NCBI RefSeq assembly: GCF_004785955.1
Contig: NZ_ML214300.1
Location: forward strand, 947,789-1,011,788
DNA length: 64,000 nucleotides
Source of the DNA: Halostella litorea
GTDB lineage: Archaea; Halobacteriota; Halobacteria; Halobacteriales; Natronoarchaeaceae
Direction: 5' to 3'
How positions within the stretch are numbered: the stretch's first letter is position 1; every line of letters begins with the position of its first letter. The notes beneath the pieces were generated by a model. The model was given only the letters and a program-made list of their open reading frames with translations, was not told the origin of the DNA and did no database searches. The position numbers and the translations under genes are program-made. Shown piece after piece: positions 1 to 64,000 of this stretch.

Positions 1-63
1 GCCGTCGCGGAGGCGCTCGGTGAGGGCGGTGGCGTAGATGCCGCGGACGCGAACGCTCGTCAT
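1..63 (-). CDS. FAU-1-type ribonuclease / RNA-binding protein, N-terminal fragment
   Basis: Only the first 21 codons are in the window; the rest lies beyond the left edge. They begin MTSVRVRGIYATALTERL, which matches my memory of the start of haloarchaeal FAU-1 (AU-1) proteins, a DUF402-containing family that binds or cuts AU-rich RNA. The start codon sits in an ATGA overlap with the stop of the upstream gene at 60-437, so the two are probably co-transcribed and translationally coupled. With so little sequence the name rests on the N-terminal motif alone. Confidence 0.6.
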   Translation of the reverse strand, partial: MTSVRVRGIYATALTERLRDG

Positions 64-437
64 TCCAGGCGCTCGCGCGAGTCCGCGAACCGGACCCGGT
101 CGTGGACCGTCGGCCCGAGCGTCAGTTCGACGAGCCCGTCGTCGAGCACGCGGCCGTCCTCGACGTAGACGCCCCAGGAGTCGAACCGGAGCCAGCCCCG
201 CAACTCGTCGGCGTGGGTCGTCAGGTCGAGGTAGTCGACGGCGTGCTCGGGGTAGTCGCTCGCGGAGTGGGCCATCTCCATGTCGGAGTACACCGTCTCG
301 CGTCCGTCGAAAAACGCCTCCAGGTCGGCGGCGGCCTCGCGGGTCGACTCGACGACGGCCTCCGAGGCGGCCGCGAGGGCGTCGTCGTCGAGGCCGGCCT
401 CGCGGAGCGCCCGCTGCGTGCGCTGGTCGAAGTGCAT
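60..437 (-). CDS. conserved haloarchaeal hypothetical protein (125 aa)
   Basis: An acidic soluble protein of 125 residues starting MHFDQRTQRALREAGL, with no signal peptide, no membrane segment and no cysteine cluster. The first half reads as alpha-helical, and the second half (from about residue 75) as beta-rich with regularly spaced hydrophobics. I do not recognise the fold. Its stop overlaps the start of the FAU-1-type gene by four bases, suggesting one operon and perhaps a related role in RNA metabolism; that link is inferred from position only. Amino-acid composition and codon use are those of its neighbours, so it is very likely a real gene. Confidence 0.75.
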   Translation of the reverse strand: MHFDQRTQRALREAGLDDDALAAASEAVVESTREAAADLEAFFDGRETVYSDMEMAHSASDYPEHAVDYLDLTTHADELRGWLRFDSWGVYVEDGRVLDDGLVELTLGPTVHDRVRFADSRERLE

Positions 438-495
438 GCCGTACGCTTCGCGGGCCGGGGATTTGAACAGTCCGGAACGGCGTCTCGGCTCCGAA

Positions 496-678
496 TCAGT
501 CGTCGGCCGGCACGTCGCCGGTCCAGTTCGCGGCGGCGGCCGTGGGCTCCGGGTCCACGGTCACCTGTTCGTCCTCCGTTTCCGTCTCCGTCTCGGCCTC
601 GTTCGCTGTCTCTTCCTCGTCCTCTCGGTCCGGTGTCGGCGGCGACGAGTAGTGGATCCCCCTGCTATTGCTGAACAT
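496..678 (-). CDS. small acidic protein of unknown function (60 aa)
   Basis: A 60-residue product starting MFSNSRGIHYSSPPTP and then almost entirely acidic and low-complexity (E/T/D repeats). No domain can be seen. In its favour are the ATG start, an AT-rich promoter-like stretch upstream at about 730-760 and a perfect stem-loop in the leader. Against it, acidic low-complexity frames arise by chance in haloarchaeal DNA. It could be a true small protein or a spurious frame over a leader RNA. Confidence 0.4.
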   Translation of the reverse strand: MFSNSRGIHYSSPPTPDREDEEETANEAETETETEDEQVTVDPEPTAAAANWTGDVPADD

Positions 679-691
679 GGAGTTGGCTCTC

Positions 692-716
692 GGGGTGCTT
701 CGGTGTTAAGCACCCC
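692..716. promoter_or_regulatory. 9-bp perfect stem-loop between divergent promoters
   Basis: GGGGTGCTT (692-700) and AAGCACCCC (708-716) are exact inverted repeats around a 7-base loop. The element lies between the start of the small acidic gene (678) and AT-rich promoter-like sequence at 730-760 that probably serves both directions. On the minus strand it would sit in the 5' leader about 14 bases before the start codon, where it could affect ribosome access; as DNA it could be an operator. Confidence 0.45.
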
Positions 717-799
717 CCTAAAACACGTAATGGTATTTTATGGCATGGAATATGTATAAGGGCCAAAGCGTTACACGCGCCCCAGTCGTACGGACGGGT

Positions 800-1807
800 A
801 TGCCACCCGGACGAGACCCCGTCGAGCGCGCCTCGGACGGCTCGCGGGACCTCTACGACGTGACGCGCTGGGAGCCACGGACGGCCGTCGACAGGCTCGC
901 CGTGGCGATCCACGGCAGCCTCCGCCCCCTCCTCCGGTGGGTGCTGATACTGCTCGGCGTGGCCCTGCTGGTCGCGCTGGTCGCGCTCGGGGCGCTCGGC
1001 GACGTCCGCGACCCGGCCGTGTGGGGCTTCGTGGCGCTGTCGGCCGTGCCGGCGCTGCTGCTCGCGGCGTACGTCAGGCGGATCGACGTGACCAGCGACG
1101 AACCGCTCCGCCTGCTCGGCTCCACGTTCATCCTCGGCGTGCTGTTCGCCGGCTTCGCCGGGGTCCTGAACGACTTCGGGAGCGCACTGCAGGCGTTCGA
1201 GTTCGGGTCGCTCGGCCTCGGCACCGCGCTGTTTTTCTACCTCGTCGTCGGCCCGGTCGAGGAGACGGTGAAGCTGCTGGCGGTTCGGCTCCACGCGTAC
1301 CGCAGCGACCGCTTCGACTCCGTCGTCGACGGCGCGGTGTACGGGGCCGCCGCCGGCCTCGGCTTCGCCACCATCGAGAACGCGCTGTACATCGCCCGGT
1401 TCGCGGAGGACGGCGGCGTGTTCAGCATCACGTTCGTCCGGGCGCTGGCCGGGCCGGGCCACGTCGTCTACTCCGGCATCGCCGGCTACTACCTCGGCCT
1501 CGCGAAGTTCAACCGCGAGAGCGCCGGCCCCATCGTCGTGAAGGGGCTGCTGATCGCGGCGTTCGTCCACGCCACGTACAACGTCACGGTCGGGGTCGCG
1601 CCGGGTGCGATCGCCGACGCGACCGACCTCTCGATGGGCCTCTCCTTCGTGGCCTACGTCGCCCTCTACGTCGGCGCGGCCGGTTACTACCTCTACCGGA
1701 AGATAGACCGCTACCGGGACGCCTACGAGGCGCTCGGCGCCGACGAGGAGCAGGCCGCCGACGCGTCGCCGGAGCGGGCGGAGTTCGACGGGTCGATCCG
1801 GGACTGA
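800..1807 (+). CDS. PrsW-family intramembrane metalloprotease
   Basis: A polytopic membrane protein of 335 residues. Family hallmarks are visible: the paired glutamates in PVEETVKLLAVR, the ENALY motif in the following helix, and the histidines in GPGHVVYSG and HATYN, all inside membrane segments as in PrsW/M82 proteases. About eight hydrophobic helices are followed by a short acidic cytoplasmic tail. I chose the ATG at 800 because the upstream in-frame ATG at 740 lies inside the AT-rich promoter (TATGTATAAG at about 750-759). In Bacillus, PrsW cuts an anti-sigma factor; the archaeal substrate is unknown. Its stop is 11 bases from the convergent riboflavin synthase gene. Confidence 0.85.
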   Translation: MPPGRDPVERASDGSRDLYDVTRWEPRTAVDRLAVAIHGSLRPLLRWVLILLGVALLVALVALGALGDVRDPAVWGFVALSAVPALLLAAYVRRIDVTSDEPLRLLGSTFILGVLFAGFAGVLNDFGSALQAFEFGSLGLGTALFFYLVVGPVEETVKLLAVRLHAYRSDRFDSVVDGAVYGAAAGLGFATIENALYIARFAEDGGVFSITFVRALAGPGHVVYSGIAGYYLGLAKFNRESAGPIVVKGLLIAAFVHATYNVTVGVAPGAIADATDLSMGLSFVAYVALYVGAAGYYLYRKIDRYRDAYEALGADEEQAADASPERAEFDGSIRD

Positions 1808-1818
1808 CGGGGACGGAA

Positions 1819-2415
1819 CTAGTACCCGTCGACTAGCTGCTCGGCGTACTTGGCGATCACGTCCACCTCGACGTTGACGGGGTCGCCCGGCTCCTTGTCC
1901 GACAGCGTCGTCAGGTCGTACGTCGTCGGGACGACCGCGACGGTGAACGTCCCCTCGCCACGCTCGGCCACCGTCAGGCTGATCCCGTCCAGCGACACCG
2001 ACCCCTTGTCGACGACGTAGCGGGCGTGATCCGCCGGCAGCGCGAACTCGAACTCCCAGTCCTCACCGACCTCGCGCACGTCGACGACCTCCGTCGTCGC
2101 GTCGACGTGGCCCTGCACGAAGTGGCCGTCGAGCCGGTCGTCGGCCCGGAGCGCGCGCTCCAGGTTGACGCGGTCGCCCGGCGCCAGTTCGCCGAGGTAC
2201 GTCTTCGCCCGCGTCTCGGCGGCGAGGAACGTCTCGAACCACGCGCCCTCGGCGCCGTCGCCGTGCTCCTCGACGGTGAGGCAGGTCCCGCTGACGCTGA
2301 CGCTCTGGCCGTGCTCCAGGTCGTCGAAGCCGGTCCCGATACGGAGTCGCAGGCCGTCCTCAGTCGATTCCGCCGCAAGCACCTCGCCGGTCCCCTCGAC
2401 GATGCCCGTGAACAT
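1819..2415 (-). CDS. ribE: riboflavin synthase alpha chain
   Basis: Converts two molecules of 6,7-dimethyl-8-ribityllumazine to riboflavin plus the pyrimidine precursor. The 198-residue length fits the family. The start MFTGIVEGTG is the diagnostic N-terminus, which fixes the start codon at 2415 despite longer open sequence upstream. The two tandem lumazine-binding barrels are visible: the first carries VSGTCLTV and GHFVQGHVD, the second VSLDGISLTV. This is the bacterial-type trimeric enzyme and not the pentameric lumazine-synthase-like RibC of methanogens, as is usual in haloarchaea. The gene stands alone, without other rib genes. Confidence 0.95.
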   Translation of the reverse strand: MFTGIVEGTGEVLAAESTEDGLRLRIGTGFDDLEHGQSVSVSGTCLTVEEHGDGAEGAWFETFLAAETRAKTYLGELAPGDRVNLERALRADDRLDGHFVQGHVDATTEVVDVREVGEDWEFEFALPADHARYVVDKGSVSLDGISLTVAERGEGTFTVAVVPTTYDLTTLSDKEPGDPVNVEVDVIAKYAEQLVDGY

Positions 2416-2513
2416 GCCCGACGGTCGGGGCCGCCGGGCCAAAACACTCCCGACTCGGGCGGCGGACGGCGGCAGGGACGGACTTTTGAGCGTTCGCGGG
2501 CTACGGGGGGCCA

Positions 2514-2750
2514 ATGAGTCGCGGCATCATCGGCACGCTCCAGCTCGGCGCGACGCTCGTCTTCGCGCTCCCGGTCGTCTACCTCGGCGCGGACTTCCTG
2601 CTGTCGGGCCGAACGGCGCTCGGCGCGGCGTTTCTCGCCGTCGCCGTCCTCATGGTCGCCGCCGAGGAGTACCTGACCACGCCCGGCGACATCTCCGGCG
2701 AGGCGGCCGAGCGCGCGGTCGGCGCGGTGGCGAAAGACGAGGACGAGTAG
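2514..2750 (+). CDS. small two-helix membrane protein, conserved in haloarchaea
   Basis: 78 residues with two hydrophobic segments (about residues 8-30 and 36-52) joined by a short polar turn, then an acidic tail ending KDEDE. There is no cleavable signal peptide and no known motif. It starts about 100 bases from the divergent riboflavin synthase start, with no operon partner. I recall similar short proteins in haloarchaeal genomes annotated only as DUFs; no function can be proposed. Confidence 0.7.
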   Translation: MSRGIIGTLQLGATLVFALPVVYLGADFLLSGRTALGAAFLAVAVLMVAAEEYLTTPGDISGEAAERAVGAVAKDEDE

Positions 2751-2870
2751 GCCGCGTCGCCTGCGCGGCGGACGCGAGGCGGCGTTCCGCGTCCCCGACC
2801 TGTCAGCCGCCGCTGGTACCGGATCCGACCGGTCCCGCGGCTTTTGCCCCGCCGCGCCGTACGCCGTGCG

Positions 2871-4361
2871 ATGGCTCCCGACATCGCTATCGACGCCGAC
2901 TGGAACAGCCTGTACATCGACGGGGAGTGGGTCGACTCGGCTGGCGACGGCGAGATAGCCGTGACGGACCCCTCGACGCGCGAGACGGTCGCGCGGGTGC
3001 CCGCCGGCGTCGAGGCGGACGTCGACGCCGCGTACGAGGCCGCCGCGACCGCACAGGACGAGTGGGAACGCGCCCCGCCGAGCGAGCGCGAGCGGGTCGC
3101 ACGGGAGTTCGCGCGGGTCCTCGGCGAGTACGAGGACGCGATCGTCGACCTGCTGGCCCACGAGGCCGGCGGCACCCGGATCATGGGCGAGACGTCGGTG
3201 CGGCTGGCCTCGGACCAGGCCGCCGAGGCGGCGACGCTCCCGCGCCGGATGAAAGGCGAGCAGGCCGCCTCGAACGTCCCTGGCAAGGAGAACTTCGTCC
3301 GGCGCGAGCCGGAGGGGGTCGTCACTGTGATCTCGCCGTGGAACTTCCCCCTCAACCTCTCGGGCCGGGCGGTCGCGCCAGCGATCGCCACCGGGAACGC
3401 CGTCGTGCTCAAGCCCGCGTCGAACACGCCGGTCGCGGGCGGGCTGCTCATGGCCCGGCTGTACGAGGAGGCGGGGCTGCCGGAGGGCCTGCTCAACGTC
3501 GTCACCGGTCACGGCTCGGAGGTCGGCGACCGGGTCGTCGAACACCCCGAGAGCGACGTGGTGACGTTCACGGGGTCGACGCCGGTCGGCCGGGGCGTCG
3601 CCGCGGCCGCGGGCGAGAACCTCTCGGTCGCGTCGATGGAACTCGGGGGGAACAACGGGCACGTCGTCACCGCGGACGCCGACGTGGAGGCGGCCGTCGA
3701 CGCCGCCGTCTTCGGCTCGTTCGTCCACCAGGGGCAGGTGTGCATCTCGATCAACCGCCACATCGTCCACGAGGACGTGTACGACGAGTACGTCGAGCGC
3801 CTGACCGAGCGCGCCGAGTCGCTCCCGGTCGGGAGCGCCCACGACCCCGACACCGTCGTCGCGCCCGTGATCGACGAGTCACAGCGCGACGAGATGCTGG
3901 GCTACGTCGAGGAGACGGTCGACGCCGGCGCGACGCTGGAGACCGGCGGCGAGACGATTGCCATGGACGGGGTGGACGACTCGCTGCTCGTCGCGCCGAC
4001 GGTGCTCTCGGGCGTGGAAAACGACATGGCCGCCGCCTGCAACGAGCACTTCGGCCCCATCGCGCCGGTGATCCCCTTCTCGGACGTCGACGAGGCGGTC
4101 GCGATCCACGACGACACGCAGTACGGCCTCTCCGGCTCTGTCCACGCGGGCGACGTCGGGACGGGACTGCGGATCGCCGAGCGGCTGGACACCGGGATGG
4201 TCCACGTCGGCGACCAGCCGGTCAACGACGAGGCCCACGTCCCGTTCAGCGGGACGAAGGCGTCCGGGGTGGGCAGCTACAACAGCACGGATATCATGGA
4301 CGAACTCACCGAGAAGAAGTGGGTGTCGGTCCAGCGCGAGCCGCGGGAGTACCCGTTCTGA
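2871..4361 (+). CDS. NAD(P)-dependent aldehyde dehydrogenase
   Basis: 496 residues, the normal size for the ALDH superfamily; oxidises an aldehyde to the acid with NAD(P). Visible motifs: the Rossmann and substrate segment PWNFPLNLSGR, the lysine in VVLKPASNTPV, the general-base glutamate in MELGGNNG, and the catalytic cysteine in HQGQVCISINR. The tail with GTKASGVGSY is the usual oligomerisation arm. I chose the ATG at 2871 over an upstream ATG at 2844 because the conserved N-terminus (YIDGEWVDS) is placed normally from it. The closest groups by eye are benzaldehyde or salicylaldehyde-type enzymes, but the substrate cannot be told from sequence. Confidence 0.92.
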   Translation: MAPDIAIDADWNSLYIDGEWVDSAGDGEIAVTDPSTRETVARVPAGVEADVDAAYEAAATAQDEWERAPPSERERVAREFARVLGEYEDAIVDLLAHEAGGTRIMGETSVRLASDQAAEAATLPRRMKGEQAASNVPGKENFVRREPEGVVTVISPWNFPLNLSGRAVAPAIATGNAVVLKPASNTPVAGGLLMARLYEEAGLPEGLLNVVTGHGSEVGDRVVEHPESDVVTFTGSTPVGRGVAAAAGENLSVASMELGGNNGHVVTADADVEAAVDAAVFGSFVHQGQVCISINRHIVHEDVYDEYVERLTERAESLPVGSAHDPDTVVAPVIDESQRDEMLGYVEETVDAGATLETGGETIAMDGVDDSLLVAPTVLSGVENDMAAACNEHFGPIAPVIPFSDVDEAVAIHDDTQYGLSGSVHAGDVGTGLRIAERLDTGMVHVGDQPVNDEAHVPFSGTKASGVGSYNSTDIMDELTEKKWVSVQREPREYPF

Positions 4362-4375
4362 CCCCGCGTTGCCCG

Positions 4376-5464
4376 CTATAACTGCACCGTCCGCCCCGCC
4401 GTCGCCAGCGGCTCGTACCCGTCCTCGGTGACGGCGACGAGGTCCGTCATCGCCACCGCGCCGCCGTCCGGGTCCGACACCGACGGCGTTATCGCCAGCA
4501 CGGTCCCCGCCGCCAGCGCCGCGTCCGCCGTCAGGTCCGGCAACTCCCGCGCCGCGAGGCCGACGCCGTGGCCCGCGCTCGCGGGGAGCGCGTCGTCGGC
4601 GAAGCCGTACGCGCCACATTCGATCATCACCTCGTCGCGGACCGTCGAGGCCCGCATGCCGGCTTCAAGTTCGCGGTACACGGAGTCGAGCGCCCGCTCG
4701 ACGGCCAGTTGGGCGCGGCGCTCCCAGCCGCCCTCGCCGTCGACGACGAACGTGCGGGCGAGCGCGGCGCGGTAGCCGCCCGGCTCCCGCGGCGCGACGC
4801 GGACGACGACGGTCTCGCCGGGGCGGACTGGGTCGGCGGGCGAGCGGCCGCCGCCGACCGATATTCGGGTGGCGCTCGCGGGCGACGCGCCGGCCCCGAC
4901 GACGGCGTCGTCGACGGCCTCGCGCAGGCGGGTCGGAGTCAGCGGCTCGCCCTCGTGGCGGAGGTCGCCGTCGCCGACCGACGCCGCGGCGAGCAGGTCC
5001 CGGGCGCGCTCGACACCGGCCTCGGCGGCGACCCCCGCGGCGGCGACCCGCTCGCGCTCGGCCGGCGACTTGACGACCCGGGCGCGCTCGACCGCGTCCG
5101 TCGACGCCACCTCGTAGCCCGCCCGCTCGGCGTACAGCGCCGCGTCGTGGGGCACGTGGCGGGGCGTCAGCACCGTCCCCGAGACGCCCCGCTCGCGGAG
5201 CGTGGCGACCGCTCGCTCGCCGACCGGGCCGTCGGCGACGTCGACTGTCGCGTCGACGCCGTCGAGCGCCGCCGCGTCGGCCAGTGCGGGCGGGACGACC
5301 ACCGTCACCTCGCCGTCGGCGTAGGCGTACGCGGCCTCGCCGGCCGGGAGCGGGCCGACGCAGTACCGGAGCGTCGGCTCGGCGGCGTGGCCGGCGTGGA
5401 GGAACGCGGCGGCGTCGCGCTCGGCGAGTTCCGCCTCGACGGCGGCGGTGTCCAGCGCCGCCAT
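4376..5464 (-). CDS. M24 (aminopeptidase P-like) protein with lost metal ligands
   Basis: 362 residues with the two-domain layout of Xaa-Pro aminopeptidases: a creatinase-like N-terminal domain (about 1-130) and a pita-bread domain (about 135-362). The catalytic metal site is degenerate. The family's first Asp is Arg222 in VVVRVAPREPGGY, the second Asp position is Ala in the segment before RTF, the histidine is kept (His299, GHGVGL), the first Glu is gone (ITPSVSDP where ITIEPG is expected) and the second is Thr340 (MTDLVAV). It is therefore probably not a metallopeptidase and may bind a proline peptide. It follows the helicase gene by four bases, so the two look like an operon. Confidence 0.85.
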   Translation of the reverse strand: MAALDTAAVEAELAERDAAAFLHAGHAAEPTLRYCVGPLPAGEAAYAYADGEVTVVVPPALADAAALDGVDATVDVADGPVGERAVATLRERGVSGTVLTPRHVPHDAALYAERAGYEVASTDAVERARVVKSPAERERVAAAGVAAEAGVERARDLLAAASVGDGDLRHEGEPLTPTRLREAVDDAVVGAGASPASATRISVGGGRSPADPVRPGETVVVRVAPREPGGYRAALARTFVVDGEGGWERRAQLAVERALDSVYRELEAGMRASTVRDEVMIECGAYGFADDALPASAGHGVGLAARELPDLTADAALAAGTVLAITPSVSDPDGGAVAMTDLVAVTEDGYEPLATAGRTVQL

Positions 5465-5468
5465 CCCG

Positions 5469-7307
5469 TTACTGGGCCTCGAGGGGCTCCTTCGCCTCGT
5501 CGATGAGCTGCTCGATGTCCGTCTCGGTGGGCTCGTTGTGGAGCAACACGTCGACGGGCAGGGTCGGCGCGCCGTCGACGAGGTTCTCCAGCAGGACGAG
5601 CCGCTCGCGGGCGCGGCTCATCCCGACGTAGAACACGCGTCGCTCGTTGTCGGTCAGCGTCGGGACGGGGCTGGTCGTCTTGGTAAACTCCTCGCAGCCG
5701 GGGACCGCGGTCGGGTCCTCGACGGTCGCGGCCATCTGCTCGACGACCTTCTCGGTGAGGTCGGTCCCGACGAACACGTGGTCGGCCTCGCGGCCCTTCG
5801 CGCTGTGGATCGTGCCGACGCGAACGCGGTCCCGGTCCATGTCCGCGTACTCGCCGGAGGCGAAGTACGCCTTCATGCTCTTTTTCTGGAAGCTGGTGAC
5901 CTTCCGGACCATGTCCGAGGCGGCGGTCGGGGCAGGCATGAACGGCACGTGGTCGCCGATGACCTCGGAGTCGATGGTGATCTCCGCGAGGTCGTCCGTG
6001 TCGGCGGCCTCCTCGCGGTCGTCGATGTGGTCGAACAGGTCGTCGCGGTCGTTCGTGCCGAAGGCCGACTCCTGGAGCATGTCGGCGAGCCGGCGGGCCT
6101 GCAGCCCGGTGACGTCCTTCCCCTCGTCGACCCGCTCGACGGCGGTGACGTACTGGTCGAGGCGGTCGGTCCACATCCGCTGGTCGGTGAGACACTGGAA
6201 CGGGACGCCCTCGGTGATGAACTCGTCGATGAACCGGAACATCTGGTAGCGCGCCCGAAACAGGAGCATCAGCGAGCCGTCGTCCGTGTTTATCGTCCGC
6301 CGGACGTTCCGCACGAGGTCGAGCATCGACGGGCTCTCGACGGCCTCGACGGTGCCGCCCTCGGTCCGGGGCGAGAGGTTCTTCTCCTGGCGCGTCTCGA
6401 TGTGGCCGACCTCCTGCTGGACGGTGTGGAGGATCTTCGAGGGCAGCCGGTAGGAGGTGTCGAGGATCACGTCCTCGCCGCCCTCCTCCAGCAGAAGCTG
6501 AGGGTCCGCGCCCTGCCAGGCGTACACGACCTGGTCGTCGTCGCCCGCGATGAGGACCCGCTCCAGGTGGGGCTTCCACTCCTCGTACACCTCGTACTGG
6601 AGCTGCGTGATGTCCTGGAACTCGTCGATGACGAGGTAGTCGACGCTGGGCTGGAGCGACCGCTGCTGGACGCGTTCGAGCATGTCGGCGAAGCCGGTGA
6701 GGTCGTGTTCGCCCTTGTAGTTGCGCCAGGCGCGGATCGTCTCGGGGACGTCGATCCGGTCGTCGTCGCTGGGCCAGGTGGGCGTGTACTTGTTGCCCTC
6801 CTGTGCGCGGTCGTCGACATCTGGCGGCAGGCGAACCGTCTCGTCGTCCCACTGGAAGGGGACGTCGTACCAGTCGGCGACGTCGCGGTTCGTCCGCTGG
6901 AGCCACTGGCTGGTGGCGATGATCTTGTTGCCGATCGTCGTCGAGCGGGCGGTGCGGCGGCCGGCGCCGCCGTACTCGTCCTCGAACTCGACGCCGTACT
7001 CCTCGCAGAACTCCTGTTTGTCGTCCTCGCCGACGACGTCGCTCCGGGAGAGGTCGAGCAGCTCGTACGCCTTCGCGTGCATCGTACAGACGTTCCCCTT
7101 CAGCGACCGGGGGTTGGCGTCGAGCCGTTCGGCCAGCCGCTCGCGGACCTCCGCGGCGGCGGCGCGCGTGTAGGAGACGACGAGCACGTCACGCATCTCG
7201 ACGTCCTCGTCCTCGAGAATGCCCTCGACACGGTCGAGGAGGGCGGTCGTTTTCCCGCTTCCCGGACCGCCGAACAGTCGGGTCACGGCCGTGTCGCTCC
7301 GAGTCAT
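5469..7307 (-). CDS. UvrD/Rep-family superfamily 1 DNA helicase
   Basis: 612 residues. SF1A motifs appear in order: Q-motif/Walker A region (FGGPGSGKTTALLDRV near residue 12), motif Ia (VVSYTRAAAAEV), motif II (VIDEFQD), motif III (AGDDDQVVYAWQGAD), motif V (GTIHSAKGREADHVFV) and motif VI (FYVGMSRARERLVLL). These define an ATP-dependent 3'-5' translocase. The family acts in repair and in removing proteins from DNA. I placed the start at ATG 7307; a GTG two codons upstream is possible. Compared with bacterial UvrD the 1B/2B insertions are short. It is followed directly by the M24-like gene. Confidence 0.93.
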   Translation of the reverse strand: MTRSDTAVTRLFGGPGSGKTTALLDRVEGILEDEDVEMRDVLVVSYTRAAAAEVRERLAERLDANPRSLKGNVCTMHAKAYELLDLSRSDVVGEDDKQEFCEEYGVEFEDEYGGAGRRTARSTTIGNKIIATSQWLQRTNRDVADWYDVPFQWDDETVRLPPDVDDRAQEGNKYTPTWPSDDDRIDVPETIRAWRNYKGEHDLTGFADMLERVQQRSLQPSVDYLVIDEFQDITQLQYEVYEEWKPHLERVLIAGDDDQVVYAWQGADPQLLLEEGGEDVILDTSYRLPSKILHTVQQEVGHIETRQEKNLSPRTEGGTVEAVESPSMLDLVRNVRRTINTDDGSLMLLFRARYQMFRFIDEFITEGVPFQCLTDQRMWTDRLDQYVTAVERVDEGKDVTGLQARRLADMLQESAFGTNDRDDLFDHIDDREEAADTDDLAEITIDSEVIGDHVPFMPAPTAASDMVRKVTSFQKKSMKAYFASGEYADMDRDRVRVGTIHSAKGREADHVFVGTDLTEKVVEQMAATVEDPTAVPGCEEFTKTTSPVPTLTDNERRVFYVGMSRARERLVLLENLVDGAPTLPVDVLLHNEPTETDIEQLIDEAKEPLEAQ

Positions 7308-7381
7308 TGTCACAGTTCATGCCCCCGACGAATATAAGCCCCGTGGGTTTCGCGCCGTCCCGGCGGGGCGTTCAGAGGCCG

Positions 7382-7540
7382 TCAGGTGTTGCGCGGGGAC
7401 CGGGCCTCGCGTACCTCGCTTCCGTCGCGTATCTTGTCCTTGCAGTCCGGGCAGACGCGGGGGTCGTCGACGCCGCGCGGCGTGAACACTCGTGCGTACG
7501 CTTCCGTGACGAACGCCCCGCAGTTCTGACATTCCGGCAT
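7382..7540 (-). CDS. small zinc-ribbon protein (DUF7563-like, 52 aa)
   Basis: Starts MPECQNCGAFVTEAYARVF and carries two CxxC knuckles (CQNC and CPDC) about 30 residues apart, a minimal zinc ribbon. I recall near-identical short proteins across haloarchaea placed in DUF7563; that number is from memory. An AT-rich promoter-like segment at 7565-7582 would put the transcription start close to the ATG at 7540; an alternative in-frame ATG four codons upstream (7552) adds MEIE. Haloarchaeal micro-zinc-fingers of this kind have been linked to stress and regulatory roles, but no specific function is known for this one. Confidence 0.8.
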   Translation of the reverse strand: MPECQNCGAFVTEAYARVFTPRGVDDPRVCPDCKDKIRDGSEVREARSPRNT

Positions 7541-7623
7541 TTCTATCTCCATCGCTACCTGAAGAAATAATTCGTTATAATTGTATCGCCGTCCGAGACG
7601 TCGCGGGTCGGGGTTGCCCCGGA

Positions 7624-7809
7624 TTACGGCTCCGGGCCCCACCCGCAGACCGAGCACTCGGTCGCGGCCTCGTCGTGCACTCCGCCGCACTCCGGACACT
7701 GCTTCTTGTTGTACGATGTCTCCCAGTCCACTCGCTCGGTCTCGTGGCCCCGCTGCGAGAGGAACTGGTCGAACACGTCGTCGCCGGAGTCGTCGGGTGC
7801 TGATGCCAT
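7624..7809 (-). CDS. small zinc-finger protein (HVO_0416-like, 61 aa)
   Basis: 61 residues starting MASAPDDSGDD, with CPECGG and CSVCGW near the C-terminus forming a four-cysteine zinc site. The segment RGHETERVDW followed by NKKQCPECGG resembles what I remember of the HVO_0416 family; that assignment is from memory. The start at 7809 is supported by a TATA-like box 26-33 bases upstream, meaning a leaderless transcript. An inverted repeat covers the start codon, which suggests the gene is tightly controlled, perhaps by its own product. The function is unknown. Confidence 0.82.
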   Translation of the reverse strand: MASAPDDSGDDVFDQFLSQRGHETERVDWETSYNKKQCPECGGVHDEAATECSVCGWGPEP

Positions 7810-7827
7810 ACACGGTATGGTATGGCA
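7804..7827. promoter_or_regulatory. nested inverted repeat covering the start codon of the zinc-finger gene
   Basis: TGCCATAC (7804-7811) pairs exactly with GTATGGCA (7820-7827). Inside it CCATAC (7806-7811) also pairs with GTATGG (7815-7820). The gene's ATG (7809-7807, minus strand) lies within the left arm. Since the transcript is predicted to be leaderless, this is also the transcription start, the right place for a repressor site. Confidence 0.45.
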
Positions 7828-7834
7828 CACCAGG

Positions 7835-7842
7835 CATATAAA
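7835..7842 (-). promoter_or_regulatory. TATA-like box of the zinc-finger gene
   Basis: Minus-strand TTTATATG, centred about 29 bases before the start codon at 7809, the spacing expected of an archaeal leaderless promoter. Confidence 0.6.
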
Positions 7843-7923
7843 TCGTAAGGGTCGGACAGATCTCGCCGGAACGGGCAACTCACAACGGGTTTGATGCCGA
7901 CGGCGAGCGGCGGGGGAGCCGCG

Positions 7924-8244
7924 TCAGGCGTCCTCCAGTTCGCCGTCCCACTCCTGGTAGCCGCCGGCAAGCGACGCGACGGTGGTTCCCTCGTCGACGC
8001 TCTCGTGTGACTCCAGCAGCCGGCCGGCCTGCACCGAACTCTGCCCGACCGGGCAGGCGACGACGACCTCGTCGCCCCACTCGCGCTCGGCGACGGCCGT
8101 CGTGAACTCCGCGAACGGCACGTTCTCCGCGCCCGGGATGTGGCCCCGCTCGTACGCCCGCTTCTGGCGGATATCCACGACCTCCACGTCCTCGCCCGCG
8201 GCCAGTTTCTCCTGCAGTTCCGCCGGGGTGATCTCCTCGACCAT
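7924..8244 (-). CDS. single-domain rhodanese-like protein
   Basis: 106 residues, one rhodanese domain. It has the family start VVDIRQKRAYERGHIPGA and an active-site loop CPVGQSS whose cysteine would carry the persulfide; the C-terminal AGGYQEWDGEL is the usual last helix. I chose the ATG at 8244 because MVEEITPAELQ begins the domain. It is divergent from ubaA, 108 bases away. UbaA activates SAMP proteins for protein tagging and for tRNA and molybdopterin thiolation, so a sulfur carrier here makes functional sense, but that is inferred from position. Confidence 0.9.
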   Translation of the reverse strand: MVEEITPAELQEKLAAGEDVEVVDIRQKRAYERGHIPGAENVPFAEFTTAVAEREWGDEVVVACPVGQSSVQAGRLLESHESVDEGTTVASLAGGYQEWDGELEDA

Positions 8245-8322
8245 TGCCCGACGGTTGGCGGCCCTCGGGCTAAACGTCTTCGTCCGGCGTACCCCCGTGG
8301 CCGCGCCCGGCGCGCCGGGCGG

Positions 8323-8328
8323 TTTATG
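8323..8328 (+). promoter_or_regulatory. TATA-like box of ubaA
   Basis: TTTATG about 27 bases before the ATG at 8353 in otherwise very GC-rich sequence, consistent with a leaderless ubaA transcript. Confidence 0.5.
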
Positions 8329-8352
8329 CCCGCCGCCCCGCAACGTCCGGAC

Positions 8353-9177
8353 ATGACCGACCTGAACCTGGACGCGACGCAGCTCGACCGCTACTCCCGG
8401 CACGTCATCATGGACGAGGTCGGGCCGGAAGGGCAAAAGCGGCTCCTGGACGCGTCCGTGCTGGTCGTCGGCGCGGGGGGGCTTGGCTCGCCGGTCATCC
8501 AGTACCTCGCGGCGGCGGGCGTCGGCCGCCTCGGGATCGCCGACGACGACGCCGTCGAGCGGAGCAACCTCCAGCGGCAGGTCGTCCACGGCGACGCCGA
8601 CGTGGGCCGACCGAAGGTCGACAGCGCCGTCGACTTCGTCGAGCGCCTGAACCCCGACGTCGAGGCGGTGCCCCACGAGACCCGCGTCTCGGCCGACAAC
8701 GTCGCGGACCTGGTCGACGGCTACGACGTCGTCGTCGACGCCAGCGACAACTTCGCCACGCGCTACCTCGTCAACGACCACTGCACGCTCGCGGGCGTCC
8801 CCTTCTCCCACGGCGCTATCTACCGGTTCGAGGGGCAGGTTACGACGTTCCCCGGCGGGGAGGAGTCGCCGTGCTACCGCTGCCTGTTCCCCGAAGCGCC
8901 GCCGGCGGGGACGGTCCCGGACTGCGCCACGACCGGCGTGCTCGGCGTCCTCCCCGGCACGGTCGGCTGCATCCAGGCCACCGAGACGGTCAAACTGGTC
9001 CTCGGCGCGGGCGAGACGCTGGACGAGCGCGTGCTGATGTACGACGCGATGGACATGTCGTTCGAGGAGGTCCCCCTCCGGAAGAACCCGAACTGTCCGG
9101 TGTGTGGCGACGACCCGGCGATCGAGTCGGTCCACGACGTGGAGTACGCCGAGACCTGCGCCATCTCCGCGGACTGA
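8353..9177 (+). CDS. ubaA: UbaA: E1-like SAMP-activating enzyme (MoeB/ThiF family)
   Basis: 274 residues of the single-domain E1 superfamily. It adenylates the C-terminal glycine of SAMP ubiquitin-like proteins, for conjugation to proteins and for sulfur transfer to tRNA and molybdopterin. Visible are the N-terminal RYSRHVIMDEVG, the nucleotide loop VVGAGGLGSPV, the arginine-finger region RSNLQRQVVH, DASDNFATRYLVND, and two CxxC zinc pairs (CYRC and CPVC). The catalytic-cysteine loop falls at PDCATTGVLGVLPG. The next gene, convergent and 13 bases away, encodes a JAMM protease, the opposing activity; this pairing supports the SAMP assignment over plain MoeB. Confidence 0.93.
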   Translation: MTDLNLDATQLDRYSRHVIMDEVGPEGQKRLLDASVLVVGAGGLGSPVIQYLAAAGVGRLGIADDDAVERSNLQRQVVHGDADVGRPKVDSAVDFVERLNPDVEAVPHETRVSADNVADLVDGYDVVVDASDNFATRYLVNDHCTLAGVPFSHGAIYRFEGQVTTFPGGEESPCYRCLFPEAPPAGTVPDCATTGVLGVLPGTVGCIQATETVKLVLGAGETLDERVLMYDAMDMSFEEVPLRKNPNCPVCGDDPAIESVHDVEYAETCAISAD

Positions 9178-9190
9178 CGGTCGGCGGCCG

Positions 9191-9679
9191 TCACGCGCCG
9201 TCGACCGCGACCGTCTCCCGGCGGAACCGCTCGCCCGTCCAGCGCCACGACCCGACCGCCGGCTCGTCGCCGGCCAGCGAGACGATGACGTAGGAGGCGT
9301 CGGGCCAGGTGGCCAGCGAGCGGTCCGTCTCGCTCGGCCCGGCCGGTCCCCGCGGGTGCGAGTGGTAGAACCCGACGACAGCGCCGCCGTCGCCCTCTAT
9401 CGCCTCGATCCGCCGGAGCTGTTCCTCGGGGGCCAGTTCGTACCGCGTCCGGGGGGCGTCGGCGACGTTCGCGACCGGCAGCGCCGTCTCGACCCGCCGC
9501 CCGTCCGCGCGGGGGCCGTCACCGCCCGACTCCGCGGGACCGCCGAGGACGCCACAGACCTCCGCCGGCGCGCCCGTCCGGGCGTGCTCGACGACCCGGT
9601 CGTACGCCGCCCGCGAGAACGCGACCGTCGGGCGGGTCGCCGGCTCCGTCCCGTCCGTCCGCCGGTCCCCGTCGCTCAT
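9191..9679 (-). CDS. JAMM/MPN+ metalloprotease, probable desampylase
   Basis: 162 residues with a complete JAMM site: glutamate in PAEVCGVLGG, then HSHPRGPAGPSETD giving the two histidines, serine and aspartate that bind and activate zinc. In Haloferax, HvJAMM1 of this family removes SAMP1/2 from proteins. Its location next to ubaA strongly suggests the same job. The protein is soluble; the first 20 or so residues are a disordered acidic leader. Its ATG overlaps the stop of the upstream cobalamin-binding-like gene in an ATGA, so those two are co-transcribed. Confidence 0.9.
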   Translation of the reverse strand: MSDGDRRTDGTEPATRPTVAFSRAAYDRVVEHARTGAPAEVCGVLGGPAESGGDGPRADGRRVETALPVANVADAPRTRYELAPEEQLRRIEAIEGDGGAVVGFYHSHPRGPAGPSETDRSLATWPDASYVIVSLAGDEPAVGSWRWTGERFRRETVAVDGA

Positions 9680-10593
9680 CGCCGGGCCGCCGGGGCGGAA
9701 AGCGGCGACGCCACGTCCGCGGGCGGCCGGTCGAACAGGTCCGGGTGGAGCAGGCCGGCGAGGTGCTCCAGCGTGTCGACCAGCCGCGGCCCCGGCCGGT
9801 TCATGTAGTGGTTGCCGTCCATCGCGTGGACCCGCCCGTCGCGGACCGCCGCGATATCGCCCCACGCCTCGCGGTCGGTCAGTTCCCCGGCGTTGCGGGT
9901 CGTGCGGTCGAGGTCGAACCCGCAGGGGGCCGCGACGAGCACCTCGGGGTCGTACTCGGCCACCTCGGCGAACTCGCGGGGCCGCGAGCGCTCGCCCGGG
10001 TCCGCGAGGCCGTACTCGCCGCCGGCGATGTCGACCAGTTCCGGCACCCAGTGGCCGGCCACCATCGGCGGCTCCATCCAGTCGAGCACGGCGACGCGGG
10101 GGCGCTCGGACGCCAGCGCCGCCCGCTCCTCGACGGCGGCGACCCGCGACTGCAGGCTCTCGACCAGTTCCGCGGCGCGGGCCTCGCGGCCCGTCGCCGC
10201 GCCGATCCGCCGCACGTCGTCGTACAGGTCGGCCAGGCAGTGCGGGTCGCTCGCCAGTATCTCCGGGTTCGCGTCTATCCCGTCGACCGCCCGTTCGACG
10301 AGTATCTCGTCGACGGCACAGACGTCGCAGATCCCCTGCGTCACGACCAGGTCCGGGTCGGCGGCGTCGAGCGCCGCGACGTCGATCTCGTAGACGCCGC
10401 CGGTCCGCTCGGCCTCAACGACCTGCTCGTTTATCTCGGCGCTGCTGGCCTCGGGGTTCACCCGCGACCGGTTCATCGACGGCTTGGCGGCCGCCTCCGG
10501 CGGGTAGTCGCACTCGTGGGAGACGCCCACCGGCTCGACGCCGAGGGCGTAGACGACCTCCGTGGCCGACGGGAGGAGGGTGACGACGTTCAT
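9676..10593 (-). CDS. cobalamin-binding (BtuF/TroA-fold) protein without signal peptide
   Basis: 305 residues of the periplasmic-binding-protein helical backbone fold. The start NVVTLLPSATEVVYALG is typical of BtuF-like proteins, as are HECDYPP, VVTQGICDVCAV and the C-terminal region with GNHYMNRPGPRLVDTLEHLAG. There is no signal peptide or lipobox, so it should be cytoplasmic, unlike transport receptors. Cytoplasmic members are usually annotated as cobalamin-binding proteins and may serve in corrinoid handling. It precedes the JAMM gene with a 4-base overlap; no BtuC or BtuD is nearby. Confidence 0.85.
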   Translation of the reverse strand: MNVVTLLPSATEVVYALGVEPVGVSHECDYPPEAAAKPSMNRSRVNPEASSAEINEQVVEAERTGGVYEIDVAALDAADPDLVVTQGICDVCAVDEILVERAVDGIDANPEILASDPHCLADLYDDVRRIGAATGREARAAELVESLQSRVAAVEERAALASERPRVAVLDWMEPPMVAGHWVPELVDIAGGEYGLADPGERSRPREFAEVAEYDPEVLVAAPCGFDLDRTTRNAGELTDREAWGDIAAVRDGRVHAMDGNHYMNRPGPRLVDTLEHLAGLLHPDLFDRPPADVASPLSAPAARR

Positions 10594-10662
10594 GCGCCGT
10601 CGTTCGGGCCGAACCGCCGTAAACCTGCGCCTCCGCGAGCCGGCGGGCCGCGGACGGGCGGC

Positions 10663-10929
10663 CTACCAGCTAAGCGGCGACTCGACCCACGCGAGGTAGA
10701 CCAGCGCCGTCCCGACGAACGCCAGGCCGGCCTCGGGCAGGAGCACGTACTCCACGCCGAGACCGGGAATCAGTTCGCCGGGGCTCCCGGCGGCCCGGGC
10801 CTTCCGACCCGCGCTTATCAACCCGATCCCGACCACCAACACGCCGAGGGTCGACGCCGCGAGCGTCAGGACCAGCCGCGCTCGTCGGGACCACGTTCTG
10901 ACGGCCGTGCGGACTTCGTTCGCTCCCAT
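10663..10929 (-). CDS. two-helix membrane protein of unknown function
   Basis: 88 residues with hydrophobic segments at about 18-40 and 62-82, separated by a loop with basic RKARA. The N-terminus is basic (RTWSRRAR), which predicts it faces the cytoplasm. There is no family I recognise and no operon partner: 69 bases separate it from the next gene downstream. The 165 bases upstream (10930-11094) hold nothing I can identify. Confidence 0.6.
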   Translation of the reverse strand: MGANEVRTAVRTWSRRARLVLTLAASTLGVLVVGIGLISAGRKARAAGSPGELIPGLGVEYVLLPEAGLAFVGTALVYLAWVESPLSW

Positions 10930-11094
10930 ACCCCCGCCGACAGTTCGTTCGGGTTTTGTTATGCGCCGTTTTCCGGGGCGTGTGCGGCGAACTCCGTCCG
11001 CTGCGGGGGCTCCGCAGTACTGCGATCCGAGGGGGACACGGCGAAAAATCGGACGGGGCGACGCGCCGGCGGCCCGGACGCCACGACGGAGCCG

Positions 11095-12615
11095 TCAGTC
11101 GAGGTCGTACAGGTCGCCGTACTTCTCGGTGGCGTAGTCGAGGAAGTAGTCGGCGGTAAAGGCCTCGCCGGTCGCCTCCTCGACGAGGTCCGGAGTCGTG
11201 TACCGCGCGCCGTGCCGGTGGACGTTCTCGGTGAGCCAGTCGTGGAGCGGCTCGAACTCGCCCTCGCGGACCTTCCCCGCCAGGTCGTCGATGTCGTCCT
11301 CGGCGTGGGCGTACAGCTGGGCGGCGAGGACGCTCCCCAGCGAGTAGGTGGGGAAGTAGCCGAAGCTGCCGTGGCTCCAGTGGATGTCCTGCAGGCAGCC
11401 CTCGGCGTCGGTGTCGGGCCGGACCCCGAGGTACTCCTCGTACTTGTCGTTCCAGGCCTCGGGCACGTCCTCGACGTCGAGGTCGCCCTCGATGAGTTCG
11501 CGCTCTATCTCGAACCGGACGACGATGTGCATGTGGTAGGTGAGCTCGTCCGCCTCGACGCGGATGAGGTTGTCCTCGTACACCTCGTTTGCGGCCTCGT
11601 AGGCCTCCGCGGGCGTCACGTCGTCTATCTGAGGGAATCGCTCTTTCATCGTCGGGAGGAACCGCTCCCAGAACGCCGCCGAGCGGCCGACGTGGTTCTC
11701 CCAGAGCCGCGACTGGGACTCGTGGACCGAGAGGTCCCGGGACTCGCCCAGCGGCGTGCCGTAGTGCTCGTCGGGCAGGCCGAGCGTGTACGACGCGTGG
11801 CCGAACTCGTGGACCGTCGAGGTGAGCGCGCCGAGGGGGTCCTCGGCGTCGAACCGCGTCGTGACGCGGGCGTCGAACTGCGTGCCCGTCGAGAACGGGT
11901 GGGGCGCGGTGTCGAGGCGGCCGCGGTCCCAGTCGTAGCCCAGCGTGTCGAGCACGTCGCGGGCCAGTTCCTCCTGCGTGTCAACGTCGAACTCGCCGTC
12001 GAAGGCGTCGAACGCGAGGTCCGCGTCGGACTCCCGGATGTCGTCGATGAGCGGCACGAGCTCCTCGCGCAGCCGTTTCAGCGTCTCCTCGGCCGTCTCC
12101 AGGTCGAGGTACGGCTCGTAGTCCGCGAACAGCACGGCGTACGGGTCGGCGTCGGGGTCGATGTGCTCGGCGTACTCCCGTTTGAGCTCGATCAGGTCCT
12201 CGAGGACGGGCGCGAACACGGAGAAGTCGTCCTCCTCCTTGGCCTGCTCCCACTTGGGCAGCGCCTCGGAGGTGGTCTCGGATATCTCCTCGACCAGGTC
12301 CGTCGGCACGCGGGCCGCGCGCTCGTACTCGCGGCGCACCTCGCGGACGACGGCGGCCTGCTCGTCCGTAAGGTCCGCGTCGGCCAGTTCGTCGAGGTAC
12401 TCCGCCATCTCGTCGTCGGTGAGGAGTTCGTGGTGCAGCGCCGACAGGGTCGACAGCTGCTGGGACCGGGCGGGCGTGCCGCCCTCGGGCATCATCACCT
12501 CCTGGTCCCACTGGAGGACGCTGCTGGCGTTGCCCACGTTGTTGATCCGTTTGACCTTCGCGAGGAACTGCTCGTACGTGTCCGAAACGTCGTCAGCGGC
12601 GGCTTCCGTTGCCAT
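11095..12615 (-). CDS. M32 metallocarboxypeptidase
   Basis: 506 residues, the full length of the Taq/Pfu carboxypeptidase family, which removes C-terminal residues with a broad preference except proline. The zinc site is visible as HEFGH followed by the downstream glutamate in SVHESQSRLWEN. The conserved DIHWSHGSFGYFPTY is present, as is the N-terminal VLQWDQEVMMP. I chose the ATG at 12615 (MATEAAADD); a start at 12633 adds only MRYPVS. It is a cytoplasmic enzyme for peptide turnover. It is divergent from the lipoprotein gene, with a 107-base AT-richer promoter region between (12616-12722). Confidence 0.95.
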   Translation of the reverse strand: MATEAAADDVSDTYEQFLAKVKRINNVGNASSVLQWDQEVMMPEGGTPARSQQLSTLSALHHELLTDDEMAEYLDELADADLTDEQAAVVREVRREYERAARVPTDLVEEISETTSEALPKWEQAKEEDDFSVFAPVLEDLIELKREYAEHIDPDADPYAVLFADYEPYLDLETAEETLKRLREELVPLIDDIRESDADLAFDAFDGEFDVDTQEELARDVLDTLGYDWDRGRLDTAPHPFSTGTQFDARVTTRFDAEDPLGALTSTVHEFGHASYTLGLPDEHYGTPLGESRDLSVHESQSRLWENHVGRSAAFWERFLPTMKERFPQIDDVTPAEAYEAANEVYEDNLIRVEADELTYHMHIVVRFEIERELIEGDLDVEDVPEAWNDKYEEYLGVRPDTDAEGCLQDIHWSHGSFGYFPTYSLGSVLAAQLYAHAEDDIDDLAGKVREGEFEPLHDWLTENVHRHGARYTTPDLVEEATGEAFTADYFLDYATEKYGDLYDLD

Positions 12616-12722
12616 CGATACAGGGTAGCGCATCGTTCACTATCAATCCGAGGATTTCGAAACGAAAGGGCGGGCTCGAACGGTCGGCACCATTATGTGA
12701 TTCGGATTTGATAGCTACGCCG

Positions 12723-14105
12723 ATGAGCAACCCTTCCTCCAACAGACGCCGGTTCCTCGCGGCTGCAGCGACGATGGCCGGCGCAGCGGGGTGTCTGAAC
12801 GACGACTCCCCGGACGGCACGCAAACGGACGGCGTCCGGGACAGCGACGGCGACGGCGTCATCGACAGCCAGGACTACGCGCCAAACGACCCCGACGTCC
12901 AAGCGAAAAGCGACGTCGTCGAGGCGGCGACCGAAGCGGCCGCGACGACCACCACGTCACCGTCGACGGCCCGGGAAACGACGGCGCCGCCCCGCCGGAC
13001 GACGACATCGCCCACCCGAACGACTTCATCACCCAGCCGGACGACGACCCGGCCCGCCGCGAACACGATAACGGTCACGCGAGGGATGCGCGAATCCGAG
13101 TCCGGGATCGTCGAGTACAGCGCCGAGGACGTCACGGCACGCGTCGTGTCCGACGGACCGAGCATCGACCTGCGGGAGGGGTCGAGCGTGAAACTGCTGG
13201 TGACCGCGTATCAGTTCCCGCGGGAGGACGCCGTTACCTACGGAGTCAGCGACGCGTTCCGATTGACCGGGACACGGGAGGTTTCGGTCGACGTCGACCT
13301 TCCAGCGGCCGATCCGCCGACGGGTGAGCGCGTTCACTACCTCGCCTTCCTGCTGCCGGGCGGGGTCTCCGTCGACGATGCCTCGGCCTCGGACCTCGCG
13401 TTCTTTCACGAGTCCGACCCGTTCGTCGTGGCGTCGGACGATGTCACGATCCGTCGTGATTCACACCCGAAAGCGGCCGGCGACGTCTCGGGGGAAGGGT
13501 ACGAGCGGACGTCGATCGAGGGTGCCTATCGGCTCTCGTTCGAAGGGGAAACGCAGGGGAACGCGTGGTCGAGTGGCTTCTATATTTACAAATCGACGTA
13601 CGTCGAACGGGCGACCGCACCTCGAGGGCGGTCACGTCCGGAGTACGTTTCCCACGCCCAACAGGAGGGGTTTGCCGACGAACTCGCGCAGATCCTGGCG
13701 TCCGACGCCGAGAAAAACGGGTTCACCGAGAAACGGATGCAAGTCGAGTTCGTGATAGACTTCGTCCAGAACCTGCCGTACGTTCCCGACGACGTGAGCA
13801 CCGGATACGACGATTACACTAAGTTCATCTCCGAAACCGTCGTCGAGGCGGGCGGGGACTGCGAGGACACGGCGATCATGCTCGCGGCGGTGTTGCAGGC
13901 CGATCCGTTCAACTACGACATGGTGCTCATTCAGCCACCGGAGCACATGGCCGCCGGGATATACGGGGACGATGACCTCGCCGGGTCGTACTACACGTAC
14001 GAGGGACGGCGATACTACTACATCGAAACCACCGGATCGGGATGGGGTATCGGCGACAGCCCCGAGCGATATCAGGGGGAGAGCGCGTACATCCACCAAG
14101 TCTGA
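12723..14105 (+). CDS. Tat lipoprotein with transglutaminase-like cysteine domain
   Basis: 460 residues. A twin-arginine signal (RRRFLAAAATMAGAAGC) ends in a lipobox cysteine at about residue 24. A calcium-binding-type DSDGDGVIDSQDYAPNDPD (thrombospondin type-3-like) follows, then a Thr/Ser/Pro-rich linker likely to be glycosylated (about 65-115), then a beta-rich region. A transglutaminase-like domain begins near residue 330 with GGDCEDTAIML (cysteine), PPEHMAAGIYG (histidine) and YYIETTGSGWGIGD (acidic residue), a plausible triad. Such domains can be proteases or cross-linkers on the cell surface. GC and codon use are a little lower than in its neighbours, suggesting a variable accessory gene. 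Confidence 0.85.
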   Translation: MSNPSSNRRRFLAAAATMAGAAGCLNDDSPDGTQTDGVRDSDGDGVIDSQDYAPNDPDVQAKSDVVEAATEAAATTTTSPSTARETTAPPRRTTTSPTRTTSSPSRTTTRPAANTITVTRGMRESESGIVEYSAEDVTARVVSDGPSIDLREGSSVKLLVTAYQFPREDAVTYGVSDAFRLTGTREVSVDVDLPAADPPTGERVHYLAFLLPGGVSVDDASASDLAFFHESDPFVVASDDVTIRRDSHPKAAGDVSGEGYERTSIEGAYRLSFEGETQGNAWSSGFYIYKSTYVERATAPRGRSRPEYVSHAQQEGFADELAQILASDAEKNGFTEKRMQVEFVIDFVQNLPYVPDDVSTGYDDYTKFISETVVEAGGDCEDTAIMLAAVLQADPFNYDMVLIQPPEHMAAGIYGDDDLAGSYYTYEGRRYYYIETTGSGWGIGDSPERYQGESAYIHQV

Positions 14106-14111
14106 GCCGGA

Positions 14112-15185
14112 TCAGACGCGGGACGCCACGTCGCGATATATCCGGTAGCACCGCTCCAGTACGTCGAGCGAGACGCTCTCGTCGGCCGTGTGGGCCTCGC
14201 CCGGTTCGGCGGGGCCACAGACGACACAGTCCGTGCCCGCCTCCGAGAGCCACCCGGCGTCGGTGGCGTGAGGTTTGACGACGCGCTCGGACGACGCCGA
14301 CTGTGCGTCGTCCGCGGTCGCGAGGACGGCGTCGGCGAAGGCGTCGTCGTCACAGCGCATCGGCGGGAGGTCCTGGTCGACGGTCCACTCGACGCCGTCG
14401 ACCGCCTCGGCGCGGGCGAGCGGCGCGCGCTCGCCGGGCACGGTCCGCTCGTCGACCGTGACCTCGCAGCGCTCCGGGACGACGTTCCACGCCGACCCGC
14501 CGTCGATCCCGGTGACGACGACGCTCCCGGTCACCGTCTCGCCCGCCACCTCGACGGTCGGCGCGTCCATCTCCCGGAGCACGTCGACGGCGTCGCAGGC
14601 GCGGTAGACGGCGTTCTCGCCCGCCTCGGCCTCGCTGGCGTGGGCCGCCTCGCCGCGGGCCGTGAGCGTGGACCCCCGGCGGCCCTTGTGGGCGACGGCC
14701 ACGTCGGTCACGCCCGGCGCGGAGTAGCCGGTCGAGCCCTCGCCGACCACCGCCCAGTCCGGGGCGAACCCCCGGTCGATGGCGTGGCGCGCGCCCTCGC
14801 CGCCGGCCTCCTCGCCGACGAAACTGGCGAAGGCGAGTTCGCAGGCGGGGTCGGCGTCGCGGAACGCACACATCGCGGCCGCGACCGCGCCCTTCATGTC
14901 CGCCGTCCCGCGGCCGTACAGCCGGCCGTCGCGGGCGTCCACGGCGTAGCCGCCGTCGCCGTCGACCTGCGACCCGTCGGGCGGCACCACGTCGTGGTGC
15001 CCGACCAGCGCGAGCGTCCGGTCGCCCGTCCCCCGCCGCGCGAACACGTTGCCGGCGTCGTCGCGCCGCACGGTGGCGTCGGTCTCGGCCCGGAGCCAGT
15101 CCTCGATGCGGTCGCCCGCGGCCGTCTCGTCCCCGTGGCTCGGGACCGAGACGAGGTCGCGCGTCAGGTCCGCGACTTCGGTCAT
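14112..15185 (-). CDS. M20-family amidohydrolase/peptidase (ArgE/DapE-like)
   Basis: 357 residues. Metal-site motifs of the ArgE/DapE/CPG2 family are present: LALVGHHDVVPPDG, GRGTADMKGAVAA, and SFVGEEAGGEGARHA with the catalytic and ligand glutamates, plus the final histidine in PGEAHTADESV. A dimerisation lid lies at about 165-265. The enzyme hydrolyses an N-acyl amino acid or dipeptide; the exact substrate cannot be read from the sequence, and no arginine or lysine biosynthesis genes are adjacent. The start at 15185 gives MTEVADLTRDLVSVPS, the normal N-terminus. It converges with the lipoprotein gene, 6 bases apart. Confidence 0.9.
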   Translation of the reverse strand: MTEVADLTRDLVSVPSHGDETAAGDRIEDWLRAETDATVRRDDAGNVFARRGTGDRTLALVGHHDVVPPDGSQVDGDGGYAVDARDGRLYGRGTADMKGAVAAAMCAFRDADPACELAFASFVGEEAGGEGARHAIDRGFAPDWAVVGEGSTGYSAPGVTDVAVAHKGRRGSTLTARGEAAHASEAEAGENAVYRACDAVDVLREMDAPTVEVAGETVTGSVVVTGIDGGSAWNVVPERCEVTVDERTVPGERAPLARAEAVDGVEWTVDQDLPPMRCDDDAFADAVLATADDAQSASSERVVKPHATDAGWLSEAGTDCVVCGPAEPGEAHTADESVSLDVLERCYRIYRDVASRV

Positions 15186-15270
15186 GGACGGGCCTGCGGC
15201 CCGCGTCACAAAGAGGCTGTGGCCGCGGCCCCGACGCCGCGGTCGGCCGCGAACGGCGGCTCCGCGCGGC

Positions 15271-16929
15271 TCAGACCTTCTCGTACACCCGCTCTTCCTC
15301 CTCGACCGGGTCGACCGAGAGCTTCTCGACCGCCTCGGCGACGTGGCGCGCGCTCGCGGCCTGCTGCTCGCTGGCACTGGCGACGGTCTGGGCCTCCGTC
15401 GCGACGGCGTCGGCGGCCTCCGCCAGTTCCTCGACCGTCTCGGAGAGCGCGGTGACGCTGCGGGCCTGCTGGTCGGCCGCCGCGGCCACCTCCTGCATGC
15501 CCGCCGCCGAGTTCTCGACGGTCCCCTCCAGGTCGGACAGCGAGTCGACGGCGGCGGCGACCTCCTCCCGGCCCGACTGGACCTGCTCGCTCGCCGCCTC
15601 GACGGCCGCCCGGGTGTCGGTCGCCTCCGCCGCGACGGCGTCGGCGGCGTCCTGGACCTCCTCCAGGTCCGAACGCGTCCGGTCGACGAACGACTCCAGT
15701 TCGTCGGCGATGGTCGCGGCCGGCCCGTCCCGGGACCCCCGGTTGGCCTCGACCTTCGCGTTCGTCGCCAGCACCGACGTGCGGTCGACCACGTCGCCGA
15801 CCCGGTCGACGACGTCCGCGATGTCGTCGGCGCGGTCCTCGACCGTCTCGGCGGCGTCGAGCAGTTCCTCCGTGGTCTCCTCGACGGCCGCCAGCGCTTC
15901 GAGCGCCCGCTCGCCCGCGTCGGCCCCGTCCTCGGCGACGCCGACGGCGCGCTCGCTGGTCTCCCGGACGTCGTCCGCGACGGACGCGACCTCCTGGGCG
16001 CTGGCGGAGAGCTCCTGGATGTCCGCGGCGGCGCTGTTCACGCCGGACGCCTGCCGCTCGGCGTGGTCGTGGATCGTCGACGCGCTCTCGGCGACCGACG
16101 CCGACGACTGCTTCAGCTGGACGACCGGCGGCTGGAGGTCGTTCTCGACCTCGTTTGCGATCTCGCGCTGTTTCGCGATGGCGCGTTCGAGCCGCTGGCT
16201 GTAGGAGTCGACGTACGTGTCGCTCGCCACCTGCAGGTCGAGGTTGAGGACCCGCAACAGCGCGAGCACGTCCTGCATGCCGTCGTGGATGGCGTCACGG
16301 ACCGTCCTCTCCAGCGAGTCGTCGAGGCCGTCCTCGTCGTCGCCGTCCTCACCGCCGAGGCCCCGCAGCGCGCTGACGACGCGGTCGAGGCCGGCCTCGT
16401 CGTCCTCCCGCTCGGCGACCCACTCCTCGATGGCCGTCACGACCTGCTGCTGGACGCGCTCGTCGACCCGGGTGAGGATGAGGTCGTAGTACAGCCCGTA
16501 CTGCCCCACGTAGTGTTTGAGCGGCATGTCGAGTATCTCGTGGAGCTTGCCGATGAGCGCCCGGTTGGTGAAGTACTCGTCGTCGTAGTCGCCGGTCGAC
16601 AGCGACACCAGATACGCCTTCTGCGTGCGCTTTAGCTGCTCGACGTTCTTCGGCGACCGGCCGATGACGTCGACCGTCTGCTCGTACTGGGTCAGGTTGT
16701 CGTAGAACGCGTCCGCTATCTCCTGTTGGTTCTCGCGGAGGAGCGGTTCGAGGCTCGCCAGCCGGCGTTTGTCCTCCTCGTCGAAGCCGATGAACTCCTT
16801 CCGCCAGGCGATCTCCTCGGCGTCCAAGCCGATCTGGTCCGTGAGCTTGTCGGCGTCGACGAACCTGTTCAGGCCACCTATCCCGAACTCCTGTGACGGG
16901 TCCATGTCGGATCCCTGCGACGAGTCCAT
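15271..16929 (-). CDS. HemAT-type globin-coupled aerotaxis transducer
   Basis: 552 residues, soluble. Residues about 35-185 are a protoglobin-like sensor domain; the proximal haem histidine is likely His130 in IGKLHEILDMPLKHYVGQY. A helical linker follows, then a methyl-accepting-chemotaxis coiled coil (about 255-540) rich in Ala, Glu and Asp heptads. Proteins of this design bind oxygen and steer motility through CheW/CheA. The hairpin tip that normally reads with LLALNAAIEAARAGE is divergent here: VLATNAKVEANRGSRDGP. No che or fla genes are in the window, so this is a solitary transducer. An internal ATG at codon 9 is an alternative start. Confidence 0.88.
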   Translation of the reverse strand: MDSSQGSDMDPSQEFGIGGLNRFVDADKLTDQIGLDAEEIAWRKEFIGFDEEDKRRLASLEPLLRENQQEIADAFYDNLTQYEQTVDVIGRSPKNVEQLKRTQKAYLVSLSTGDYDDEYFTNRALIGKLHEILDMPLKHYVGQYGLYYDLILTRVDERVQQQVVTAIEEWVAEREDDEAGLDRVVSALRGLGGEDGDDEDGLDDSLERTVRDAIHDGMQDVLALLRVLNLDLQVASDTYVDSYSQRLERAIAKQREIANEVENDLQPPVVQLKQSSASVAESASTIHDHAERQASGVNSAAADIQELSASAQEVASVADDVRETSERAVGVAEDGADAGERALEALAAVEETTEELLDAAETVEDRADDIADVVDRVGDVVDRTSVLATNAKVEANRGSRDGPAATIADELESFVDRTRSDLEEVQDAADAVAAEATDTRAAVEAASEQVQSGREEVAAAVDSLSDLEGTVENSAAGMQEVAAAADQQARSVTALSETVEELAEAADAVATEAQTVASASEQQAASARHVAEAVEKLSVDPVEEEERVYEKV

Positions 16930-17059
16930 GTTTGAATGGAGTCATGTTCGCAACGAAAGTGTTCGGGTTCGTTCTCATGTTGTGGGAACTCAATTGGGGG
17001 GTCGGCGGCCCCCGCACGGGTCCGTGCCCTTATGAACCGTCGCGGGCGTACGTGTCCCC

Positions 17060-18913
17060 ATGAACGTAGTTCCGGACACGAGCGTGGTCATCGACGGCCG
17101 CGTGTCCGAGCGGGTCGAGAGCGGCGAGTTCGAGGGCGCGACGGTGCAGGTGCCCGAGGCCGTCGTCGCGGAGCTGGAAGCGCAGGCCAACGACGGGATC
17201 GAGAGCGGGTGGGACGGCCTCTCCGAACTCCAGCGCCTCGCGGAGCTGGCCGACGAGGGGACGATAGAACTGGAGTACGTCGGCGAGCGCCCCGACGCGG
17301 TCGAGCGCGGCCACGCCAGCGAGGGCGAGGTCGACGCGCTGATCCGCGAGATAGCCGCCGACCTGGACGCCACGTTCGTCACCAGCGACGTGGTCCAGAG
17401 CGAGGTGGCGGAGGCGAAGGGGCTGTCGGTGGAGTACATCACGCCCCGGACCCGCGACGTGGGCGAACTCTCCATCGAGGGGATGGTCGACGAGCGGACC
17501 ATGAGCCTCCACCTGCGCTCGGGCGCGGTGCCGATGGCGAAACGCGGCGAGATCGGCGAGATGCAGTTCGAGCCGGTCGGCGACGAGCCCACCTCCGAGG
17601 AGGAGATGAAGGAGTACGCCCAGGAGGTCATCGAGAGCGCCAAGCAGGCCAACGAGGGGTTCGTCGAACTCTCGGACGACGGGATGACGATCGTCCAGTT
17701 CCGGGACTACCGCATCGCCGTCGCGGAGCCGCCGTTCGCCGACGGCTACGAGATCACCGCCGTCCGGCCGATCGTCAAGACCGACATCGAGGACTACGAG
17801 TTCGCCGACGAACTGAAGGAGCGCCTGCTGGAGTCGAAACGCGGCGTCCTCATCTCCGGCTCGCCGGGGGCGGGGAAGTCGACGTTCGCGCAGGCCGTCG
17901 CCGAGTACATCGCCGACCACGACTTCGCGGTCAAGACGATGGAGAAGCCCCGCGACCTGCAGGTCGGCCCGGAGATCACCCAGTACACCGAACTCGGCGG
18001 CGAGATGGCAAACACCGCCGACTCGCTGCTGATGGTGCGGCCGGACTACACCATCTACGACGAGGTGCGCAAGACCGACGACTTCGAGGTGTTCGCCGAC
18101 ATGCGGCTTGCCGGCGTCGGGATGATCGGCGTCGTCCACGCCACCCGCGCCATCGACGCGCTCCAGCGCCTCGTCGGCCGGGTCGAACTGGGCATGATCC
18201 CCCAGATCGTCGACACCGTCGTCTACATCGAGGCCGGCGAGGTCGCCAAGGTGTACGACGTGTCGACGGAGGTTAAGGTACCCGAGGGGCTCACCGAGGA
18301 GGACCTGACCCGCCCGGTGATCATGATCCGCGACTTCGAGACGGGCCAGCCCGAGTACGAGATCTACACGTTCAACCGGCAGGTCGTCACCGTCCCGCTG
18401 GGCGAGGAGGAGGGCTCCGAGAGCGGCGTCGACCGTATCGCCCGCCAGGAGATCGAACGCGAGATCCGCTCGATCGCCCGCGGCCACGTCGACGTGGAAC
18501 TGAAGAGCCAGGACACCGCGGTCGTCTACGTCGAGGAGGACGACATCTCCACGGTCATCGGCAAGGGCGGCGGCCGCATCACCGACGTGGAGAACCGGCT
18601 GGGCATCGACATCGACGTGCGCACCCACGACGAGAAGCCGGGCGGCCGGAGCACGGGCGGAGGCGGTGGCGGCGGCTCCGCCGGCGGCAGCCCCGGCGAG
18701 ATAGTCGAACCCGAGGTCACATCGCGCCACATCGTCATCCCGGTCGACGGGCACGCCGGCGAGACGGTCGAGGTGCAGGCCGACGGCGAGTACCTCTTCA
18801 CCGCGACGGTCGGCCGCGGCGGCGACGTACAGGTCACTCGGGGCAGCGCGATAGCGGAGGAGTTAGAGCGGGCGATAGACGAGCGGCGGGCGATAAGCGT
18901 CAGTTCGAACTAG
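17060..18913 (+). CDS. PINA: PIN-domain ATPase with KH domain
   Basis: 617 residues in three parts: an N-terminal PIN nuclease-like domain (1-130, acidic residues in VVPDTSVVIDG, SEGEVDALI and FVTSDVV), a PilT/VirB11-like hexameric ATPase (about 205-440; Walker A GSPGAGKST at 267-274, acidic TIYDEVRKTDDFE), and a KH-type RNA/DNA-binding domain (VIGKGGGRI near residue 500) with a Gly-rich linker and a small C-terminal beta domain. The Sulfolobus homologue PINA promotes Holliday-junction branch migration with Hjc and Hjm. A TATA-like CTTATG about 27 bases upstream supports the start. It is convergent with the small winged-helix gene, with a 3-base gap. Confidence 0.9.
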   Translation: MNVVPDTSVVIDGRVSERVESGEFEGATVQVPEAVVAELEAQANDGIESGWDGLSELQRLAELADEGTIELEYVGERPDAVERGHASEGEVDALIREIAADLDATFVTSDVVQSEVAEAKGLSVEYITPRTRDVGELSIEGMVDERTMSLHLRSGAVPMAKRGEIGEMQFEPVGDEPTSEEEMKEYAQEVIESAKQANEGFVELSDDGMTIVQFRDYRIAVAEPPFADGYEITAVRPIVKTDIEDYEFADELKERLLESKRGVLISGSPGAGKSTFAQAVAEYIADHDFAVKTMEKPRDLQVGPEITQYTELGGEMANTADSLLMVRPDYTIYDEVRKTDDFEVFADMRLAGVGMIGVVHATRAIDALQRLVGRVELGMIPQIVDTVVYIEAGEVAKVYDVSTEVKVPEGLTEEDLTRPVIMIRDFETGQPEYEIYTFNRQVVTVPLGEEEGSESGVDRIARQEIEREIRSIARGHVDVELKSQDTAVVYVEEDDISTVIGKGGGRITDVENRLGIDIDVRTHDEKPGGRSTGGGGGGGSAGGSPGEIVEPEVTSRHIVIPVDGHAGETVEVQADGEYLFTATVGRGGDVQVTRGSAIAEELERAIDERRAISVSSN

Positions 18914-18916
18914 CGA

Positions 18917-19204
18917 TTACTCGGCGCAGCAGCACGGCTCGGCGTCCTCGCCGCCGTCGGCCTCGACGGTCGGCTCGTCCTCGGTGAGCTGATAGAGGCT
19001 CTGTCGGGCGTCGGCGAAGTAGACGTCCTCGTCGACCATCCCAATCTCCTGGAGCCGTTCGAGCGCGTAGCGCACCGTCCGCGCCGACAGCATCGATTCC
19101 TGTACGATCTGTTTCTGCGTCAGCGGCCCGTCGTACTCGAGTACTTTGAAAACGAGCTTAGCGCTCGGCGGAAGGTCTTCGAGCTCCTCATCAGTAGCTG
19201 CCAT
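18917..19204 (-). CDS. small winged-helix regulator with C-terminal cysteine triplet
   Basis: 95 residues. The middle is a MarR/TrmB-like winged helix (PSAKLVFKVLEYDGPLTQKQ then SARTVRYALERLQEIGMV, the recognition helix). The C-terminus is an acidic tail ending EPCCCAE. One-domain winged-helix proteins of this kind are common haloarchaeal regulators; the cysteine triplet at the end may sense metal or redox state, which is inferred. A TATA-like TTTATGC at about 19232-19239 gives a very short leader. The 143-base gap to 19348 carries the promoters of this gene and the divergent membrane gene. Confidence 0.82.
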   Translation of the reverse strand: MAATDEELEDLPPSAKLVFKVLEYDGPLTQKQIVQESMLSARTVRYALERLQEIGMVDEDVYFADARQSLYQLTEDEPTVEADGGEDAEPCCCAE

Positions 19205-19347
19205 CGTTACGATTCGAAAGTCCCCAGAAGCATAAAGATTGTCGAGACGGGGCTGCAAACGCCGCGTCGCCCCCCTCCGACGGCGGCGTACGGGCCGCTG
19301 CATCGCCAAGCGAACTGCTTTTCACCGCGGCTCTCCGAGGACCCCGT

Positions 19348-19677
19348 ATGTCGACCGAACAGGCCGAGGGGATGGATTCCCATCTCCGATCGATCACGGT
19401 CACGTCGCTCGCGTCCATCGGCGGGATAGTGGCGGCGCTTATCTCCTCCGCGATGACGTCGGGCATGTCGCCGTCCGAGGCGGCCACCTACCAGCCCGCC
19501 CAGATCATCGTCCTCGCGGTCGTGCTGGTACAGATCCCGATCTACCGGGCCCTGGGCGTGTACGGCGAGGACGGCGCCGGCGCGAAGGACTACCTCTTCA
19601 TCGCCTTCATGACCTTCTCGCTGTGGTTCGTGGTGTGGGGCATCATGCTCGAAACGGGCTTCGGCATCACCGTCTAA
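19348..19677 (+). CDS. EMC6-like three-helix membrane protein
   Basis: 109 residues with three hydrophobic segments (about 20-38, 48-66 and 82-104). From memory this is the protein annotated as EMC6-like in haloarchaea, related to a subunit of the eukaryotic ER membrane insertase complex. One base separates its stop from the ATG of the ABCE1 gene, so the two form an operon. A link between membrane-protein insertion and ribosome recycling is attractive but inferred from position. Certainty about the family is moderate. Confidence 0.7.
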   Translation: MSTEQAEGMDSHLRSITVTSLASIGGIVAALISSAMTSGMSPSEAATYQPAQIIVLAVVLVQIPIYRALGVYGEDGAGAKDYLFIAFMTFSLWFVVWGIMLETGFGITV

Positions 19678-19678
19678 G

Positions 19679-21493
19679 ATGGCCCAGGACAGCATCGCAG
19701 TCGTCGACCTCGACAGGTGTCAGCCCGACCGCTGCAACTACGAGTGCAAGAACTACTGCCCGCCCAACCGAACCGGGAAGGAGTGCATCACGCTCCGCGG
19801 CCCGGAGACCGAGGAGGGCGAACCCGACCAGGTCCGCATCAGCGAGGAGATCTGCCTCGGCGAGTCCTGTGGCATCTGCGTCGAGAAGTGTCCGTTCGAC
19901 GCCATCGAGATCATCAACCTGCCCCAGGAGCTCCAGGACGACCCGGCCCACCGCTACGGCGAGAACGCCTTCTCGCTGTACGGCCTGCCGGTCCCACAGG
20001 AGGGGCAGGTCACGGGCATCCTCGGCCCGAACGGCATCGGGAAGACGACCGCCGTCCGGATCCTCGCCGGCGAACTCGTCCCGAACCTCGGGGACCACGC
20101 GGCCGACCCCGACTGGGACGACGCGCTCGACGCCTACCGCGGCACCGAACTGCAGGACTACATCGCCGACGTGAAGTCGGGCGACGTGACGGTGGCGCGC
20201 AAGCCCCAGTACGTCGACCAGATCCCCTCGCAGTTCGACGGCAACACCCGCCAGCTGCTCGAACGGACCGACGAGCGCGACGACCTGGACTACCTCGTCG
20301 AGCGCCTCTCGATCGGCCCCGTGATGGACCAGGCCATCGACGACCTCTCGGGCGGCGAGCTCCAGCGCGTCGCCATCGCGGCCTGCCTCGCCCGCGAAGC
20401 GGACTTCTACTTCCTCGACGAGATCACGCCGTACCTCGACATCGGCCAGCGCGTCACCGTCGCCCGCCTCATCCAGGAACTGGCCCAGGAGGGCGACAAG
20501 TCGATGCTCGTCGTCGAGCACGACCTCGCCGTACTGGACCTGCTCGCGGACAACCTCCACGTAGCGTACGGCGAACCGGGGGCGTACGGCGTCATCACGT
20601 CCCCCAAGTCCGTCCGCAACGGCATCAACGAGTACCTCGCGGGCTACCTCGACAACGAGAACATGCGCATCCGGCCGGAGGCCATCGAGTTCGAGGAACA
20701 CGCCCCCCGGACGGCCTCGACCGCCGACACGCTCGTCGAGTACCCCGACCTCTCGCAGTCCTACGGCGAGGGCGAGTTCTCGCTCTCGGTCGAGGGCGGC
20801 GAGATCCGCGAAAACGAGGTGCTTGGCATCGTCGGGCCGAACGGCATCGGGAAGTCGACGTTCGCCAGGCTGCTCACCGGCGACCTGGAACCGGACACGG
20901 GCGAGGTCGACTTCGCCCTGGACATCTCCTACAAGCCCCAGTACGTCGAGATCGACCAGCCGATGCGGGTCGACGCGTTCCTCTCCTCGATCACCGACCA
21001 GTTCGGCTCCTCGTACTGGAACACGGAGATCGCCCAACCGCTCCAGCTGGAGCGGATCATGGAGCAGAACCTGACCGACCTGTCGGGCGGGGAGCGCCAG
21101 CGCGTCGCCATCGCGGCCTGCCTCTCCGAGGACGCCGACGTCTACCTGCTTGACGAGCCGAGCGCCCACCTCGACGTGGAACAGCGGGTGCAGGCGACCC
21201 GCGCGATCCGGCGCTACGCCGAGAGCCAGGACGCGACGGTGCTTGTCATCGACCACGACATCTACATGATCGACCTGCTGTCGGACCGGCTGATGGTGTT
21301 CGACGGCGAACCGGCCGAGCGCGGCCACGCCGGCACGCCCCAGGACATGCGCTCGGGGATGAACGACTTCCTCGCGAACCTGGAGATCACGTTCCGGCGC
21401 GACGAGCGGGTCGGCCGCCCGCGGATCAACAAGCCGGGCAGCCAACTCGACCGCCAGCAGAAACGCGACGGCGAGTACTACTACGCGCCGTAG
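19679..21493 (+). CDS. ABCE1 (Rli1) ribosome-recycling ATPase
   Basis: 604 residues, the universal archaeal/eukaryotic ribosome-splitting factor. The N-terminal ferredoxin-like domain has both [4Fe-4S] cysteine sets (around CNYECKNYCP and CLGESCGICVEKCP). Two ABC domains follow: Walker A GPNGIGKTT, signature LSGGELQRV and FLDEITPYLD in the first; GPNGIGKST, LSGGERQRV and LLDEPSAHLD in the second. It splits 70S ribosomes after termination together with release factor and Pelota. It is the second gene of an operon after the EMC6-like gene. Confidence 0.97.
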   Translation: MAQDSIAVVDLDRCQPDRCNYECKNYCPPNRTGKECITLRGPETEEGEPDQVRISEEICLGESCGICVEKCPFDAIEIINLPQELQDDPAHRYGENAFSLYGLPVPQEGQVTGILGPNGIGKTTAVRILAGELVPNLGDHAADPDWDDALDAYRGTELQDYIADVKSGDVTVARKPQYVDQIPSQFDGNTRQLLERTDERDDLDYLVERLSIGPVMDQAIDDLSGGELQRVAIAACLAREADFYFLDEITPYLDIGQRVTVARLIQELAQEGDKSMLVVEHDLAVLDLLADNLHVAYGEPGAYGVITSPKSVRNGINEYLAGYLDNENMRIRPEAIEFEEHAPRTASTADTLVEYPDLSQSYGEGEFSLSVEGGEIRENEVLGIVGPNGIGKSTFARLLTGDLEPDTGEVDFALDISYKPQYVEIDQPMRVDAFLSSITDQFGSSYWNTEIAQPLQLERIMEQNLTDLSGGERQRVAIAACLSEDADVYLLDEPSAHLDVEQRVQATRAIRRYAESQDATVLVIDHDIYMIDLLSDRLMVFDGEPAERGHAGTPQDMRSGMNDFLANLEITFRRDERVGRPRINKPGSQLDRQQKRDGEYYYAP

Positions 21494-21509
21494 GGGGAGG
21501 GGACGGGCC

Positions 21510-22031
21510 TCACAGCACCTGCCGCTGGCAGGAGCCACAGAGGCTCTGTTCCTTGACGTCGACCTCGCGGACGGTGGGTGAGAAGTTCATCACGCAGCGG
21601 TTGTTGTCGCAGTGCTCCAGGCCGAGCGTGTGGCCGATCTCGTGGACGATCTCCTTGCGGACGCGGTCGCCGAATATCTCGCCGGCGTCCTTGTTCGAGA
21701 AGCCGCCGTCGCTGGAGGTCTGGAGCCGGTAGGTGGAGACGACGCTGCCGTTGCCGTCGAGGTAGGCCAGCCCGAACACGTAGTTGCGCCGCCGGTAGAA
21801 CAGGTCCTTCGTCGTGACGGCGATGTTCTTCTCGCCGTCGCCGACGCGGGAGGCGAGTTTGATGAACTCCTCGGCGCCGTACTGGTTGCGGTTGCTGTCG
21901 TACGCGCCGTTGGGGATGGACTGGGGCTCGTGGACGTTCACCTCGCAGTCGTAGACGCTCCGGAGCCCGTCGGAGGCCTGCCGCTTGATGTTGGCAGGCA
22001 CGTCCCCCACCGGCACGATGTCAACGAGCAT
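21510..22031 (-). CDS. amzA: archaemetzincin (AmzA) zinc metalloprotease
   Basis: 173 residues of the archaelysin family. The metzincin motif HEIGHTLGLEH is followed by the family's extra zinc-binding cysteines (CDNNRCVM, then LCGSCQRQ near the C-terminus). The start MLVDIVPVGDVP matches the family N-terminus. There is no signal peptide, so it is a cytosolic protease of unknown substrate. It is convergent with ABCE1 (16-base gap) and divergent from the UPF0146 gene. Length and motifs are complete. Confidence 0.93.
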   Translation of the reverse strand: MLVDIVPVGDVPANIKRQASDGLRSVYDCEVNVHEPQSIPNGAYDSNRNQYGAEEFIKLASRVGDGEKNIAVTTKDLFYRRRNYVFGLAYLDGNGSVVSTYRLQTSSDGGFSNKDAGEIFGDRVRKEIVHEIGHTLGLEHCDNNRCVMNFSPTVREVDVKEQSLCGSCQRQVL

Positions 22032-22071
22032 GGACAGCCATTAGTTCGCGCCGCCAATAAACATCCCGCCC

Positions 22072-22479
22072 GTGACCCGTTCGTCCACCGACGCCCTCGC
22101 CGACCGCCTCGCCCGCTACGACCGCGTCGTCGAGGTCGGGGTCGGCCGCCGGACCGACGTGGCTGCCGCGCTTTCGGCCCGCGGCGTCGCCGTCGTCGCG
22201 ACCGACGTCCGCGAGCGGCCGGTGCCCGAGGGCGTCCGGTTCGTCCGTGACGACGTGACCGACCCGGACCCGGCGGTGTACGCCGACGCCGGGGCCGTCT
22301 ACGCGCTGAACGCGCCGCCCGAACTCCATCGTCCCCTGCGGGACGCCGCCGAGCGGGCCAACGCCGACCTCCTCTTCACGACGCTCGGCGGGGACGGGCC
22401 CGCGGTCCCCGTCGAGCGCGAGACGCTCCCCGGCGAAACGCTGTACCGCGCCGTCGACGGGCCGCACGGTCGGCGGTAG
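22072..22479 (+). CDS. UPF0146-family protein (Rossmann, methyltransferase-like)
   Basis: 135 residues starting at GTG. The first half reads like a SAM-binding Rossmann fold: VVEVGVGRRTDVAAALSARG, then VVATDVRERPVPEG and VRDDVTDP. The later catalytic part of methyltransferases is missing. This fits the archaeal UPF0146 family, which has no established function. Its stop is 66 bases before the HAD gene, in the same direction, and a TATA-like TTATCC lies in between, so the two may be separately transcribed. Confidence 0.85.
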   Translation: MTRSSTDALADRLARYDRVVEVGVGRRTDVAAALSARGVAVVATDVRERPVPEGVRFVRDDVTDPDPAVYADAGAVYALNAPPELHRPLRDAAERANADLLFTTLGGDGPAVPVERETLPGETLYRAVDGPHGRR

Positions 22480-22545
22480 CCGCGGCGCGTCCGTGGGGCC
22501 GCCGCGAGCGACACGCCCTTATCCCCGCCCTGCCTGCCGTCGGAC

Positions 22546-23412
22546 ATGAACGCCGACGCAGTCGTGCTGGACGTCGACGGGGTGCTCGTCGACGTGGCGG
22601 ACTCCTACCGCCGGGCGATAGTCGAGTCGATAGAGCGCGTCCACGGCCGGACGATCCCGAAGGAGGCGATCCAGCAGTTCAAGGACGCGGGCGGGTTCAA
22701 CAACGACTGGGAACTCACCGACGCCGCCGCGCTGTACGTGCTCGCGGCGGGCGAGGGGTACGGCGACAGCATCGCCGACTACACCGACGCCATCGCCGCG
22801 GAGGGCGGCGGCGTCGACGCCGCGGAGGCCGTCGTGGTCGACGCGCTGGGCGCGAACGCCGCCGAGCGCGTCCGCGAACGCTGGGACCCGGAGCGGCTCC
22901 GCGACGTGTTCCAGCAGCTGTACCTCGGCGCGGAGCTGTACCGCGCCATCGAGGGCGGCGAGCCCGAACTGGAGACGGAGGGGTTCATCCACGACGAGCC
23001 GACCATCGCCGACGGGTCGACCCTCGACGCCCTCACGGAGCGCTTCGACGTGGGCGTGCTCACCGGCCGCCCGGCCGCCGAGGCGAGCATCGCGCTGGAG
23101 CGGGTCGGCCTCGACGTGCCCGCCGAAGCCCGGTTCACGATGGACGACTGGGCGGCCGGCAAGCCGGACCCGGCGGCGCTCGTGACGCTGGCCGAGCGGT
23201 TCGACGCCGGGCGGGTCGTCTTCGTCGGCGATACGCTGGACGACGTGCGGACGGCGGTCAACGCCGCGGAGGCGGACCCCGACCGCCAGTACCGCGGCGT
23301 CGGCGTCCTGACCGGCGGGCTTACCGGCGCGTCCGGCCGCGAGAAGTACGAGGCGGCCGGGGCGGCCGCGGTGGTCGACTCCGTCAACGACCTCCCCGAC
23401 CTGCTGGAGTGA
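22546..23412 (+). CDS. HAD-superfamily IA phosphatase-like protein (TIGR01548-like)
   Basis: 288 residues. HAD motif I is [12 protein letters not shown], motif II falls at GVLTGRP, motif III lysine at AAGKPDP and motif IV at [12 protein letters not shown] large helical cap (about 20-160) includes [19 protein letters not shown]. The pattern fits the archaeal TIGR01548 group. It is a cytoplasmic phosphatase or related transferase with unknown substrate. The last 29 bases overlap the 3' end of the convergent membrane gene. Confidence 0.88.
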
Positions 23413-23836
23413 CCGCGCCGAGGACCGCGCCGTACACGAGGTGGTGGAACAGCGTCTCGGCGGCCGCCGCCCGCGACAGGTCGCGGCCGAATCGCCCCCA
23501 CCCGACGACCGGGAAGAACACCAGTTGCTGGACCAGCCACAGGAGCGCGCCCCACGCCGCGCCGCGGGCGGTCGCGCGCGCCGTTCCGCCGTCGCCGCGC
23601 GGCGACAGCGCGGCGAAGAGCGCGCCCATCGTCCCGCCGTAGCCGAGGTGGGCGACGGCGGCGGCCGGGTACTCGACGGTCCGCGGCGCGCGCCCGCCAA
23701 GCAGCCGCCGGACCAGCGCCAGCGGGAACGGCGCGGGCAGCGCGGTCAGCCCCTGCCGCCGCCCGGCGATCGCCGCCGTCGTCTTCCACACGGTCGCCAC
23801 GACGCCCGCCGCGAAGCCGGATGCGAGTCGTCCCAT
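23384..23836 (-). CDS. four-helix membrane protein of unknown function
   Basis: 150 residues with hydrophobic segments near 4-20, 55-75, 92-112 and 125-142. The last part has the motif [17 protein letters not shown]. It resembles the DUF1440/DUF6789 type of small membrane protein with a histidine-containing last helix; this is a visual comparison only. The 3' end overlaps the HAD gene on the other strand by 29 bases. The start is at ATG 23836, giving [18 protein letters not shown]. Confidence 0.7.
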
Positions 23837-23908
23837 ACCCGGCCCACCACGGCCGACGGGAAATGCGCTCGCCCGGACGCTTTTGGCGCTCCGCGTGGGA
23901 CGGCGACC

Positions 23909-24166
23909 GTGACCGACGTCGACAGCGTGGAGTCGAAACTCGCCCGCGCCGCCGAGGCCGACGAGGCCGAGGCGCGCCGCCTGCTCACGGAAGCCCGCGA
24001 GGGGATCGCCCGCCTGCGCGAGCGCGGCGACGCCGACGCGGACCGCCTCGACGCCCTCGAAACCGACGTCGAGCAGCGGCTCCGGGCGGTCGGCGAACGG
24101 GACGCCTACGACGGGGGCGGCGTCGAGGGGGCCGCGACGAACCCCGACGACGAGGACGCTCCCTGA
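23909..24166 (+). CDS. small acidic helical protein (85 aa)
   Basis: Starts at GTG (TDVDSVESKLARAAE) and reads as one long amphipathic helix pair: LARAAEADEAEARRLLTEAR, then a second helix with ALETDVEQRLRAV, with a disordered acidic tail. It looks like a small coiled-coil dimer. There is no signal or membrane segment. It heads a run of four genes on the plus strand (to 25870) with gaps of 34, -1 and 24 bases. The function is unknown. Confidence 0.7.
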   Translation: MTDVDSVESKLARAAEADEAEARRLLTEAREGIARLRERGDADADRLDALETDVEQRLRAVGERDAYDGGGVEGAATNPDDEDAP

Positions 24167-24200
24167 TGCTTTATCCGGCCCCGGCCCCCAAGCCCGGGGT

Positions 24201-24575
24201 ATGGACCGCGCTACGCTCGAACGGCGCGCCTGGACCGTCGCCCTCTCGCTGCTGGTCGCGAGCGTCGTCGGCGTGTCAGTCGCCGGCAACGCCGCGGCGT
24301 TCCTCCTCGTGGCCGCCATCGCCTTCGTCGTCGCCTACCCGATCGTCTCCCGGATCCTGGGGCGGTCGATCGGCCAGGACGGCGACCGCCCGGGGGACCT
24401 GACGCTGTTCTGGGGGACGATACTGCTCAGCACGCCCCTCCTGTGGATGGTCGAACGGGCGGCCCCCGACGGGGTCGCGTTCACCGCCCGCAGCGTCGCC
24501 TTCGCCGTCGTGTTCCTCTTCGCCACGTGGCTAGCGTACTACGGCGGCTACGACCGCATCCGGCGGGCGGTCTGA
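24201..24575 (+). CDS. four-helix membrane protein, paralogue of the next gene
   Basis: 124 residues, hydrophobic segments near 12-28, 32-50, 70-84 and 96-116. It ends LAYYGGYDRIRRAV, and the following gene carries the matching LAFYGGLDRLG, so the pair probably arose by duplication. It overlaps the next start by one base (TGATG), implying coupled translation and perhaps a heteromeric complex. The function is unknown. Confidence 0.72.
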   Translation: MDRATLERRAWTVALSLLVASVVGVSVAGNAAAFLLVAAIAFVVAYPIVSRILGRSIGQDGDRPGDLTLFWGTILLSTPLLWMVERAAPDGVAFTARSVAFAVVFLFATWLAYYGGYDRIRRAV

Positions 24576-25177
24576 TGCCCGACTGGACCTGGCTGGCGAC
24601 GTTCGCCAGCGGGTGCTACCTGCTGGCCGTGACGGGTGCGCTGGTCGGCGTCCCCGCGGAGGCCGGCCTCCCGACGGCGGCCGTCGCGACGGGCGGCGCG
24701 CTCGCCGTCTGGGCCCTCGCGTCGTGGCTCGACGACGGGGGGTACGACCGCCTCGGCGCGGACCGCGACGGCGCGACCGGCTTCTTCTGGCTACTGGTGC
24801 TGTATCTCCCGTACGGATCCCTCCCGACGCTGGCGGCGCTGGACCGGCTGCTCGACCTCCCCGCCGACCTCGTCCTCCCGGCGACGGTCTGGGCGCTGAC
24901 GCCGGTCGCGGCGTGGCTGGCGTTCTACGGCGGACTCGACCGCCTCGGGCTCGACGGCCGCGTCTTCGAGCGGCTGGTCGGCGGCTGGCTCGCCGCCGTC
25001 CTGGTCGGCTTCGTGGCCGCGGCCACGCTCGGCCTGACGCTCTCCCGGGTCGCGGTGGCCGCGGGGTTCCTGTTCGCGCAGGCGGTCGGCGTCGCGCTGG
25101 CGGCCCGCTCGGCGGGGGCGGAGAGCGAACGGGAGGATGGCGGGGGCGGCGACGCCGGCCGGACTCCCAACGCTTAA
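24575..25177 (+). CDS. six-helix membrane protein, extended paralogue
   Basis: 200 residues. The first 125 or so parallel the preceding protein (four helices, then LAFYGGLDRLG), and two more helices follow before an acidic Gly-rich tail. An internal SWLDDGGYDRLG hints at a further repeat of the YGGxDRxG element. The start overlaps the previous stop. It lies 24 bases before npdG, so all may be on one transcript, but I see no functional link to F420. Confidence 0.72.
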   Translation: MPDWTWLATFASGCYLLAVTGALVGVPAEAGLPTAAVATGGALAVWALASWLDDGGYDRLGADRDGATGFFWLLVLYLPYGSLPTLAALDRLLDLPADLVLPATVWALTPVAAWLAFYGGLDRLGLDGRVFERLVGGWLAAVLVGFVAAATLGLTLSRVAVAAGFLFAQAVGVALAARSAGAESEREDGGGGDAGRTPNA

Positions 25178-25201
25178 TCCCCGAGCGTCCGACGTGCGCG
25201 T

Positions 25202-25870
25202 ATGCGAATCGCACTACTCGGCGGCACCGGCGACATCGGGCAGGGACTCGCGCTCCGCTGGGCGTACGACACCGCCCACGAGGTACTGATCGGCTCGCGC
25301 GACCCGGAGAAGGCCCGGACCAAGGCCGAGGAGTACGAGACCGAACTCGACAGCCGCGGCGTCGACTGCGAGATCAAGGGGTTCGAGAACGGGATGGCCG
25401 CCGACCGCGCGGACGTGGTCGTCGCCGCCGTCCCGCCGTACCACGTCTCCGACACCGTCGAGGCCGTCGCCGACCGGCTGGACGACGACGCGGTCCTCGT
25501 CTCGCCCGCCGTCGGCATGAAAGGCGACGGGGACGGGATGCACTACCACCGGCCGGGCGCGGGCAGCGTGACGGCCGTCGCCGCCGAGGCCGCCCCCGAC
25601 GACGTCCGGGTCGTCGGCGCGTTCCACAACCTCGCGGCGGACCGCCTCGCCAACCTGGACGTCGAACTCGACGTCGACACGCTGGTCGTCGGCGACGACG
25701 ACGGCGCGAAGGAGACGGTCACGATGCTCGCGGAGGGGATCGAGGGCATTCGGGCGCTGGACGCCGGCCCCGTCGCCAACGCCGCCGAAGTCGAGAGCGT
25801 GACGCCGCTGCTCATCAACATCGCCCGGCACAACGACGGGATGCACGACGTGGGCGTCGAATTCAAGTGA
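25202..25870 (+). CDS. npdG: F420H2:NADP oxidoreductase (NpdG)
   Basis: 222 residues. The N-terminal dinucleotide fold is MRIALLGGTGDIGQGLALRW with GSRDPEKART, whose Ser-Arg pair fits NADP binding. The F420-binding half carries VAAVPPYHV, VSPAVGMK and VVGAFHNLAADRL. It transfers hydride between coenzyme F420 and NADP. Haloarchaea make F420, and this gene is common among them. Length and motifs are complete. It is the last gene of the 23909-25870 run. Confidence 0.92.
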   Translation: MRIALLGGTGDIGQGLALRWAYDTAHEVLIGSRDPEKARTKAEEYETELDSRGVDCEIKGFENGMAADRADVVVAAVPPYHVSDTVEAVADRLDDDAVLVSPAVGMKGDGDGMHYHRPGAGSVTAVAAEAAPDDVRVVGAFHNLAADRLANLDVELDVDTLVVGDDDGAKETVTMLAEGIEGIRALDAGPVANAAEVESVTPLLINIARHNDGMHDVGVEFK

Positions 25871-25901
25871 CCGGAGCGGGGCGACCCGCACGGGCCGGCA
25901 C

Positions 25902-26411
25902 TCACTTCGAGCGGCGCTCAAACTCGACGGTCGTGTCGCTCCCCGACCGCGACCCGCCGTCCGACCCCTCGTCAAGCACCCGCTCCAGTTCGCGTTCGAA
26001 CTCGCGTTCGCTCAGTTCGCCCTCGACGTACCGTTCCCGGAGGCGCTGGCGGCGGTCCTCGGCGGTGGGTGCGACCCGGTCGGAGGCGTCGATCCGCCGG
26101 AGGACGGGGTACTCGCGTTCGAGCCACTCGACGACGGCGACCAGCCGGTCGCTCCGGGGGACCGACGCGTTCCGGAGGACGGAGACGACGGTGGCAGCGA
26201 GAAACACGGCGGCGAACAGGCCGAGGACGACCCCGGCCGCGACCCACTCGGCCGCCGCCGCGAGCATCGCCAACAGCACGAACTCCTCGCCGTAGTATGC
26301 GCCCCCGGAGAGCACCGACAGCGCGTCTATCGCCCCCAGCAGCCCGACGCCGACCAGCAGGATCCCGGAGACGACGAACCCGCCGAAGTAGAGCCAATGA
26401 CGGGAGACCAT
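25902..26411 (-). CDS. membrane protein with C-terminal SHOCT-like motif
   Basis: 169 residues. Two hydrophobic segments (about 7-30 and 48-82, the second long enough for two helices) are followed by a cytoplasmic tail. The tail carries RQRLRERYVEGELSEREFER, a clear SHOCT-like short helical hairpin often found at the ends of haloarchaeal membrane proteins, and then an acidic disordered end. The role is unknown; SHOCT segments are thought to mediate oligomerisation. Confidence 0.75.
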   Translation of the reverse strand: MVSRHWLYFGGFVVSGILLVGVGLLGAIDALSVLSGGAYYGEEFVLLAMLAAAAEWVAAGVVLGLFAAVFLAATVVSVLRNASVPRSDRLVAVVEWLEREYPVLRRIDASDRVAPTAEDRRQRLRERYVEGELSEREFERELERVLDEGSDGGSRSGSDTTVEFERRSK

Positions 26412-26463
26412 GGCCGCGGGTCGGCCCCGGACGGAGTTAAACGTGTGGGAGCCTGCCGACCCG

Positions 26464-26676
26464 TCACTCCAGATAGCCCAGTTGGCGGAGCGAGTCGAGC
26501 GTCTCGTCGTCGAAGTCGGCGTCCTCCAGGGCCTCCCGACCGACGGCGTAGCGCTCCTCGAGGAAGACGAGCAGCTGGCGAGCGGTCCGGAGCTTGAAGC
26601 AAAGCTCGGGGTCGTCCACGTCCGACTGGACGCTCTCCAGCATCGTATCGACCGTCTCGAAGGTCGTGTCGGCCAT
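26464..26676 (-). CDS. small helical haloarchaeal protein (70 aa)
   Basis: 70 residues, acidic, all-helical in appearance (FETVDTMLESVQSDVDDPEL, then KLRTARQLLVFLEERY, ending LDSLRQLGYLE). A TATA-like TATTTTATG about 28 bases upstream (26701-26709) in an AT-rich stretch predicts a leaderless mRNA, which supports this as a real gene. One cysteine, no zinc motif, no membrane segment. Function unknown. Confidence 0.72.
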   Translation of the reverse strand: MADTTFETVDTMLESVQSDVDDPELCFKLRTARQLLVFLEERYAVGREALEDADFDDETLDSLRQLGYLE

Positions 26677-26814
26677 AGTCGACCGTTGGCCGTCCGACTA
26701 CATAAAATACGCAACAATTATTGATAACCGAGAACGGTCGCCGAACTGACGACCCGAGGGGACGGGCCGTCCCGCACCCGGGGCGGCGGTCGGGGCGTCG
26801 CGGAGTTGGCCGCC

Positions 26815-27084
26815 TCAGGCCCCGGCGTTCTCCAGCGCGGACTCGATGTCGTCGCGCTGGGTGACGCCGACGAACCGCTCGACGATGCCGTCGTCGTTCT
26901 CGACGATGAGCGTCGGGAGCGAGCGGACCTGGTACTCGTTTGCCACGTCCTGTTTCTCGTCGACGTTTATCTTCTCGACCTCGAACCGGCCCTCCCAGTC
27001 CTCCTCTAGCTCCTCGAGGATGGGGTCCTGCGTCTTGCAGGGGCCACACCAGTCGGCGTAGAAGTCCTTGAGTGTTACAGTCAT
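26815..27084 (-). CDS. thioredoxin
   Basis: 89 residues, a short thioredoxin fold with the active site DWCGPCKTQDP and the cis-proline segment SLPTLIV. It lacks the extra N-terminal strand of bacterial Trx, as many archaeal ones do. It is a cytosolic disulfide reductant. The start at 27084 gives MTVTLKDFYADWC. It is transcribed alone, divergent from the Sec61 beta gene, with 117 bases between them. Confidence 0.93.
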   Translation of the reverse strand: MTVTLKDFYADWCGPCKTQDPILEELEEDWEGRFEVEKINVDEKQDVANEYQVRSLPTLIVENDDGIVERFVGVTQRDDIESALENAGA

Positions 27085-27201
27085 GCTGCGCTCGCCGTGA
27101 GTAGCCCCGCGTCGCGCATAAGGGTTTCCCACTCGTGTACCGGGCCGACACGGCCGGAGCGGTGCGAAAGGTTTACCCACTGGCGATGCGGATAGCCGGG
27201 T

Positions 27202-27363
27202 ATGAGCAGCGGAGAGAACAGCGGCGGGCTGATGTCCAGTGCGGGGCTCGTCCGCTACTTCGACGCGGAAGACCGGAACGCCATCACCATCGACCCGAAG
27301 ACCGTCGTCGCCTTCGGCGTCCTCTTCGGGGTCGTGGTCCAGGTGCTGTCGATCATCGGGTGA
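27202..27363 (+). CDS. Sec61 beta subunit of the protein translocase
   Basis: A 53-residue protein. It has the archaeal Sec61 beta layout: a short polar Gly/Ser N-terminus ([16 protein letters not shown]), an amphipathic [18 protein letters not shown], and one C-terminal membrane helix with [14 protein letters not shown]. It is the small tail-anchored partner of SecY and SecE in the translocon. SecY and SecE are not in the window. The next gene, pdxT, starts 50 bases later behind its own T-rich promoter element. Confidence 0.9.
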
Positions 27364-27412
27364 CGGCCGCCGGCCGAGCGGGTTTTTTACTCGGGGCACG
27401 TAGCGGGGGTCG

Positions 27413-28009
27413 ATGACGCTTACCGCCGGAGTCGTCGCCGTCCAGGGCGACGTGAGCGAACACGCCGACGCCGTTTGCCGCGCCGCCGAGCGCCGCGGCC
27501 GCGAGGCCGACGTAGTGGAGATCCGGGACGCCGGGGTCGTCCCCGACTGCGACGTGCTCCTCATGCCGGGCGGGGAGTCGACCACCATCTCCCGCCTGCT
27601 CCACGACGAGGGGATCGCCGCCGAGATACGCGACCACGTCGCCGCCGGCAAGCCCGTGCTGGCGACCTGCGCGGGGCTGATCGTCGCCGCGACGGACGCC
27701 GGCGACGACCGGGTGGAGACGCTGGACCTCGTCGACGTGACCGTCCAGCGCAACGCCTTCGGCCGGCAGAAGGACAGCTTTGAGGCCCCGCTTGCCGTGG
27801 ACGGCCTCGACGAGCCGTTCCCCGCGGTGTTCATCCGCGCGCCGGTCATCGCCGACGTCGGCGAGGCCGAGGTGCTGGCCGAGTGGGACGGCCGCCCGGT
27901 GGCGGTACGTGACGGCCCGGTCGTCGGCACGTCCTTCCACCCGGAACTGACCGAGGACGACCGGATCCACGAACTCGCCTTCTTCGCGGAGACGCCGGCG
28001 ACGCAGTAA
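27413..28009 (+). CDS. pdxT: PdxT: glutaminase subunit of pyridoxal 5'-phosphate synthase
   Basis: 198 residues of the class I glutamine amidotransferase type. It supplies ammonia to PdxS for PLP formation. The nucleophile cysteine is in LATCAGLIV, the catalytic His-Glu in SFHPELTED, and the oxyanion segment is MPGGESTTI. The start MTLTAGVVAVQGDVSEH is typical. PdxS is not in the window. A TTTTTTACT stretch about 25 bases upstream is a likely TATA element for a leaderless transcript. Confidence 0.95.
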   Translation: MTLTAGVVAVQGDVSEHADAVCRAAERRGREADVVEIRDAGVVPDCDVLLMPGGESTTISRLLHDEGIAAEIRDHVAAGKPVLATCAGLIVAATDAGDDRVETLDLVDVTVQRNAFGRQKDSFEAPLAVDGLDEPFPAVFIRAPVIADVGEAEVLAEWDGRPVAVRDGPVVGTSFHPELTEDDRIHELAFFAETPATQ

Positions 28010-28043
28010 GGGAACTTTTCTCCCTGCGGGCCGAGGGTCGAAT

Positions 28044-28493
28044 ATGGACGCGACAATCGACGCCGTCCGCGTCGCCGGGACGCCCGACGGGCCGGTACCC
28101 GTCGCCGTGCTCGCCGTCGAGGACGAGCCCGACGTGCTCCCGATCTTCATCGGGTTCGACGAGGCGGCGAGCATCGCGCGCGGCCTCGACGCCGAGGACA
28201 TCGGCCGGCCGCTGACCCACGACCTGCTGCTCGACGTGGTCGAGGAGCTTGGCGGCCGCGTCGACCGGGTCACCGTCAGCGCGGTCGAGGACGGCACCTA
28301 CATCGCCGACCTCGCGATCGAGACGCCCCGCGGCGAGGCGACCGTCGACGCGCGACCCAGCGACTCGCTGGCGCTCGCCGCCCGGACGAACGCGCCGGTC
28401 AGCGTCGACGAGTCGGTGTTCGAGAGCGGCCGCCAGCCCCGCGAGGAGTTCGACGACCTCGACGACATCCGGGAGGTGGCGGAACTCGCATGA
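28044..28493 (+). CDS. bifunctional nuclease-domain protein (DUF151)
   Basis: 149 residues. The BFN/DUF151 domain is clear in VLPIFIGFDEAASIARGLD, RPLTHDLLLDVVEELGG and ARPSDSLALAARTNAPV. Plant and Mycobacterium members have been reported as RNases/DNases or stress proteins; the archaeal role is not settled. The stop overlaps the start of hisE by four bases (ATGA), so the genes are co-expressed, though no histidine link is known for the domain. Confidence 0.88.
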   Translation: MDATIDAVRVAGTPDGPVPVAVLAVEDEPDVLPIFIGFDEAASIARGLDAEDIGRPLTHDLLLDVVEELGGRVDRVTVSAVEDGTYIADLAIETPRGEATVDARPSDSLALAARTNAPVSVDESVFESGRQPREEFDDLDDIREVAELA

Positions 28494-28807
28494 GCGGCGA
28501 CGCGCGACCCGACACCGACGACGCGGACGACGTGATAGACGAACTGTTCGCCGTCATCGAGGACCGCAAGGAGCGCCTGCCCGAGGACTCCTACACCGCC
28601 TCGCTGTTTACCAGCGAGAAGGGGGAAAACGAGGTGCTGGAGAAACTGGGCGAGGAAAGCACCGAACTCGTCCTCGCGGCCAAGGACGACGACCACGATG
28701 AGATCGCCCACGAGAGCGCCGACATCGTCTACCACCTGCTCGTGTTGCTGTCGATGAAGGACATGGACGTGGCGGATCTGCGGGCGGCGCTGGAAGAGCG
28801 GCGGTAG
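28490..28807 (+). CDS. hisE: phosphoribosyl-ATP pyrophosphatase (HisE)
   Basis: 105 residues, an all-alpha MazG-like fold. It carries SYTASLFTSEKGENEVLEKLGEE in overlapping family motifs, with the acidic metal-binding set continuing in HDEIAHESADIVYHLLVLL. It hydrolyses phosphoribosyl-ATP to the AMP form, the second step of histidine synthesis. It is a separate gene and not fused to HisI. No other his gene is in the window, fitting the scattered his genes of haloarchaea. The start overlaps the DUF151 stop. Confidence 0.93.
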   Translation: MSGDARPDTDDADDVIDELFAVIEDRKERLPEDSYTASLFTSEKGENEVLEKLGEESTELVLAAKDDDHDEIAHESADIVYHLLVLLSMKDMDVADLRAALEERR

Positions 28808-28886
28808 CGCGTCGATCAGTCGGCAACCAGTCGTTCTCCGACGGTGGGACTTGATGGGCGATAGACACGTGTGAAAAAAGGATCGC

Positions 28887-29318
28887 TCAAAACTTCAGGT
28901 GAAATCTGACGGAGTTCACCCGTAGGATACAGTCCTGCTGCACCACGACTTCCGCTCGTTCCTGCTCATCACCGAATTCAACCATCCTGTCGGAGATGTT
29001 CCCATTGTCCGCCGCGATGACAGATTCCTCTGAGACTCCGCCTCGGATTTCGATCTCTTCGGCGGGGCAGTTGAACACAACCTTCAATTTGTTTCCGTCG
29101 GCTTCCGGAAACAGTTCAACTGGCCGTTGTCCATCCGGAAACGACGAATCTACCGAGATCAATTTGCTCTTCTCTCCGTTCACTTCCAGCGAGTGTATCT
29201 TATCGCCGTCACGTTCGAGCGTCGTCCAGTTTTCGATGACAAACGGCCTGATTGACCCTTCGATCGACGGATAGCTGTAATCCGGGTGGTTTCCCAGTAT
29301 GAAATCGATAATTCCCAT
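28887..29318 (-). CDS. orphan protein of low-GC region (143 aa)
   Basis: 143 residues starting MGIIDFILGNHPDYSY. Codon use (AAA, AAT, TTT, GAT frequent) and base composition are clearly AT-richer than everything around it, suggesting recent transfer. The protein appears beta-rich, with VVFNCPAEEIEIRGGV and ending CILRVNSVRFHLKF. No signal peptide and no membrane segment; I do not recognise a family. It has its own AT-rich upstream region shared with the lipoprotein gene. Confidence 0.65.
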   Translation of the reverse strand: MGIIDFILGNHPDYSYPSIEGSIRPFVIENWTTLERDGDKIHSLEVNGEKSKLISVDSSFPDGQRPVELFPEADGNKLKVVFNCPAEEIEIRGGVSEESVIAADNGNISDRMVEFGDEQERAEVVVQQDCILRVNSVRFHLKF

Positions 29319-29343
29319 ACAGGTCAGTAGGGGGGGAATGCAT

Positions 29344-29452
29344 TGAAACTTGTTTCAGAATTCCGTTTATCAGGTGTGAAAAATAGAGTATTCACCCCTG
29401 AGCGGTTAGCAATCCCGATCTTTGGTCCAAACATAATTACGACAGGTAATTA
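29344..29452. promoter_or_regulatory. AT-rich intergenic region with three dyads
   Basis: Between 29319 and 29480 I find three inverted repeats: TGAAAC/GTTTCA around TT (29344-29357), CAGGTGTGAA/TTCACCCCTG with one mismatch and a 10-base loop (29371-29400), and TAATTAC/GTAATTA around GACAG (29434-29452). The last one runs into the expected TATA position for the gene starting at 29481 (TTATTAATAC). This looks like a regulated promoter region. Confidence 0.5.
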
Positions 29453-29480
29453 TTAATACATACCGTCACAAACAGGAGTC

Positions 29481-30887
29481 ATGGATTGGGACCGCCTCAA
29501 GCGGCGATCCTACCTCGGCGGGGTCGTAGCGACGCTCACCGGCCTCGCAGGGTGTAACGAGACGGACGGCACACCGACCCGGACGACCAGCGAAACCCCG
29601 CGGGACGCACTCACCGACACCGAGGCCGCGGAGACCACGGACTCCCAGACAGCCGACGAGCAACCGCTCCGTCCCCACGATCATTCGGGCGACGGGGCAG
29701 GGGGCGCGACCCTGGCCCCCCGCGACGTCCACGGAACCGTCTACGCCGCCGCGATGCCGGGAGATGACCTCTCGGCGAAGGTCCGCAACGCCATCGACGC
29801 CATCCCGGCCGGCGGGACAGTCGTCGTAACCCCGCGGACGGACGGTAACCCCTGGCAGTGGCACGACACGGTGACGGTCAACCTCAACGGCGCAGGTGGG
29901 GTCACCCTCCGGTTCCGGGGGATGACGATGGTCGAGTACACCGGCAACGGCTGGGCCATCGAAACCGTCTACGAACCCGCCGAGTACGGACAGCTCAACC
30001 GCGGGGACTTCTTCGAACTGCGCGGCGGCCACTGGCGGGCGACCGGGGACGACCCCGCGGGATGGCTGCGGATGGTCGACACCAACTTCGCCGAAATCGA
30101 GCCCGAACTGGTGATCGACTTCACCAACAGCGACAAGACCGCGACGGGGGTTCGAGTCGAGAACCGGGGGATGTTCTGCGAATCGAACGTCTTCACCGGC
30201 CACTTCGCCGGCGTCGACATCGGGATGGACTTCGTGCCGGCCGCGGCAACGGGCGGGTCGGGTACCAACAGCTTCGAGGGGAACTACATTCGGAACCTCA
30301 AGGTGCTGAACGCAAAACGGACGGCGTTCCGATGGCGTGACGGCGCGAACTTCTCCTGGAGCGTCGTCCAGAACACCGACGCGTTCGCCGCGAGTTACGA
30401 CGTGGCCGACGAGGTCGTACTGTACGACTTCGGCGGGAAGTTCAACGGGACGACGTTCGTCGGCCCGAAGATCGAGGACGGTGGCAGCGAGGACGTCGCC
30501 GATATCGGGTACCGGGTGCGGGACTCGGTCGGGACGCCGCCCCTGCTGATCAACCCCCGCGGGCAGGACGCCGTCGACACGCTCGTCGAGTACGCCGACC
30601 GGTACAAGAGCCTTCCCGCGTTGATGGTCTGGGACGACGGCCGCAGGAGCCGGGCCGGGGTTCACGATTTCGGGCGGTTCGATCAGGAGCCCCGTTTCGG
30701 TGAGGAGTGCGTGATCTTCCCGAGCGCCCGGGTTCACGGCGCGGATAGCCGGAACCCGGATACGCCGGGCAAGGTCATCTATGCCGACGGGGATGTCGAC
30801 GGCATGCCGGAGGGGCTCTACCGGGCCGACCCGGAGAACTCCCAGTGGGTGAAGGTAAGCGACAACTCGATCACCTACGAGGACTGA
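29481..30887 (+). CDS. Tat lipoprotein with probable beta-helix domain
   Basis: 468 residues. The N-terminus KRRSYLGGVVATLTGLAGC is a twin-arginine lipobox signal. A Thr/Asp-rich linker (about 25-75) precedes a beta-rich body. In the body, repeated short N-F-x-G / VxNRG-type rungs (TNSFEGNYIRNLKVLN, NGTTFVGPKI, ESNVFTGHFAGVDIG) suggest a right-handed beta-helix of the pectate-lyase/tail-spike type. It is probably a surface-anchored glycan-binding or glycan-cutting protein; no catalytic set is evident. It is expressed from the dyad-rich promoter region upstream. The surrounding patch looks acquired. Confidence 0.75.
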   Translation: MDWDRLKRRSYLGGVVATLTGLAGCNETDGTPTRTTSETPRDALTDTEAAETTDSQTADEQPLRPHDHSGDGAGGATLAPRDVHGTVYAAAMPGDDLSAKVRNAIDAIPAGGTVVVTPRTDGNPWQWHDTVTVNLNGAGGVTLRFRGMTMVEYTGNGWAIETVYEPAEYGQLNRGDFFELRGGHWRATGDDPAGWLRMVDTNFAEIEPELVIDFTNSDKTATGVRVENRGMFCESNVFTGHFAGVDIGMDFVPAAATGGSGTNSFEGNYIRNLKVLNAKRTAFRWRDGANFSWSVVQNTDAFAASYDVADEVVLYDFGGKFNGTTFVGPKIEDGGSEDVADIGYRVRDSVGTPPLLINPRGQDAVDTLVEYADRYKSLPALMVWDDGRRSRAGVHDFGRFDQEPRFGEECVIFPSARVHGADSRNPDTPGKVIYADGDVDGMPEGLYRADPENSQWVKVSDNSITYED

Positions 30888-31033
30888 ATCGGCTCGCCCC
30901 GGCGTTCGGGTTGGCGGGTTCTCCGGGCCGGGTTTCCAATCCAACGAGTCGGGTGATCGCCTCGGTCACTGCGTCGGATGCGTCCACCGATGCTGACGGC
31001 CTCGTCCGGCGATCACCCCGCTCGAACAGCGTC

Positions 31034-31390
31034 CTAGCCGAGCAGGCCGCCGACCGCGCCCGCTATCGCGCTGTCTATCGCCATCAGCAGCGCCACGAAC
31101 AGCGCGACGAGGAAGACGGTCCCGCCGACCAGCGGCCCGAGCGGACCGAGGGCGACGGTGCCGACGGTCCCCGCGCCGACGCCGAGCGCGACGGCGATCA
31201 GGATCCCGCCCAGGCCCCCGGCGACCAGCCCGTGCCACGCGCCGCGCAGGAGGCCGCCGCCGGCGATGTAGCCCGCGACGAACCCGCCGACCAGCCCGGC
31301 GGCCGCGTGGCCGACGCCCGGGAGCGCGAACGCGAACAGTCCCAGGACGAGTTCCACCGCGAAGCCGATGCCGACGGCGCGCCAGTTCAT
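31034..31390 (-). CDS. DUF5518-like membrane protein
   Basis: 118 residues, almost wholly hydrophobic and Gly/Ala-rich: MNWRAVGIGFAVELVLGL, then GLVGGFVAGYIAGGG, then two more helices. The Gly-rich helix pattern is that of the DUF5518 family widespread in haloarchaea (assigned from memory). No function is known. The 146 bases between the lipoprotein stop and this gene's 3' end contain nothing I can identify. Confidence 0.75.
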   Translation of the reverse strand: MNWRAVGIGFAVELVLGLFAFALPGVGHAAAGLVGGFVAGYIAGGGLLRGAWHGLVAGGLGGILIAVALGVGAGTVGTVALGPLGPLVGGTVFLVALFVALLMAIDSAIAGAVGGLLG

Positions 31391-31543
31391 GCCCGGAGGT
31401 AGGCCGCCGACGGGTAAGTGCCTTCCTGCGGTCCGTCGGGTCGCCGCCGGAGCTTCGGGGCCGCCGAGCGTCGGGCTCGCCACAGCCGCAGGCGAGAGGG
31501 CCGGATCCGCGCGCTTTTACCCGGTGGCGGTCTATGGACGGAC

Positions 31544-32503
31544 ATGATTTTCGAGGACCTCCCGACGACGCCCACGTCGGAGGAGCTCATCGACAAGGCG
31601 TTCTCGCGGGCGGCGCGGGCGGGCCGGGCCAAGAGCGGCTTCGAGGCCCAGCAGTCGATGCTCCAGACGGCGTCGAACATCCTCTCGGACAACCTGCAGA
31701 ACGTCACGACGGCGTGGCCCGACTTCGACGAGGTCGACCCGTTCTACTACGAACTCGCCCACGCGCTGGTCGACGTGGACGAGGTCAGACAGAGCCTCTC
31801 GGAGGTGACCTGGGCGAGCCGCAAGGTCGCCGAGATCCGCGGGGAGTACCAAGGCCGGCTGCGGGGCGACACGGACACCGCCCGCAAGGTCCGAAAGCAG
31901 GCGTTCGCCCGCATGGCGGACGTGGTCGAGGAGGTCGAGGACGACCTCGCCCGCCTCGGCGACGCCCGCGAGCAGCTCCGGAAACTCCCGGATATCGACC
32001 CCGACGAGCCGACCATCGTCGTCGCGGGCTACCCCAACGTCGGGAAGTCGTCGTTCGTCAACGGCGTGACCAACGCCCGCGGCGAGACGGCGTCGTACCC
32101 GTTCACGACGAAGGGGATCGGCGTCGGCCACTTCCACCGGGACCGCATCCGCTACCAGATCGTCGACACGCCGGGACTGCTCGACCGGCCGGCCGACGAG
32201 CGAAACGACATCGAGTCCCAGGCCATCTCGGCCCTGGAGCACCTCGCCGACTGCGTCCTCTTTCTCGTCGACGCGAGCGGCGACTGCGGCTACCCGCTCG
32301 ACGCCCAGTTGGAACTGCGGGACGCGGTCGAGGGCGACTTCGAGGCCGTCCCCGTGCTGACGGTCTGTAACAAGGCCGACCGCTCGCGGGACGTGGAGGC
32401 CGACCACTACATGAGCGTCGCGGAGGGCGAGAACGTCGAGGGCGTGCTCGACGCGGCGGTCGAGGCGATCGGCTACGAGCCCGAACTGCCGTTCGACGGG
32501 TAG
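31544..32503 (+). CDS. NOG1-family GTPase
   Basis: 319 residues. A helical N-terminal domain (1-155) precedes a TRAFAC/OBG-type G domain: G1 GYPNVGKSS, G3 DTPGLLDRP, G4 NKADR, and G2 around TTKGIG. Eukaryotic NOG1 acts in 60S ribosome assembly, and the archaeal form is shorter, ending after the G domain. The start at 31544 (MIFEDLPTTPTSEELIDKAF) matches the family start, and a TTTTAC element 28 bases upstream supports it. Confidence 0.93.
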   Translation: MIFEDLPTTPTSEELIDKAFSRAARAGRAKSGFEAQQSMLQTASNILSDNLQNVTTAWPDFDEVDPFYYELAHALVDVDEVRQSLSEVTWASRKVAEIRGEYQGRLRGDTDTARKVRKQAFARMADVVEEVEDDLARLGDAREQLRKLPDIDPDEPTIVVAGYPNVGKSSFVNGVTNARGETASYPFTTKGIGVGHFHRDRIRYQIVDTPGLLDRPADERNDIESQAISALEHLADCVLFLVDASGDCGYPLDAQLELRDAVEGDFEAVPVLTVCNKADRSRDVEADHYMSVAEGENVEGVLDAAVEAIGYEPELPFDG

Positions 32504-32546
32504 GCCCCCGCGGGGTCGCGAACGACCCGCGGGCGGTCCGCGGTCG

Positions 32547-33317
32547 TCAGGCCGCGGTCGCGTTGTACGTCACCTGCACCTGCGCGGAGACGGTGACCGG
32601 GCCGGACTCGACGTTCGTGCCGCCGGCGTCGGCCGCGGCGGTCATCGCCTCGGCGTGGTAGGGCCGCACGTCGACCGAGCCGGTCGACACGGCTGAGACC
32701 CCCGCGATCGAGAGGTTCGCGTTCTCCGCGAGGACGTCGGCGTCAGCCCGCGCGTTCTCCATGGCGGCCGTCAGCGCGTCCGCGCGGAGGTCGCTCCGCG
32801 CCTCCTCGGAGAGGGTGAACTGTACCTGGTTCACGTCGGTCGCGCCGTTGTTCACGGCCGTCTCGATGACGGAGCCGACGCCGTCGACGTCGTCGGTTTC
32901 GACCTCGAAGGAGTGGATCGCGACGTAACGGGTCACGTCGTCGTTCCGGCGGGACTCCCGGTCCTGCCGGATGACGTAGTGGCCGGTCTCGACCTGGTCG
33001 TCCTCGATGCCGATCTCGGCCAGCGCCGCCCGCATCGTCGAGACGTTCGCACTGAGTCGCTCCCGTGCGGTCTCGGGATCGTCGGCCGTCGCCCGCACGG
33101 CGACGTCGAGGATCGCCCGGTCGGGGTCGGCCGTCACTTCGCCGTTCGCCCGCACCTGGACCGTTCGGCCGTCGTCGTGGCCGCGGTCCGCAGTGTCGGC
33201 ACCGTCGTCGGCCGCCGTGGTCGGCGTGTCCGCCGACGAGTCCCCGATAGCTCCCAGACAGCCCGCCGTGACGAGCAGCGTCGCGACGGCGAGCGTTGCG
33301 ATGATCTTTCGTGACAT
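32547..33317 (-). CDS. SIMPL-domain (DUF541) lipoprotein
   Basis: 256 residues. The signal sequence MSRKIIATLAVATLLVTAGC is a Sec-type lipobox without twin arginines. An acidic linker leads to the SIMPL domain: VQVRANGEVTADPDRAILDV, then segments with AIHSFEVETDDVDGVGSVIE and DALTAAMENARADADVLAEN. Mouse SIMPL binds IRAK, while bacterial and archaeal members are exported proteins of unknown function. It stands alone, downstream of and convergent with the NOG1 gene. Confidence 0.88.
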   Translation of the reverse strand: MSRKIIATLAVATLLVTAGCLGAIGDSSADTPTTAADDGADTADRGHDDGRTVQVRANGEVTADPDRAILDVAVRATADDPETARERLSANVSTMRAALAEIGIEDDQVETGHYVIRQDRESRRNDDVTRYVAIHSFEVETDDVDGVGSVIETAVNNGATDVNQVQFTLSEEARSDLRADALTAAMENARADADVLAENANLSIAGVSAVSTGSVDVRPYHAEAMTAAADAGGTNVESGPVTVSAQVQVTYNATAA

Positions 33318-33407
33318 GCGGGCGTATCTGCGACACCCGACAGAAAGTAGCTCACGGAATGTGAAACGGCCGTTTGAGCTATCGGGGGACGCCGGGTCCC
33401 GTCGCCG

Positions 33408-34778
33408 CTACGCCGGCGCGGTGCGTCCGAGCGCTGCCCCAGGTCGCTCCCGGAGTCCGTCCCGCTCCGCCAGCCGCGTCGACCCCTCGGCGTTCTGGAC
33501 GGAGACGAACTGCACCTGCACGGCGACGTCGTTCCCGGTCCGGTTCTCCACCCGTTCCCTGATCCGGTCGGCGAGCCCCGGCTGTTGCTCGTCGACCGGC
33601 CGGCCGACAGTGACGGTCACCCGCTCGGCCTGCGTGCCGACCGGGCCGCCGGACCGCTCGATCGTCACGTCGATCAGCGTGGCGTTCCCGTAGGGCTCCT
33701 CGGAGAGGACGGCGTTTACCTCGTCGCGGATCACCCGGTCGCTGGTCGCCGTCTGGAACGAGGTGACCGTCACCCCGGCGAGAAAGCCCGAGAGGACGAC
33801 CAGCGCGAGGACGAGCGTCCCGAGCCGCCGGAGCGTCTTCGACCGGGCCTCGTCGGCCTCGAACCACTGCTCCGGCCGGTAGCCCATGTACCGGAGCACC
33901 GCCAGCGCGGCGAGGTTGATCGAAAACAGGTTCACCAGCACCAGCACGCCCGCGCCGAGCACGATGTCGGGCAGCCCCCACGCGACGCCGATCCCGACCG
34001 CCGCGACCGGCGGGATGAGCGCCGCGGCGATCATCACGCCCACGAGCGCCGCCGAGACGCCCCCCGAGAGGCTAATCGCGCCGGCGATCCCGCCGCCGAG
34101 CGCCACGGCCAGCGAGAGGAAGTCCGGCGAGAGCCGGCCCTGTACCTGCCCGAGTCCGAGCACGTCCAGCCCGGGCGGCACGAGATACAGCGACTTCACC
34201 AGCACGGCGAAGACCGTCGCCGAGATGACGGCGACGCTGAAGCCGACGACCTGGTACTTGACCCCCTGCCGGAACAGATCCTCGTCGTTGACGACGGTGC
34301 CGACGCTCGTCGCCATCGCCGGGCCGAGCACGGGCGCGATCACCATCGACCCGACGACGACCGCCGGCGAGTCGACGAGCAGTCCGGCCGTCGCGACGAC
34401 GGCGCTCACGACCGCCAGCGTCAGGTACGTCCGGAGGTCCGGCATCAGGTCGGACGCCTCCGTCCGGATCTCCTCGCGGGCGATGCGCTGGTCCGACTGC
34501 TCCTCGTCGGCGTAGCGCTCCTGTAGCTTCTCGAACCGGTTCGAGACGACCGTCCGGGCGTCGATGATGATCGTGTAGCTGTCGTCGTCGATCCCGATCT
34601 CCCGGAGGCGGTCCAGCACCGGTTCGACGGCGTTGCGCGGCAGGGGGAACGTGACGACCGCGGTGTACTCGCGGCTGCTCGTCTCGTCCGTGACGGCGTA
34701 GTCGATCCCCTCGTCGTCCAGTTCGCGCAGGACGGCTTCGCGCTTGCCCGCCGGGATCATGACCTCTACGAGGCGCAC
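33408..34778 (-). CDS. DUF389 (TIGR00341) membrane protein
   Basis: 456 residues. An N-terminal ferredoxin-like soluble domain (1-85, MRLVEVMIPAGKREAVL) and a linker precede a core of about seven membrane helices with the family signatures PAVVVGSMVIAPVLGPAMA and ALIPPVAAVGIGVAWGL. A C-terminal soluble domain of about 110 residues follows. The family is named after uncharacterised hydrophobic proteins; a transport role is supposed but unproven. The protein is complete and unremarkable for haloarchaea. Confidence 0.88.
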   Translation of the reverse strand: MRLVEVMIPAGKREAVLRELDDEGIDYAVTDETSSREYTAVVTFPLPRNAVEPVLDRLREIGIDDDSYTIIIDARTVVSNRFEKLQERYADEEQSDQRIAREEIRTEASDLMPDLRTYLTLAVVSAVVATAGLLVDSPAVVVGSMVIAPVLGPAMATSVGTVVNDEDLFRQGVKYQVVGFSVAVISATVFAVLVKSLYLVPPGLDVLGLGQVQGRLSPDFLSLAVALGGGIAGAISLSGGVSAALVGVMIAAALIPPVAAVGIGVAWGLPDIVLGAGVLVLVNLFSINLAALAVLRYMGYRPEQWFEADEARSKTLRRLGTLVLALVVLSGFLAGVTVTSFQTATSDRVIRDEVNAVLSEEPYGNATLIDVTIERSGGPVGTQAERVTVTVGRPVDEQQPGLADRIRERVENRTGNDVAVQVQFVSVQNAEGSTRLAERDGLRERPGAALGRTAPA

Positions 34779-34907
34779 GGGCGGCGGTTCGTGCCCGCGG
34801 GGGAATAAACCCCCGTGCCTACGCCTCGGCTGCGCGGCCCCCGGCCGGGACGCCGCCCCGCACCCCGAGACGGCACCCTTAACCCCGGGCGAGCGCTACC
34901 GGCGACC

Positions 34908-35525
34908 ATGTTCGAGGAGCGCCCCGACCGCGACGCCGAGGTCGCCTTCGTCGGCCGGTCGAACGTCGGGAAGTCGACGCTGATGCGGGAGATCACGGGC
35001 CACACGTTCGACACCGGCCGCAAGCCCGGCGTCACGCGCTCGCCGAACCACTACGACTGGGCCCCCGAGGACTTCGTGCTCACCGACCTCCCCGGCTTCG
35101 GCTTCATGTCCGGCGTCTCCGAGGAACAGCGCGAGGCGACGAAGGACGGCATCGTCCGCTACCTGGAGGACCGCGCGGACAACGTCCTCGTCGCCGTGCT
35201 CGTGCTGGACGGCAAGAGCGCCGTCGACATCATCGACCGCCACTCCGGCGAGGACGAGGTGCCGTACGTCATCGACATGTACGGCTTCCTGCAGGACCTG
35301 GGCATCCCGACGGTCATCGCCGTCAACAAGATGGACAAGGTCGACGACCGCGACGAGCGCCTCGACGCCATCTGTGACCGGTTCGGCCTCTACCCGCCGT
35401 GGCAGCAGTGGCAGGAGTCGGTCGCCCCCATCTCCGCGAAGAAGGGCGACATCGACGCGCTGAACGAGGCGATACGCCACCACCTCCACGAGGCCGAACG
35501 GGACGACCTGTTCAAGTTCTTCTAG
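34908..35525 (+). CDS. engB: EngB/YihA-family GTP-binding protein
   Basis: 205 residues. G1 [10 protein letters not shown]2 threonine in [12 protein letters not shown]3 [11 protein letters not shown]4 NKMDKV and G5 near SAKKGD are all present. In bacteria EngB/YsxC acts in large-subunit ribosome assembly; haloarchaea carry a close homologue. The ATG at 34908 begins [18 protein letters not shown], as expected. It is monocistronic, followed by the 291-base gap described separately. Confidence 0.93.
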
Positions 35526-35816
35526 GCGACCTTTTTCCCGGTCGGGTGTCCTCACGGACCTTCGGCCCGCTGCGGGCACCCTCCCGGCAAAAATGTCGAT
35601 CAAAAAGGCCGCGGCCTCGCTCCGCTCGACCGCGGTGAACCGCTCGCTTCGCTCGCGGATGCTGTGACGCTACGGCCTGCCCTTCCCCGAATCGGGACAC
35701 GCTCCGCGGGCGGAGCGGTCCCGCCCGGCCCCGTCGGGTGGGACAGTTGCGTCGGTTCGTCGCCGGCCGGCCGGCGCGAACCGCCCTTTTTTGGCCCGCC
35801 CGCACCATTCGTCCGT
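35526..35816. repeat. intergenic region with haloarchaeal repeat-like palindromic stretch
   Basis: 291 bases without a convincing gene. At about 35610-35660 lies a stretch of short inverted and direct repeats (CCGCGG flanking CTCGCTCCGCTCGA, then GCTCGCTTCGCTCGC), a kind of sequence that I recall recurring between genes in haloarchaeal genomes. CTTTTTTCCC and AAAAATG tracts follow the engB stop and may end its transcript. A CCTTTTTTGG element near 35787 is the probable promoter for aroD. Confidence 0.4.
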
Positions 35817-36500
35817 ATGAACTTCGACTCGTTCGTCCTGGCGGCGGCCACCGCCGACCTGGACGACGAACCCGCCGCCCGGGAGCACGCCGACGCCGTC
35901 GAGTTCCGGATGGACCTCGCCGACGACCCGCTGGACCAGCTTGCGGCCTACGACGGCGTGCTGCCGCTCATCGCCACCAACCGCGCGGAGTGGGAGGGCG
36001 GCGAGGCGGGCGACGCCGGCCGGCTCGACGACCTCGCCGAAGCCGCCGAGCACGACGCCGTCGAGGCCGTCGACGTGGAGCTGAACGCCATCCGGCACGG
36101 CGGCGGGAGCGGCGTCGTCGACCACGCGCGCGAGCACGACGCGGCGGCGATCGCCTCCATGCACGACTTCGACGGCACGCCCGCGGCCGACGAACTGCGG
36201 GACATGCTGGCCGACGCCGTCGACAACGCCGACGTCGGCAAACTGGCCGTGACGGCGACCGACCCGGCGGACGTGCTCACCGTGTTGATGCTCACCCGCG
36301 AGTTCAGCGCGCGCGGCGAGACCGTCGCAACGATGGCGATGGGCGAACCGGGCCGCCACTCCCGTGCCGTCGCGCCGGTGTACGGCTCGCGGATCGGCTA
36401 CGCGCCCGTCGACCCCGACGAGGCGACCGCGCCGGGCCAGTACGACCTCGCGACGCTCCGGGACCTGGTCGAGCGTTTGCGTTCGAAACCCGAAGCTTAA
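35817..36500 (+). CDS. aroD: type I 3-dehydroquinate dehydratase
   Basis: 227 residues. Dehydrates 3-dehydroquinate to 3-dehydroshikimate by a Schiff-base mechanism. The barrel residues are visible: EFRMDLADD, the catalytic histidine in ASMHDFDG, and the Schiff-base lysine in VGKLAVTATDPAD, with a substrate-closing segment near GSRIGYAPVD. The DHQ synthase that makes its substrate lies 500 bases away on the other strand (37010-38185). Together with the ADH synthase at 39896 these cover the first three shikimate steps of archaea. Confidence 0.95.
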   Translation: MNFDSFVLAAATADLDDEPAAREHADAVEFRMDLADDPLDQLAAYDGVLPLIATNRAEWEGGEAGDAGRLDDLAEAAEHDAVEAVDVELNAIRHGGGSGVVDHAREHDAAAIASMHDFDGTPAADELRDMLADAVDNADVGKLAVTATDPADVLTVLMLTREFSARGETVATMAMGEPGRHSRAVAPVYGSRIGYAPVDPDEATAPGQYDLATLRDLVERLRSKPEA

Positions 36501-36529
36501 CGGCCGGGCGCTGTCAAGGTCGCGTCAGT

Positions 36530-36934
36530 ATGTCCCGCTTACGGTCGGCACTCGCGGTCGGCCTCTCCGTTCTGTTCCCCGGTCTCGGCCACGCCTACCT
36601 GCGGCAGTGGGTCCGGGCGCTGCTGTGGGCCGCCCTCTCGATCTCCGCGTCGGCACTTCTGATGCCCGAACCGGCGACGTCCGGGACGGTGATAGAGCGC
36701 GCCACCGCGACCGTCGAGGCGATGTCCCGGACCGAGACGTTCGTCCTGCTGTCGGTGACGCTGTTTGCGGCCATCGACGCGTTCGTCATCTCCGTCCGGC
36801 AGGCCAACTACGACCCCGACGCGGTCCACTGCCCCAACTGCGGGAACGAGATCGACGAGGAACTGGACTTCTGTCACTGGTGTACGAGCCGGATCGGCGA
36901 ACCGGCCGACGAGGCCGAGGGCCCGGCGACGTAA
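36530..36934 (+). CDS. membrane protein with cytoplasmic zinc ribbon
   Basis: 134 residues. Two or three hydrophobic segments (about 7-22, 28-46 and 68-88) are followed by a zinc ribbon, CPNCGNEIDEELDFCHWC, and an acidic tail. The layout (LFPGLGHAYLRQW at the start) is that of a widespread haloarchaeal family; I recall the ribbon as DUF7575. It follows aroD by 29 bases and may share its transcript. The function is unknown. Confidence 0.78.
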   Translation: MSRLRSALAVGLSVLFPGLGHAYLRQWVRALLWAALSISASALLMPEPATSGTVIERATATVEAMSRTETFVLLSVTLFAAIDAFVISVRQANYDPDAVHCPNCGNEIDEELDFCHWCTSRIGEPADEAEGPAT

Positions 36935-37009
36935 CGTTCGTCCGCTGTCCTCAGTTCCGGCCGTTGCCGCCCGAGTCGGCAACTACCGGGACGGGTGCGG
37001 CGGTCCGCC

Positions 37010-38185
37010 TCACTTCTCGATGATGCTCTCCTCGACGGCCTCGCCGAAGTGGCGCGCGGTGTCCTCGTAGTACACCCGCACGCGGTCGCCCTCCGCCAGT
37101 TCGGTGACGGCGGTGCGGCCGTCCTCCGTGGCGACTTTCACCGTCTCGGCGTTCTGGATCAGCGTCTCGAAGCGGTCGCCGTTGTCGGCCTCCAGTTCCA
37201 CCCGAAACATGGGGCGTTGCTCTATCTTCGCCCGGCCGACGACCGCCTCGCGGGTGTTGCCGTCGGTGTCGACGACCTGCACCTCGTCGCCGCTTCGCAG
37301 TTCCGAGAGGTACTTCGTGCCGCCGTCGGGCGTCCGGACGTACGCGTGGACCGCGCCGGCGTTGACCCGGAACGGGCGCGAGGCGACGTACGGCGACTCG
37401 GCGGTCTCGGCGTGGACGAACACCAGTCCCCGCGACATCGACCCGACGAGCATCCCCTCGTCGTGGTCCAGCAGGCTCCCCGTGTCGACGCAGACGCGGT
37501 CGGCGCTGCCGGCGCGCTCGACCGTCAGCACCGTCGCCGACTCCAGGGAAAGCGTCTCGCGCTCGGCCTCGTCGCGGACCGCGACCGTCTCGCGGATCTC
37601 GTCGGGGTCGTCGCTGTCCAGCAGGACGGCGTCGGCCCCGAGTTCGAGCGTCTCGTAGGCGGTCTGGGCCTCCTCGGCGGTCGTGACGCCGGCGATCAGT
37701 TCCGTCTCCGAGCCGATCCGGGCGATGAGGTTCTCCAGCGGGATGATCGTCCAGTCCTCGCCGACGACGATGGTGTAGTCGGCCTCGGCGGCCGCCGCCT
37801 CGGCGAACGCCTCGTAGTCCTCGTCGAAGATGCGGACGTACGCGCCGTCGGCCCGCTCGTCGTCGCGCCGGAGCGTCGAGAGGTCCGCCGACCCGGAGAA
37901 GTCGTTGGGCAGGTCGACCGTTCCGTCTCCCTCGCCCTCCTTGCCGACGACGTAGGCGTCGGCGGTCGCGCCCCCCTCGCTCTCCGGGTCGTCTATCACG
38001 TCCACGTCGCCGCCGGTGACGAACGCCGCGACGTTCACGTCGCCCAGTTCGCGGACGCGCTCCACGTCGTGGTCGTCGACCAGCACCCAGTCCACGCCGG
38101 ACTCCAGCCCGGCCGTGATCCGTCGCCGCCGCGCCTCCCAGTCGCCGACGCTCCCGTCGGCCTTGAGCCACACCGATCGTGTCAT
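37010..38185 (-). CDS. 3-dehydroquinate synthase II (archaeal type)
   Basis: 391 residues. NAD-dependent enzyme that converts 2-amino-3,7-dideoxy-D-threo-hept-6-ulosonate to 3-dehydroquinate, replacing the bacterial DAHP route. The start [20 protein letters not shown], the middle [17 protein letters not shown] and [19 protein letters not shown], and the end [15 protein letters not shown] are family hallmarks. Its partner ADH synthase is two genes upstream (39896-40690), with a methyltransferase and an SDR gene in between, all on this strand. Confidence 0.95.
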
Positions 38186-38251
38186 GTCCTAACGCTCGAA
38201 TGGGGCGGCCATGAACGTGGCGGAACCGTCACCGTTAGCCAGCGGGCGCCG

Positions 38252-39001
38252 TCACGTCCGCAGCGTCCAGACCTGCACGTCGTCGCCGTCCTCGAGGGGC
38301 GACCCGTCGAAGCCGCCCGCGACCGACCACTCCGCGAACGGCGAGCGGTGGACCAGCAGTTCCACCTCGCGCTTCGGGAGCAGTTTCAGGCGGCGCGACT
38401 CCGAAAACACCCGCTCGCCGTCCGCGTCGTACAGTTCGTCCTCGACGCGGATCTCCTGAGCCACCTCGTCCGAGATCCGGGTGCGCCGCCGGAACTCGTG
38501 CGGTTCGCCCCGGAACTCGACCGACTCGGATTGCCACTCGCCGTACTCCGCGCTGATCACGTCGAACCCCGGGACGAAGACGTCGAAGGCGAACTCGCCG
38601 CCGGAGGCGAGCGCGTCGTGGGCCCGCCGGAGGAGGGCCTCCTGCTCCGCTATCGTCCGGCAGAACTGGAGCGCGTTGAACGGGCAGTAGACGAGGCCGT
38701 ACGCGCGGTCGGCCGCGAACGACGCCATGTCGGCCCGCCACACGTCGGGGTCGAGGCCGGCCTCGGTCGCCTTCCCCCGGAGGCGGTCGAGCGCGTCGGC
38801 GGAGGCGTCGAGGCCGTCCGCGTCGACGCCCGCCCGGAGCAGTTCCAGGTACACCCGCCCGGTGCCGCAGGCGAGTTCCAGCGCCGGCCCGTCGGCCGCC
38901 AGCGCCCGGTCGCGGTAGAACGCCGCGTCGCCGCGCTCGCCTACCAGTCGGTCGTAGAACGCGACCTGCTCGCCGCGGTAGCCGTGGTCGGGGTCGTCCA
39001 T
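38252..39001 (-). CDS. class I SAM-dependent methyltransferase
   Basis: 249 residues. Motif I is ALELACGTGRVYLELLRAG, the acidic loop VDADGLDAS, and motif IV VYCPFNALQF, a pattern common in small-molecule methyltransferases. The ATG at 39001 (MDDPDHGYRGEQVAFYD) is preferred; an upstream in-frame ATG would run into the promoter region of the SDR gene's end. The substrate is unknown. It lies between the two early shikimate genes but has no obvious part in that pathway. Confidence 0.87.
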   Translation of the reverse strand: MDDPDHGYRGEQVAFYDRLVGERGDAAFYRDRALAADGPALELACGTGRVYLELLRAGVDADGLDASADALDRLRGKATEAGLDPDVWRADMASFAADRAYGLVYCPFNALQFCRTIAEQEALLRRAHDALASGGEFAFDVFVPGFDVISAEYGEWQSESVEFRGEPHEFRRRTRISDEVAQEIRVEDELYDADGERVFSESRRLKLLPKREVELLVHRSPFAEWSVAGGFDGSPLEDGDDVQVWTLRT

Positions 39002-39068
39002 ACGGGCGGATGCAGGACCGCCGAGAAAGCCGTTTCGGGGGCGTGCCACTCAGTACCACGCGCCGCTC

Positions 39069-39845
39069 TCAGCAGACCTGCCAGCCGCCGTCGACGTGGA
39101 CCAGTTCGCCGGTCGTGTAGCCTGCCGCGTCGCTGGCGAGGAACAGCGTGGCCCCCGCCACGTCCGTGGGCCGCCCCGCGCGGCCCTGCGGGACGGGCTT
39201 GAGGAACTCGCCTTCCTCGGCCTCCTCGGTCCAGCCCTCGGAGATTTCGGTGGCGATCTGCCCGGGCGCGACGCCGTTGACGCGGATGCCCCGGTCGGCC
39301 AGTTCCAGCGCCGCGCCGCGGGTGATCATCCGGACCGCGCCCTTCGAGGTGTCGTAGGCGACCTGCCCGTGCTGGGCGAGGTTCGAACTGATCGACGCCG
39401 TGTTGACGATCGCGCCGGGGTCGTCGCGCTCCAGCATGTCCTCGGCGGCGGCCTGGCAGCCGACGAACACGCCGCGGACGTTCACGCCGAGCAGGCTGTC
39501 CAGCGTGTCGGGGTCGGTTTCGAGGATCGACCCGCCGCCGAAGATGCCCGCGTTGTTCACCATCACGTCCACGCCGCCGAACTCGCGGGCCGCCTCGACG
39601 ACCGAGCGCATCTCGTCGGGGTCGGACACGTCGGTCTCGACGAACTCCGCGCGCCCGCCGGCGTCCTCGATGGCCTCGTGGGTCGGCAGGTCGGCGTCCA
39701 CGTCCTTGGGCTCCTCGCGGAGGTCGGCGACGACCACCGTCGCGCCGGCCTCGCCGAACGCCGTCGCGATGGCGCGGCCGATGCCGGAACTGCCGCCGGT
39801 GACGATCACGGTCTCGTCCTCGAAGTCGAACGTCGCGTCTCCCAT
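39069..39845 (-). CDS. short-chain dehydrogenase/reductase
   Basis: 258 residues, classical SDR. The cofactor motif is TGGSSGIGRAIA, with DLREEP after the second strand suggesting NAD preference. NNAGIFGGG, the catalytic serine in TASISSN and the Tyr-Lys pair in AYDTSKGA complete the active site. It ends VHVDGGWQVC as usual for the family. The reaction cannot be named. It is on the same strand as the shikimate and tryptophan genes but 50 bases after the ADH synthase stop. Confidence 0.92.
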   Translation of the reverse strand: MGDATFDFEDETVIVTGGSSGIGRAIATAFGEAGATVVVADLREEPKDVDADLPTHEAIEDAGGRAEFVETDVSDPDEMRSVVEAAREFGGVDVMVNNAGIFGGGSILETDPDTLDSLLGVNVRGVFVGCQAAAEDMLERDDPGAIVNTASISSNLAQHGQVAYDTSKGAVRMITRGAALELADRGIRVNGVAPGQIATEISEGWTEEAEEGEFLKPVPQGRAGRPTDVAGATLFLASDAAGYTTGELVHVDGGWQVC

Positions 39846-39895
39846 ACCCCCGACGTACGGGAAACGCCGAGAAAACAGTAGCGGCTCGACCGGGG

Positions 39896-40690
39896 TCAGG
39901 CCTCGACGGCGAGGCCGGACACTTCGAGCGCCTCGTCGGCGCTCGCGTCGTCGTGGACGACGGCGGCGACGGCCGCCGCGATCGCACCGGGGTCGTCGTG
40001 CTGGAAGATGGAGCGACCCATCGAGACGCCCGCGCCGCCCGCGTCCATCACGCCGCGGACCATCGACAGCGTCTCGCGGTCGGTGCCCTTGCTCCCGCCC
40101 GCGATGACGACCGGGAGGCGCGTCGCCTCGACGACGCGCTCGAAGCTCGCCGCGTCGCCGCTGTACCCCGTCTTGACGACGTCCGCGCCCAGTTCCTCGG
40201 CCAGCCGGACCGCGTGCCCGAGCGACTCGGGGTCCGTCGAGTCGACGCCGGGGCCGCGGGCGTACGCCATCGCGAGGACGGGCATGCCGAGGCGGTCGGC
40301 CTCGGCGGTCACCTCGGCGAGCTGGGAGAGCTGGTCGGGCTCGTAGTCGCTGCCGACGTTGATGTGGAAGGAGACGGCGTCCGCGCCGGCCCGGACGGCC
40401 TCCTCGACGGTGCCGGTGAGGCGCTTGTCCTGCTCGTCGGGGCCGATCGTCGTCGAGCCGTTGAGGTGGACGACGTAGCCCTGCCCGTTCTTGTTGTCGT
40501 GGACGCGGGGGGCGATCCCCTTCTGCGTGAGGACGGCGTCCGCGCCGCCCCGGGTCACCGCGTCGATGGTCGATTCGATGTCGGCGAGCCCCTTCACGGC
40601 CCCCATCGTGAGGCCGTGGTCCATCGGGACGATGACGTATCGCCCCCCTGTGCCGATCCGTTCGAGTCGCGCCTCGGTACCGGTTGTCAT
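39896..40690 (-). CDS. 2-amino-3,7-dideoxy-D-threo-hept-6-ulosonate (ADH) synthase
   Basis: 264 residues, class I aldolase fold. First step of the archaeal route to dehydroquinate from aspartate semialdehyde and a 6-deoxy-ketohexose phosphate. VPMDHGLTMGAVKGL at the start, HLNGSTTIGPD, the Schiff-base lysine in VVKTGYSGD and AGGSKGTD mark the DeoC/FbaB group; the position directly after trpA and the presence of DHQ synthase II favour ADH synthase over fructose-bisphosphate aldolase. It is 27 bases downstream of trpA, probably the fourth gene of a trpCBA transcript. Confidence 0.92.
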   Translation of the reverse strand: MTTGTEARLERIGTGGRYVIVPMDHGLTMGAVKGLADIESTIDAVTRGGADAVLTQKGIAPRVHDNKNGQGYVVHLNGSTTIGPDEQDKRLTGTVEEAVRAGADAVSFHINVGSDYEPDQLSQLAEVTAEADRLGMPVLAMAYARGPGVDSTDPESLGHAVRLAEELGADVVKTGYSGDAASFERVVEATRLPVVIAGGSKGTDRETLSMVRGVMDAGGAGVSMGRSIFQHDDPGAIAAAVAAVVHDDASADEALEVSGLAVEA

Positions 40691-40717
40691 AGTGTGTGAA
40701 CCTGTGGCAAGTCGCGG

Positions 40718-41566
40718 TTATGTGCGTTCCGGTTCGGGCACGCGTTGCGCGTAGCCGGCCGCCGCGCCCTCTGCCAGTTCCCGGGCCTTCGCTTCGAGGT
40801 CGGCGGCCACCTCGTCGACGGGGCGGTTCGCCTCGTGGCCCTCGGCGACGATGTCGACCAGCGCCGACCCGACGATGATCCCGTCCGCGCCGCCGGCGAC
40901 GATGCGCTCGGCGTGTTCGCCGGTCTTGATGCCGAAGCCGACCGCCTTGGGCACGTCCCACTCCGTCAGGCGGGCCAGCGCCTCGTCGGTCTGCCCGCTC
41001 ACGTCGCCGCGGGCGCCGGTGACGCCCAGCCGCGCCTGCACGTACACGTAGCCCGACACCCGCTCCATGATCCGATCAAGTCGGTCGCCCTCCGTCGTCG
41101 GCGCGACGATGAACACCAGGTCGAGGCCGTGGTCGTCGCAGGCCTCGCGGAGCGGGTCGGCCTCCTCGGCCGGGAGGTCCGGCACGACGAACCCCTCGAT
41201 GCCGGCCTCGGCGGCGCGCTCGACGAACGGGCGGGGACCCTCGCGCCGGTCGTCCCCGGCGGTGTACTGGTAGATCAGGTTGTAGTAGGTCATGCAGACG
41301 AGCGGGACGTCCACGTCGAGTTCCTCGACGAACTCGAAGTAGCGGTCCGGCGTCATCCCGGCATCCAGCGCGCGGGTCACCGCGCCCTGGATCGTCGGCC
41401 CCTCCGCGACGGGTTCCGAGAACGGGAGGCCGAGTTCGATCACGTCGGCGCCGCCGCGGGCCAGCGCCTCGACGTACGCCTTCGAGGACTCGTAGTCGGG
41501 GTCGCCGACGGCGAGGTACGGGATGAAGGCGGGGCCGTCCGCGAACGCCTCGTCGATGCGGCTCAC
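40718..41566 (-). CDS. trpA: tryptophan synthase alpha subunit
   Basis: 282 residues. Splits indole-3-glycerol phosphate to indole and glyceraldehyde 3-phosphate, passing indole to TrpB. The catalytic glutamate is in [12 protein letters not shown]. The loop that in bacteria reads with two aspartates (FSDPLADG) is FSEPVAEG here, so the second catalytic acid is Glu in place of Asp; I recall the same in Haloferax. Phosphate-binding ends are [12 protein letters not shown] and [11 protein letters not shown]. The start overlaps the trpB stop by four bases, giving equal expression of the two subunits. Confidence 0.96.
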
Positions 41567-42801
41567 AGGCCACCCCCCGCGAACGCGTCCATGTCGGGCG
41601 CGGCGTCGAGGTCGCGCTCGGCGCTCTCCTCGATGACGCTCTCCAAGTCCTTGTCGCCGCGGCCGGAGACGTTGATCACGGTCACGTCGCCCAGTTCGTC
41701 GGGGTGTTCGTGGGCGAACGCGAAGGCGTGGGCCGTCTCCAGCGCGGGGATGATCCCCTCCTCCTGGGAGAGCCGGTGGAACGCCTCCAGCGCGGCGTCG
41801 TCGTCGACGGTGGCCGGCGTCACGCGCCCCTCGTCGACGAGGTGGGCCAGTTCCGGCCCGACGCCGGCGTAGTCCAGCCCCGACGAGACGCTGTGGGACT
41901 CCATCACCTGCCCGTCGGAGTCCTGGAGGAGCTTCGTCCGCGCGCCGTGGAGCACGCCCTCGTCGCCGGTCGACAGCGACGCGGAGTTGGGCGCGACGCC
42001 CGCTTCCTCGTCCACGTCGAGCGAGCTACCGCCCGCCTCGACGGCGTACAGGTCGACGTCCGCGTCGCCGACGAACTCGTGGAACACGCCCATCGTGTTC
42101 GACCCGCCGCCCGCGCAGGCGACGACGCTGTCGGGCAGCCGGCCCGCCCGCTCGCGGACCTGCTCGCGGGCCTCCTCGCTTATCACCGACTGGAAGTCCC
42201 GGACCATCCGCGGGAACGGGTGCGGGCCGACGATGGAGCCGATGACGTAGTGGGTGTCCTCGACGTTCGTCGCCCAGTCGCGCATCGTCTCGTTGATGGC
42301 CTCCTTCAGCGTACCGCGGCCGGCCGTGACGGGGGTGACCTCGGTCCCGTTGAGTCGCATCCGGAACACGTTGGGCCGCTGGCGGTTGATGTCGCGCTCG
42401 CCCATGTACACCTCGCAGGGCATCCCGAGGTGGGCCGCGGCCATCGCCGTCGCGGTGCCGTGCTGGCCCGCGCCCGTCTCGGCGACGATGCGCTCCTTGC
42501 CCATGTACTTCGCCAGCAGCACCTGGCCCAAGGCGTTGTTCAGCTTGTGCGCGCCGCCGTGGACCAGGTCCTCGCGCTTGAGGTACACCTCGCTGTCGTA
42601 GCGCGCCGACAGCTGTTCGGCGCGCTGGAGCGGCGTCGGCCGCCCGCCGAAGTCCCGGAGCCGCCGCCGGAACTCGTCCATGAAGCCGTCCTCGTTGCCT
42701 CTGACGTACCGCTCGTAGGCGTCGGTCAGTTCCTCGACGGCCGGCATCAGCGCCTCCGGCACGTACTGTCCGCCGTACTCCCCGAACTTGCTCGTGCTCA
42801 T
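41563..42801 (-). CDS. trpB: tryptophan synthase beta subunit
   Basis: 412 residues. PLP enzyme that condenses indole and serine. The N-terminus [17 protein letters not shown] is diagnostic of TrpB1. The PLP lysine is in [12 protein letters not shown], the substrate glutamate loop is [13 protein letters not shown], and the phosphate cup is AGGGSNTMG. It is the standard partner of TrpA (not TrpB2). It is coupled to trpA by overlap and lies 42 bases downstream of trpC. Confidence 0.97.
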
Positions 42802-42843
42802 CGTGTCCGTCCCGTCGCTCGTGTGGCTCGTTCGTTCATAGTA

Positions 42844-43647
42844 TCAGTGGTCCGTCGGTCGCGTCAGTCGCTCCGCGTTCGCCCGGACGATGTCGGCCGG
42901 CGCCCGCTCGTCGTCCTCGCTCCGTACGCCGTCCATGACCGCCGAGCCGATCAGCAGGCCGTCCGCGCCCGCCGCCCGCATCCGCGCCGCGTCCGCCCGC
43001 GTCCCGATACCGCTCTCGGCGACCAGCGTCACGCCCTCGGGCGCGTCCGGGGCGACGCGCTCAAACGTCCCGAGGTCGACCTCCAGCGCGGCCAGGTCGC
43101 GGTTGTTCACGCCCACGACGTCGGCCCCGGCCTCGACTGCACGGGCCAGTTCCTCGCGGGTGTGGACCTCCACGAGCACCTGAAACCCCCGCTCGCGCGC
43201 GGCCGAGAGCAGGTCGGCCAGGTCGTCGCCGACGAACCGCGCGATCAGCAGGACCGCGTCGGCCGCGACGGCGTCCAGTTGCGACTCGCGCAGGACGAAG
43301 TCCTTCCGGAGCACCGGCACGTCGACGGCCTCGCGGACCGCCCGGAGGTACTCCGGCGACCCGCCGAAGTGGGCCGGTTCGGTCAGCACGGACAGCGCCG
43401 CCGCGCCGCCCTCGACCATCGTCGTCGCCAGTTCGACGGGGTCGGCCTCGGCGGTCCCGTCGGTCGTCGGACTCGTCGGCTTCACCTCCGCGATCACCGG
43501 CACGCGCCCGTCGGCCTCGGCGGCCGCCAGCGCGTTCGGCAGCGAGCGAGCGTCGACGCTCACCCGCGCTCGCCCGTCGTCGCCGCGCTCACGGGCGGCC
43601 TCCAGTATCGACCGCACCGCCGGCGCGACCTCGTCGGCGTTCATCAT
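42844..43647 (-). CDS. trpC: indole-3-glycerol-phosphate synthase
   Basis: 267 residues. Barrel enzyme forming indole-3-glycerol phosphate from CdRP. Visible: [14 protein letters not shown] (substrate lysine), [51 protein letters not shown] and [12 protein letters not shown]. First gene of trpCBA-ADH synthase on this strand. The two ATGs in tandem (43647 and 43644) are equivalent choices. A TATA-like TTATGTAC 22-29 bases upstream indicates a leaderless transcript. The other trp genes (trpD, E, F, G) are not in the window. Confidence 0.96.
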
Positions 43648-43648
43648 C

Positions 43649-43676
43649 GTACATTAACGGACGGATTTGTACATAA
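43649..43676 (-). promoter_or_regulatory. trpCBA promoter with GTACA/TGTAC dyad
   Basis: GTACA (43649-43653) and TGTAC (43668-43672) are inverted around 14 bases, and the right arm is part of the minus-strand TATA-like TTATGTAC (43676-43669). The dyad spans from the box to just before the start codon, where a tryptophan-responsive repressor could act. The arms are short, so chance is possible. Confidence 0.4.
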
Positions 43677-43732
43677 GACTTGCGGGCCGGAGCGGGAGTC
43701 GAAGCGGTCTCACCGGCAGAACTAAGTGGGAG

Positions 43733-43767
43733 TGTAAAGTAGACTTTACTGTAAAGGTGGCTTTACA
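43733..43767 (+). promoter_or_regulatory. two tandem GTAAAG-N4-CTTTAC operators
   Basis: GTAAAGTAGACTTTAC (43734-43749) and GTAAAGGTGGCTTTAC (43751-43766) are both perfect GTAAAG-N4-CTTTAC palindromes, one base apart. The second spans the expected TATA position, 23-40 bases before the ATG at 43790. They most likely bind the Xre-type regulator encoded by the second gene of the operon they precede, with two dimers side by side. Confidence 0.7.
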
Positions 43768-43789
43768 CCACTTTTCCCGCCCAACACCC

Positions 43790-44206
43790 ATGACTGAAAC
43801 AGCACTCTCGGCAAAGGAACGGGTCGCAAGCCGCCGGCACTACCGCCGGCTCATGTTCGGCAGCATCGCCGTCGCGGTCGTCCTCTCGCTTTCGCTTCGC
43901 TTCCTCGACTACCCGCTGATCGGCGAGGCCGTGTACTGGCTCGGCATCGTCGGCTTCGCCGCCGCGGCGTGGCTCTCCCCGGTGGAGCTGTTCGACGAGC
44001 GCGACAACGAGGTCGAACGCCGGGCGAGCCAGACGACGTTAGGGGTCATCGGCGTCGTCCTCGTCGTCGGCGCGTCGGCGTCCCGCACGCTCGCCGCGCT
44101 GGATATCTACACGATGCCGGCGGCCGTCTGGGGCGCGCTGTACGGCTACGTCCTCGTGTTCGTGGTGTTCGGCGTCGCCTACACCTGGGTGAGCCGCCGC
44201 TCATGA
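43790..44206 (+). CDS. DUF2178-like four-helix membrane protein
   Basis: 138 residues with four hydrophobic segments (about 20-38, 45-60, 80-98 and 110-130) and a cytoplasmic loop LFDERDNEVERRASQTTL. That loop, with acidic and basic clusters after helix two, is the signature I remember for DUF2178. Such proteins are commonly encoded just before a small Xre regulator, as here (ATGA overlap). Membrane/regulator pairs of this type may sense an envelope signal. Controlled by the two dyads upstream. Confidence 0.8.
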   Translation: MTETALSAKERVASRRHYRRLMFGSIAVAVVLSLSLRFLDYPLIGEAVYWLGIVGFAAAAWLSPVELFDERDNEVERRASQTTLGVIGVVLVVGASASRTLAALDIYTMPAAVWGALYGYVLVFVVFGVAYTWVSRRS

Positions 44207-44403
44207 GAAACGACCTCCGCGAGCGGCGCGACCGCGCGGACATGAGCCAGGCCGACCTCGCCGCGGCGGTCGACGTGACCCGGCAGACGATCAACTCGAT
44301 CGAGCGCGAGCGCTACGACCCCTCGCTCGAACTCGCGTTCAAGCTCGCCGACCACTTCGACTGCCGGATCGAGGACCTGTTCTTCCCGGAGTCGGCGGAC
44401 TGA
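44203..44403 (+). CDS. small Xre-family helix-turn-helix regulator
   Basis: 66 residues, just one Cro/CI-type HTH domain: MRNDLRERRDRADMSQADLA, then AAVDVTRQTINSIERERYDP and LAFKLADHFDCRIEDLFF. It belongs to the short YozG/PBSX-like group that works with a membrane partner. Translationally coupled to the DUF2178-like gene. The tandem palindromes in front of the operon are the natural binding site, so autorepression is likely, though this is inferred. Confidence 0.9.
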   Translation: MRNDLRERRDRADMSQADLAAAVDVTRQTINSIERERYDPSLELAFKLADHFDCRIEDLFFPESAD

Positions 44404-44426
44404 CGCCCGCCGGTTTGGGCCGCCGG

Positions 44427-45593
44427 TCAGGGCCTGAACACGGGCCGGACGCAGCCGTCCTCCTTGTGCTTGAACAGGTCGTACCCCTCGGGCGACTCCG
44501 CCAGCGGGAGCTCGTGGGTCGCCAGGTAGGAGGGGTCCATCTCGCCCTCGGCGACGTGGTCGAGCAGTTGCGGCACGTACCGCTGGCCGTGCTGCTGGGC
44601 GGTCCGGACGGTGAGCCCCTTGTTCACCGCGACCCCGAGCGGGAACTTGTCCATCACGCCGTACACCCCCAGTACGGACAGCGTCCCCCCCTTGCGGCAG
44701 GCCCGCATCGCCTGCCGGAGCGCCTCGCCGCGGTCCGTGTGCAGACGCAACCGCTGTTTCGCGCGGTCGTAGGCGTGGGCCACGCCGGTGCCGTGGGCCT
44801 CCATCCCCACCGCGTCGATGCAGGCGTCGGGCCCGCGGCCGCCGGTCCGGCGCTTGAGTTCGTCGACGACGTCGACTTCGGTGTAATCTATCGTCTCCGC
44901 GCCGGCGTGCTCCTCGGCCATCGCCAGGCGCTCCGGGAGCCGGTCTATCGCGATCACCCGCTCGGCACCCATGAGCGCGGCGCTCTCCTGGGCCATCAGC
45001 CCGACGCCGCCACAGCCCCACACCGCGACCACGTCGCCGTCCTCTATGTCGCAGAAGTCCGCGCCCATGTAGCCCGTGGGCCACGCGTCCGAGGCGAACA
45101 GCGCCTGCTGGTCGTCGAGTTCGTCCGGGACGTGGAAGCAGTTGGTGTCGGCGTGGGGCACCCGCACGTACTCGGCATGGGACCCCGCGTAGCCGCCGAA
45201 GGCGTGCGTGTAGCCGTAGATGCCCGCCGTCGCGTCGCCGAGCACCGGTTCCTGGAGCGACGCGTTCGGGTTCGTGTTGTCACAGAGCGACCACAGGTCG
45301 TCCGCGCAGTACGCGCAGTTGCCACAGCCGACGAACGACGGGACGACCACGCGGTCGCCGACCGACACGTCCTCGACCTTGCGGCCGACTTCGGCGACCT
45401 CGCCCATGAACTCGTGGCCGATCACGTCGCCCTCCCGCATCGTCGGGAGGTAGCCGTTGAGGATGTGGAGGTCGGAGCCACAGGCCGACGATAGCGACAC
45501 CCGCAGGACGACGTCCCGGGGGTTCACCACCTCGGGGTCGGGCACCTCCGTGACGCGGAGGTCGTCGACCCCCTCCCAGCAGAGCGCCCTCAC
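44427..45593 (-). CDS. zinc-dependent alcohol/formaldehyde dehydrogenase (MDR family)
   Basis: 388 residues, GTG start overlapping the upstream SRPBCC stop. Catalytic zinc ligands are in SLSSACGSDLH and GHEFMGEVAEVG; the structural zinc lobe has CGNCAYCADDLWSLC. The NAD motif is VWGCGGVGLMAQ. The long insert between the zinc lobe and the Rossmann half (about 105-170) is the feature of the glutathione-independent formaldehyde dehydrogenase subgroup. The true substrate may be another alcohol or aldehyde. Confidence 0.9.
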   Translation of the reverse strand: MRALCWEGVDDLRVTEVPDPEVVNPRDVVLRVSLSSACGSDLHILNGYLPTMREGDVIGHEFMGEVAEVGRKVEDVSVGDRVVVPSFVGCGNCAYCADDLWSLCDNTNPNASLQEPVLGDATAGIYGYTHAFGGYAGSHAEYVRVPHADTNCFHVPDELDDQQALFASDAWPTGYMGADFCDIEDGDVVAVWGCGGVGLMAQESAALMGAERVIAIDRLPERLAMAEEHAGAETIDYTEVDVVDELKRRTGGRGPDACIDAVGMEAHGTGVAHAYDRAKQRLRLHTDRGEALRQAMRACRKGGTLSVLGVYGVMDKFPLGVAVNKGLTVRTAQQHGQRYVPQLLDHVAEGEMDPSYLATHELPLAESPEGYDLFKHKEDGCVRPVFRP

Positions 45594-46312
45594 AGCCGAT
45601 CACCCCGGCCGCGGCCCGACGGGTTCCCGTCCAGCGTCGGCGTCTCGCCCGCCTCGGCGAGGCTCCGGCAGCGCCGCAGCGCCTCCCCGACCAGCACCTC
45701 GGGCACGACGCCGAACACCGACATCGCGGCGTCCCCGACCGACCCGCCCGGCGGGTCGAACCGGATCCGGAGCGTCACCTCCGTCCCCTGGTCCCCGGGA
45801 GCGTCCGCGAAGCGTACCGACCACTCGTTGGGCACGGTCGCGCCGGGTTCGGACTCCCAGCGCAGGGCCTCGCCGGGGCTGTCCTCCGTGATCCGCGCGT
45901 TCCACGCGACGGGCCGCCCGAGCGGCTCCGCCACCGTCCAGCGCTGGCGGTCCTCGCCGGCGGCCCTCACGTCCGCGAACCCCGCCAGCAACCGGTCGAG
46001 TTCGTCGGGGTCGCGCCACCGCTCGTACAGGTCGTCGGCCGACGCCCGGACCGTGACGGCCCGCTCTACCGTCTGCGCATCCGGCGGCGCGCCGGCCCGT
46101 TCGGTCGCCGAGCCCCGGCCGCGGACGCTCCGGTAGAGCAGCCAGCCGCCCGCGGCCGCGAGCGCCGCCCCGCCTGCCGAGCGCCGGCGGACGCCCGCCG
46201 CGACGAGCGCCCCGCCCACGACCGCGACGGCTAGCCGCGCGCCGGACAGCCCCTGTTTCCCAGTTTCGTTGCTTCCGGTTCCGACGGACTCGGCCCCATG
46301 TTCCGCCGTCAT
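45590..46312 (-). CDS. SRPBCC (polyketide cyclase-like) protein with N-terminal membrane segment
   Basis: 240 residues. One or two hydrophobic segments at about 24-60 (LAVAVVGGALVAAGVRRR and AALAAAGGWLLY) anchor it. A START/SRPBCC domain follows: VERAVTVRASADDLYERWRD, then WTVAEPLGRPVAWNARITED and TEVTLRIRFDPPG. Such domains bind hydrophobic ligands. The stop overlaps the alcohol dehydrogenase start (GTGA), suggesting a shared metabolic task. The 203 bases upstream, to 46515, hold nothing I can identify apart from promoters. Confidence 0.83.
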   Translation of the reverse strand: MTAEHGAESVGTGSNETGKQGLSGARLAVAVVGGALVAAGVRRRSAGGAALAAAGGWLLYRSVRGRGSATERAGAPPDAQTVERAVTVRASADDLYERWRDPDELDRLLAGFADVRAAGEDRQRWTVAEPLGRPVAWNARITEDSPGEALRWESEPGATVPNEWSVRFADAPGDQGTEVTLRIRFDPPGGSVGDAAMSVFGVVPEVLVGEALRRCRSLAEAGETPTLDGNPSGRGRGDRL

Positions 46313-46515
46313 ACTGTTCCCCCCGTTCCCGTGCGGGCGTCGGCTCCCCACCCCCCGCCCGGCGTCGTACGGTCGAACGCGTCCATGCGTATCCCCGTCC
46401 GAGGGACCACAGGGGCCGCATTGTATGTTGGGCCGCACGCGCCGACAGGTCCGGGAGCTGTGATCCCCGCCGGGGCGTGCGAACGTTGAAGTCCGCGACC
46501 GCCCACCGCCGAGGT

Positions 46516-46974
46516 ATGGAAGACGCCGGCATCTACGCGCGGGAGTCGCCGTACCTCGACCGCCACGTCCAGGTCGGGGTCGCGAGCGGCCGGGTCGTGA
46601 GCGTCTCGTTCCCCGAGGACCCGGCCGACGACGCCGAGGGCGAGCACGAACTGCTGGACCGGATCTTCGCCTACCTGGAGGGCCAGGAGGACGACTTCGC
46701 GGACGTGCGGGTCGCGCTCACCGTCCCCACGGACCGGCGGTCGGTCCTCGAAACCGTCCGGGACCTCCCGTACGGCGAGGGCGTGACCGTGCAGGCGCTG
46801 GCCCGGATGACGCCCGGACTGGACGCCGAGGCGGACGAGGACCTGCGGCTCGTCCGGTCCGCGCTGGCGGACAACCCCGCGCCGCTGCTCATCCCCGACC
46901 ACCGCGTCGGCGACGGCCCGAGCGCCGCGCCGCCCGCCGTCGAACAGCGCCTGCGGTCGCTGGAGGGGCTGTAG
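46516..46974 (+). CDS. MGMT-family protein lacking the acceptor cysteine
   Basis: 152 residues with the Ogt/MGMT C-terminal fold: the DNA-binding element LPYGEGVTVQALARMTPG, the conserved asparagine in LADNPAPLL and the active-site segment, which here reads IPDHRV where methyltransferases have IPCHRV, so the alkyl-accepting cysteine is Asp128. It thus resembles alkyltransferase-like (ATL) proteins, which bind O6-alkylguanine and recruit nucleotide excision repair, though those usually have Trp or Ala at this site. The N-terminal domain is short. Alternatively it is a haloarchaeal branch with another role. Confidence 0.85.
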   Translation: MEDAGIYARESPYLDRHVQVGVASGRVVSVSFPEDPADDAEGEHELLDRIFAYLEGQEDDFADVRVALTVPTDRRSVLETVRDLPYGEGVTVQALARMTPGLDAEADEDLRLVRSALADNPAPLLIPDHRVGDGPSAAPPAVEQRLRSLEGL

Positions 46975-47331
46975 CTACCGCGCCTCAATCCGCGGCCGGA
47001 CGAACACCTCGTAGACGTACAGCGAGAACGCGGCCAGCAACAGCAAACTCACCGCGCCGTCGCCGACCGCCGGGTCGGCGGCGACAAGCAGGTACGCCTG
47101 CACGAGTCCGGCAGCGACGAAGAGGCCGCCCGCCACCCGCATCCGCCCCGCGCCGGGGTTCCGGACGCGCAGCAGGACGCCGAAGCCGACCATCACCAGC
47201 GAGAAGGTCGCGTCGGTCAGCAGCGTCGCGGTCGCGTCGTTCGTGGCGAGGGCATAGCCCGCGGCGACGAGGTAGACGACGGCGGCGGCGACGGTCAGGC
47301 CGCGCACGTCGACGTCGTCCAGCGACACCAT
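46975..47331 (-). CDS. four-helix membrane protein of unknown function
   Basis: 118 residues, starting MVSLDDVDVRGLTVAAAVVY. Hydrophobic segments near 11-28, 38-54, 66-84 and 92-108 alternate with short charged loops (RVRNPGAGRMR is basic). Ends FVRPRIEAR. The stop abuts the MGMT-like stop (convergent, no gap). No family recognised. Confidence 0.72.
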   Translation of the reverse strand: MVSLDDVDVRGLTVAAAVVYLVAAGYALATNDATATLLTDATFSLVMVGFGVLLRVRNPGAGRMRVAGGLFVAAGLVQAYLLVAADPAVGDGAVSLLLLAAFSLYVYEVFVRPRIEAR

Positions 47332-47377
47332 GCCGGGTGCAACTCGCAGCCGCGACAAGTGTCTTTCCATGGGCCGG

Positions 47378-48253
47378 CTACCCGCCCAACCGCTCCGCGA
47401 CGGGCCCCTCGCGGACGACGAACTCCAGGGCGTTGACGAGGTAGTGGGCGACGACGACGGCGAGGAAGCTCCCGGTGACGACGAACGCCGCCGCGAGCAC
47501 GAACCCCAGCGCGCCCGTGACGGCGACGCCGCCCGGCCCCTGCATTCCATGACCCAGGGCGAACGCCGCCGTCGAGACGACCGCCATCGCCCACGGCGAG
47601 ACGGCGAAGCCGGTCGACACCGCGCCGACCAGCGCCGCGCGAAAGAGCAGTTCCTCGAAGACCGCGATCACCGGCAGGACGGTCCCGAGCAGGACCACCC
47701 ACCCCGTCGCGCTCTCCGGCGCGAGCAGCGCCCGGAGTTCGTCGTTCGGCTCGACGCCCGCCCGGCGCAACGCGGCGGCGGCCGCCTCGTTGCCGGCGTA
47801 CAGCGCGACGCCGAGGCCGACCCCGACCGCAAGCGCCGGCCAGCCCGTGCTCGCCGGCGTCGGCTCGATCCCCAGCGCCGCCGCCGGGACGCCCGTGTAC
47901 AGCGCCGCGCCGACGAGCACCGCGCCGAACAGCCCCTGCGAGAGCGCCACGTTCGCGAGCAGTACGCCCGACGTCATCCCGGACCGTTCGTCCGGTCGAA
48001 GCGTCTCGTGGGACGGCGACCCCGGCGGAAACGGGTTGTGGGGCCCGCCCACGACTTCGGCGTCCCCGTCCCGGGGGTCGGCGACGCCGCCGTCGACGGC
48101 CTCCGCGTCGGGCGACGTGGGATCGCCTCGGACCTCATCGGACCGTGAGCGCGGCCGCTCGGCGGTCATCGAAGTCTGTGTCGCACGCGAGAGCAGCAGA
48201 AGTAAGGAGACGACGACGAAGGCGACGCCCGTAAACGTCGCCCAGTCGGCCAC
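47378..48253 (-). CDS. CPBP-family intramembrane protease (Abi/CAAX-like)
   Basis: 291 residues. After an N-terminal helix and a long polar loop (about 28-92) there is a core of six or seven helices. It contains the metal motifs of the CPBP family: EELLFRAALVGAV, then the histidine in ALGHGMQGPGG, and VVAHYLVNALEF. Eukaryotic relatives (Rce1) trim CAAX proteins; prokaryotic ones have varied and mostly unknown targets. It is 3 bases downstream of lonB on the same strand and therefore probably co-transcribed, placing two membrane proteases together. Confidence 0.9.
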   Translation of the reverse strand: MADWATFTGVAFVVVSLLLLLSRATQTSMTAERPRSRSDEVRGDPTSPDAEAVDGGVADPRDGDAEVVGGPHNPFPPGSPSHETLRPDERSGMTSGVLLANVALSQGLFGAVLVGAALYTGVPAAALGIEPTPASTGWPALAVGVGLGVALYAGNEAAAAALRRAGVEPNDELRALLAPESATGWVVLLGTVLPVIAVFEELLFRAALVGAVSTGFAVSPWAMAVVSTAAFALGHGMQGPGGVAVTGALGFVLAAAFVVTGSFLAVVVAHYLVNALEFVVREGPVAERLGG

Positions 48254-48256
48254 GCG

Positions 48257-50389
48257 TTACTGCGGGCTGGGGCTACCGCGGCCGACCTGCCGTTCGAGGG
48301 CGGAGCCGGTGATGCTCTTGATGCGGTCGACCAGCCCGTCCTTCTCGGTCTCGCCGGCCAGCGCCACCTCCAGCACCTCGCTGATGTGGGTGACCGGGAC
48401 GATCTCGACCTGTTCCTCGTACTCCTCCTCGATCATCACGTCCTGCTCGTTGGCGGCCGGGATGATCACCGTGTCGAGGCCGGCCTTCGCGGCGGCCTCG
48501 ATCTTGTGGGTGACGCCGCCGACCGGGAGCACGTCGCCCCGGACCGACAGCGACCCGGTCATCGCCAGGTCCTGCCGGACCGGCGCGTCCTCCAGCGCGG
48601 AGACGACGGCCGTCGCGACCGTGATGGAGGCGGAGTCGCCGTCGACGCCCCCCTCGCCCGCCTGAACGAACTGGATGTGGACGTCCTTCTCCGAGATGTC
48701 CTCGTCGGAGAACTTCTTGATGATCGCGGAGACGTTCTGGACGGCCTCCTCGGCCATCTCCTGCAACTGGCCGGTGGCGATCACCTGGCCGGGCCCCTGG
48801 GAGGGGGTCACCTCGGCCATCACGGGGAGGACGATGCCGCTGTCCTCGCCCATGACCGCCAGGCCGTTGACGCGGCCGACCACGTCGCCCTTGTTGACGG
48901 TGAGCTCGTAGTCCTTCCGGCGCTCGATGTAGTCGTCCGCGAGCTGCTGTTCGATGGAGCGGCTGCGGCGCTTGGCCTGCAGCACGTGGTCGCGGGTGGT
49001 GAACTCGGCGTCCTCGGCGCGGGCGATGTCGCCCGCGACGCGGACCAGCCCGCCCAGGTCGCGCAGCTTCAGCGTCAGGTGCTCCTTGCGGCCCGCGCGG
49101 CGCTTGGCTTCGAGGATGACCTCCTCGATGGCCTCGGGCGTGTAGTGGGGCAGGCGGCCGTCCTTCTCGACCTCCTGGGCGATGAACCGCGCGTACTTGC
49201 GGCGCATCTCCGGGGTGTCCTCGATGGTGTCGTCCATGTACACCTCGTACCCGTACCCCTTGATGCGCGAGCGGAGCGCGGGGTGCATGTTCTCCATCGC
49301 GTCTAAGTTCCCCGCCGCGATCATGATGAAGTCACAGGGGACGGGCTCGGTCTGGACCATCGCGCCCGAGGAGCGCTCGGACTGGCCCGTGATCGCGAAC
49401 TCGCCCTCCTGGATCGCGGTCATCAGCTTCTGCTGGCTGCGGATGTCGAGGGTGTTTATCTCGTCGACGAACAGGACGCCCTTGTTCGCCTTGTGGATCG
49501 CGCCGGGCTCGACGCGGTCGTGGCTGGGCGTCTCCATGCCGCCGGACTGGAACGGGTCGTGGCGGACGTCGCCCAGCAGCGCGCCGGCGTGGGCACCCGT
49601 CGCGTCCTCGAACGGCGCGGTGCTCTCGTCGGCGGCGTTGACGATGAGGTTCGGGATCATCGCGTCGCTGCCGCGGTTGGAGTAGCGGAAGGCGAGATAC
49701 ACGACGCCGGCCGCGAGGATGCCAAGCAGGATGCTCGCGGGCGACAGCAGCGTGTAGCCAAGCACGATGGCGATGATGATCCACATCAAAAACGAGCGCA
49801 TCCGGTTTTTCTTCCGGGCCTCGTCCTTGTGGGCCTCGACTATCTGCTCGCCTTTCCCGGCCGGCACCGTCCGGACCTTCGGCTCGTTGCCGTCGTCCGG
49901 GTTGTGGTAGACGAGCACGTCCTGGAGGTCCTCCTTCGGGAGGAGCTCGCTCATCGCCTTCGCCAGCATCGACTTCCCCGTCCCCGGGGTGCCGATCATC
50001 ATCACGTGGCGGCGCTGCTTGGCGGCCTTCTTGACGATGTCCCGTGCGTCGTCCTGCCCGATGACCTGGTCGACGAGCTTGTCCGGCACGTCGATGTCCT
50101 CGGTCGACTCTATCTGGAGCCCCCCGAGCAGGTTGTCCTCCTCGGAGTCGTCGACGATCTCCGCGTCGACCTCGCTCCCGAGGTCAGCCAGCGGGTCCTC
50201 CTCGGCCTCCGCGTCCGACGCCTCGGCGCGGGGGCGCTCGTCGGGGTTCGGAGCGTCGTCCGGCTCCCGGGTCTCGTCCGGGCCCCGAGCGACGCCCTCC
50301 TCTTCGTCGGCGGGGACGTCGGCCCCCTCGCCGGGGTCGTGTTCCGCCGACTCGGGGGAGACGTCGTCCGTGTCCGTATCGTTGCTCAT
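48257..50389 (-). CDS. lonB: LonB: membrane-bound archaeal Lon protease
   Basis: 710 residues. An acidic disordered N-terminal extension (about 1-90) precedes an AAA+ domain (Walker A GTPGTGKSM at 133-141). Two membrane helices (about 198-235, with MWIIIAIVLGYTLL) are inserted in that domain between Walker A and B, as in all LonB. VDEINTLDIRSQQKLMTAIQ is the Walker B region. The C-terminal protease domain has the catalytic serine in GGVDGDSASITVA and the downstream lysine. In Haloferax LonB is essential and controls carotenoid content through phytoene synthase. The 167-base upstream region contains a TATA-like GTATATC. Confidence 0.96.
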   Translation of the reverse strand: MSNDTDTDDVSPESAEHDPGEGADVPADEEEGVARGPDETREPDDAPNPDERPRAEASDAEAEEDPLADLGSEVDAEIVDDSEEDNLLGGLQIESTEDIDVPDKLVDQVIGQDDARDIVKKAAKQRRHVMMIGTPGTGKSMLAKAMSELLPKEDLQDVLVYHNPDDGNEPKVRTVPAGKGEQIVEAHKDEARKKNRMRSFLMWIIIAIVLGYTLLSPASILLGILAAGVVYLAFRYSNRGSDAMIPNLIVNAADESTAPFEDATGAHAGALLGDVRHDPFQSGGMETPSHDRVEPGAIHKANKGVLFVDEINTLDIRSQQKLMTAIQEGEFAITGQSERSSGAMVQTEPVPCDFIMIAAGNLDAMENMHPALRSRIKGYGYEVYMDDTIEDTPEMRRKYARFIAQEVEKDGRLPHYTPEAIEEVILEAKRRAGRKEHLTLKLRDLGGLVRVAGDIARAEDAEFTTRDHVLQAKRRSRSIEQQLADDYIERRKDYELTVNKGDVVGRVNGLAVMGEDSGIVLPVMAEVTPSQGPGQVIATGQLQEMAEEAVQNVSAIIKKFSDEDISEKDVHIQFVQAGEGGVDGDSASITVATAVVSALEDAPVRQDLAMTGSLSVRGDVLPVGGVTHKIEAAAKAGLDTVIIPAANEQDVMIEEEYEEQVEIVPVTHISEVLEVALAGETEKDGLVDRIKSITGSALERQVGRGSPSPQ

Positions 50390-50526
50390 AGAATGCTTTG
50401 CTGGCTGATCCGAAGGCTGGGGAACTGATATACTTTCTCCCTGCTTTCCCGATCTCCCATACGCCTAGAAACACCAGTACAGTAACTGTAGCCCCCGATC
50501 TCCCCGAACCCCCGGACTCGCCACCC

Positions 50527-50533
50527 TTATAAA
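50527..50533 (+). promoter_or_regulatory. TATA box of nadM
   Basis: TTATAAA centred 27 bases before the ATG at 50557, the clearest archaeal TATA box in this part of the window; implies a leaderless transcript for nadM. Confidence 0.7.
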
Positions 50534-50556
50534 CAGACAGGTCCCAGGTACGAACG

Positions 50557-51075
50557 ATGCAACGGGGCTTCTACATCGGCAGGTTCCAGCCCTTCCACAA
50601 CGGCCACCGCAACATGGTACAGGCTATCGCCGAGGACGTCGACGAACTCGTCCTCGGCATCGGGAGCGCCGGGGACTCCCACAGCAAGCACGACCCCTTC
50701 ACCGCGGGCGAGCGGATCATGATGGTGACGAAGGCGCTGGTCGACGTCGACCTCGTGACCTACGCCGTCCCCATCGAGGACCTGGACCGCAACTCCGTGT
50801 GGGTGAGCCACGTCCAGAGCATGAGCCCCGACTTCGACGTCGCCTACTCGAACAACCCCCTCGTGATCCAGCTGTTCAACGAGGCCGGCGTGGAGGTGCG
50901 CCAGTCGCCGATGTTCAACCGCGACGTCCTGGAGGGGACGGAGGTCCGCGAGCGCATGATCAAGGGCACCAACTGGCAGCCGCTGGTGCCGGACCCCGTC
51001 GTCGAGGTCATCCAAGAGATCGGCGGGATCGAGCGCATCCAGCGGGTCAGCGAGAGCGACAGCAACGGCGAGTGA
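50557..51075 (+). CDS. nadM: archaeal nicotinamide-nucleotide adenylyltransferase
   Basis: 172 residues. Joins NMN (or nicotinate mononucleotide) and ATP to make the dinucleotide. The nucleotidyltransferase HxGH is in GRFQPFHNGHRN, followed by IGSAGDSHSKHDPFTAGER; the second motif is in LEGTEVRERMIKG. The last step of NAD synthesis; the salvage enzyme nicotinate phosphoribosyltransferase lies at 62593-63741. The stop overlaps the start of the SAM hydrolase gene by one base (TGATG). Confidence 0.96.
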   Translation: MQRGFYIGRFQPFHNGHRNMVQAIAEDVDELVLGIGSAGDSHSKHDPFTAGERIMMVTKALVDVDLVTYAVPIEDLDRNSVWVSHVQSMSPDFDVAYSNNPLVIQLFNEAGVEVRQSPMFNRDVLEGTEVRERMIKGTNWQPLVPDPVVEVIQEIGGIERIQRVSESDSNGE

Positions 51076-51875
51076 TGATCACGCTCGCCACCGACTTCGG
51101 CTCGCCGTACCCCGCGGCGATGAAGGGCGTGATCCTGAACGAGAGCGACGCCCGCCTGGTCGACGTCGCCCACGACTTGCCGCGGCAGGACGTGCGCGCG
51201 GCGGCGTTCTGGCTCCGCGAGGTGCTCCCGTGGTTCCCGCCGGCCGTCCACCTCGCCGTCGTCGACCCCGGCGTCGGCACGGACCGCGCCGCCGTCGTCG
51301 CCCGCGCCGGCGGCCACGCGCTCGTCGGGCCGGACAACGGCGTGCTGGTGCCGGCGGCACGGAAACTCGCCGGCGGCGGCGCCGTCGAGTGGTTCGCCAT
51401 CGACGAGGACGCGGCCGAGGTGCCACGCCCCGCGGCGGGCGAAGCGGCGGAGCCGCGACGCAGGAGCAACACGTTCCACGGCCGCGACGTGTTCGCCCCG
51501 GCCGCCGCCGCGGTCCACGAGGCCGGCGTCGCCGACCTCGGCTCGCTGGACCGGCTGACGCCCGTCGACGGGGTCAAGGACCTGACCTTCCCCGACCCGA
51601 CCGTCGAGGACGACGCCGTCGTCGGCGAGGTGCTCGTCGTCGACGGCTTCGGCAACGCCATCACGAACGTCCCCGGGGACGTGGTGGCCGCGCTGGACGC
51701 CGTGACCGTGAACGGCCAGTCGGTCCCCGTCGGCGAGACGTTCGCCGCGGTGCCGGAGGGGCAGTGGCTCGTCACCGTCGGCAGCCACGGCAACGTCGAA
51801 CTCGACGTGAATCGCGGGCGCGGCGACGAGGCGTTCGGCGTGGAGCCGGGGGACGCGGTGCGGCTGGAACTCTAG
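51075..51875 (+). CDS. SAM hydrolase (SAM hydroxide adenosyltransferase, DUF62)
   Basis: 266 residues, fold of the fluorinase/chlorinase family. Non-halogenating members cleave S-adenosylmethionine with water to adenosine and methionine. ITLATDFGSPYPAAMKGV, the catalytic Asp-Arg-His set around VVDPGVGTDR and NTFHGRDVFAP, and the C-terminal VDGFGNAITNVP are family marks. The loop EVPRPAAGEAAEPRRRSN before NTFHGRD looks slightly longer than usual and basic. Coupled to nadM; both handle adenosine-bearing cofactors. Confidence 0.93.
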   Translation: MITLATDFGSPYPAAMKGVILNESDARLVDVAHDLPRQDVRAAAFWLREVLPWFPPAVHLAVVDPGVGTDRAAVVARAGGHALVGPDNGVLVPAARKLAGGGAVEWFAIDEDAAEVPRPAAGEAAEPRRRSNTFHGRDVFAPAAAAVHEAGVADLGSLDRLTPVDGVKDLTFPDPTVEDDAVVGEVLVVDGFGNAITNVPGDVVAALDAVTVNGQSVPVGETFAAVPEGQWLVTVGSHGNVELDVNRGRGDEAFGVEPGDAVRLEL

Positions 51876-51947
51876 CGCACGCACCGTCGCAGTATTCTGT
51901 CTCGGCCGTTAACATTTTCATCGGCCAACATTAGGTATCGAACATCT

Positions 51948-54900
51948 ATGGGATCCGAACAGCCGCCGCCGGGAGACGCCGGTAGCGAGGGGACGCTGCC
52001 GGTACGTCGGCGGACGGTGCTCAAGTCCGCTGCGGGGTCGCTGGGCGTCGGGGTCGTCGGGGGCGCGGGGACCGCCGCCGGACGGGACGCGGCGACGCTC
52101 TCGGAGGGGTTCGAGGACTACGCGGTCGGCGACTACCCGAACGGGTGGAAGAAGAACGGAAACACCGACCAACAGGTCGTCGACGCGCCGACAGCCAGCG
52201 GCAGCAGGGCGCTGCGGCTGACAGGCAGTTCGGGCAGCTGCTGGGAGGCGATCGCGAACGCGCCGATAGAGCTGCCGGAGTCCGGCTCCGCGACGCTGCG
52301 GCTCTCGGTGTACCCGACGACGAACGGCGAGGTCGGCTGCCACGACAACCGCGGGGACGTCGGCCTCGGGACGAGCGCCGAGTCGTGGGACGACGGCGAC
52401 GGCTGGCGGCTGGTCCAGTTCGGCCTCGACGGCCGGCTGGTCGGCCCCGGCGGCACCGACCTCGGGCCGTACGAGACCGGACAGTGGCAGACCCTGGAGT
52501 TCACCTACGACCGGACGGACACGGGGGTCAGCCTCAGCTTCGCCGTCGACGGCGAGGAGCGCGGGTCGGCGACCCGGCCGGTCACCGACTTCGAGAACGA
52601 CATCTCGTGGCTCACGCTGTCCAGCGGCGAGTTCACGGTGTACTGGGACGACGTGGTGCTGACGACCGGCGACGGCGGCGGGCCGTCGGCGGCGTTCACC
52701 TTCTCGCCCTCGGAGCCGGTGACGGACGAGACGGTGCAGTTCGACGCCGGCGGCTCCGAGGACCCCGACGGCAGCATCGCGAGCTACGAGTGGGACTTCA
52801 CCGGGGACGGCTCGTTCGACGTTACGGGGCGGACCGTCGACCACCGGTTCACCGACGACGTCGACTACGACGTGACGCTCCGGGTGACCGACGACGCCGG
52901 GAACCAGGACACGACGACCCGGACGGTCCCGGTCAGCGGGGCCAACAGCCAGCCGGACGCCGCGTTCACCTACTCGCCGTCGGACCCCGCCGTGGGCGAC
53001 AAGGTGACGTTCGACGCCGGCCCGTCCGCCGACCCCGACGGGACGGTTCAGGCGTACAACTGGGACCTCAACGGGAGCGGCACCGCGGACGTGCGCGGCG
53101 AGGTCGTCCGCCACACGTACGAGTCGGCCGGGGAGTACACGGTGACGCTCGCAGTCGAGGACGACGACGGGAGCCACGACACAGCCCAGCGGACGGTCCC
53201 GGTCGGCGAGGGCAACGCCGGCCCCACCGCCGACTTCACCGTCTCGCCGTCGGACCCGGCGGTCGGCGAGCGAGTGACCCTCGACGGCAGCCCCGCGAGC
53301 GATCCCGACGGCAGCATCGCCAGCTACGAGTGGGACGTCGACGGCGACGGCAGCTACGAGACGGGGGGTCAGGCGGTCGGCGTGACGTACGACTCGGCGG
53401 GGACGTACGACGTGACGCTGCGGGTCACGGACGACGACGGCGCGACCGACACCGCGACCGGGACCGTCGGCGTCGCGACGGCGAACGAGCCGCCGTCCGC
53501 GGCGTTCGACTACGCCCCGGCCGACCCGGCGGTCGACGAGCGGGTCACCCTCGACGCGTCCGGGTCGACGGACCCGGACGGGACGGTCGCGACCTACGAG
53601 TGGGACCTCGACGGCGACGGCAGCTACGAGGCGACCGGCCGAACCGTCGACCACGCGTTCGGCGAGGCGGGCGACCACGCGGTCACGCTCCGGGTGGCCG
53701 ACGACGCCGGCGCGACGGACGACGTGACCCGGACCGTGTCCGTCGCCGAGCTACAGGGGCCGGAGCCGGACATCTCGGTCTCGACCGCCGAGCCGGCGCT
53801 CGGCGAGGAGGTCACGTTCGACGCGTCCGGCTCCACCGACCCCGACGGAACGGTCGCGACCTACGAGTGGGACCTCGACGGCGACGGGGAGTACGAGAGC
53901 CGCGGCCAGCGAGTGGCCCACCGGTTCGAGACGGCCGAGTCGACGGAGGTGTCCCTGCGGATCACGGACGACGACGGGCTGAAGGGCGTCGCCCGGCGGG
54001 AGGTAAACGTCGGCGCGACGTTCCGCAGCCGGCGCTCGGAGAAGCTCGACCTCGCGGAGTCGATCGACGACGACTCGGTCCTCTCCACGCTCGACCCGCT
54101 GACGGAGGTTGCCGGCGACCGGGAGCTCGCGGCGTACACGATCGGCGAACTGGAGACGGCGGCCGCCACCGGGGAGATCAGCCCGGGCGCGGGCAACGAG
54201 GCCGTCCGCCGGCTGCGTATCGGCGAGGAGGCGACCCACGGCGTGCTGGAGGCGATAGGTCCCGGCAACGACACCACCGGGCTGCGGTTCGCCCGGCGGC
54301 TCGCGGAGTCGGTGTGTAGCGCGGGGATCAAGCTCCTGCTGTTCAAGATCGCCATCGGCGAGAAGCTCGCGTCGATGGCGTCCGGAGTGCTGGCGAGCGG
54401 CCTGCTGTACACGGCCGGGGAGACGATCGCCGACGGGGTCGACTACCTGTTTACGAACATGCTCCCGGCCGACGACGGCCGGACCGAAGCACGCACGGAG
54501 GCGAAATCGGAGTGCCGGAACCTCTGGGGCGACATCGCCGCGGGGGCGGCGGCGACGGCCGACCTCATCGCCGAGGCGATAGAGAGCCTCGCGGACGTCG
54601 TCGAGGGGATCGTCCGCGCCACCGTCGAGTTCTCCCGCGTCGCCCCGCTGTCGATGTCGTCGCCGCCGGAGTCGCTCGGGGACATCGCGTTCGGAACCAG
54701 CATCTGGAAGGAACAGATCCAGTTACACAGCGGGTTCCAGCCCGACAGCGTGGCGGGCGGGCTCCCGGGGAGCACGGCCGCGGTCGAACGGGCCCGCGAC
54801 GACGCCGTCGCCACCGTCAAACGGAACTTCGAGAGCATCGCGTCGGACCTCGACACGCTGAAGCAGGACCTCGGCGACTTCAACGTCGTCGACTCGGTCG

Positions 54901-55115
54901 CCGACATCGGCGAAGCGGACTCCTGGGCCGACTACGGCCTCCAGGCCCTGCAGGCGCTCGTCTCGCTGCTGTCGAGCATCTTCAGCCTGCTCGTGGAGAG
55001 CTTCGCGGTCGGCGCGACCGGCACCGCGATCCTGATCGCACGCAAGATACACGCGGAGGTCGTCGACAGCGCGCTCGCCGGCGAACACCGCGTCGACGGC
55101 TGGACGCCGGGGTAA
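51948..55115 (+). CDS. Tat-exported protein with five PKD repeats and a large unknown C-terminal domain
   Basis: 1055 residues. A twin-arginine signal (RRRTVLKSAAGSLGVGVVGG, residues 20-39) without lipobox is followed by a concanavalin/LamG-like beta-sandwich (about 50-243, starting SEGFEDYAVGDYPNGW). Five PKD domains of about 89 residues follow (nt 52681-54018), each with a DPDG / YEWD / DVTLRVTDD pattern. The last 365 residues match nothing I know: helical, with hydrophobic stretches near SMASGVLASGLLYTAG and ALVSLLSSIFSLLVESFAVG that could insert in a membrane. First gene of a three-gene unit. Neighbouring PKDs are nearly identical at DNA level in places, suggesting recent expansion. Confidence 0.85.
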   Translation: MGSEQPPPGDAGSEGTLPVRRRTVLKSAAGSLGVGVVGGAGTAAGRDAATLSEGFEDYAVGDYPNGWKKNGNTDQQVVDAPTASGSRALRLTGSSGSCWEAIANAPIELPESGSATLRLSVYPTTNGEVGCHDNRGDVGLGTSAESWDDGDGWRLVQFGLDGRLVGPGGTDLGPYETGQWQTLEFTYDRTDTGVSLSFAVDGEERGSATRPVTDFENDISWLTLSSGEFTVYWDDVVLTTGDGGGPSAAFTFSPSEPVTDETVQFDAGGSEDPDGSIASYEWDFTGDGSFDVTGRTVDHRFTDDVDYDVTLRVTDDAGNQDTTTRTVPVSGANSQPDAAFTYSPSDPAVGDKVTFDAGPSADPDGTVQAYNWDLNGSGTADVRGEVVRHTYESAGEYTVTLAVEDDDGSHDTAQRTVPVGEGNAGPTADFTVSPSDPAVGERVTLDGSPASDPDGSIASYEWDVDGDGSYETGGQAVGVTYDSAGTYDVTLRVTDDDGATDTATGTVGVATANEPPSAAFDYAPADPAVDERVTLDASGSTDPDGTVATYEWDLDGDGSYEATGRTVDHAFGEAGDHAVTLRVADDAGATDDVTRTVSVAELQGPEPDISVSTAEPALGEEVTFDASGSTDPDGTVATYEWDLDGDGEYESRGQRVAHRFETAESTEVSLRITDDDGLKGVARREVNVGATFRSRRSEKLDLAESIDDDSVLSTLDPLTEVAGDRELAAYTIGELETAAATGEISPGAGNEAVRRLRIGEEATHGVLEAIGPGNDTTGLRFARRLAESVCSAGIKLLLFKIAIGEKLASMASGVLASGLLYTAGETIADGVDYLFTNMLPADDGRTEARTEAKSECRNLWGDIAAGAAATADLIAEAIESLADVVEGIVRATVEFSRVAPLSMSSPPESLGDIAFGTSIWKEQIQLHSGFQPDSVAGGLPGSTAAVERARDDAVATVKRNFESIASDLDTLKQDLGDFNVVDSVADIGEADSWADYGLQALQALVSLLSSIFSLLVESFAVGATGTAILIARKIHAEVVDSALAGEHRVDGWTPG

Positions 55116-55118
55116 CAG

Positions 55119-56111
55119 ATGACGGACATCCCACACCACCACGACCGACTCGCCGAGGCGATCCGAACCGGAGACATCGAGACGGCGCTCGACGCCCAGC
55201 GGGCGATCACCGAGGCCAGCCCGCCGCTTCCGGAACTGCTCGACGAGTTCCGGACGGCGGTTGAGCGCGGCGACGACGCGCAGGCCGAGACGCTCCTGAG
55301 ACGGATCGAGGGCCGGATACAGGAGCGCAGACCGGAGGAGCGGTCGTCCGTCGAACAGGCGGCGCTGACCCGCGAGGAGGACGACCCGGACCGGGAGACG
55401 CTGGCGGCGTTGCAGGCACACATCGAGAACGCGACCGAGACGAGCCTCGACAGGGCCGGCTTCCTCGGGGCCGCGACGACGTATCTGGAGGACCGGTCGG
55501 CCGATACCGGCGACGTCACCGACGCGGCCGACACGCTCCAGGGCAAGGAGCGGGATCTACAGTCGTCGGCCGAGAGCGTCGCCGAGACGCTCGAATCGAC
55601 GACGCTCCCCGCCAGCGTCGAGGTCGTCGCGATCGACGGGGCCGCGACCGAGCGGGCCGTCGACGAGGAGTTCGCCGTCGCGGCCACCGTCGAGAACGTC
55701 GGCGACCGCCGCGCCGGGGACGTGACGGTGACCGTCGAGGCCGAGGACGGGTTGGTCGCCAGCCCGGACCGGCGTGGGCCGGTCCCGGTCGAACCCGGCC
55801 AGCGCCGCGACGTCGAGTTCACGGTGCTTGCGACGAGGCCCGGGGAGTACTCCCTCGACTTCCGGGTCGACTCCGAGAGCGGCGGCGTCTCCAGCGGCGA
55901 GACCACGGTGGTCGTGCGCGAGGAAGCCGGGGAGCCGGCCACGCCGGTCGAGGCCATCGCCGGGCCGGAGGGCGAGGTGACGTTCGACGGCGTCGTCACC
56001 GCGATCAGCCTCTACAACCAGGACGAACCGGTCCCCGAGACCGACGGGATGACCCTCGACTTCGCCGACGTGGTCGGCGTCATCGCCGCGTACAACCGGC
56101 GGGGGTCATGA
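55119..56111 (+). CDS. CARDB-like / dockerin-like protein without signal peptide
   Basis: 330 residues, three bases after the PKD gene. Residues 1-160 are charged, helical repeats (e.g. HDRLAEAIRTGDIETALDAQ, then ELLDEFRTAVERGDDAQAET), TPR-like in spacing. Residues 165-275 form a CARDB/NEW3-like beta-sandwich (AVAATVENVGDRRAGDVTVT). The C-terminus FDGVVTAISLYNQDE followed by LDFADVVGVIAAYN is dockerin-like, a pair of helices with weakened calcium loops. No signal peptide is visible, which is odd for parts usually found outside the cell. It may ride with a partner or act inside. The stop overlaps the next start. Confidence 0.8.
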   Translation: MTDIPHHHDRLAEAIRTGDIETALDAQRAITEASPPLPELLDEFRTAVERGDDAQAETLLRRIEGRIQERRPEERSSVEQAALTREEDDPDRETLAALQAHIENATETSLDRAGFLGAATTYLEDRSADTGDVTDAADTLQGKERDLQSSAESVAETLESTTLPASVEVVAIDGAATERAVDEEFAVAATVENVGDRRAGDVTVTVEAEDGLVASPDRRGPVPVEPGQRRDVEFTVLATRPGEYSLDFRVDSESGGVSSGETTVVVREEAGEPATPVEAIAGPEGEVTFDGVVTAISLYNQDEPVPETDGMTLDFADVVGVIAAYNRRGS

Positions 56112-57427
56112 GACGGGCGTTCGCCGTCGTGGCCGTCGCCCTGCTGCTCGCGGTCCCGGCCGCCGCCGCGACCGTGCCGATCGCCCTCTCGGTGTCCGAC
56201 CCGGGCGAGACGACCCCGGGAGGCACCGTCGAGGTCACGGTCGCCGTGACGAACGACGGGGACCGGCCGTCGGACGCGATGGGCGTCCGGGTCGAAGGGG
56301 TCCCCGACTCGCTGACCGTCGCCGAGATCCGGTCGCCGAACGGCTCCGTCGCCGCGAACCGCAACTCCGTCTTCTGGACCGACCCGGTGCCGGCCGGCGG
56401 GACGGTGACGGCGACGTACGTTGTCGCGGTCGACGAGGCGGCCCCGACCGACGCCTACGAGTTCACCGTCCGGGCCGCGAGCGGGGACACCGAGACTCGC
56501 CGGAGCGTCACGGTGGACGTGGTGCCCCCGAACCGGGCCCCGGAGGCGTCGGTCGACGCGCCCACCGAGGCGACCGTCGGGGAGGCGGTGACGCTTGACG
56601 GTTCCGGGTCGTCGGACCCTGACGGGACGATCGAACGCTACGAGTGGGACCTCGACGGCGACGGCAGCTACGAGGCGACCGGCGCGACGGTCGAACACGC
56701 CTTCGAGGAGCCCGGGGAGCGGGCGGTCGAACTGCAGGTCACCGACGACGACGGGGCGAAGGCGATGCAGGTGCGCGACGTCCAGGTGCGCGCGGCGACG
56801 ACCGACGGTAGCGGCGACGACGACGGCGACGGGAACACGACTGCGGCGGCGGCCGCCGCCCACGACGGGTCGCCGTTCGACCTGGAGAACGCGCCGCTCC
56901 TCCTGGGGGCCGCGGGCGCGGCGCTGCTCGTCCTGTTCGCCGGCTGGTACCTCGTCGGCGGCGACGACGGCGACGACGCGGCTCCCGCCGACGGCTCCGA
57001 CCCGGGCGCGGCGAGCGGGCCGTCGCGGAGCGGGGATCCCGGACCGACAGACGAGGACGCGCCGCCGGACGACCGGTCCGCGTCGCGGGAACGCGCCGGT
57101 CGCGAGCGGCGGGCGGCGAACGGTAGGCAGGCCGCGGGTGGAACTGGGCGGGTGGCCCGTGGGGAGCCGGACCGGCACGTCGGCGGCGGAGCCACCGCCG
57201 CGGAATCGCGGCCGAACGACGACCCCGCACCGCCGAGCGGCGGCGACGCCGACCCGCCGAGCGCTGCCGCTCCCGACAGCGGACCGGAATCCGGGGCCGG
57301 CACCGAGCCCGAGGGGACCATCGAGTCCCCGGCGTACTGCCCACACTGCGGGGCGGCGCTCGCGGAGTACGACCTGCCGACCCTGGAGTTCTGTCCGGAC
57401 TGCGGATCGGAACTGGACGACAGGTGA
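56108..57427 (+). CDS. membrane protein: CARDB-like + PKD outside, zinc ribbon inside
   Basis: 439 residues. Sec signal peptide (MRRAFAVVAVALLLAVPAAA), CARDB/DUF11-like sandwich (about 25-135: VTVAVTNDGDRPSDAMGVRV), one PKD domain (about 140-235), one membrane helix (about 262-284, LLLGAAGAALLVLFAGWYLV), a long disordered cytoplasmic region, and a C-terminal zinc ribbon CPHCGAAL...CPDCGSEL. The order signal-outside-membrane-ribbon is that of a receptor-like or assembly protein. It is translationally coupled to the previous gene. Its PKD shares 46 consecutive identical bases with the fourth PKD of the first gene. Confidence 0.83.
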   Translation: MRRAFAVVAVALLLAVPAAAATVPIALSVSDPGETTPGGTVEVTVAVTNDGDRPSDAMGVRVEGVPDSLTVAEIRSPNGSVAANRNSVFWTDPVPAGGTVTATYVVAVDEAAPTDAYEFTVRAASGDTETRRSVTVDVVPPNRAPEASVDAPTEATVGEAVTLDGSGSSDPDGTIERYEWDLDGDGSYEATGATVEHAFEEPGERAVELQVTDDDGAKAMQVRDVQVRAATTDGSGDDDGDGNTTAAAAAAHDGSPFDLENAPLLLGAAGAALLVLFAGWYLVGGDDGDDAAPADGSDPGAASGPSRSGDPGPTDEDAPPDDRSASRERAGRERRAANGRQAAGGTGRVARGEPDRHVGGGATAAESRPNDDPAPPSGGDADPPSAAAPDSGPESGAGTEPEGTIESPAYCPHCGAALAEYDLPTLEFCPDCGSELDDR

Positions 57428-57443
57428 GCGGCCGGCGACCCGT

Positions 57444-57659
57444 TACGCGCGCTTCTCGACGCGCCGGACCCCCTCCAGGAGGGAGCGCCGTTCGAAGTAC
57501 GCGAGTTCGGCCACGACGACCAGCGTCGCGACGGCCACCACCGTCACGAACGCGCCGCGCCGGTCGACGTAGAGGTGACAGCAACAGCGGGAAAAACAGC
57601 GCGGTCCCGGCGACGCCGACGGAGGTAAAAGTCGCGGACGGGCGGAGGCGGTTACCGCG
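57444..57659 (-). pseudogene. remnant of a small two-helix membrane protein
   Basis: No intact gene of the usual kind fits this 232-base gap, but the minus strand reads like a broken membrane protein. One frame gives SVGVAGTALFFPLLL; a shift of one base then gives CHLYVDRRGAFVTVVAVATL and ...VVVAELAYFERRSLLEGV, ending at a stop at 57446-57444. The second part could alternatively be a 34-residue single-helix protein starting at a GTG. The composition (hydrophobic core, basic and acidic flanks) is too membrane-like to be chance, but a start codon for the first part is missing. Confidence 0.35.
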
Positions 57660-59246
57660 TCACTCCGCGGAGATGACGTCGTCGATGCGGGCGATCATCG
57701 TCGCGGCCTCGGTGGCCGACTGGATGGCCTCGCGCTTGACGGCCACGGGGTCGACGATGCCGTGCTCGACGGGGTCGCCGACCTCGCCGGACTGGCCGTC
57801 GGTGATGAGGCCCGCGCGGCCCTCGGCGTCGTAGGCGGCCCGGAGGTCGACGAGGGCGTCGATCGGGTCCATGCCCGCGTTCTCGGCCAGCGTGCGCGGG
57901 AGCACGTCGAGCGCGTCGGCGAACGCCTCGACGGCGAGTTGCTCGCGGCCCTCCGTGCCGGTCGCGGCGTCGCGGACCGCGTCGGCGGCCGCGATCTCGC
58001 TGGCCCCCGCGCCGGGGACGACCTGCCCCGTCTCGGCGGCGGCGATGACGACGTCGAGCGCGTCGTTGACGGCCCGTTCCAGTTCGTCGGCGACGTGTTC
58101 GGTGCCGCCGCGGACGAACAGCGTGACGGATTCGGCGGCCGCGCCGCCCTCGACGAACGCCAGTTCGTCGTCGCCGAACGCCTCGGTGCGGACGCGGTCC
58201 GCGCTGCCGAAGTCGTCGTCCGCCAGGTCGTCGAGCGCGCCGACGCGGGCCGCGCCCGTCGCCCGGGCGATCCCCTTCGCGTCGTCGTCGTCGACGCCGG
58301 AGAAGGCGAGGATCCCGCGCTTCGAGAGGTAGGAGGCGACCCGGTCGTCGAGGTCGCCGGTCGTGAAGGCGACGTCGACGCCCGCGTCGTCGAGCGTCTC
58401 GGCGTACTCGCGGAGCTCGCGCTCCTCGGACTCCATGGCGGTGGTCAGCTGGTCGACGGAGTCGACGGAGTACTCGGCGTCGACGTCGCCCGTGTTGACC
58501 TCCAGGTCCACGTCGAGGACGGCGATCGTCGCGTCCTCGACCGCGCGGGGCATCCCGTCGTTGGCCGGGTCCTCGTCGAGGACGATCCCCTCGACGAGTT
58601 CGGTCGCCGTCGAACTCGCGCCGACGCGCGTGTGGACGGTGACCGCGTCGCGGTCGACGCCGTCGTCCGTCCGGGCGTGGGCCACGGCGTCGACGACCGT
58701 CCGGGCCAGCGCCTCGGCGGCGACGCCGCCGGTGCCCTTGCCGGTCATGCTGGACTCGGCGACCTGGGCGAGCAGGTCGTCGTCAACGTCCGCGTCGACG
58801 GCCTGGTCCTGGACGGCGTCGACGGCCACCTCGGCGGCGGCGTGGTACCCCTCGACGATCGTCGTCGGGTGGACGTCGTCCTCCAGCAGGCTCTCGGCCT
58901 TGGCGAGGAGCTGGCCCGCGAGCACGGCGGCGGTCGTGGTGCCGTCGCCGACCTCCTCCTCCTGGGACTCGGCGACCTCGACTATCATCTCGGCGGCGGG
59001 GTGTTCGATGTCCATCTCCTGGAGGATCGTCGCGCCGTCGTTCGTGATGACGACGTCGCCGGAGTCGGAGACGAGCATCTTGTCCATCCCGCGGGGGCCG
59101 AGCGTCGTCCGGACGGCCTCGTTGACCGCCTTCCCGGCCGAGATGTTGGACTGCTGGGCGTCCTTCCCGTGTGTTCGCTGGCTGTCCTCCGAGAGTACGA
59201 ACATCGGCTGTCCGCCCATGCGCTGCTGTGGGTTCGAGTCTGCCAT
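57660..59246 (-). CDS. thermosome (group II chaperonin) subunit
   Basis: 528 residues. ATP-driven folding chamber subunit, cytosolic. ATP motifs are [40 protein letters not shown] and [10 protein letters not shown]. The start at 59246 ([20 protein letters not shown]) is standard. Unlike many thermosome subunits it lacks the Gly-Gly-Met repeat tail, ending RIDDVISAE. Haloarchaea have two or three paralogues; this one could be any. A TATA-like box 33-41 bases upstream indicates a short leader. Confidence 0.95.
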
Positions 59247-59278
59247 GGTGAATCCTCGCCTACGAATCGTTTGCGGTT

Positions 59279-59287
59279 CTATATAAA
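59279..59287 (-). promoter_or_regulatory. TATA-like box of the thermosome gene
   Basis: Minus-strand TTTATATAG within an AT-rich run (59279-59292), 33-41 bases before the ATG, giving a leader of roughly 8-14 bases. Thermosome promoters in Haloferax are heat-inducible; I do not see a specific heat-shock element. Confidence 0.55.
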
Positions 59288-59409
59288 TATTGGTGGTCCC
59301 GGGCGGGCGAACCGCAAGCAATCGTCGGGGCGGGCGTGACGACGGCCGCGGGCGCCCCGCCCCGGAGGAACCGATATCCAGAAATACCGCGACCGGGAAC
59401 GTCCACGAA

Positions 59410-60234
59410 ATGCTGGAGCTGGAACACCGGTTCCGCGTGGTCGACGTGCACGCGCGGCTGAACCCGGACGACGTCTCGGCCGTCCGCGGCCGGGCCATCT
59501 CGCCGGACAAGCTGGAGCGCGAGATGCACCAGGCCGGCGTCGTCCGCTCGGTCGTGTTCCCGGGCTCCGGCGACGGCCGGAGCTACCTGCAGTCGAACAA
59601 CGCCGTCGCCCGGCTCTCCGTCGAGCGCCCGTTCGTCGCCTTCGCCCGCATCAACGGCCCGCGGACGCCCGGCGAGTCCGCCGGCGCGCGGCTCCGTAAC
59701 CTGACGGCGTCCCGCGACGACAGCCACACCTCCCCGGAGGACGTGGAGCAGTACGCCTACGACGACCGCTTCTACGGCTTCAAGATAAACCCCGCCACGG
59801 ACGGCCTGCCCGACGAGGGGGTGCTCGACGAACTCGACGACGTCGGGCTGCCGGTGCTGGTCCACGGCGGCGCGTCCTGTCCGCCGGACGTCGTCGCCGA
59901 CGCCCTGCTGGACCGCTCGTTCCCCGTGGTCCTCGCGCACTTCGGCGGCCACCCGCTCGACCGCGGACTGATGGACGATGCGATCGACCTGCTTGGCGAG
60001 TTCGACGACTACTACCTCGACACGAGCTTCGTCCGCTACCGCGAACAACTGGAGCGCGCCCTGCTCGAACACCCCGACCGGGTCATGTTCGGCAGCGGCG
60101 CGCCGTCGGCCCACCCGAACGTCGGCGTCATGGAGCTACTCACGCTGGACGTCTCCGAGGACAAGATGCGCCGGGCGTTCTCGAAGAACGCCGCGCGCGT
60201 GATAGACGCACTCGCGCCGGAGGGCGAGCGATAG
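59410..60234 (+). CDS. amidohydrolase_2-like TIM-barrel protein with incomplete metal site
   Basis: 274 residues of the amidohydrolase-2 (ACMSD-like) fold. Barrel strands carry VVDVHARLNP, FYGFKINPATDG, LPVLVHGGASCPP, VVLAHFGGHP, YYLDTSF and MFGSGAPSAHP. The first HxH is reduced to one histidine (VHARL) and the usual aspartate in GSDxP is glycine (FGSGAP), so two of the five metal ligands are missing. The enzyme may still hydrolyse or decarboxylate with one metal, or be non-catalytic. The start at 59410 is MLELEHRFRVVDVH. Followed closely by a small membrane protein. Confidence 0.82.
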   Translation: MLELEHRFRVVDVHARLNPDDVSAVRGRAISPDKLEREMHQAGVVRSVVFPGSGDGRSYLQSNNAVARLSVERPFVAFARINGPRTPGESAGARLRNLTASRDDSHTSPEDVEQYAYDDRFYGFKINPATDGLPDEGVLDELDDVGLPVLVHGGASCPPDVVADALLDRSFPVVLAHFGGHPLDRGLMDDAIDLLGEFDDYYLDTSFVRYREQLERALLEHPDRVMFGSGAPSAHPNVGVMELLTLDVSEDKMRRAFSKNAARVIDALAPEGER

Positions 60235-60235
60235 G

Positions 60236-60412
60236 ATGGTCTGGGAGTTCGTCGTCGGGTTCCTGTTTCTCGTCGCCGCGTCGTACATCGGGACCACGAT
60301 GGCGCTTCGGGGCTTTTTCGGTCGGGAGTACGCTGACCCGCGGACCGCCGAGGCCGACACGTCCGGTGACGGCGGGACGGGCGGCGAGTCGGACGACGCG
60401 GCCGAGGACTGA
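60236..60412 (+). CDS. single-helix membrane peptide (58 aa)
   Basis: 58 residues starting one base after the amidohydrolase stop. MVWEFVVGFLFLVAASYIG is one membrane helix, followed by ALRGFFGREYADPRTAE and an acidic Gly/Asp tail. The tight spacing, coding-like base use and typical haloarchaeal acidic end make it a likely real small gene. Function unknown. Confidence 0.65.
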   Translation: MVWEFVVGFLFLVAASYIGTTMALRGFFGREYADPRTAEADTSGDGGTGGESDDAAED

Positions 60413-60489
60413 CGCGGAGGGCATCACCGGGTGGACCTGCCGCTTGAGCCGTCGCTGTGACGGCCGCAGCGTCGATCGGAGAAGCGTCC

Positions 60490-61092
60490 CTACAGTTCCT
60501 CGGTGCTCCCTTCGGGTTCGCGCTCGCGGAAGATCTGCCCCTCGAACAGGTTCACCATCACGTCGTCGTCCTGCCAGGCGTTCGGGGGGAGGCCGGCCTT
60601 GCGGCAGACGCGCGCGAGGTACTCGGCCTCGGACCAGTCGTTCTCGACCGGGACGGTCGGGTAGAGCCAGCCGCTCTTGCCGCCGGCGTCGACGGCGACG
60701 CCGTGTGTGCCGAGTTCCATGTCCGCGACGGGGTCGTCCGTGAGGACGACGTTACAGACGGCACAGACCGAGACAGTGAGGTTCGACAGCTCGGCGGGCG
60801 TCACCTCGGAGCCACAGGAGTCGTCGCTGGCCGCGCGGATCGCCGAGTCGACGATGACGTGGCCGAGTTGGTCGTTGCCCTGATACCCGCCGGAGCAGCC
60901 CCGGAGACTCCCCCGCCCTCGCGTCGATTCGAGACGGACGAACGCGCCGGTACGGGCGTAGAACGCGTCGCGCATGCTTCCCGGCTGCTCGCGTTGACCG
61001 TTTCGAACGTACGACTCGACGGCTTCCCGCGCCAGTTCCACCGCTCGCGCGCCGTCTTCGTACGAGAGATCGACGCTCTGTACCTGAGACAT
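60490..61092 (-). CDS. AMMECR1-family protein
   Basis: 200 residues. The conserved core is GRGSLRGCSGGYQGNDQL (family LRGCIG), with VTPAELSNLTVSVCAV and the C-terminal VPVENDWSEAEYLARVCRKA. A universally distributed but functionally unsettled family, named after a human gene affected in Alport syndrome with elliptocytosis; often encoded with radical-SAM and MEMO proteins, not seen here. The cysteine in LRGCSG and several others may form an active site. Complete length. Confidence 0.92.
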   Translation of the reverse strand: MSQVQSVDLSYEDGARAVELAREAVESYVRNGQREQPGSMRDAFYARTGAFVRLESTRGRGSLRGCSGGYQGNDQLGHVIVDSAIRAASDDSCGSEVTPAELSNLTVSVCAVCNVVLTDDPVADMELGTHGVAVDAGGKSGWLYPTVPVENDWSEAEYLARVCRKAGLPPNAWQDDDVMVNLFEGQIFREREPEGSTEEL

Positions 61093-61252
61093 ACACCTTC
61101 CAAAGGGGTAGACGGCCTTCAACCCTTCCCTTCGAACGGTCGAAACTGGATTCGTTCCCGGGGAAGCGGCTCCGAAACGTTGGTATTCGGCCTCGGACTG
61201 GTACGTACCTCGCAAGCACCGCGCCGGCGGCCGAAAGGCGACGTTACCCGGC

Positions 61253-61267
61253 GTAAGACGGTCTTAC
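61253..61267. promoter_or_regulatory. GTAAGAC-G-GTCTTAC dyad upstream of rnpB
   Basis: A perfect 7-bp inverted repeat around a single base, about 62 bases before the predicted 5' end of the RNase P RNA. It may be an upstream control element. The whole 236-base interval 61093-61328 otherwise shows only a weak promoter-like TTAACC near 61300. Confidence 0.4.
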
Positions 61268-61328
61268 CGGCGCGGCATGTGGCGATCCGACCGAACGACT
61301 TAACCGCGCGAACGGAGTACGATCGGCC

Positions 61329-61731
61329 GGTAGAGAGAGCCTGACTGCCGCGGCGCGCGGCCCGGCGACGGGCCGCGCGTGCCACGCGGGGCGGTCCCCC
61401 CGGGACGCCCCGCGACCGCGAGGAAAGTCCCCCCACCGCCGGGCGGGCGACCGGGCGCAAGTCCGGAGCGGGAGACCGCTGGCTCTGGAACAGAAACGAC
61501 ACGTCTCCGTCCGACCGATGAGGCGCGCGAACCCGACCGCGAGGGAGGGGAGCTGACCCGCCGAGGGACGCGCGGTCACTCCGTGACCACGCCGACGACG
61601 GAGGAGCGGTGGAACGGCGAAACCTCGCCGGTGCAAGTCCGCGCGACAGGTAGCCCGGCGAACCCTTCGGGGTGGCGCGGACGCTCAGCCGAATGTCGGG
61701 CCGAACAGAAGGGGGCTTACTCCTCTCTGCC
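61329..61731 (+). ncRNA. rnpB: RNase P RNA (archaeal type A)
   Basis: The catalytic RNA of RNase P, which trims tRNA 5' ends. The universal CR-I element GAGGAAAGTCC is at 61420-61430 and the matching CR-V ACAGAAGGGGGCTTAC at 61705-61720. The ends pair as helix P1: GGTAGAGAG (61329-61337) with CTCTCTGCC (61723-61731), with one G-U pair. Two GC-rich hairpins lie between P1 and CR-I (61352-61383 and about 61385-61414). The length, about 403 bases, fits haloarchaeal RNase P RNAs. Open frames across this region on both strands are artefacts. Confidence 0.93.
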
Positions 61732-61806
61732 AGCTACACGCGTCCAGCGGCTGCGCCGGCCGCCGCGAGGCCGAACGAACGACCCCCTTGACGTCGTACG
61801 TCGGAC

Positions 61807-62577
61807 GTGTCGACCGCTCGCTCCGTGGCGGGGCTCGTCCGGGAACGGAACCTCACCTTCCTCGCGGCGAGCATCGCCTACTACGCGTTCGTCTCGCTGA
61901 TCCCGCTCATGCTGCTCGCGCTCGTCGTCGCCTCGGCCGTCGGCGGGCAGGCCTTCGCCGACCGCGTCGTCTCGCTGGCCGGCCAGTACCTGTCCGGGTC
62001 CGGGCAGCAGGTCGTGACCGAGGCGCTGACCAACGCCGAGGGCCGGGTCGGCGCGTCGGTCGTGAGCCTCGTCGCGCTGACCTGGAGCGGCCTGAAGCTG
62101 TTCCGGGGACTCGACATCGCGTTCGACGAGGTGTACGGCGACGAGCAGCAGCCGGGGCTGGCCGAACAGGTCCGCGACGCGCTCGTCGTCGTCGTCGCCG
62201 TCGGCGCGGCCGCGACGCTGGTGGTCGCCGTCGCGCTGGCGCTCAGGGTGATCGACCTCCGGATCCCGTACGTCAACGTGCTGGGGACGCTCGCGCTGGT
62301 CGCCGTCCTCGCGCTGGCCTTCCTGCCGCTGTACTACGTGCTCCCGCCGGACGAGGTGACGGTCCGGGAGGTGCTGCCGGGGACGGTGGTCGCCGCCGTC
62401 GGCTGGGTGCTCCTCCAGCTCGGGTTCCGCCTGTACGCCGCCAACGCCGGGACGTACGAGGCCTACGGCTACATCGGCGGCGTGTTGCTGTTCGTCACGT
62501 GGCTGTACTTCGCGAGCATCGTCGTCCTGCTCGGCGCGGCGGTAAACGCCGTCAGACAGCCCGGACGGCCCGGCTGA
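61807..62577 (+). CDS. YihY/BrkB-family membrane protein
   Basis: 256 residues with six hydrophobic helices. The motif region ERNLTFLAASIAYYAFVSLIP is the signature of this family, which was once called RNase BN in error. The middle ALTWSGLKLFRGLDIAFDEV and the end YGYIGGVLLFVTWLYFASIV are also typical. It starts at GTG 61807, 76 bases after the RNase P RNA end. Function unresolved; a transport or envelope role is assumed. Confidence 0.88.
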   Translation: MSTARSVAGLVRERNLTFLAASIAYYAFVSLIPLMLLALVVASAVGGQAFADRVVSLAGQYLSGSGQQVVTEALTNAEGRVGASVVSLVALTWSGLKLFRGLDIAFDEVYGDEQQPGLAEQVRDALVVVVAVGAAATLVVAVALALRVIDLRIPYVNVLGTLALVAVLALAFLPLYYVLPPDEVTVREVLPGTVVAAVGWVLLQLGFRLYAANAGTYEAYGYIGGVLLFVTWLYFASIVVLLGAAVNAVRQPGRPG

Positions 62578-62592
62578 CCCGCGGCCGGCGGC

Positions 62593-63741
62593 TCACTCGA
62601 ACCCGACCGCCTCGACGTCCGCCCGGGCGCGGGCCGCCGCCTCGTCGATGTCGAACTCGCGGACGATCTCGCCGTCGCGGACGAGCGGCTCCAGCAGCGG
62701 TTCGGCGTCGGCGGGCGCGTCCGCCGCCGCCAGGCCGACGTGGTGGCGGCCGTCGGGCGTGCGGTACACCTGCTTCGTCCCGGAGAGCTTCCCGCGCTTG
62801 GCGACCGGCTCGCCGTCGACGGCCACGATGTCCAGCCCGAAGTCGAACGGGTCGGCGTCGGTCACGTAGCCGCCGATCCCGAAGCCGTCGGCCACGTCGC
62901 GGAGGTTCCGCAGGGACTCGGGCGTCAGCCCGCCCGACAGGAAGATCCCCACGTCCTCGTGGCCGCGGGCGTCCAGCTCCCAGCGCACCTCCCGGACGAT
63001 GTGCCGGAAGTCGCCGCGCCGCGAGCCGGTGGTGTCGAGGCGGACGCTGTCCAGGGCGTCGCCGAGCGTCTCGGCCGCGCGGATCGTCTCGTCCTTCTCG
63101 TCGGTGAACGTGTCACAGAGCGCGACGCGGGGCACGTCCTCGCCGACGGCCTCGTCGAACGCCGCCCACGCGGCCTCCTGATTGCCCCGGCCGAAGCAGA
63201 TCATCAGCGCGTGGGGCATCGTGCCGCCGGCCTCCCGGCCCAGCACCTCCCCGGCGGCGACGTGGGAGAACCCGTCGAGCCCGGCGACCAGGCCGGCGCG
63301 CTCGACGACCGGCGTGATCGCCGGGTGGACGTGGCGCGCGCCGAAGGAGAGCACGAGCGACTCGGGGGCCGCCTTGCGCGCCCGGAGCGCGTTCGTGGTG
63401 AAGGCGCTGGCCCCCGAGAGGAAGCCAAGCAGCGACGTCTCGAAGCGGGCGAACTCCAGGTACGGCCCCTCGATACGGAGGACCGGCCCGCCGTCGAACA
63501 GCCGCCCCTCGCGGAGCGCGTCCACGTCGACGTCGCGACCCTCGAACAGCTGTGCGGCGTCCTCGACGCCCGCGAACGCCTGGAACTCGCCGGTCGGGAA
63601 CTGGTCGCAGGTCACCTCCGCCACGACGCGGGGGTTCCTGCCGGCGTGTTCGAGCGTCCGCTCGGTGCGCTCGAAGTAGGCGTCCGTCGCGGTCCCGTCG
63701 AGGATCGCGTCGGCCGACACCGTGTCGAAGGGGTTCGTCAT
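62593..63741 (-). CDS. nicotinate phosphoribosyltransferase
   Basis: 382 residues. Salvages nicotinate with PRPP to nicotinate mononucleotide, the substrate type used by NadM. Family segments: DAYFERTERTLEHAGRNPRV, EGPYLEFARFETSLLGFLSG, SFGARHVHPAITPVVERAG, LDTTGSRRGDF and IFLSGGLTPESLRNL near the PRPP site. The archaeal-type subfamily is shorter than the bacterial PncB. It is convergent with yihY (15-base gap). Nothing notable lies in the 79 bases upstream. Confidence 0.93.
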   Translation of the reverse strand: MTNPFDTVSADAILDGTATDAYFERTERTLEHAGRNPRVVAEVTCDQFPTGEFQAFAGVEDAAQLFEGRDVDVDALREGRLFDGGPVLRIEGPYLEFARFETSLLGFLSGASAFTTNALRARKAAPESLVLSFGARHVHPAITPVVERAGLVAGLDGFSHVAAGEVLGREAGGTMPHALMICFGRGNQEAAWAAFDEAVGEDVPRVALCDTFTDEKDETIRAAETLGDALDSVRLDTTGSRRGDFRHIVREVRWELDARGHEDVGIFLSGGLTPESLRNLRDVADGFGIGGYVTDADPFDFGLDIVAVDGEPVAKRGKLSGTKQVYRTPDGRHHVGLAAADAPADAEPLLEPLVRDGEIVREFDIDEAAARARADVEAVGFE

Positions 63742-63820
63742 ACCGGCACGTTCCCGGCGCTCGCGAAAAAGCTATCCGGTCCGACCCGCGTCCCCGGCGG
63801 GACGGCTCGCGCCGACCCGT

Positions 63821-64000
63821 CTAGCCGGCCCGTTCCGCGTGGACCGCCGGGAGGTCGTCGACCGTCGGCGCGTTCACCACGCGGACGGTCCGGCCCTCGC
63901 GGACCACCCGGAACGCGTCGCCGAACGCGTCGTCTTCCGGGACGCGGTAGACGCCGTCGCCGACCGCCGTCGCGTCGCGCTCGCCGAGCAGGTCGCGGTA
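63821..64000 (-). CDS. C-terminal end of an unidentified protein
   Basis: The last 59 codons of a gene that begins beyond the right edge. The visible part reads YRDLLGERDATAVGDGVYRV ... AFRVVREGRTVRVV and ends AVHAERAG, an acidic beta-rich tail with strong haloarchaeal codon use throughout and no internal stop. Too little is present to name a family. It would lie upstream of the nicotinate phosphoribosyltransferase gene on the same strand. Confidence 0.6.
   Translation of the reverse strand, partial: YRDLLGERDATAVGDGVYRVPEDDAFGDAFRVVREGRTVRVVNAPTVDDLPAVHAERAG

Follow-up and report, generated by a model that had tools for sequence, protein, structure and literature searches.

A candidate modular surface unit in haloarchaea: a Tat substrate with exchangeable heads paired with a signal-less partner

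In a 64,000-nucleotide stretch of the Halostella litorea genome (the window), two adjacent genes, A and B, encode what we propose to be a modular two-protein surface unit that would be assembled in the cytoplasm, co-exported in folded form via Tat, and fitted with exchangeable heads, a reading to which we give somewhat better than an even chance. In haloarchaea that carry the pair, B follows A in fixed order, A bears a Tat motif and B no signal, the heads of A are swapped before a constant C-terminal domain (A-CTD), and A-CTD and B are co-inherited; at the window's site, A, B, and a third gene, C, are present or absent as one block. The most telling features are the swappable heads and the constant pairing of a Tat substrate with a partner that has no signal, neither of which was in an earlier note on this DNA. 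The core is the A-B pair, and the novelty likely lies in head exchange combined with co-export. No literature description of an A-B system was found.

Architecture of the three genes

Gene A (51948..55115, + strand) encodes a multidomain protein of 1055 aa with a Tat signal, gene B (55119..56111, +) a partner of 330 aa without a signal, and gene C (56108..57427, +) a protein of 439 aa. The assignments rest on the ORF, coding score, and Tat motif for A, on the ORF, profile matches, pair reading, and signal scan for B, and on the ORF and domain search for C. All three reading frames are intact, and the same frames were scored as coding by an independent frame-scoring gene call, which put the start of A at 52017 and so trims into the Tat motif. 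The coordinates and intact frames agree with the tight spacing described in the earlier note, a gap of 3 bases between A and B followed by an ATGA overlap between B and C.

The N terminus of A (51948..52088, +; VRRRTVLKSAAGSLGVGVVGGAGTAAG) is a twin-arginine signal, VRRRTVLKSAAG, with the motif VRRRTVLKS. It is followed by a weakly matched lectin- or jelly-roll-like head (52089..52682, +; approximately aa 48 to 245), for which the Laminin_G_3 (E value of 1.3e-4) and CBM_4_9 (E value of 0.0075) matches are both under the curated cut-offs and which is conserved in loci L043, L044, L047, and L048. Both the Tat nature of the signal and the lectin-like head had been missed by the earlier note, which did count five PKD domains in the exported protein; these correspond to five PF18911 stretches (52710..54017, +).

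The remainder of A is the A-CTD (54018..55112, +), a 365-aa domain with hydrophobic segments. The reading in the earlier note presupposed that this domain was not part of a well-known family, and no known family or fold was found for it. Searches of Pfam and NCBIfam gave no family match, and the predicted model, which is all-helical and of moderate confidence (pLDDT of 73, pTM of 0.72), matched nothing in the PDB at an E value of 1e-3 in Foldseek. Several candidates were set aside. The "Senescence" family was reached by three members at an E value of 0.004 or worse, which we took as composition, and apolipoprotein and talin appeared in a PDB sequence profile search at an E value of 0.006 or worse, reflecting coiled-helix bias. 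The structural neighbors from Foldseek and VIA-align were only designed helical bundles and long helices (best Z score of 9.2), which are not meaningful for helical models. In 24 of 26 A-CTDs, hydrophobic segments peak at 1.67 to 2.87 (Kyte-Doolittle scale), above the bulk of the window's proteins; two A-CTDs lack any segment above 1.6. In view of this pattern, the A-CTD may be in contact with the membrane or shielded by B.

B was modeled with higher confidence (pLDDT of 88) as an Ig-like CARDB domain between a helical N-terminal part and a helical tail. The N-terminal part (aa 1 to 165; 55119..55613, +) has six helices in the model, and profile matches in this region tell true B proteins from other CARDB proteins. 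The CARDB domain (55617..55919, +) matches PF07705 with an E value of 1.7e-6 (28.6 bits versus a curated cut-off of 22.7) and the fold of CARDB structure 3idu with a Z score of 12.2, and numerous other Ig folds were matched as well. Fusexin, transglutaminase, and complement were rejected as clues to the function of B, as their fold matches span the Ig-like domain only. The earlier note had described B as a CARDB/dockerin-like protein without a signal peptide; the CARDB domain and the missing signal hold, while the dockerin-like tail (55944..56108, +) rests on helices in the model and on a relative, L113, the one B protein among 26 with a Dockerin_1 match (E value of 2.5e-8), the window's B having no direct match. 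Other tails include a weak PGF-CTERM in L108 (E value of 0.025, below the cut-off) and a transmembrane-like tail in L109, so that the PGF-CTERM and dockerin support for B tails is weak or limited to single relatives.

C combines a signal peptide, a DUF11/NEW3-type domain, one PKD domain, a transmembrane helix, and a CxxC...CxxC zinc ribbon predicted to be cytoplasmic, and the domain search thus bears out its description as a membrane protein with PKD and a zinc ribbon. It was found in 9 of the loci read, all inside two A-CTD clades. Its anchors vary: most are PGF-CTERM-like, L105 has a transmembrane tail, and a transmembrane helix with zinc ribbon is confined to the window and its nearest relative, G003. 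All nine loci with C carry the long dockerin-like B tail, and L107 has such a tail without C. The Cohesin score in the window's C was not significant (E value of 0.32), and no cohesin appeared among the families shown for the nine C proteins. In L117 (7177-7752; genome G266), a 191-aa membrane protein begins 2 bases after B and is possibly an alternative third gene in that clade. The three-gene surface module proposed in the earlier note is plausible as a surface-type system, but its conserved core is A plus B, with C as an add-on, and sensing across the membrane does not hold up as a general design, given the nine loci with C and the two with the ribbon.

Pairing, co-inheritance, and head exchange

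A profile search across 391 genomes of the class detected the A-CTD in 22, spread over 16 of the 86 genera; the two or three weakest of these may be chance matches. Among nine genomes of the family, it occurs in the window genome, in one congener at 83% identity, and, as a weak match, in a third genome with a B match directly beside it. No A-CTD was found outside the order among 393 genomes of the phylum, and no relatives were found on plasmids (three queries) or virus contigs. This spread indicates an accessory family that, as far as sampled, is restricted to one haloarchaeal order.

Full-length B matches coincided with A-CTD places across the 391 genomes; weak class-wide matches to the B profile at positions ~160 to 270 or 226 to 330 came from ordinary CARDB or CARDB-dockerin proteins and were excluded from the counts, and the glycosidase-like match at position 2060032 of contig C1 in G010 (L115) was discarded as a false positive. 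In all 26 pairs (24 genomes), B is the next gene downstream of A and shares its strand, and the gap between them runs from -8 to +6 bases. The reading in the earlier note depended on the genes remaining neighbors in relatives, and no intact relative has A and B apart. Five intact loci were detected via B only (L117 to L120 and L122), and each has a Tat-signal gene with a helical C terminus directly upstream, which limits selection bias. Imperfect copies also exist. In L119 (5584-8240; G328), a frameshift or a natural split has left A, which precedes an intact B, as two overlapping ORFs that meet midway through the C-terminal domain, and decayed B-like remnants without A lie in L116 (6251-6964; G186) and L121 (5496-5825; G110).

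The A-CTD and B trees share their main groups, and the distances are correlated with an r of 0.91, which none of 2,000 permutations reached; removal of near-duplicates left a correlation of 0.87. This agreement supports an A-B unit, and linked descent without contact would give the same agreement. Strict adjacency across many genera, the congruent trees, and block presence or absence make it hardly credible that A and B are chance neighbors, ordinary secreted multidomain proteins without a shared function, unless the sampling carried a severe bias, even though proteins with PKD or CARDB domains abound in haloarchaea.

The block behavior was seen at the window's insertion site, where the cassette is flanked by an S-adenosylmethionine hydrolase-like gene and a thermosome subunit gene. 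In G001, of the same genus, the flanking genes are 335 bp apart and the cassette is absent; the gap holds an unrelated Tat lipoprotein of 807 residues in G002 and another gene in G004; G003 has all three cassette genes in the window's order. The comparison of these four sites indicates that A, B, and C come or go here as one block. A-B-C is a genuine unit, since congeners carry all three between the same neighbors or none. The empty site of G001 (L173, 2431-2607) holds a 58-aa ORF that resembles the start of the Tat lipoprotein of G002 (L174) joined to its end. Beyond C, the window retains ~50 residues from the C terminus of an amino-acid permease (57431-57601, -), a remnant of a gene that is intact directly downstream of C in L043 (12102-13355).

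The heads of A differ by locus before the constant A-CTD, some without a clear match. Lectin-like heads with PKD domains occur in the window, L043, L044, L047 to L050, and L104; Laminin_G_3 heads in L042, L114, and L120; PQQ beta-propeller heads in L045, L105, L107, L110, and L111; VWA heads in L046, L051, and L118; an FG-GAP propeller head in L113; and a DUF285 head in the second copy of L110. Profile comparison did not join the lectin-like heads of the window type with those of the L042 type. Placed on the A-CTD tree, the 10 head states require 14 changes. One case is that of L111 and L113, whose A-CTDs are 82% identical over 386 aa while their heads, a PQQ propeller and an FG-GAP propeller, are unlike; the first 240 residues of their B proteins are 57% identical and the tails 25%. 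The two genomes belong to different families, and cassettes thus seem to travel between lineages. Genome G269 (L110, L111) has three A-B cassettes, two with PQQ propeller heads and one with a DUF285 head, and two of them are in tandem. In L046 (6953-7906; G095), a VWA-headed pair adjoins a MoxR-type ATPase and a series of membrane genes on the opposite strand; in other settings, VWA proteins are frequently associated with MoxR.

Proposed export of the signal-less partner

By a motif and hydrophobicity rule, every A of the 26 pairs is Tat-like and 25 of the 26 B proteins lack a signal, the single hit tracing to a false internal start; the same crude rule, which is not a trained predictor, assigned an N-terminal signal to each of 18 other CARDB proteins taken from 13 related genomes. 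The scan of B took in upstream in-frame starts. A signal-less B with outside-type domains, always right after a Tat substrate, fits co-export as a folded complex.

We therefore consider the following scheme. A would be the Tat substrate, an exchangeable binding head on a constant A-CTD, and B its dedicated partner. The two would fold and bind one another in the cytoplasm, and B would leave the cell through the Tat pore, which transports proteins in folded form, as a hitchhiker on A. Outside, presumably at the cell surface, a base of A-CTD and B would display the head, tethered by the hydrophobic helices of the A-CTD or by the tail of B; where that tail is dockerin-like, the tether would probably be the membrane-anchored C, for which we suggest an anchoring role. 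The heads may bind sugars or proteins, in adhesion or recognition. In haloarchaeal nitrate reductase, NarG carries a Tat motif and NarH does not, and the dimer is presumed to pass through Tat already folded (PMC8301774); NarGH is thus the local precedent for such co-export. A more far-reaching version, which we put forward tentatively and somewhat short of an even chance, would make A-CTD plus B the universal base of an archaeal surface-display system not described before, built inside and exported whole by Tat, with unrelated recognition heads exchanged between species by recombination, a non-enzymatic case of Tat hitchhiking.

CARDB-type Ig folds also occur in cytoplasmic proteins, and B could thus stay inside. 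It might act as a chaperone that shields the hydrophobic helices of the A-CTD until the Tat pore is reached and is then released. The hydrophobic stretches of the A-CTD, which exceed those of the window's soluble proteins in 24 of 26 cases, would suit such a role, and B has a conserved helical N-terminal part, no signal, and a gene adjoining A. However, its CARDB domain and its dockerin-like, PGF-CTERM-like, or transmembrane tails are typical of outside proteins, the signals on all 18 control CARDB proteins point the same way, and a redox-type chaperone would have no need of such diverse tails. We regard this explanation as unlikely.

Rather less probable still is that A is a tail-anchored Tat membrane protein, with A-CTD hairpins in the membrane and B bound to them on the cytoplasmic side, the pair sensing outside ligands. 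Most A-CTDs do have hydrophobic segments, the heads are of ligand-binding types, and bacteria are known to have tail-anchored Tat substrates (PMC10924467). Given the two A-CTDs that have no segment above 1.6, membrane insertion is not a general feature, and B has outside-type domains and no signaling domain; no conserved kinase or regulator lies beside the pairs.

A modular membrane-active toxin, in which the heads would pick target cells, the A-CTD would insert into their membranes, and B would be a co-exported accessory, is very improbable. A conserved helical domain with hydrophobic segments beneath changing receptor-type heads, the patchy spread (22 of 391 genomes), and presence or absence of the cassette as a block would all suit a toxin, but comparison with solved structures brought out no striking likeness to a pore-forming toxin, the pair has no constant immunity-like membrane gene beside it, and B has tails of an anchoring type.

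Known systems and significance

Tat hitchhiker export is known mainly for enzymes. Haloarchaeal NarGH and Escherichia coli PaoABC resemble the A-B pair in that one partner has a Tat signal and the other has none, the genes are adjacent, and the complex is thought to be exported folded (PMC8301774, PMC4273604). These, however, are cofactor enzymes with a fixed catalytic subunit, whereas A and B appear to be surface binding modules with exchangeable heads for which co-export is proposed. Described tail-anchored Tat substrates share with A a Tat signal and C-terminal hydrophobic segments, but they end in a single C-terminal helix (PMC10924467), in contrast to the large helical A-CTD with its dedicated partner.

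Among systems with shuffled parts, VARTIG of the Thermococcales is likewise an archaeal module of large Ig-fold surface proteins (PMC8416519), but its hypervariable part is a C-terminal Ig domain, while A has a variable N-terminal head and a constant helical C terminus. A survey of archaeal CARDB neighborhoods reported no module closely resembling VARTIG elsewhere (PMC8416519). Polymorphic toxins are also modular secreted proteins that arise by domain swapping, but they have a constant N-terminal delivery part and a variable C terminus, the reverse of A, and no toxin domain or immunity gene was recognized at A-B loci. Antiphage defense models (PADLOC) gave only weak partial matches (E values of 0.0024 to 0.027). 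Cohesin-dockerin scaffolds, as in cellulosomes, recall the dockerin-like tail of window-type B and its Dockerin_1-bearing relative, but C has no significant cohesin, enzymes are absent, and many pairs do not have a dockerin-like tail.

The analysis offers a testable role for two protein families that had no name and documents head swapping between haloarchaeal families. If modular surface assembly with folded co-export is correct, the folded-protein export route of haloarchaea would also ship preassembled modular surface devices, beyond single proteins and redox enzymes. This would bear on the heavy reliance of haloarchaea on Tat, and the A-CTD/B base would amount to a natural platform for plug-in heads.
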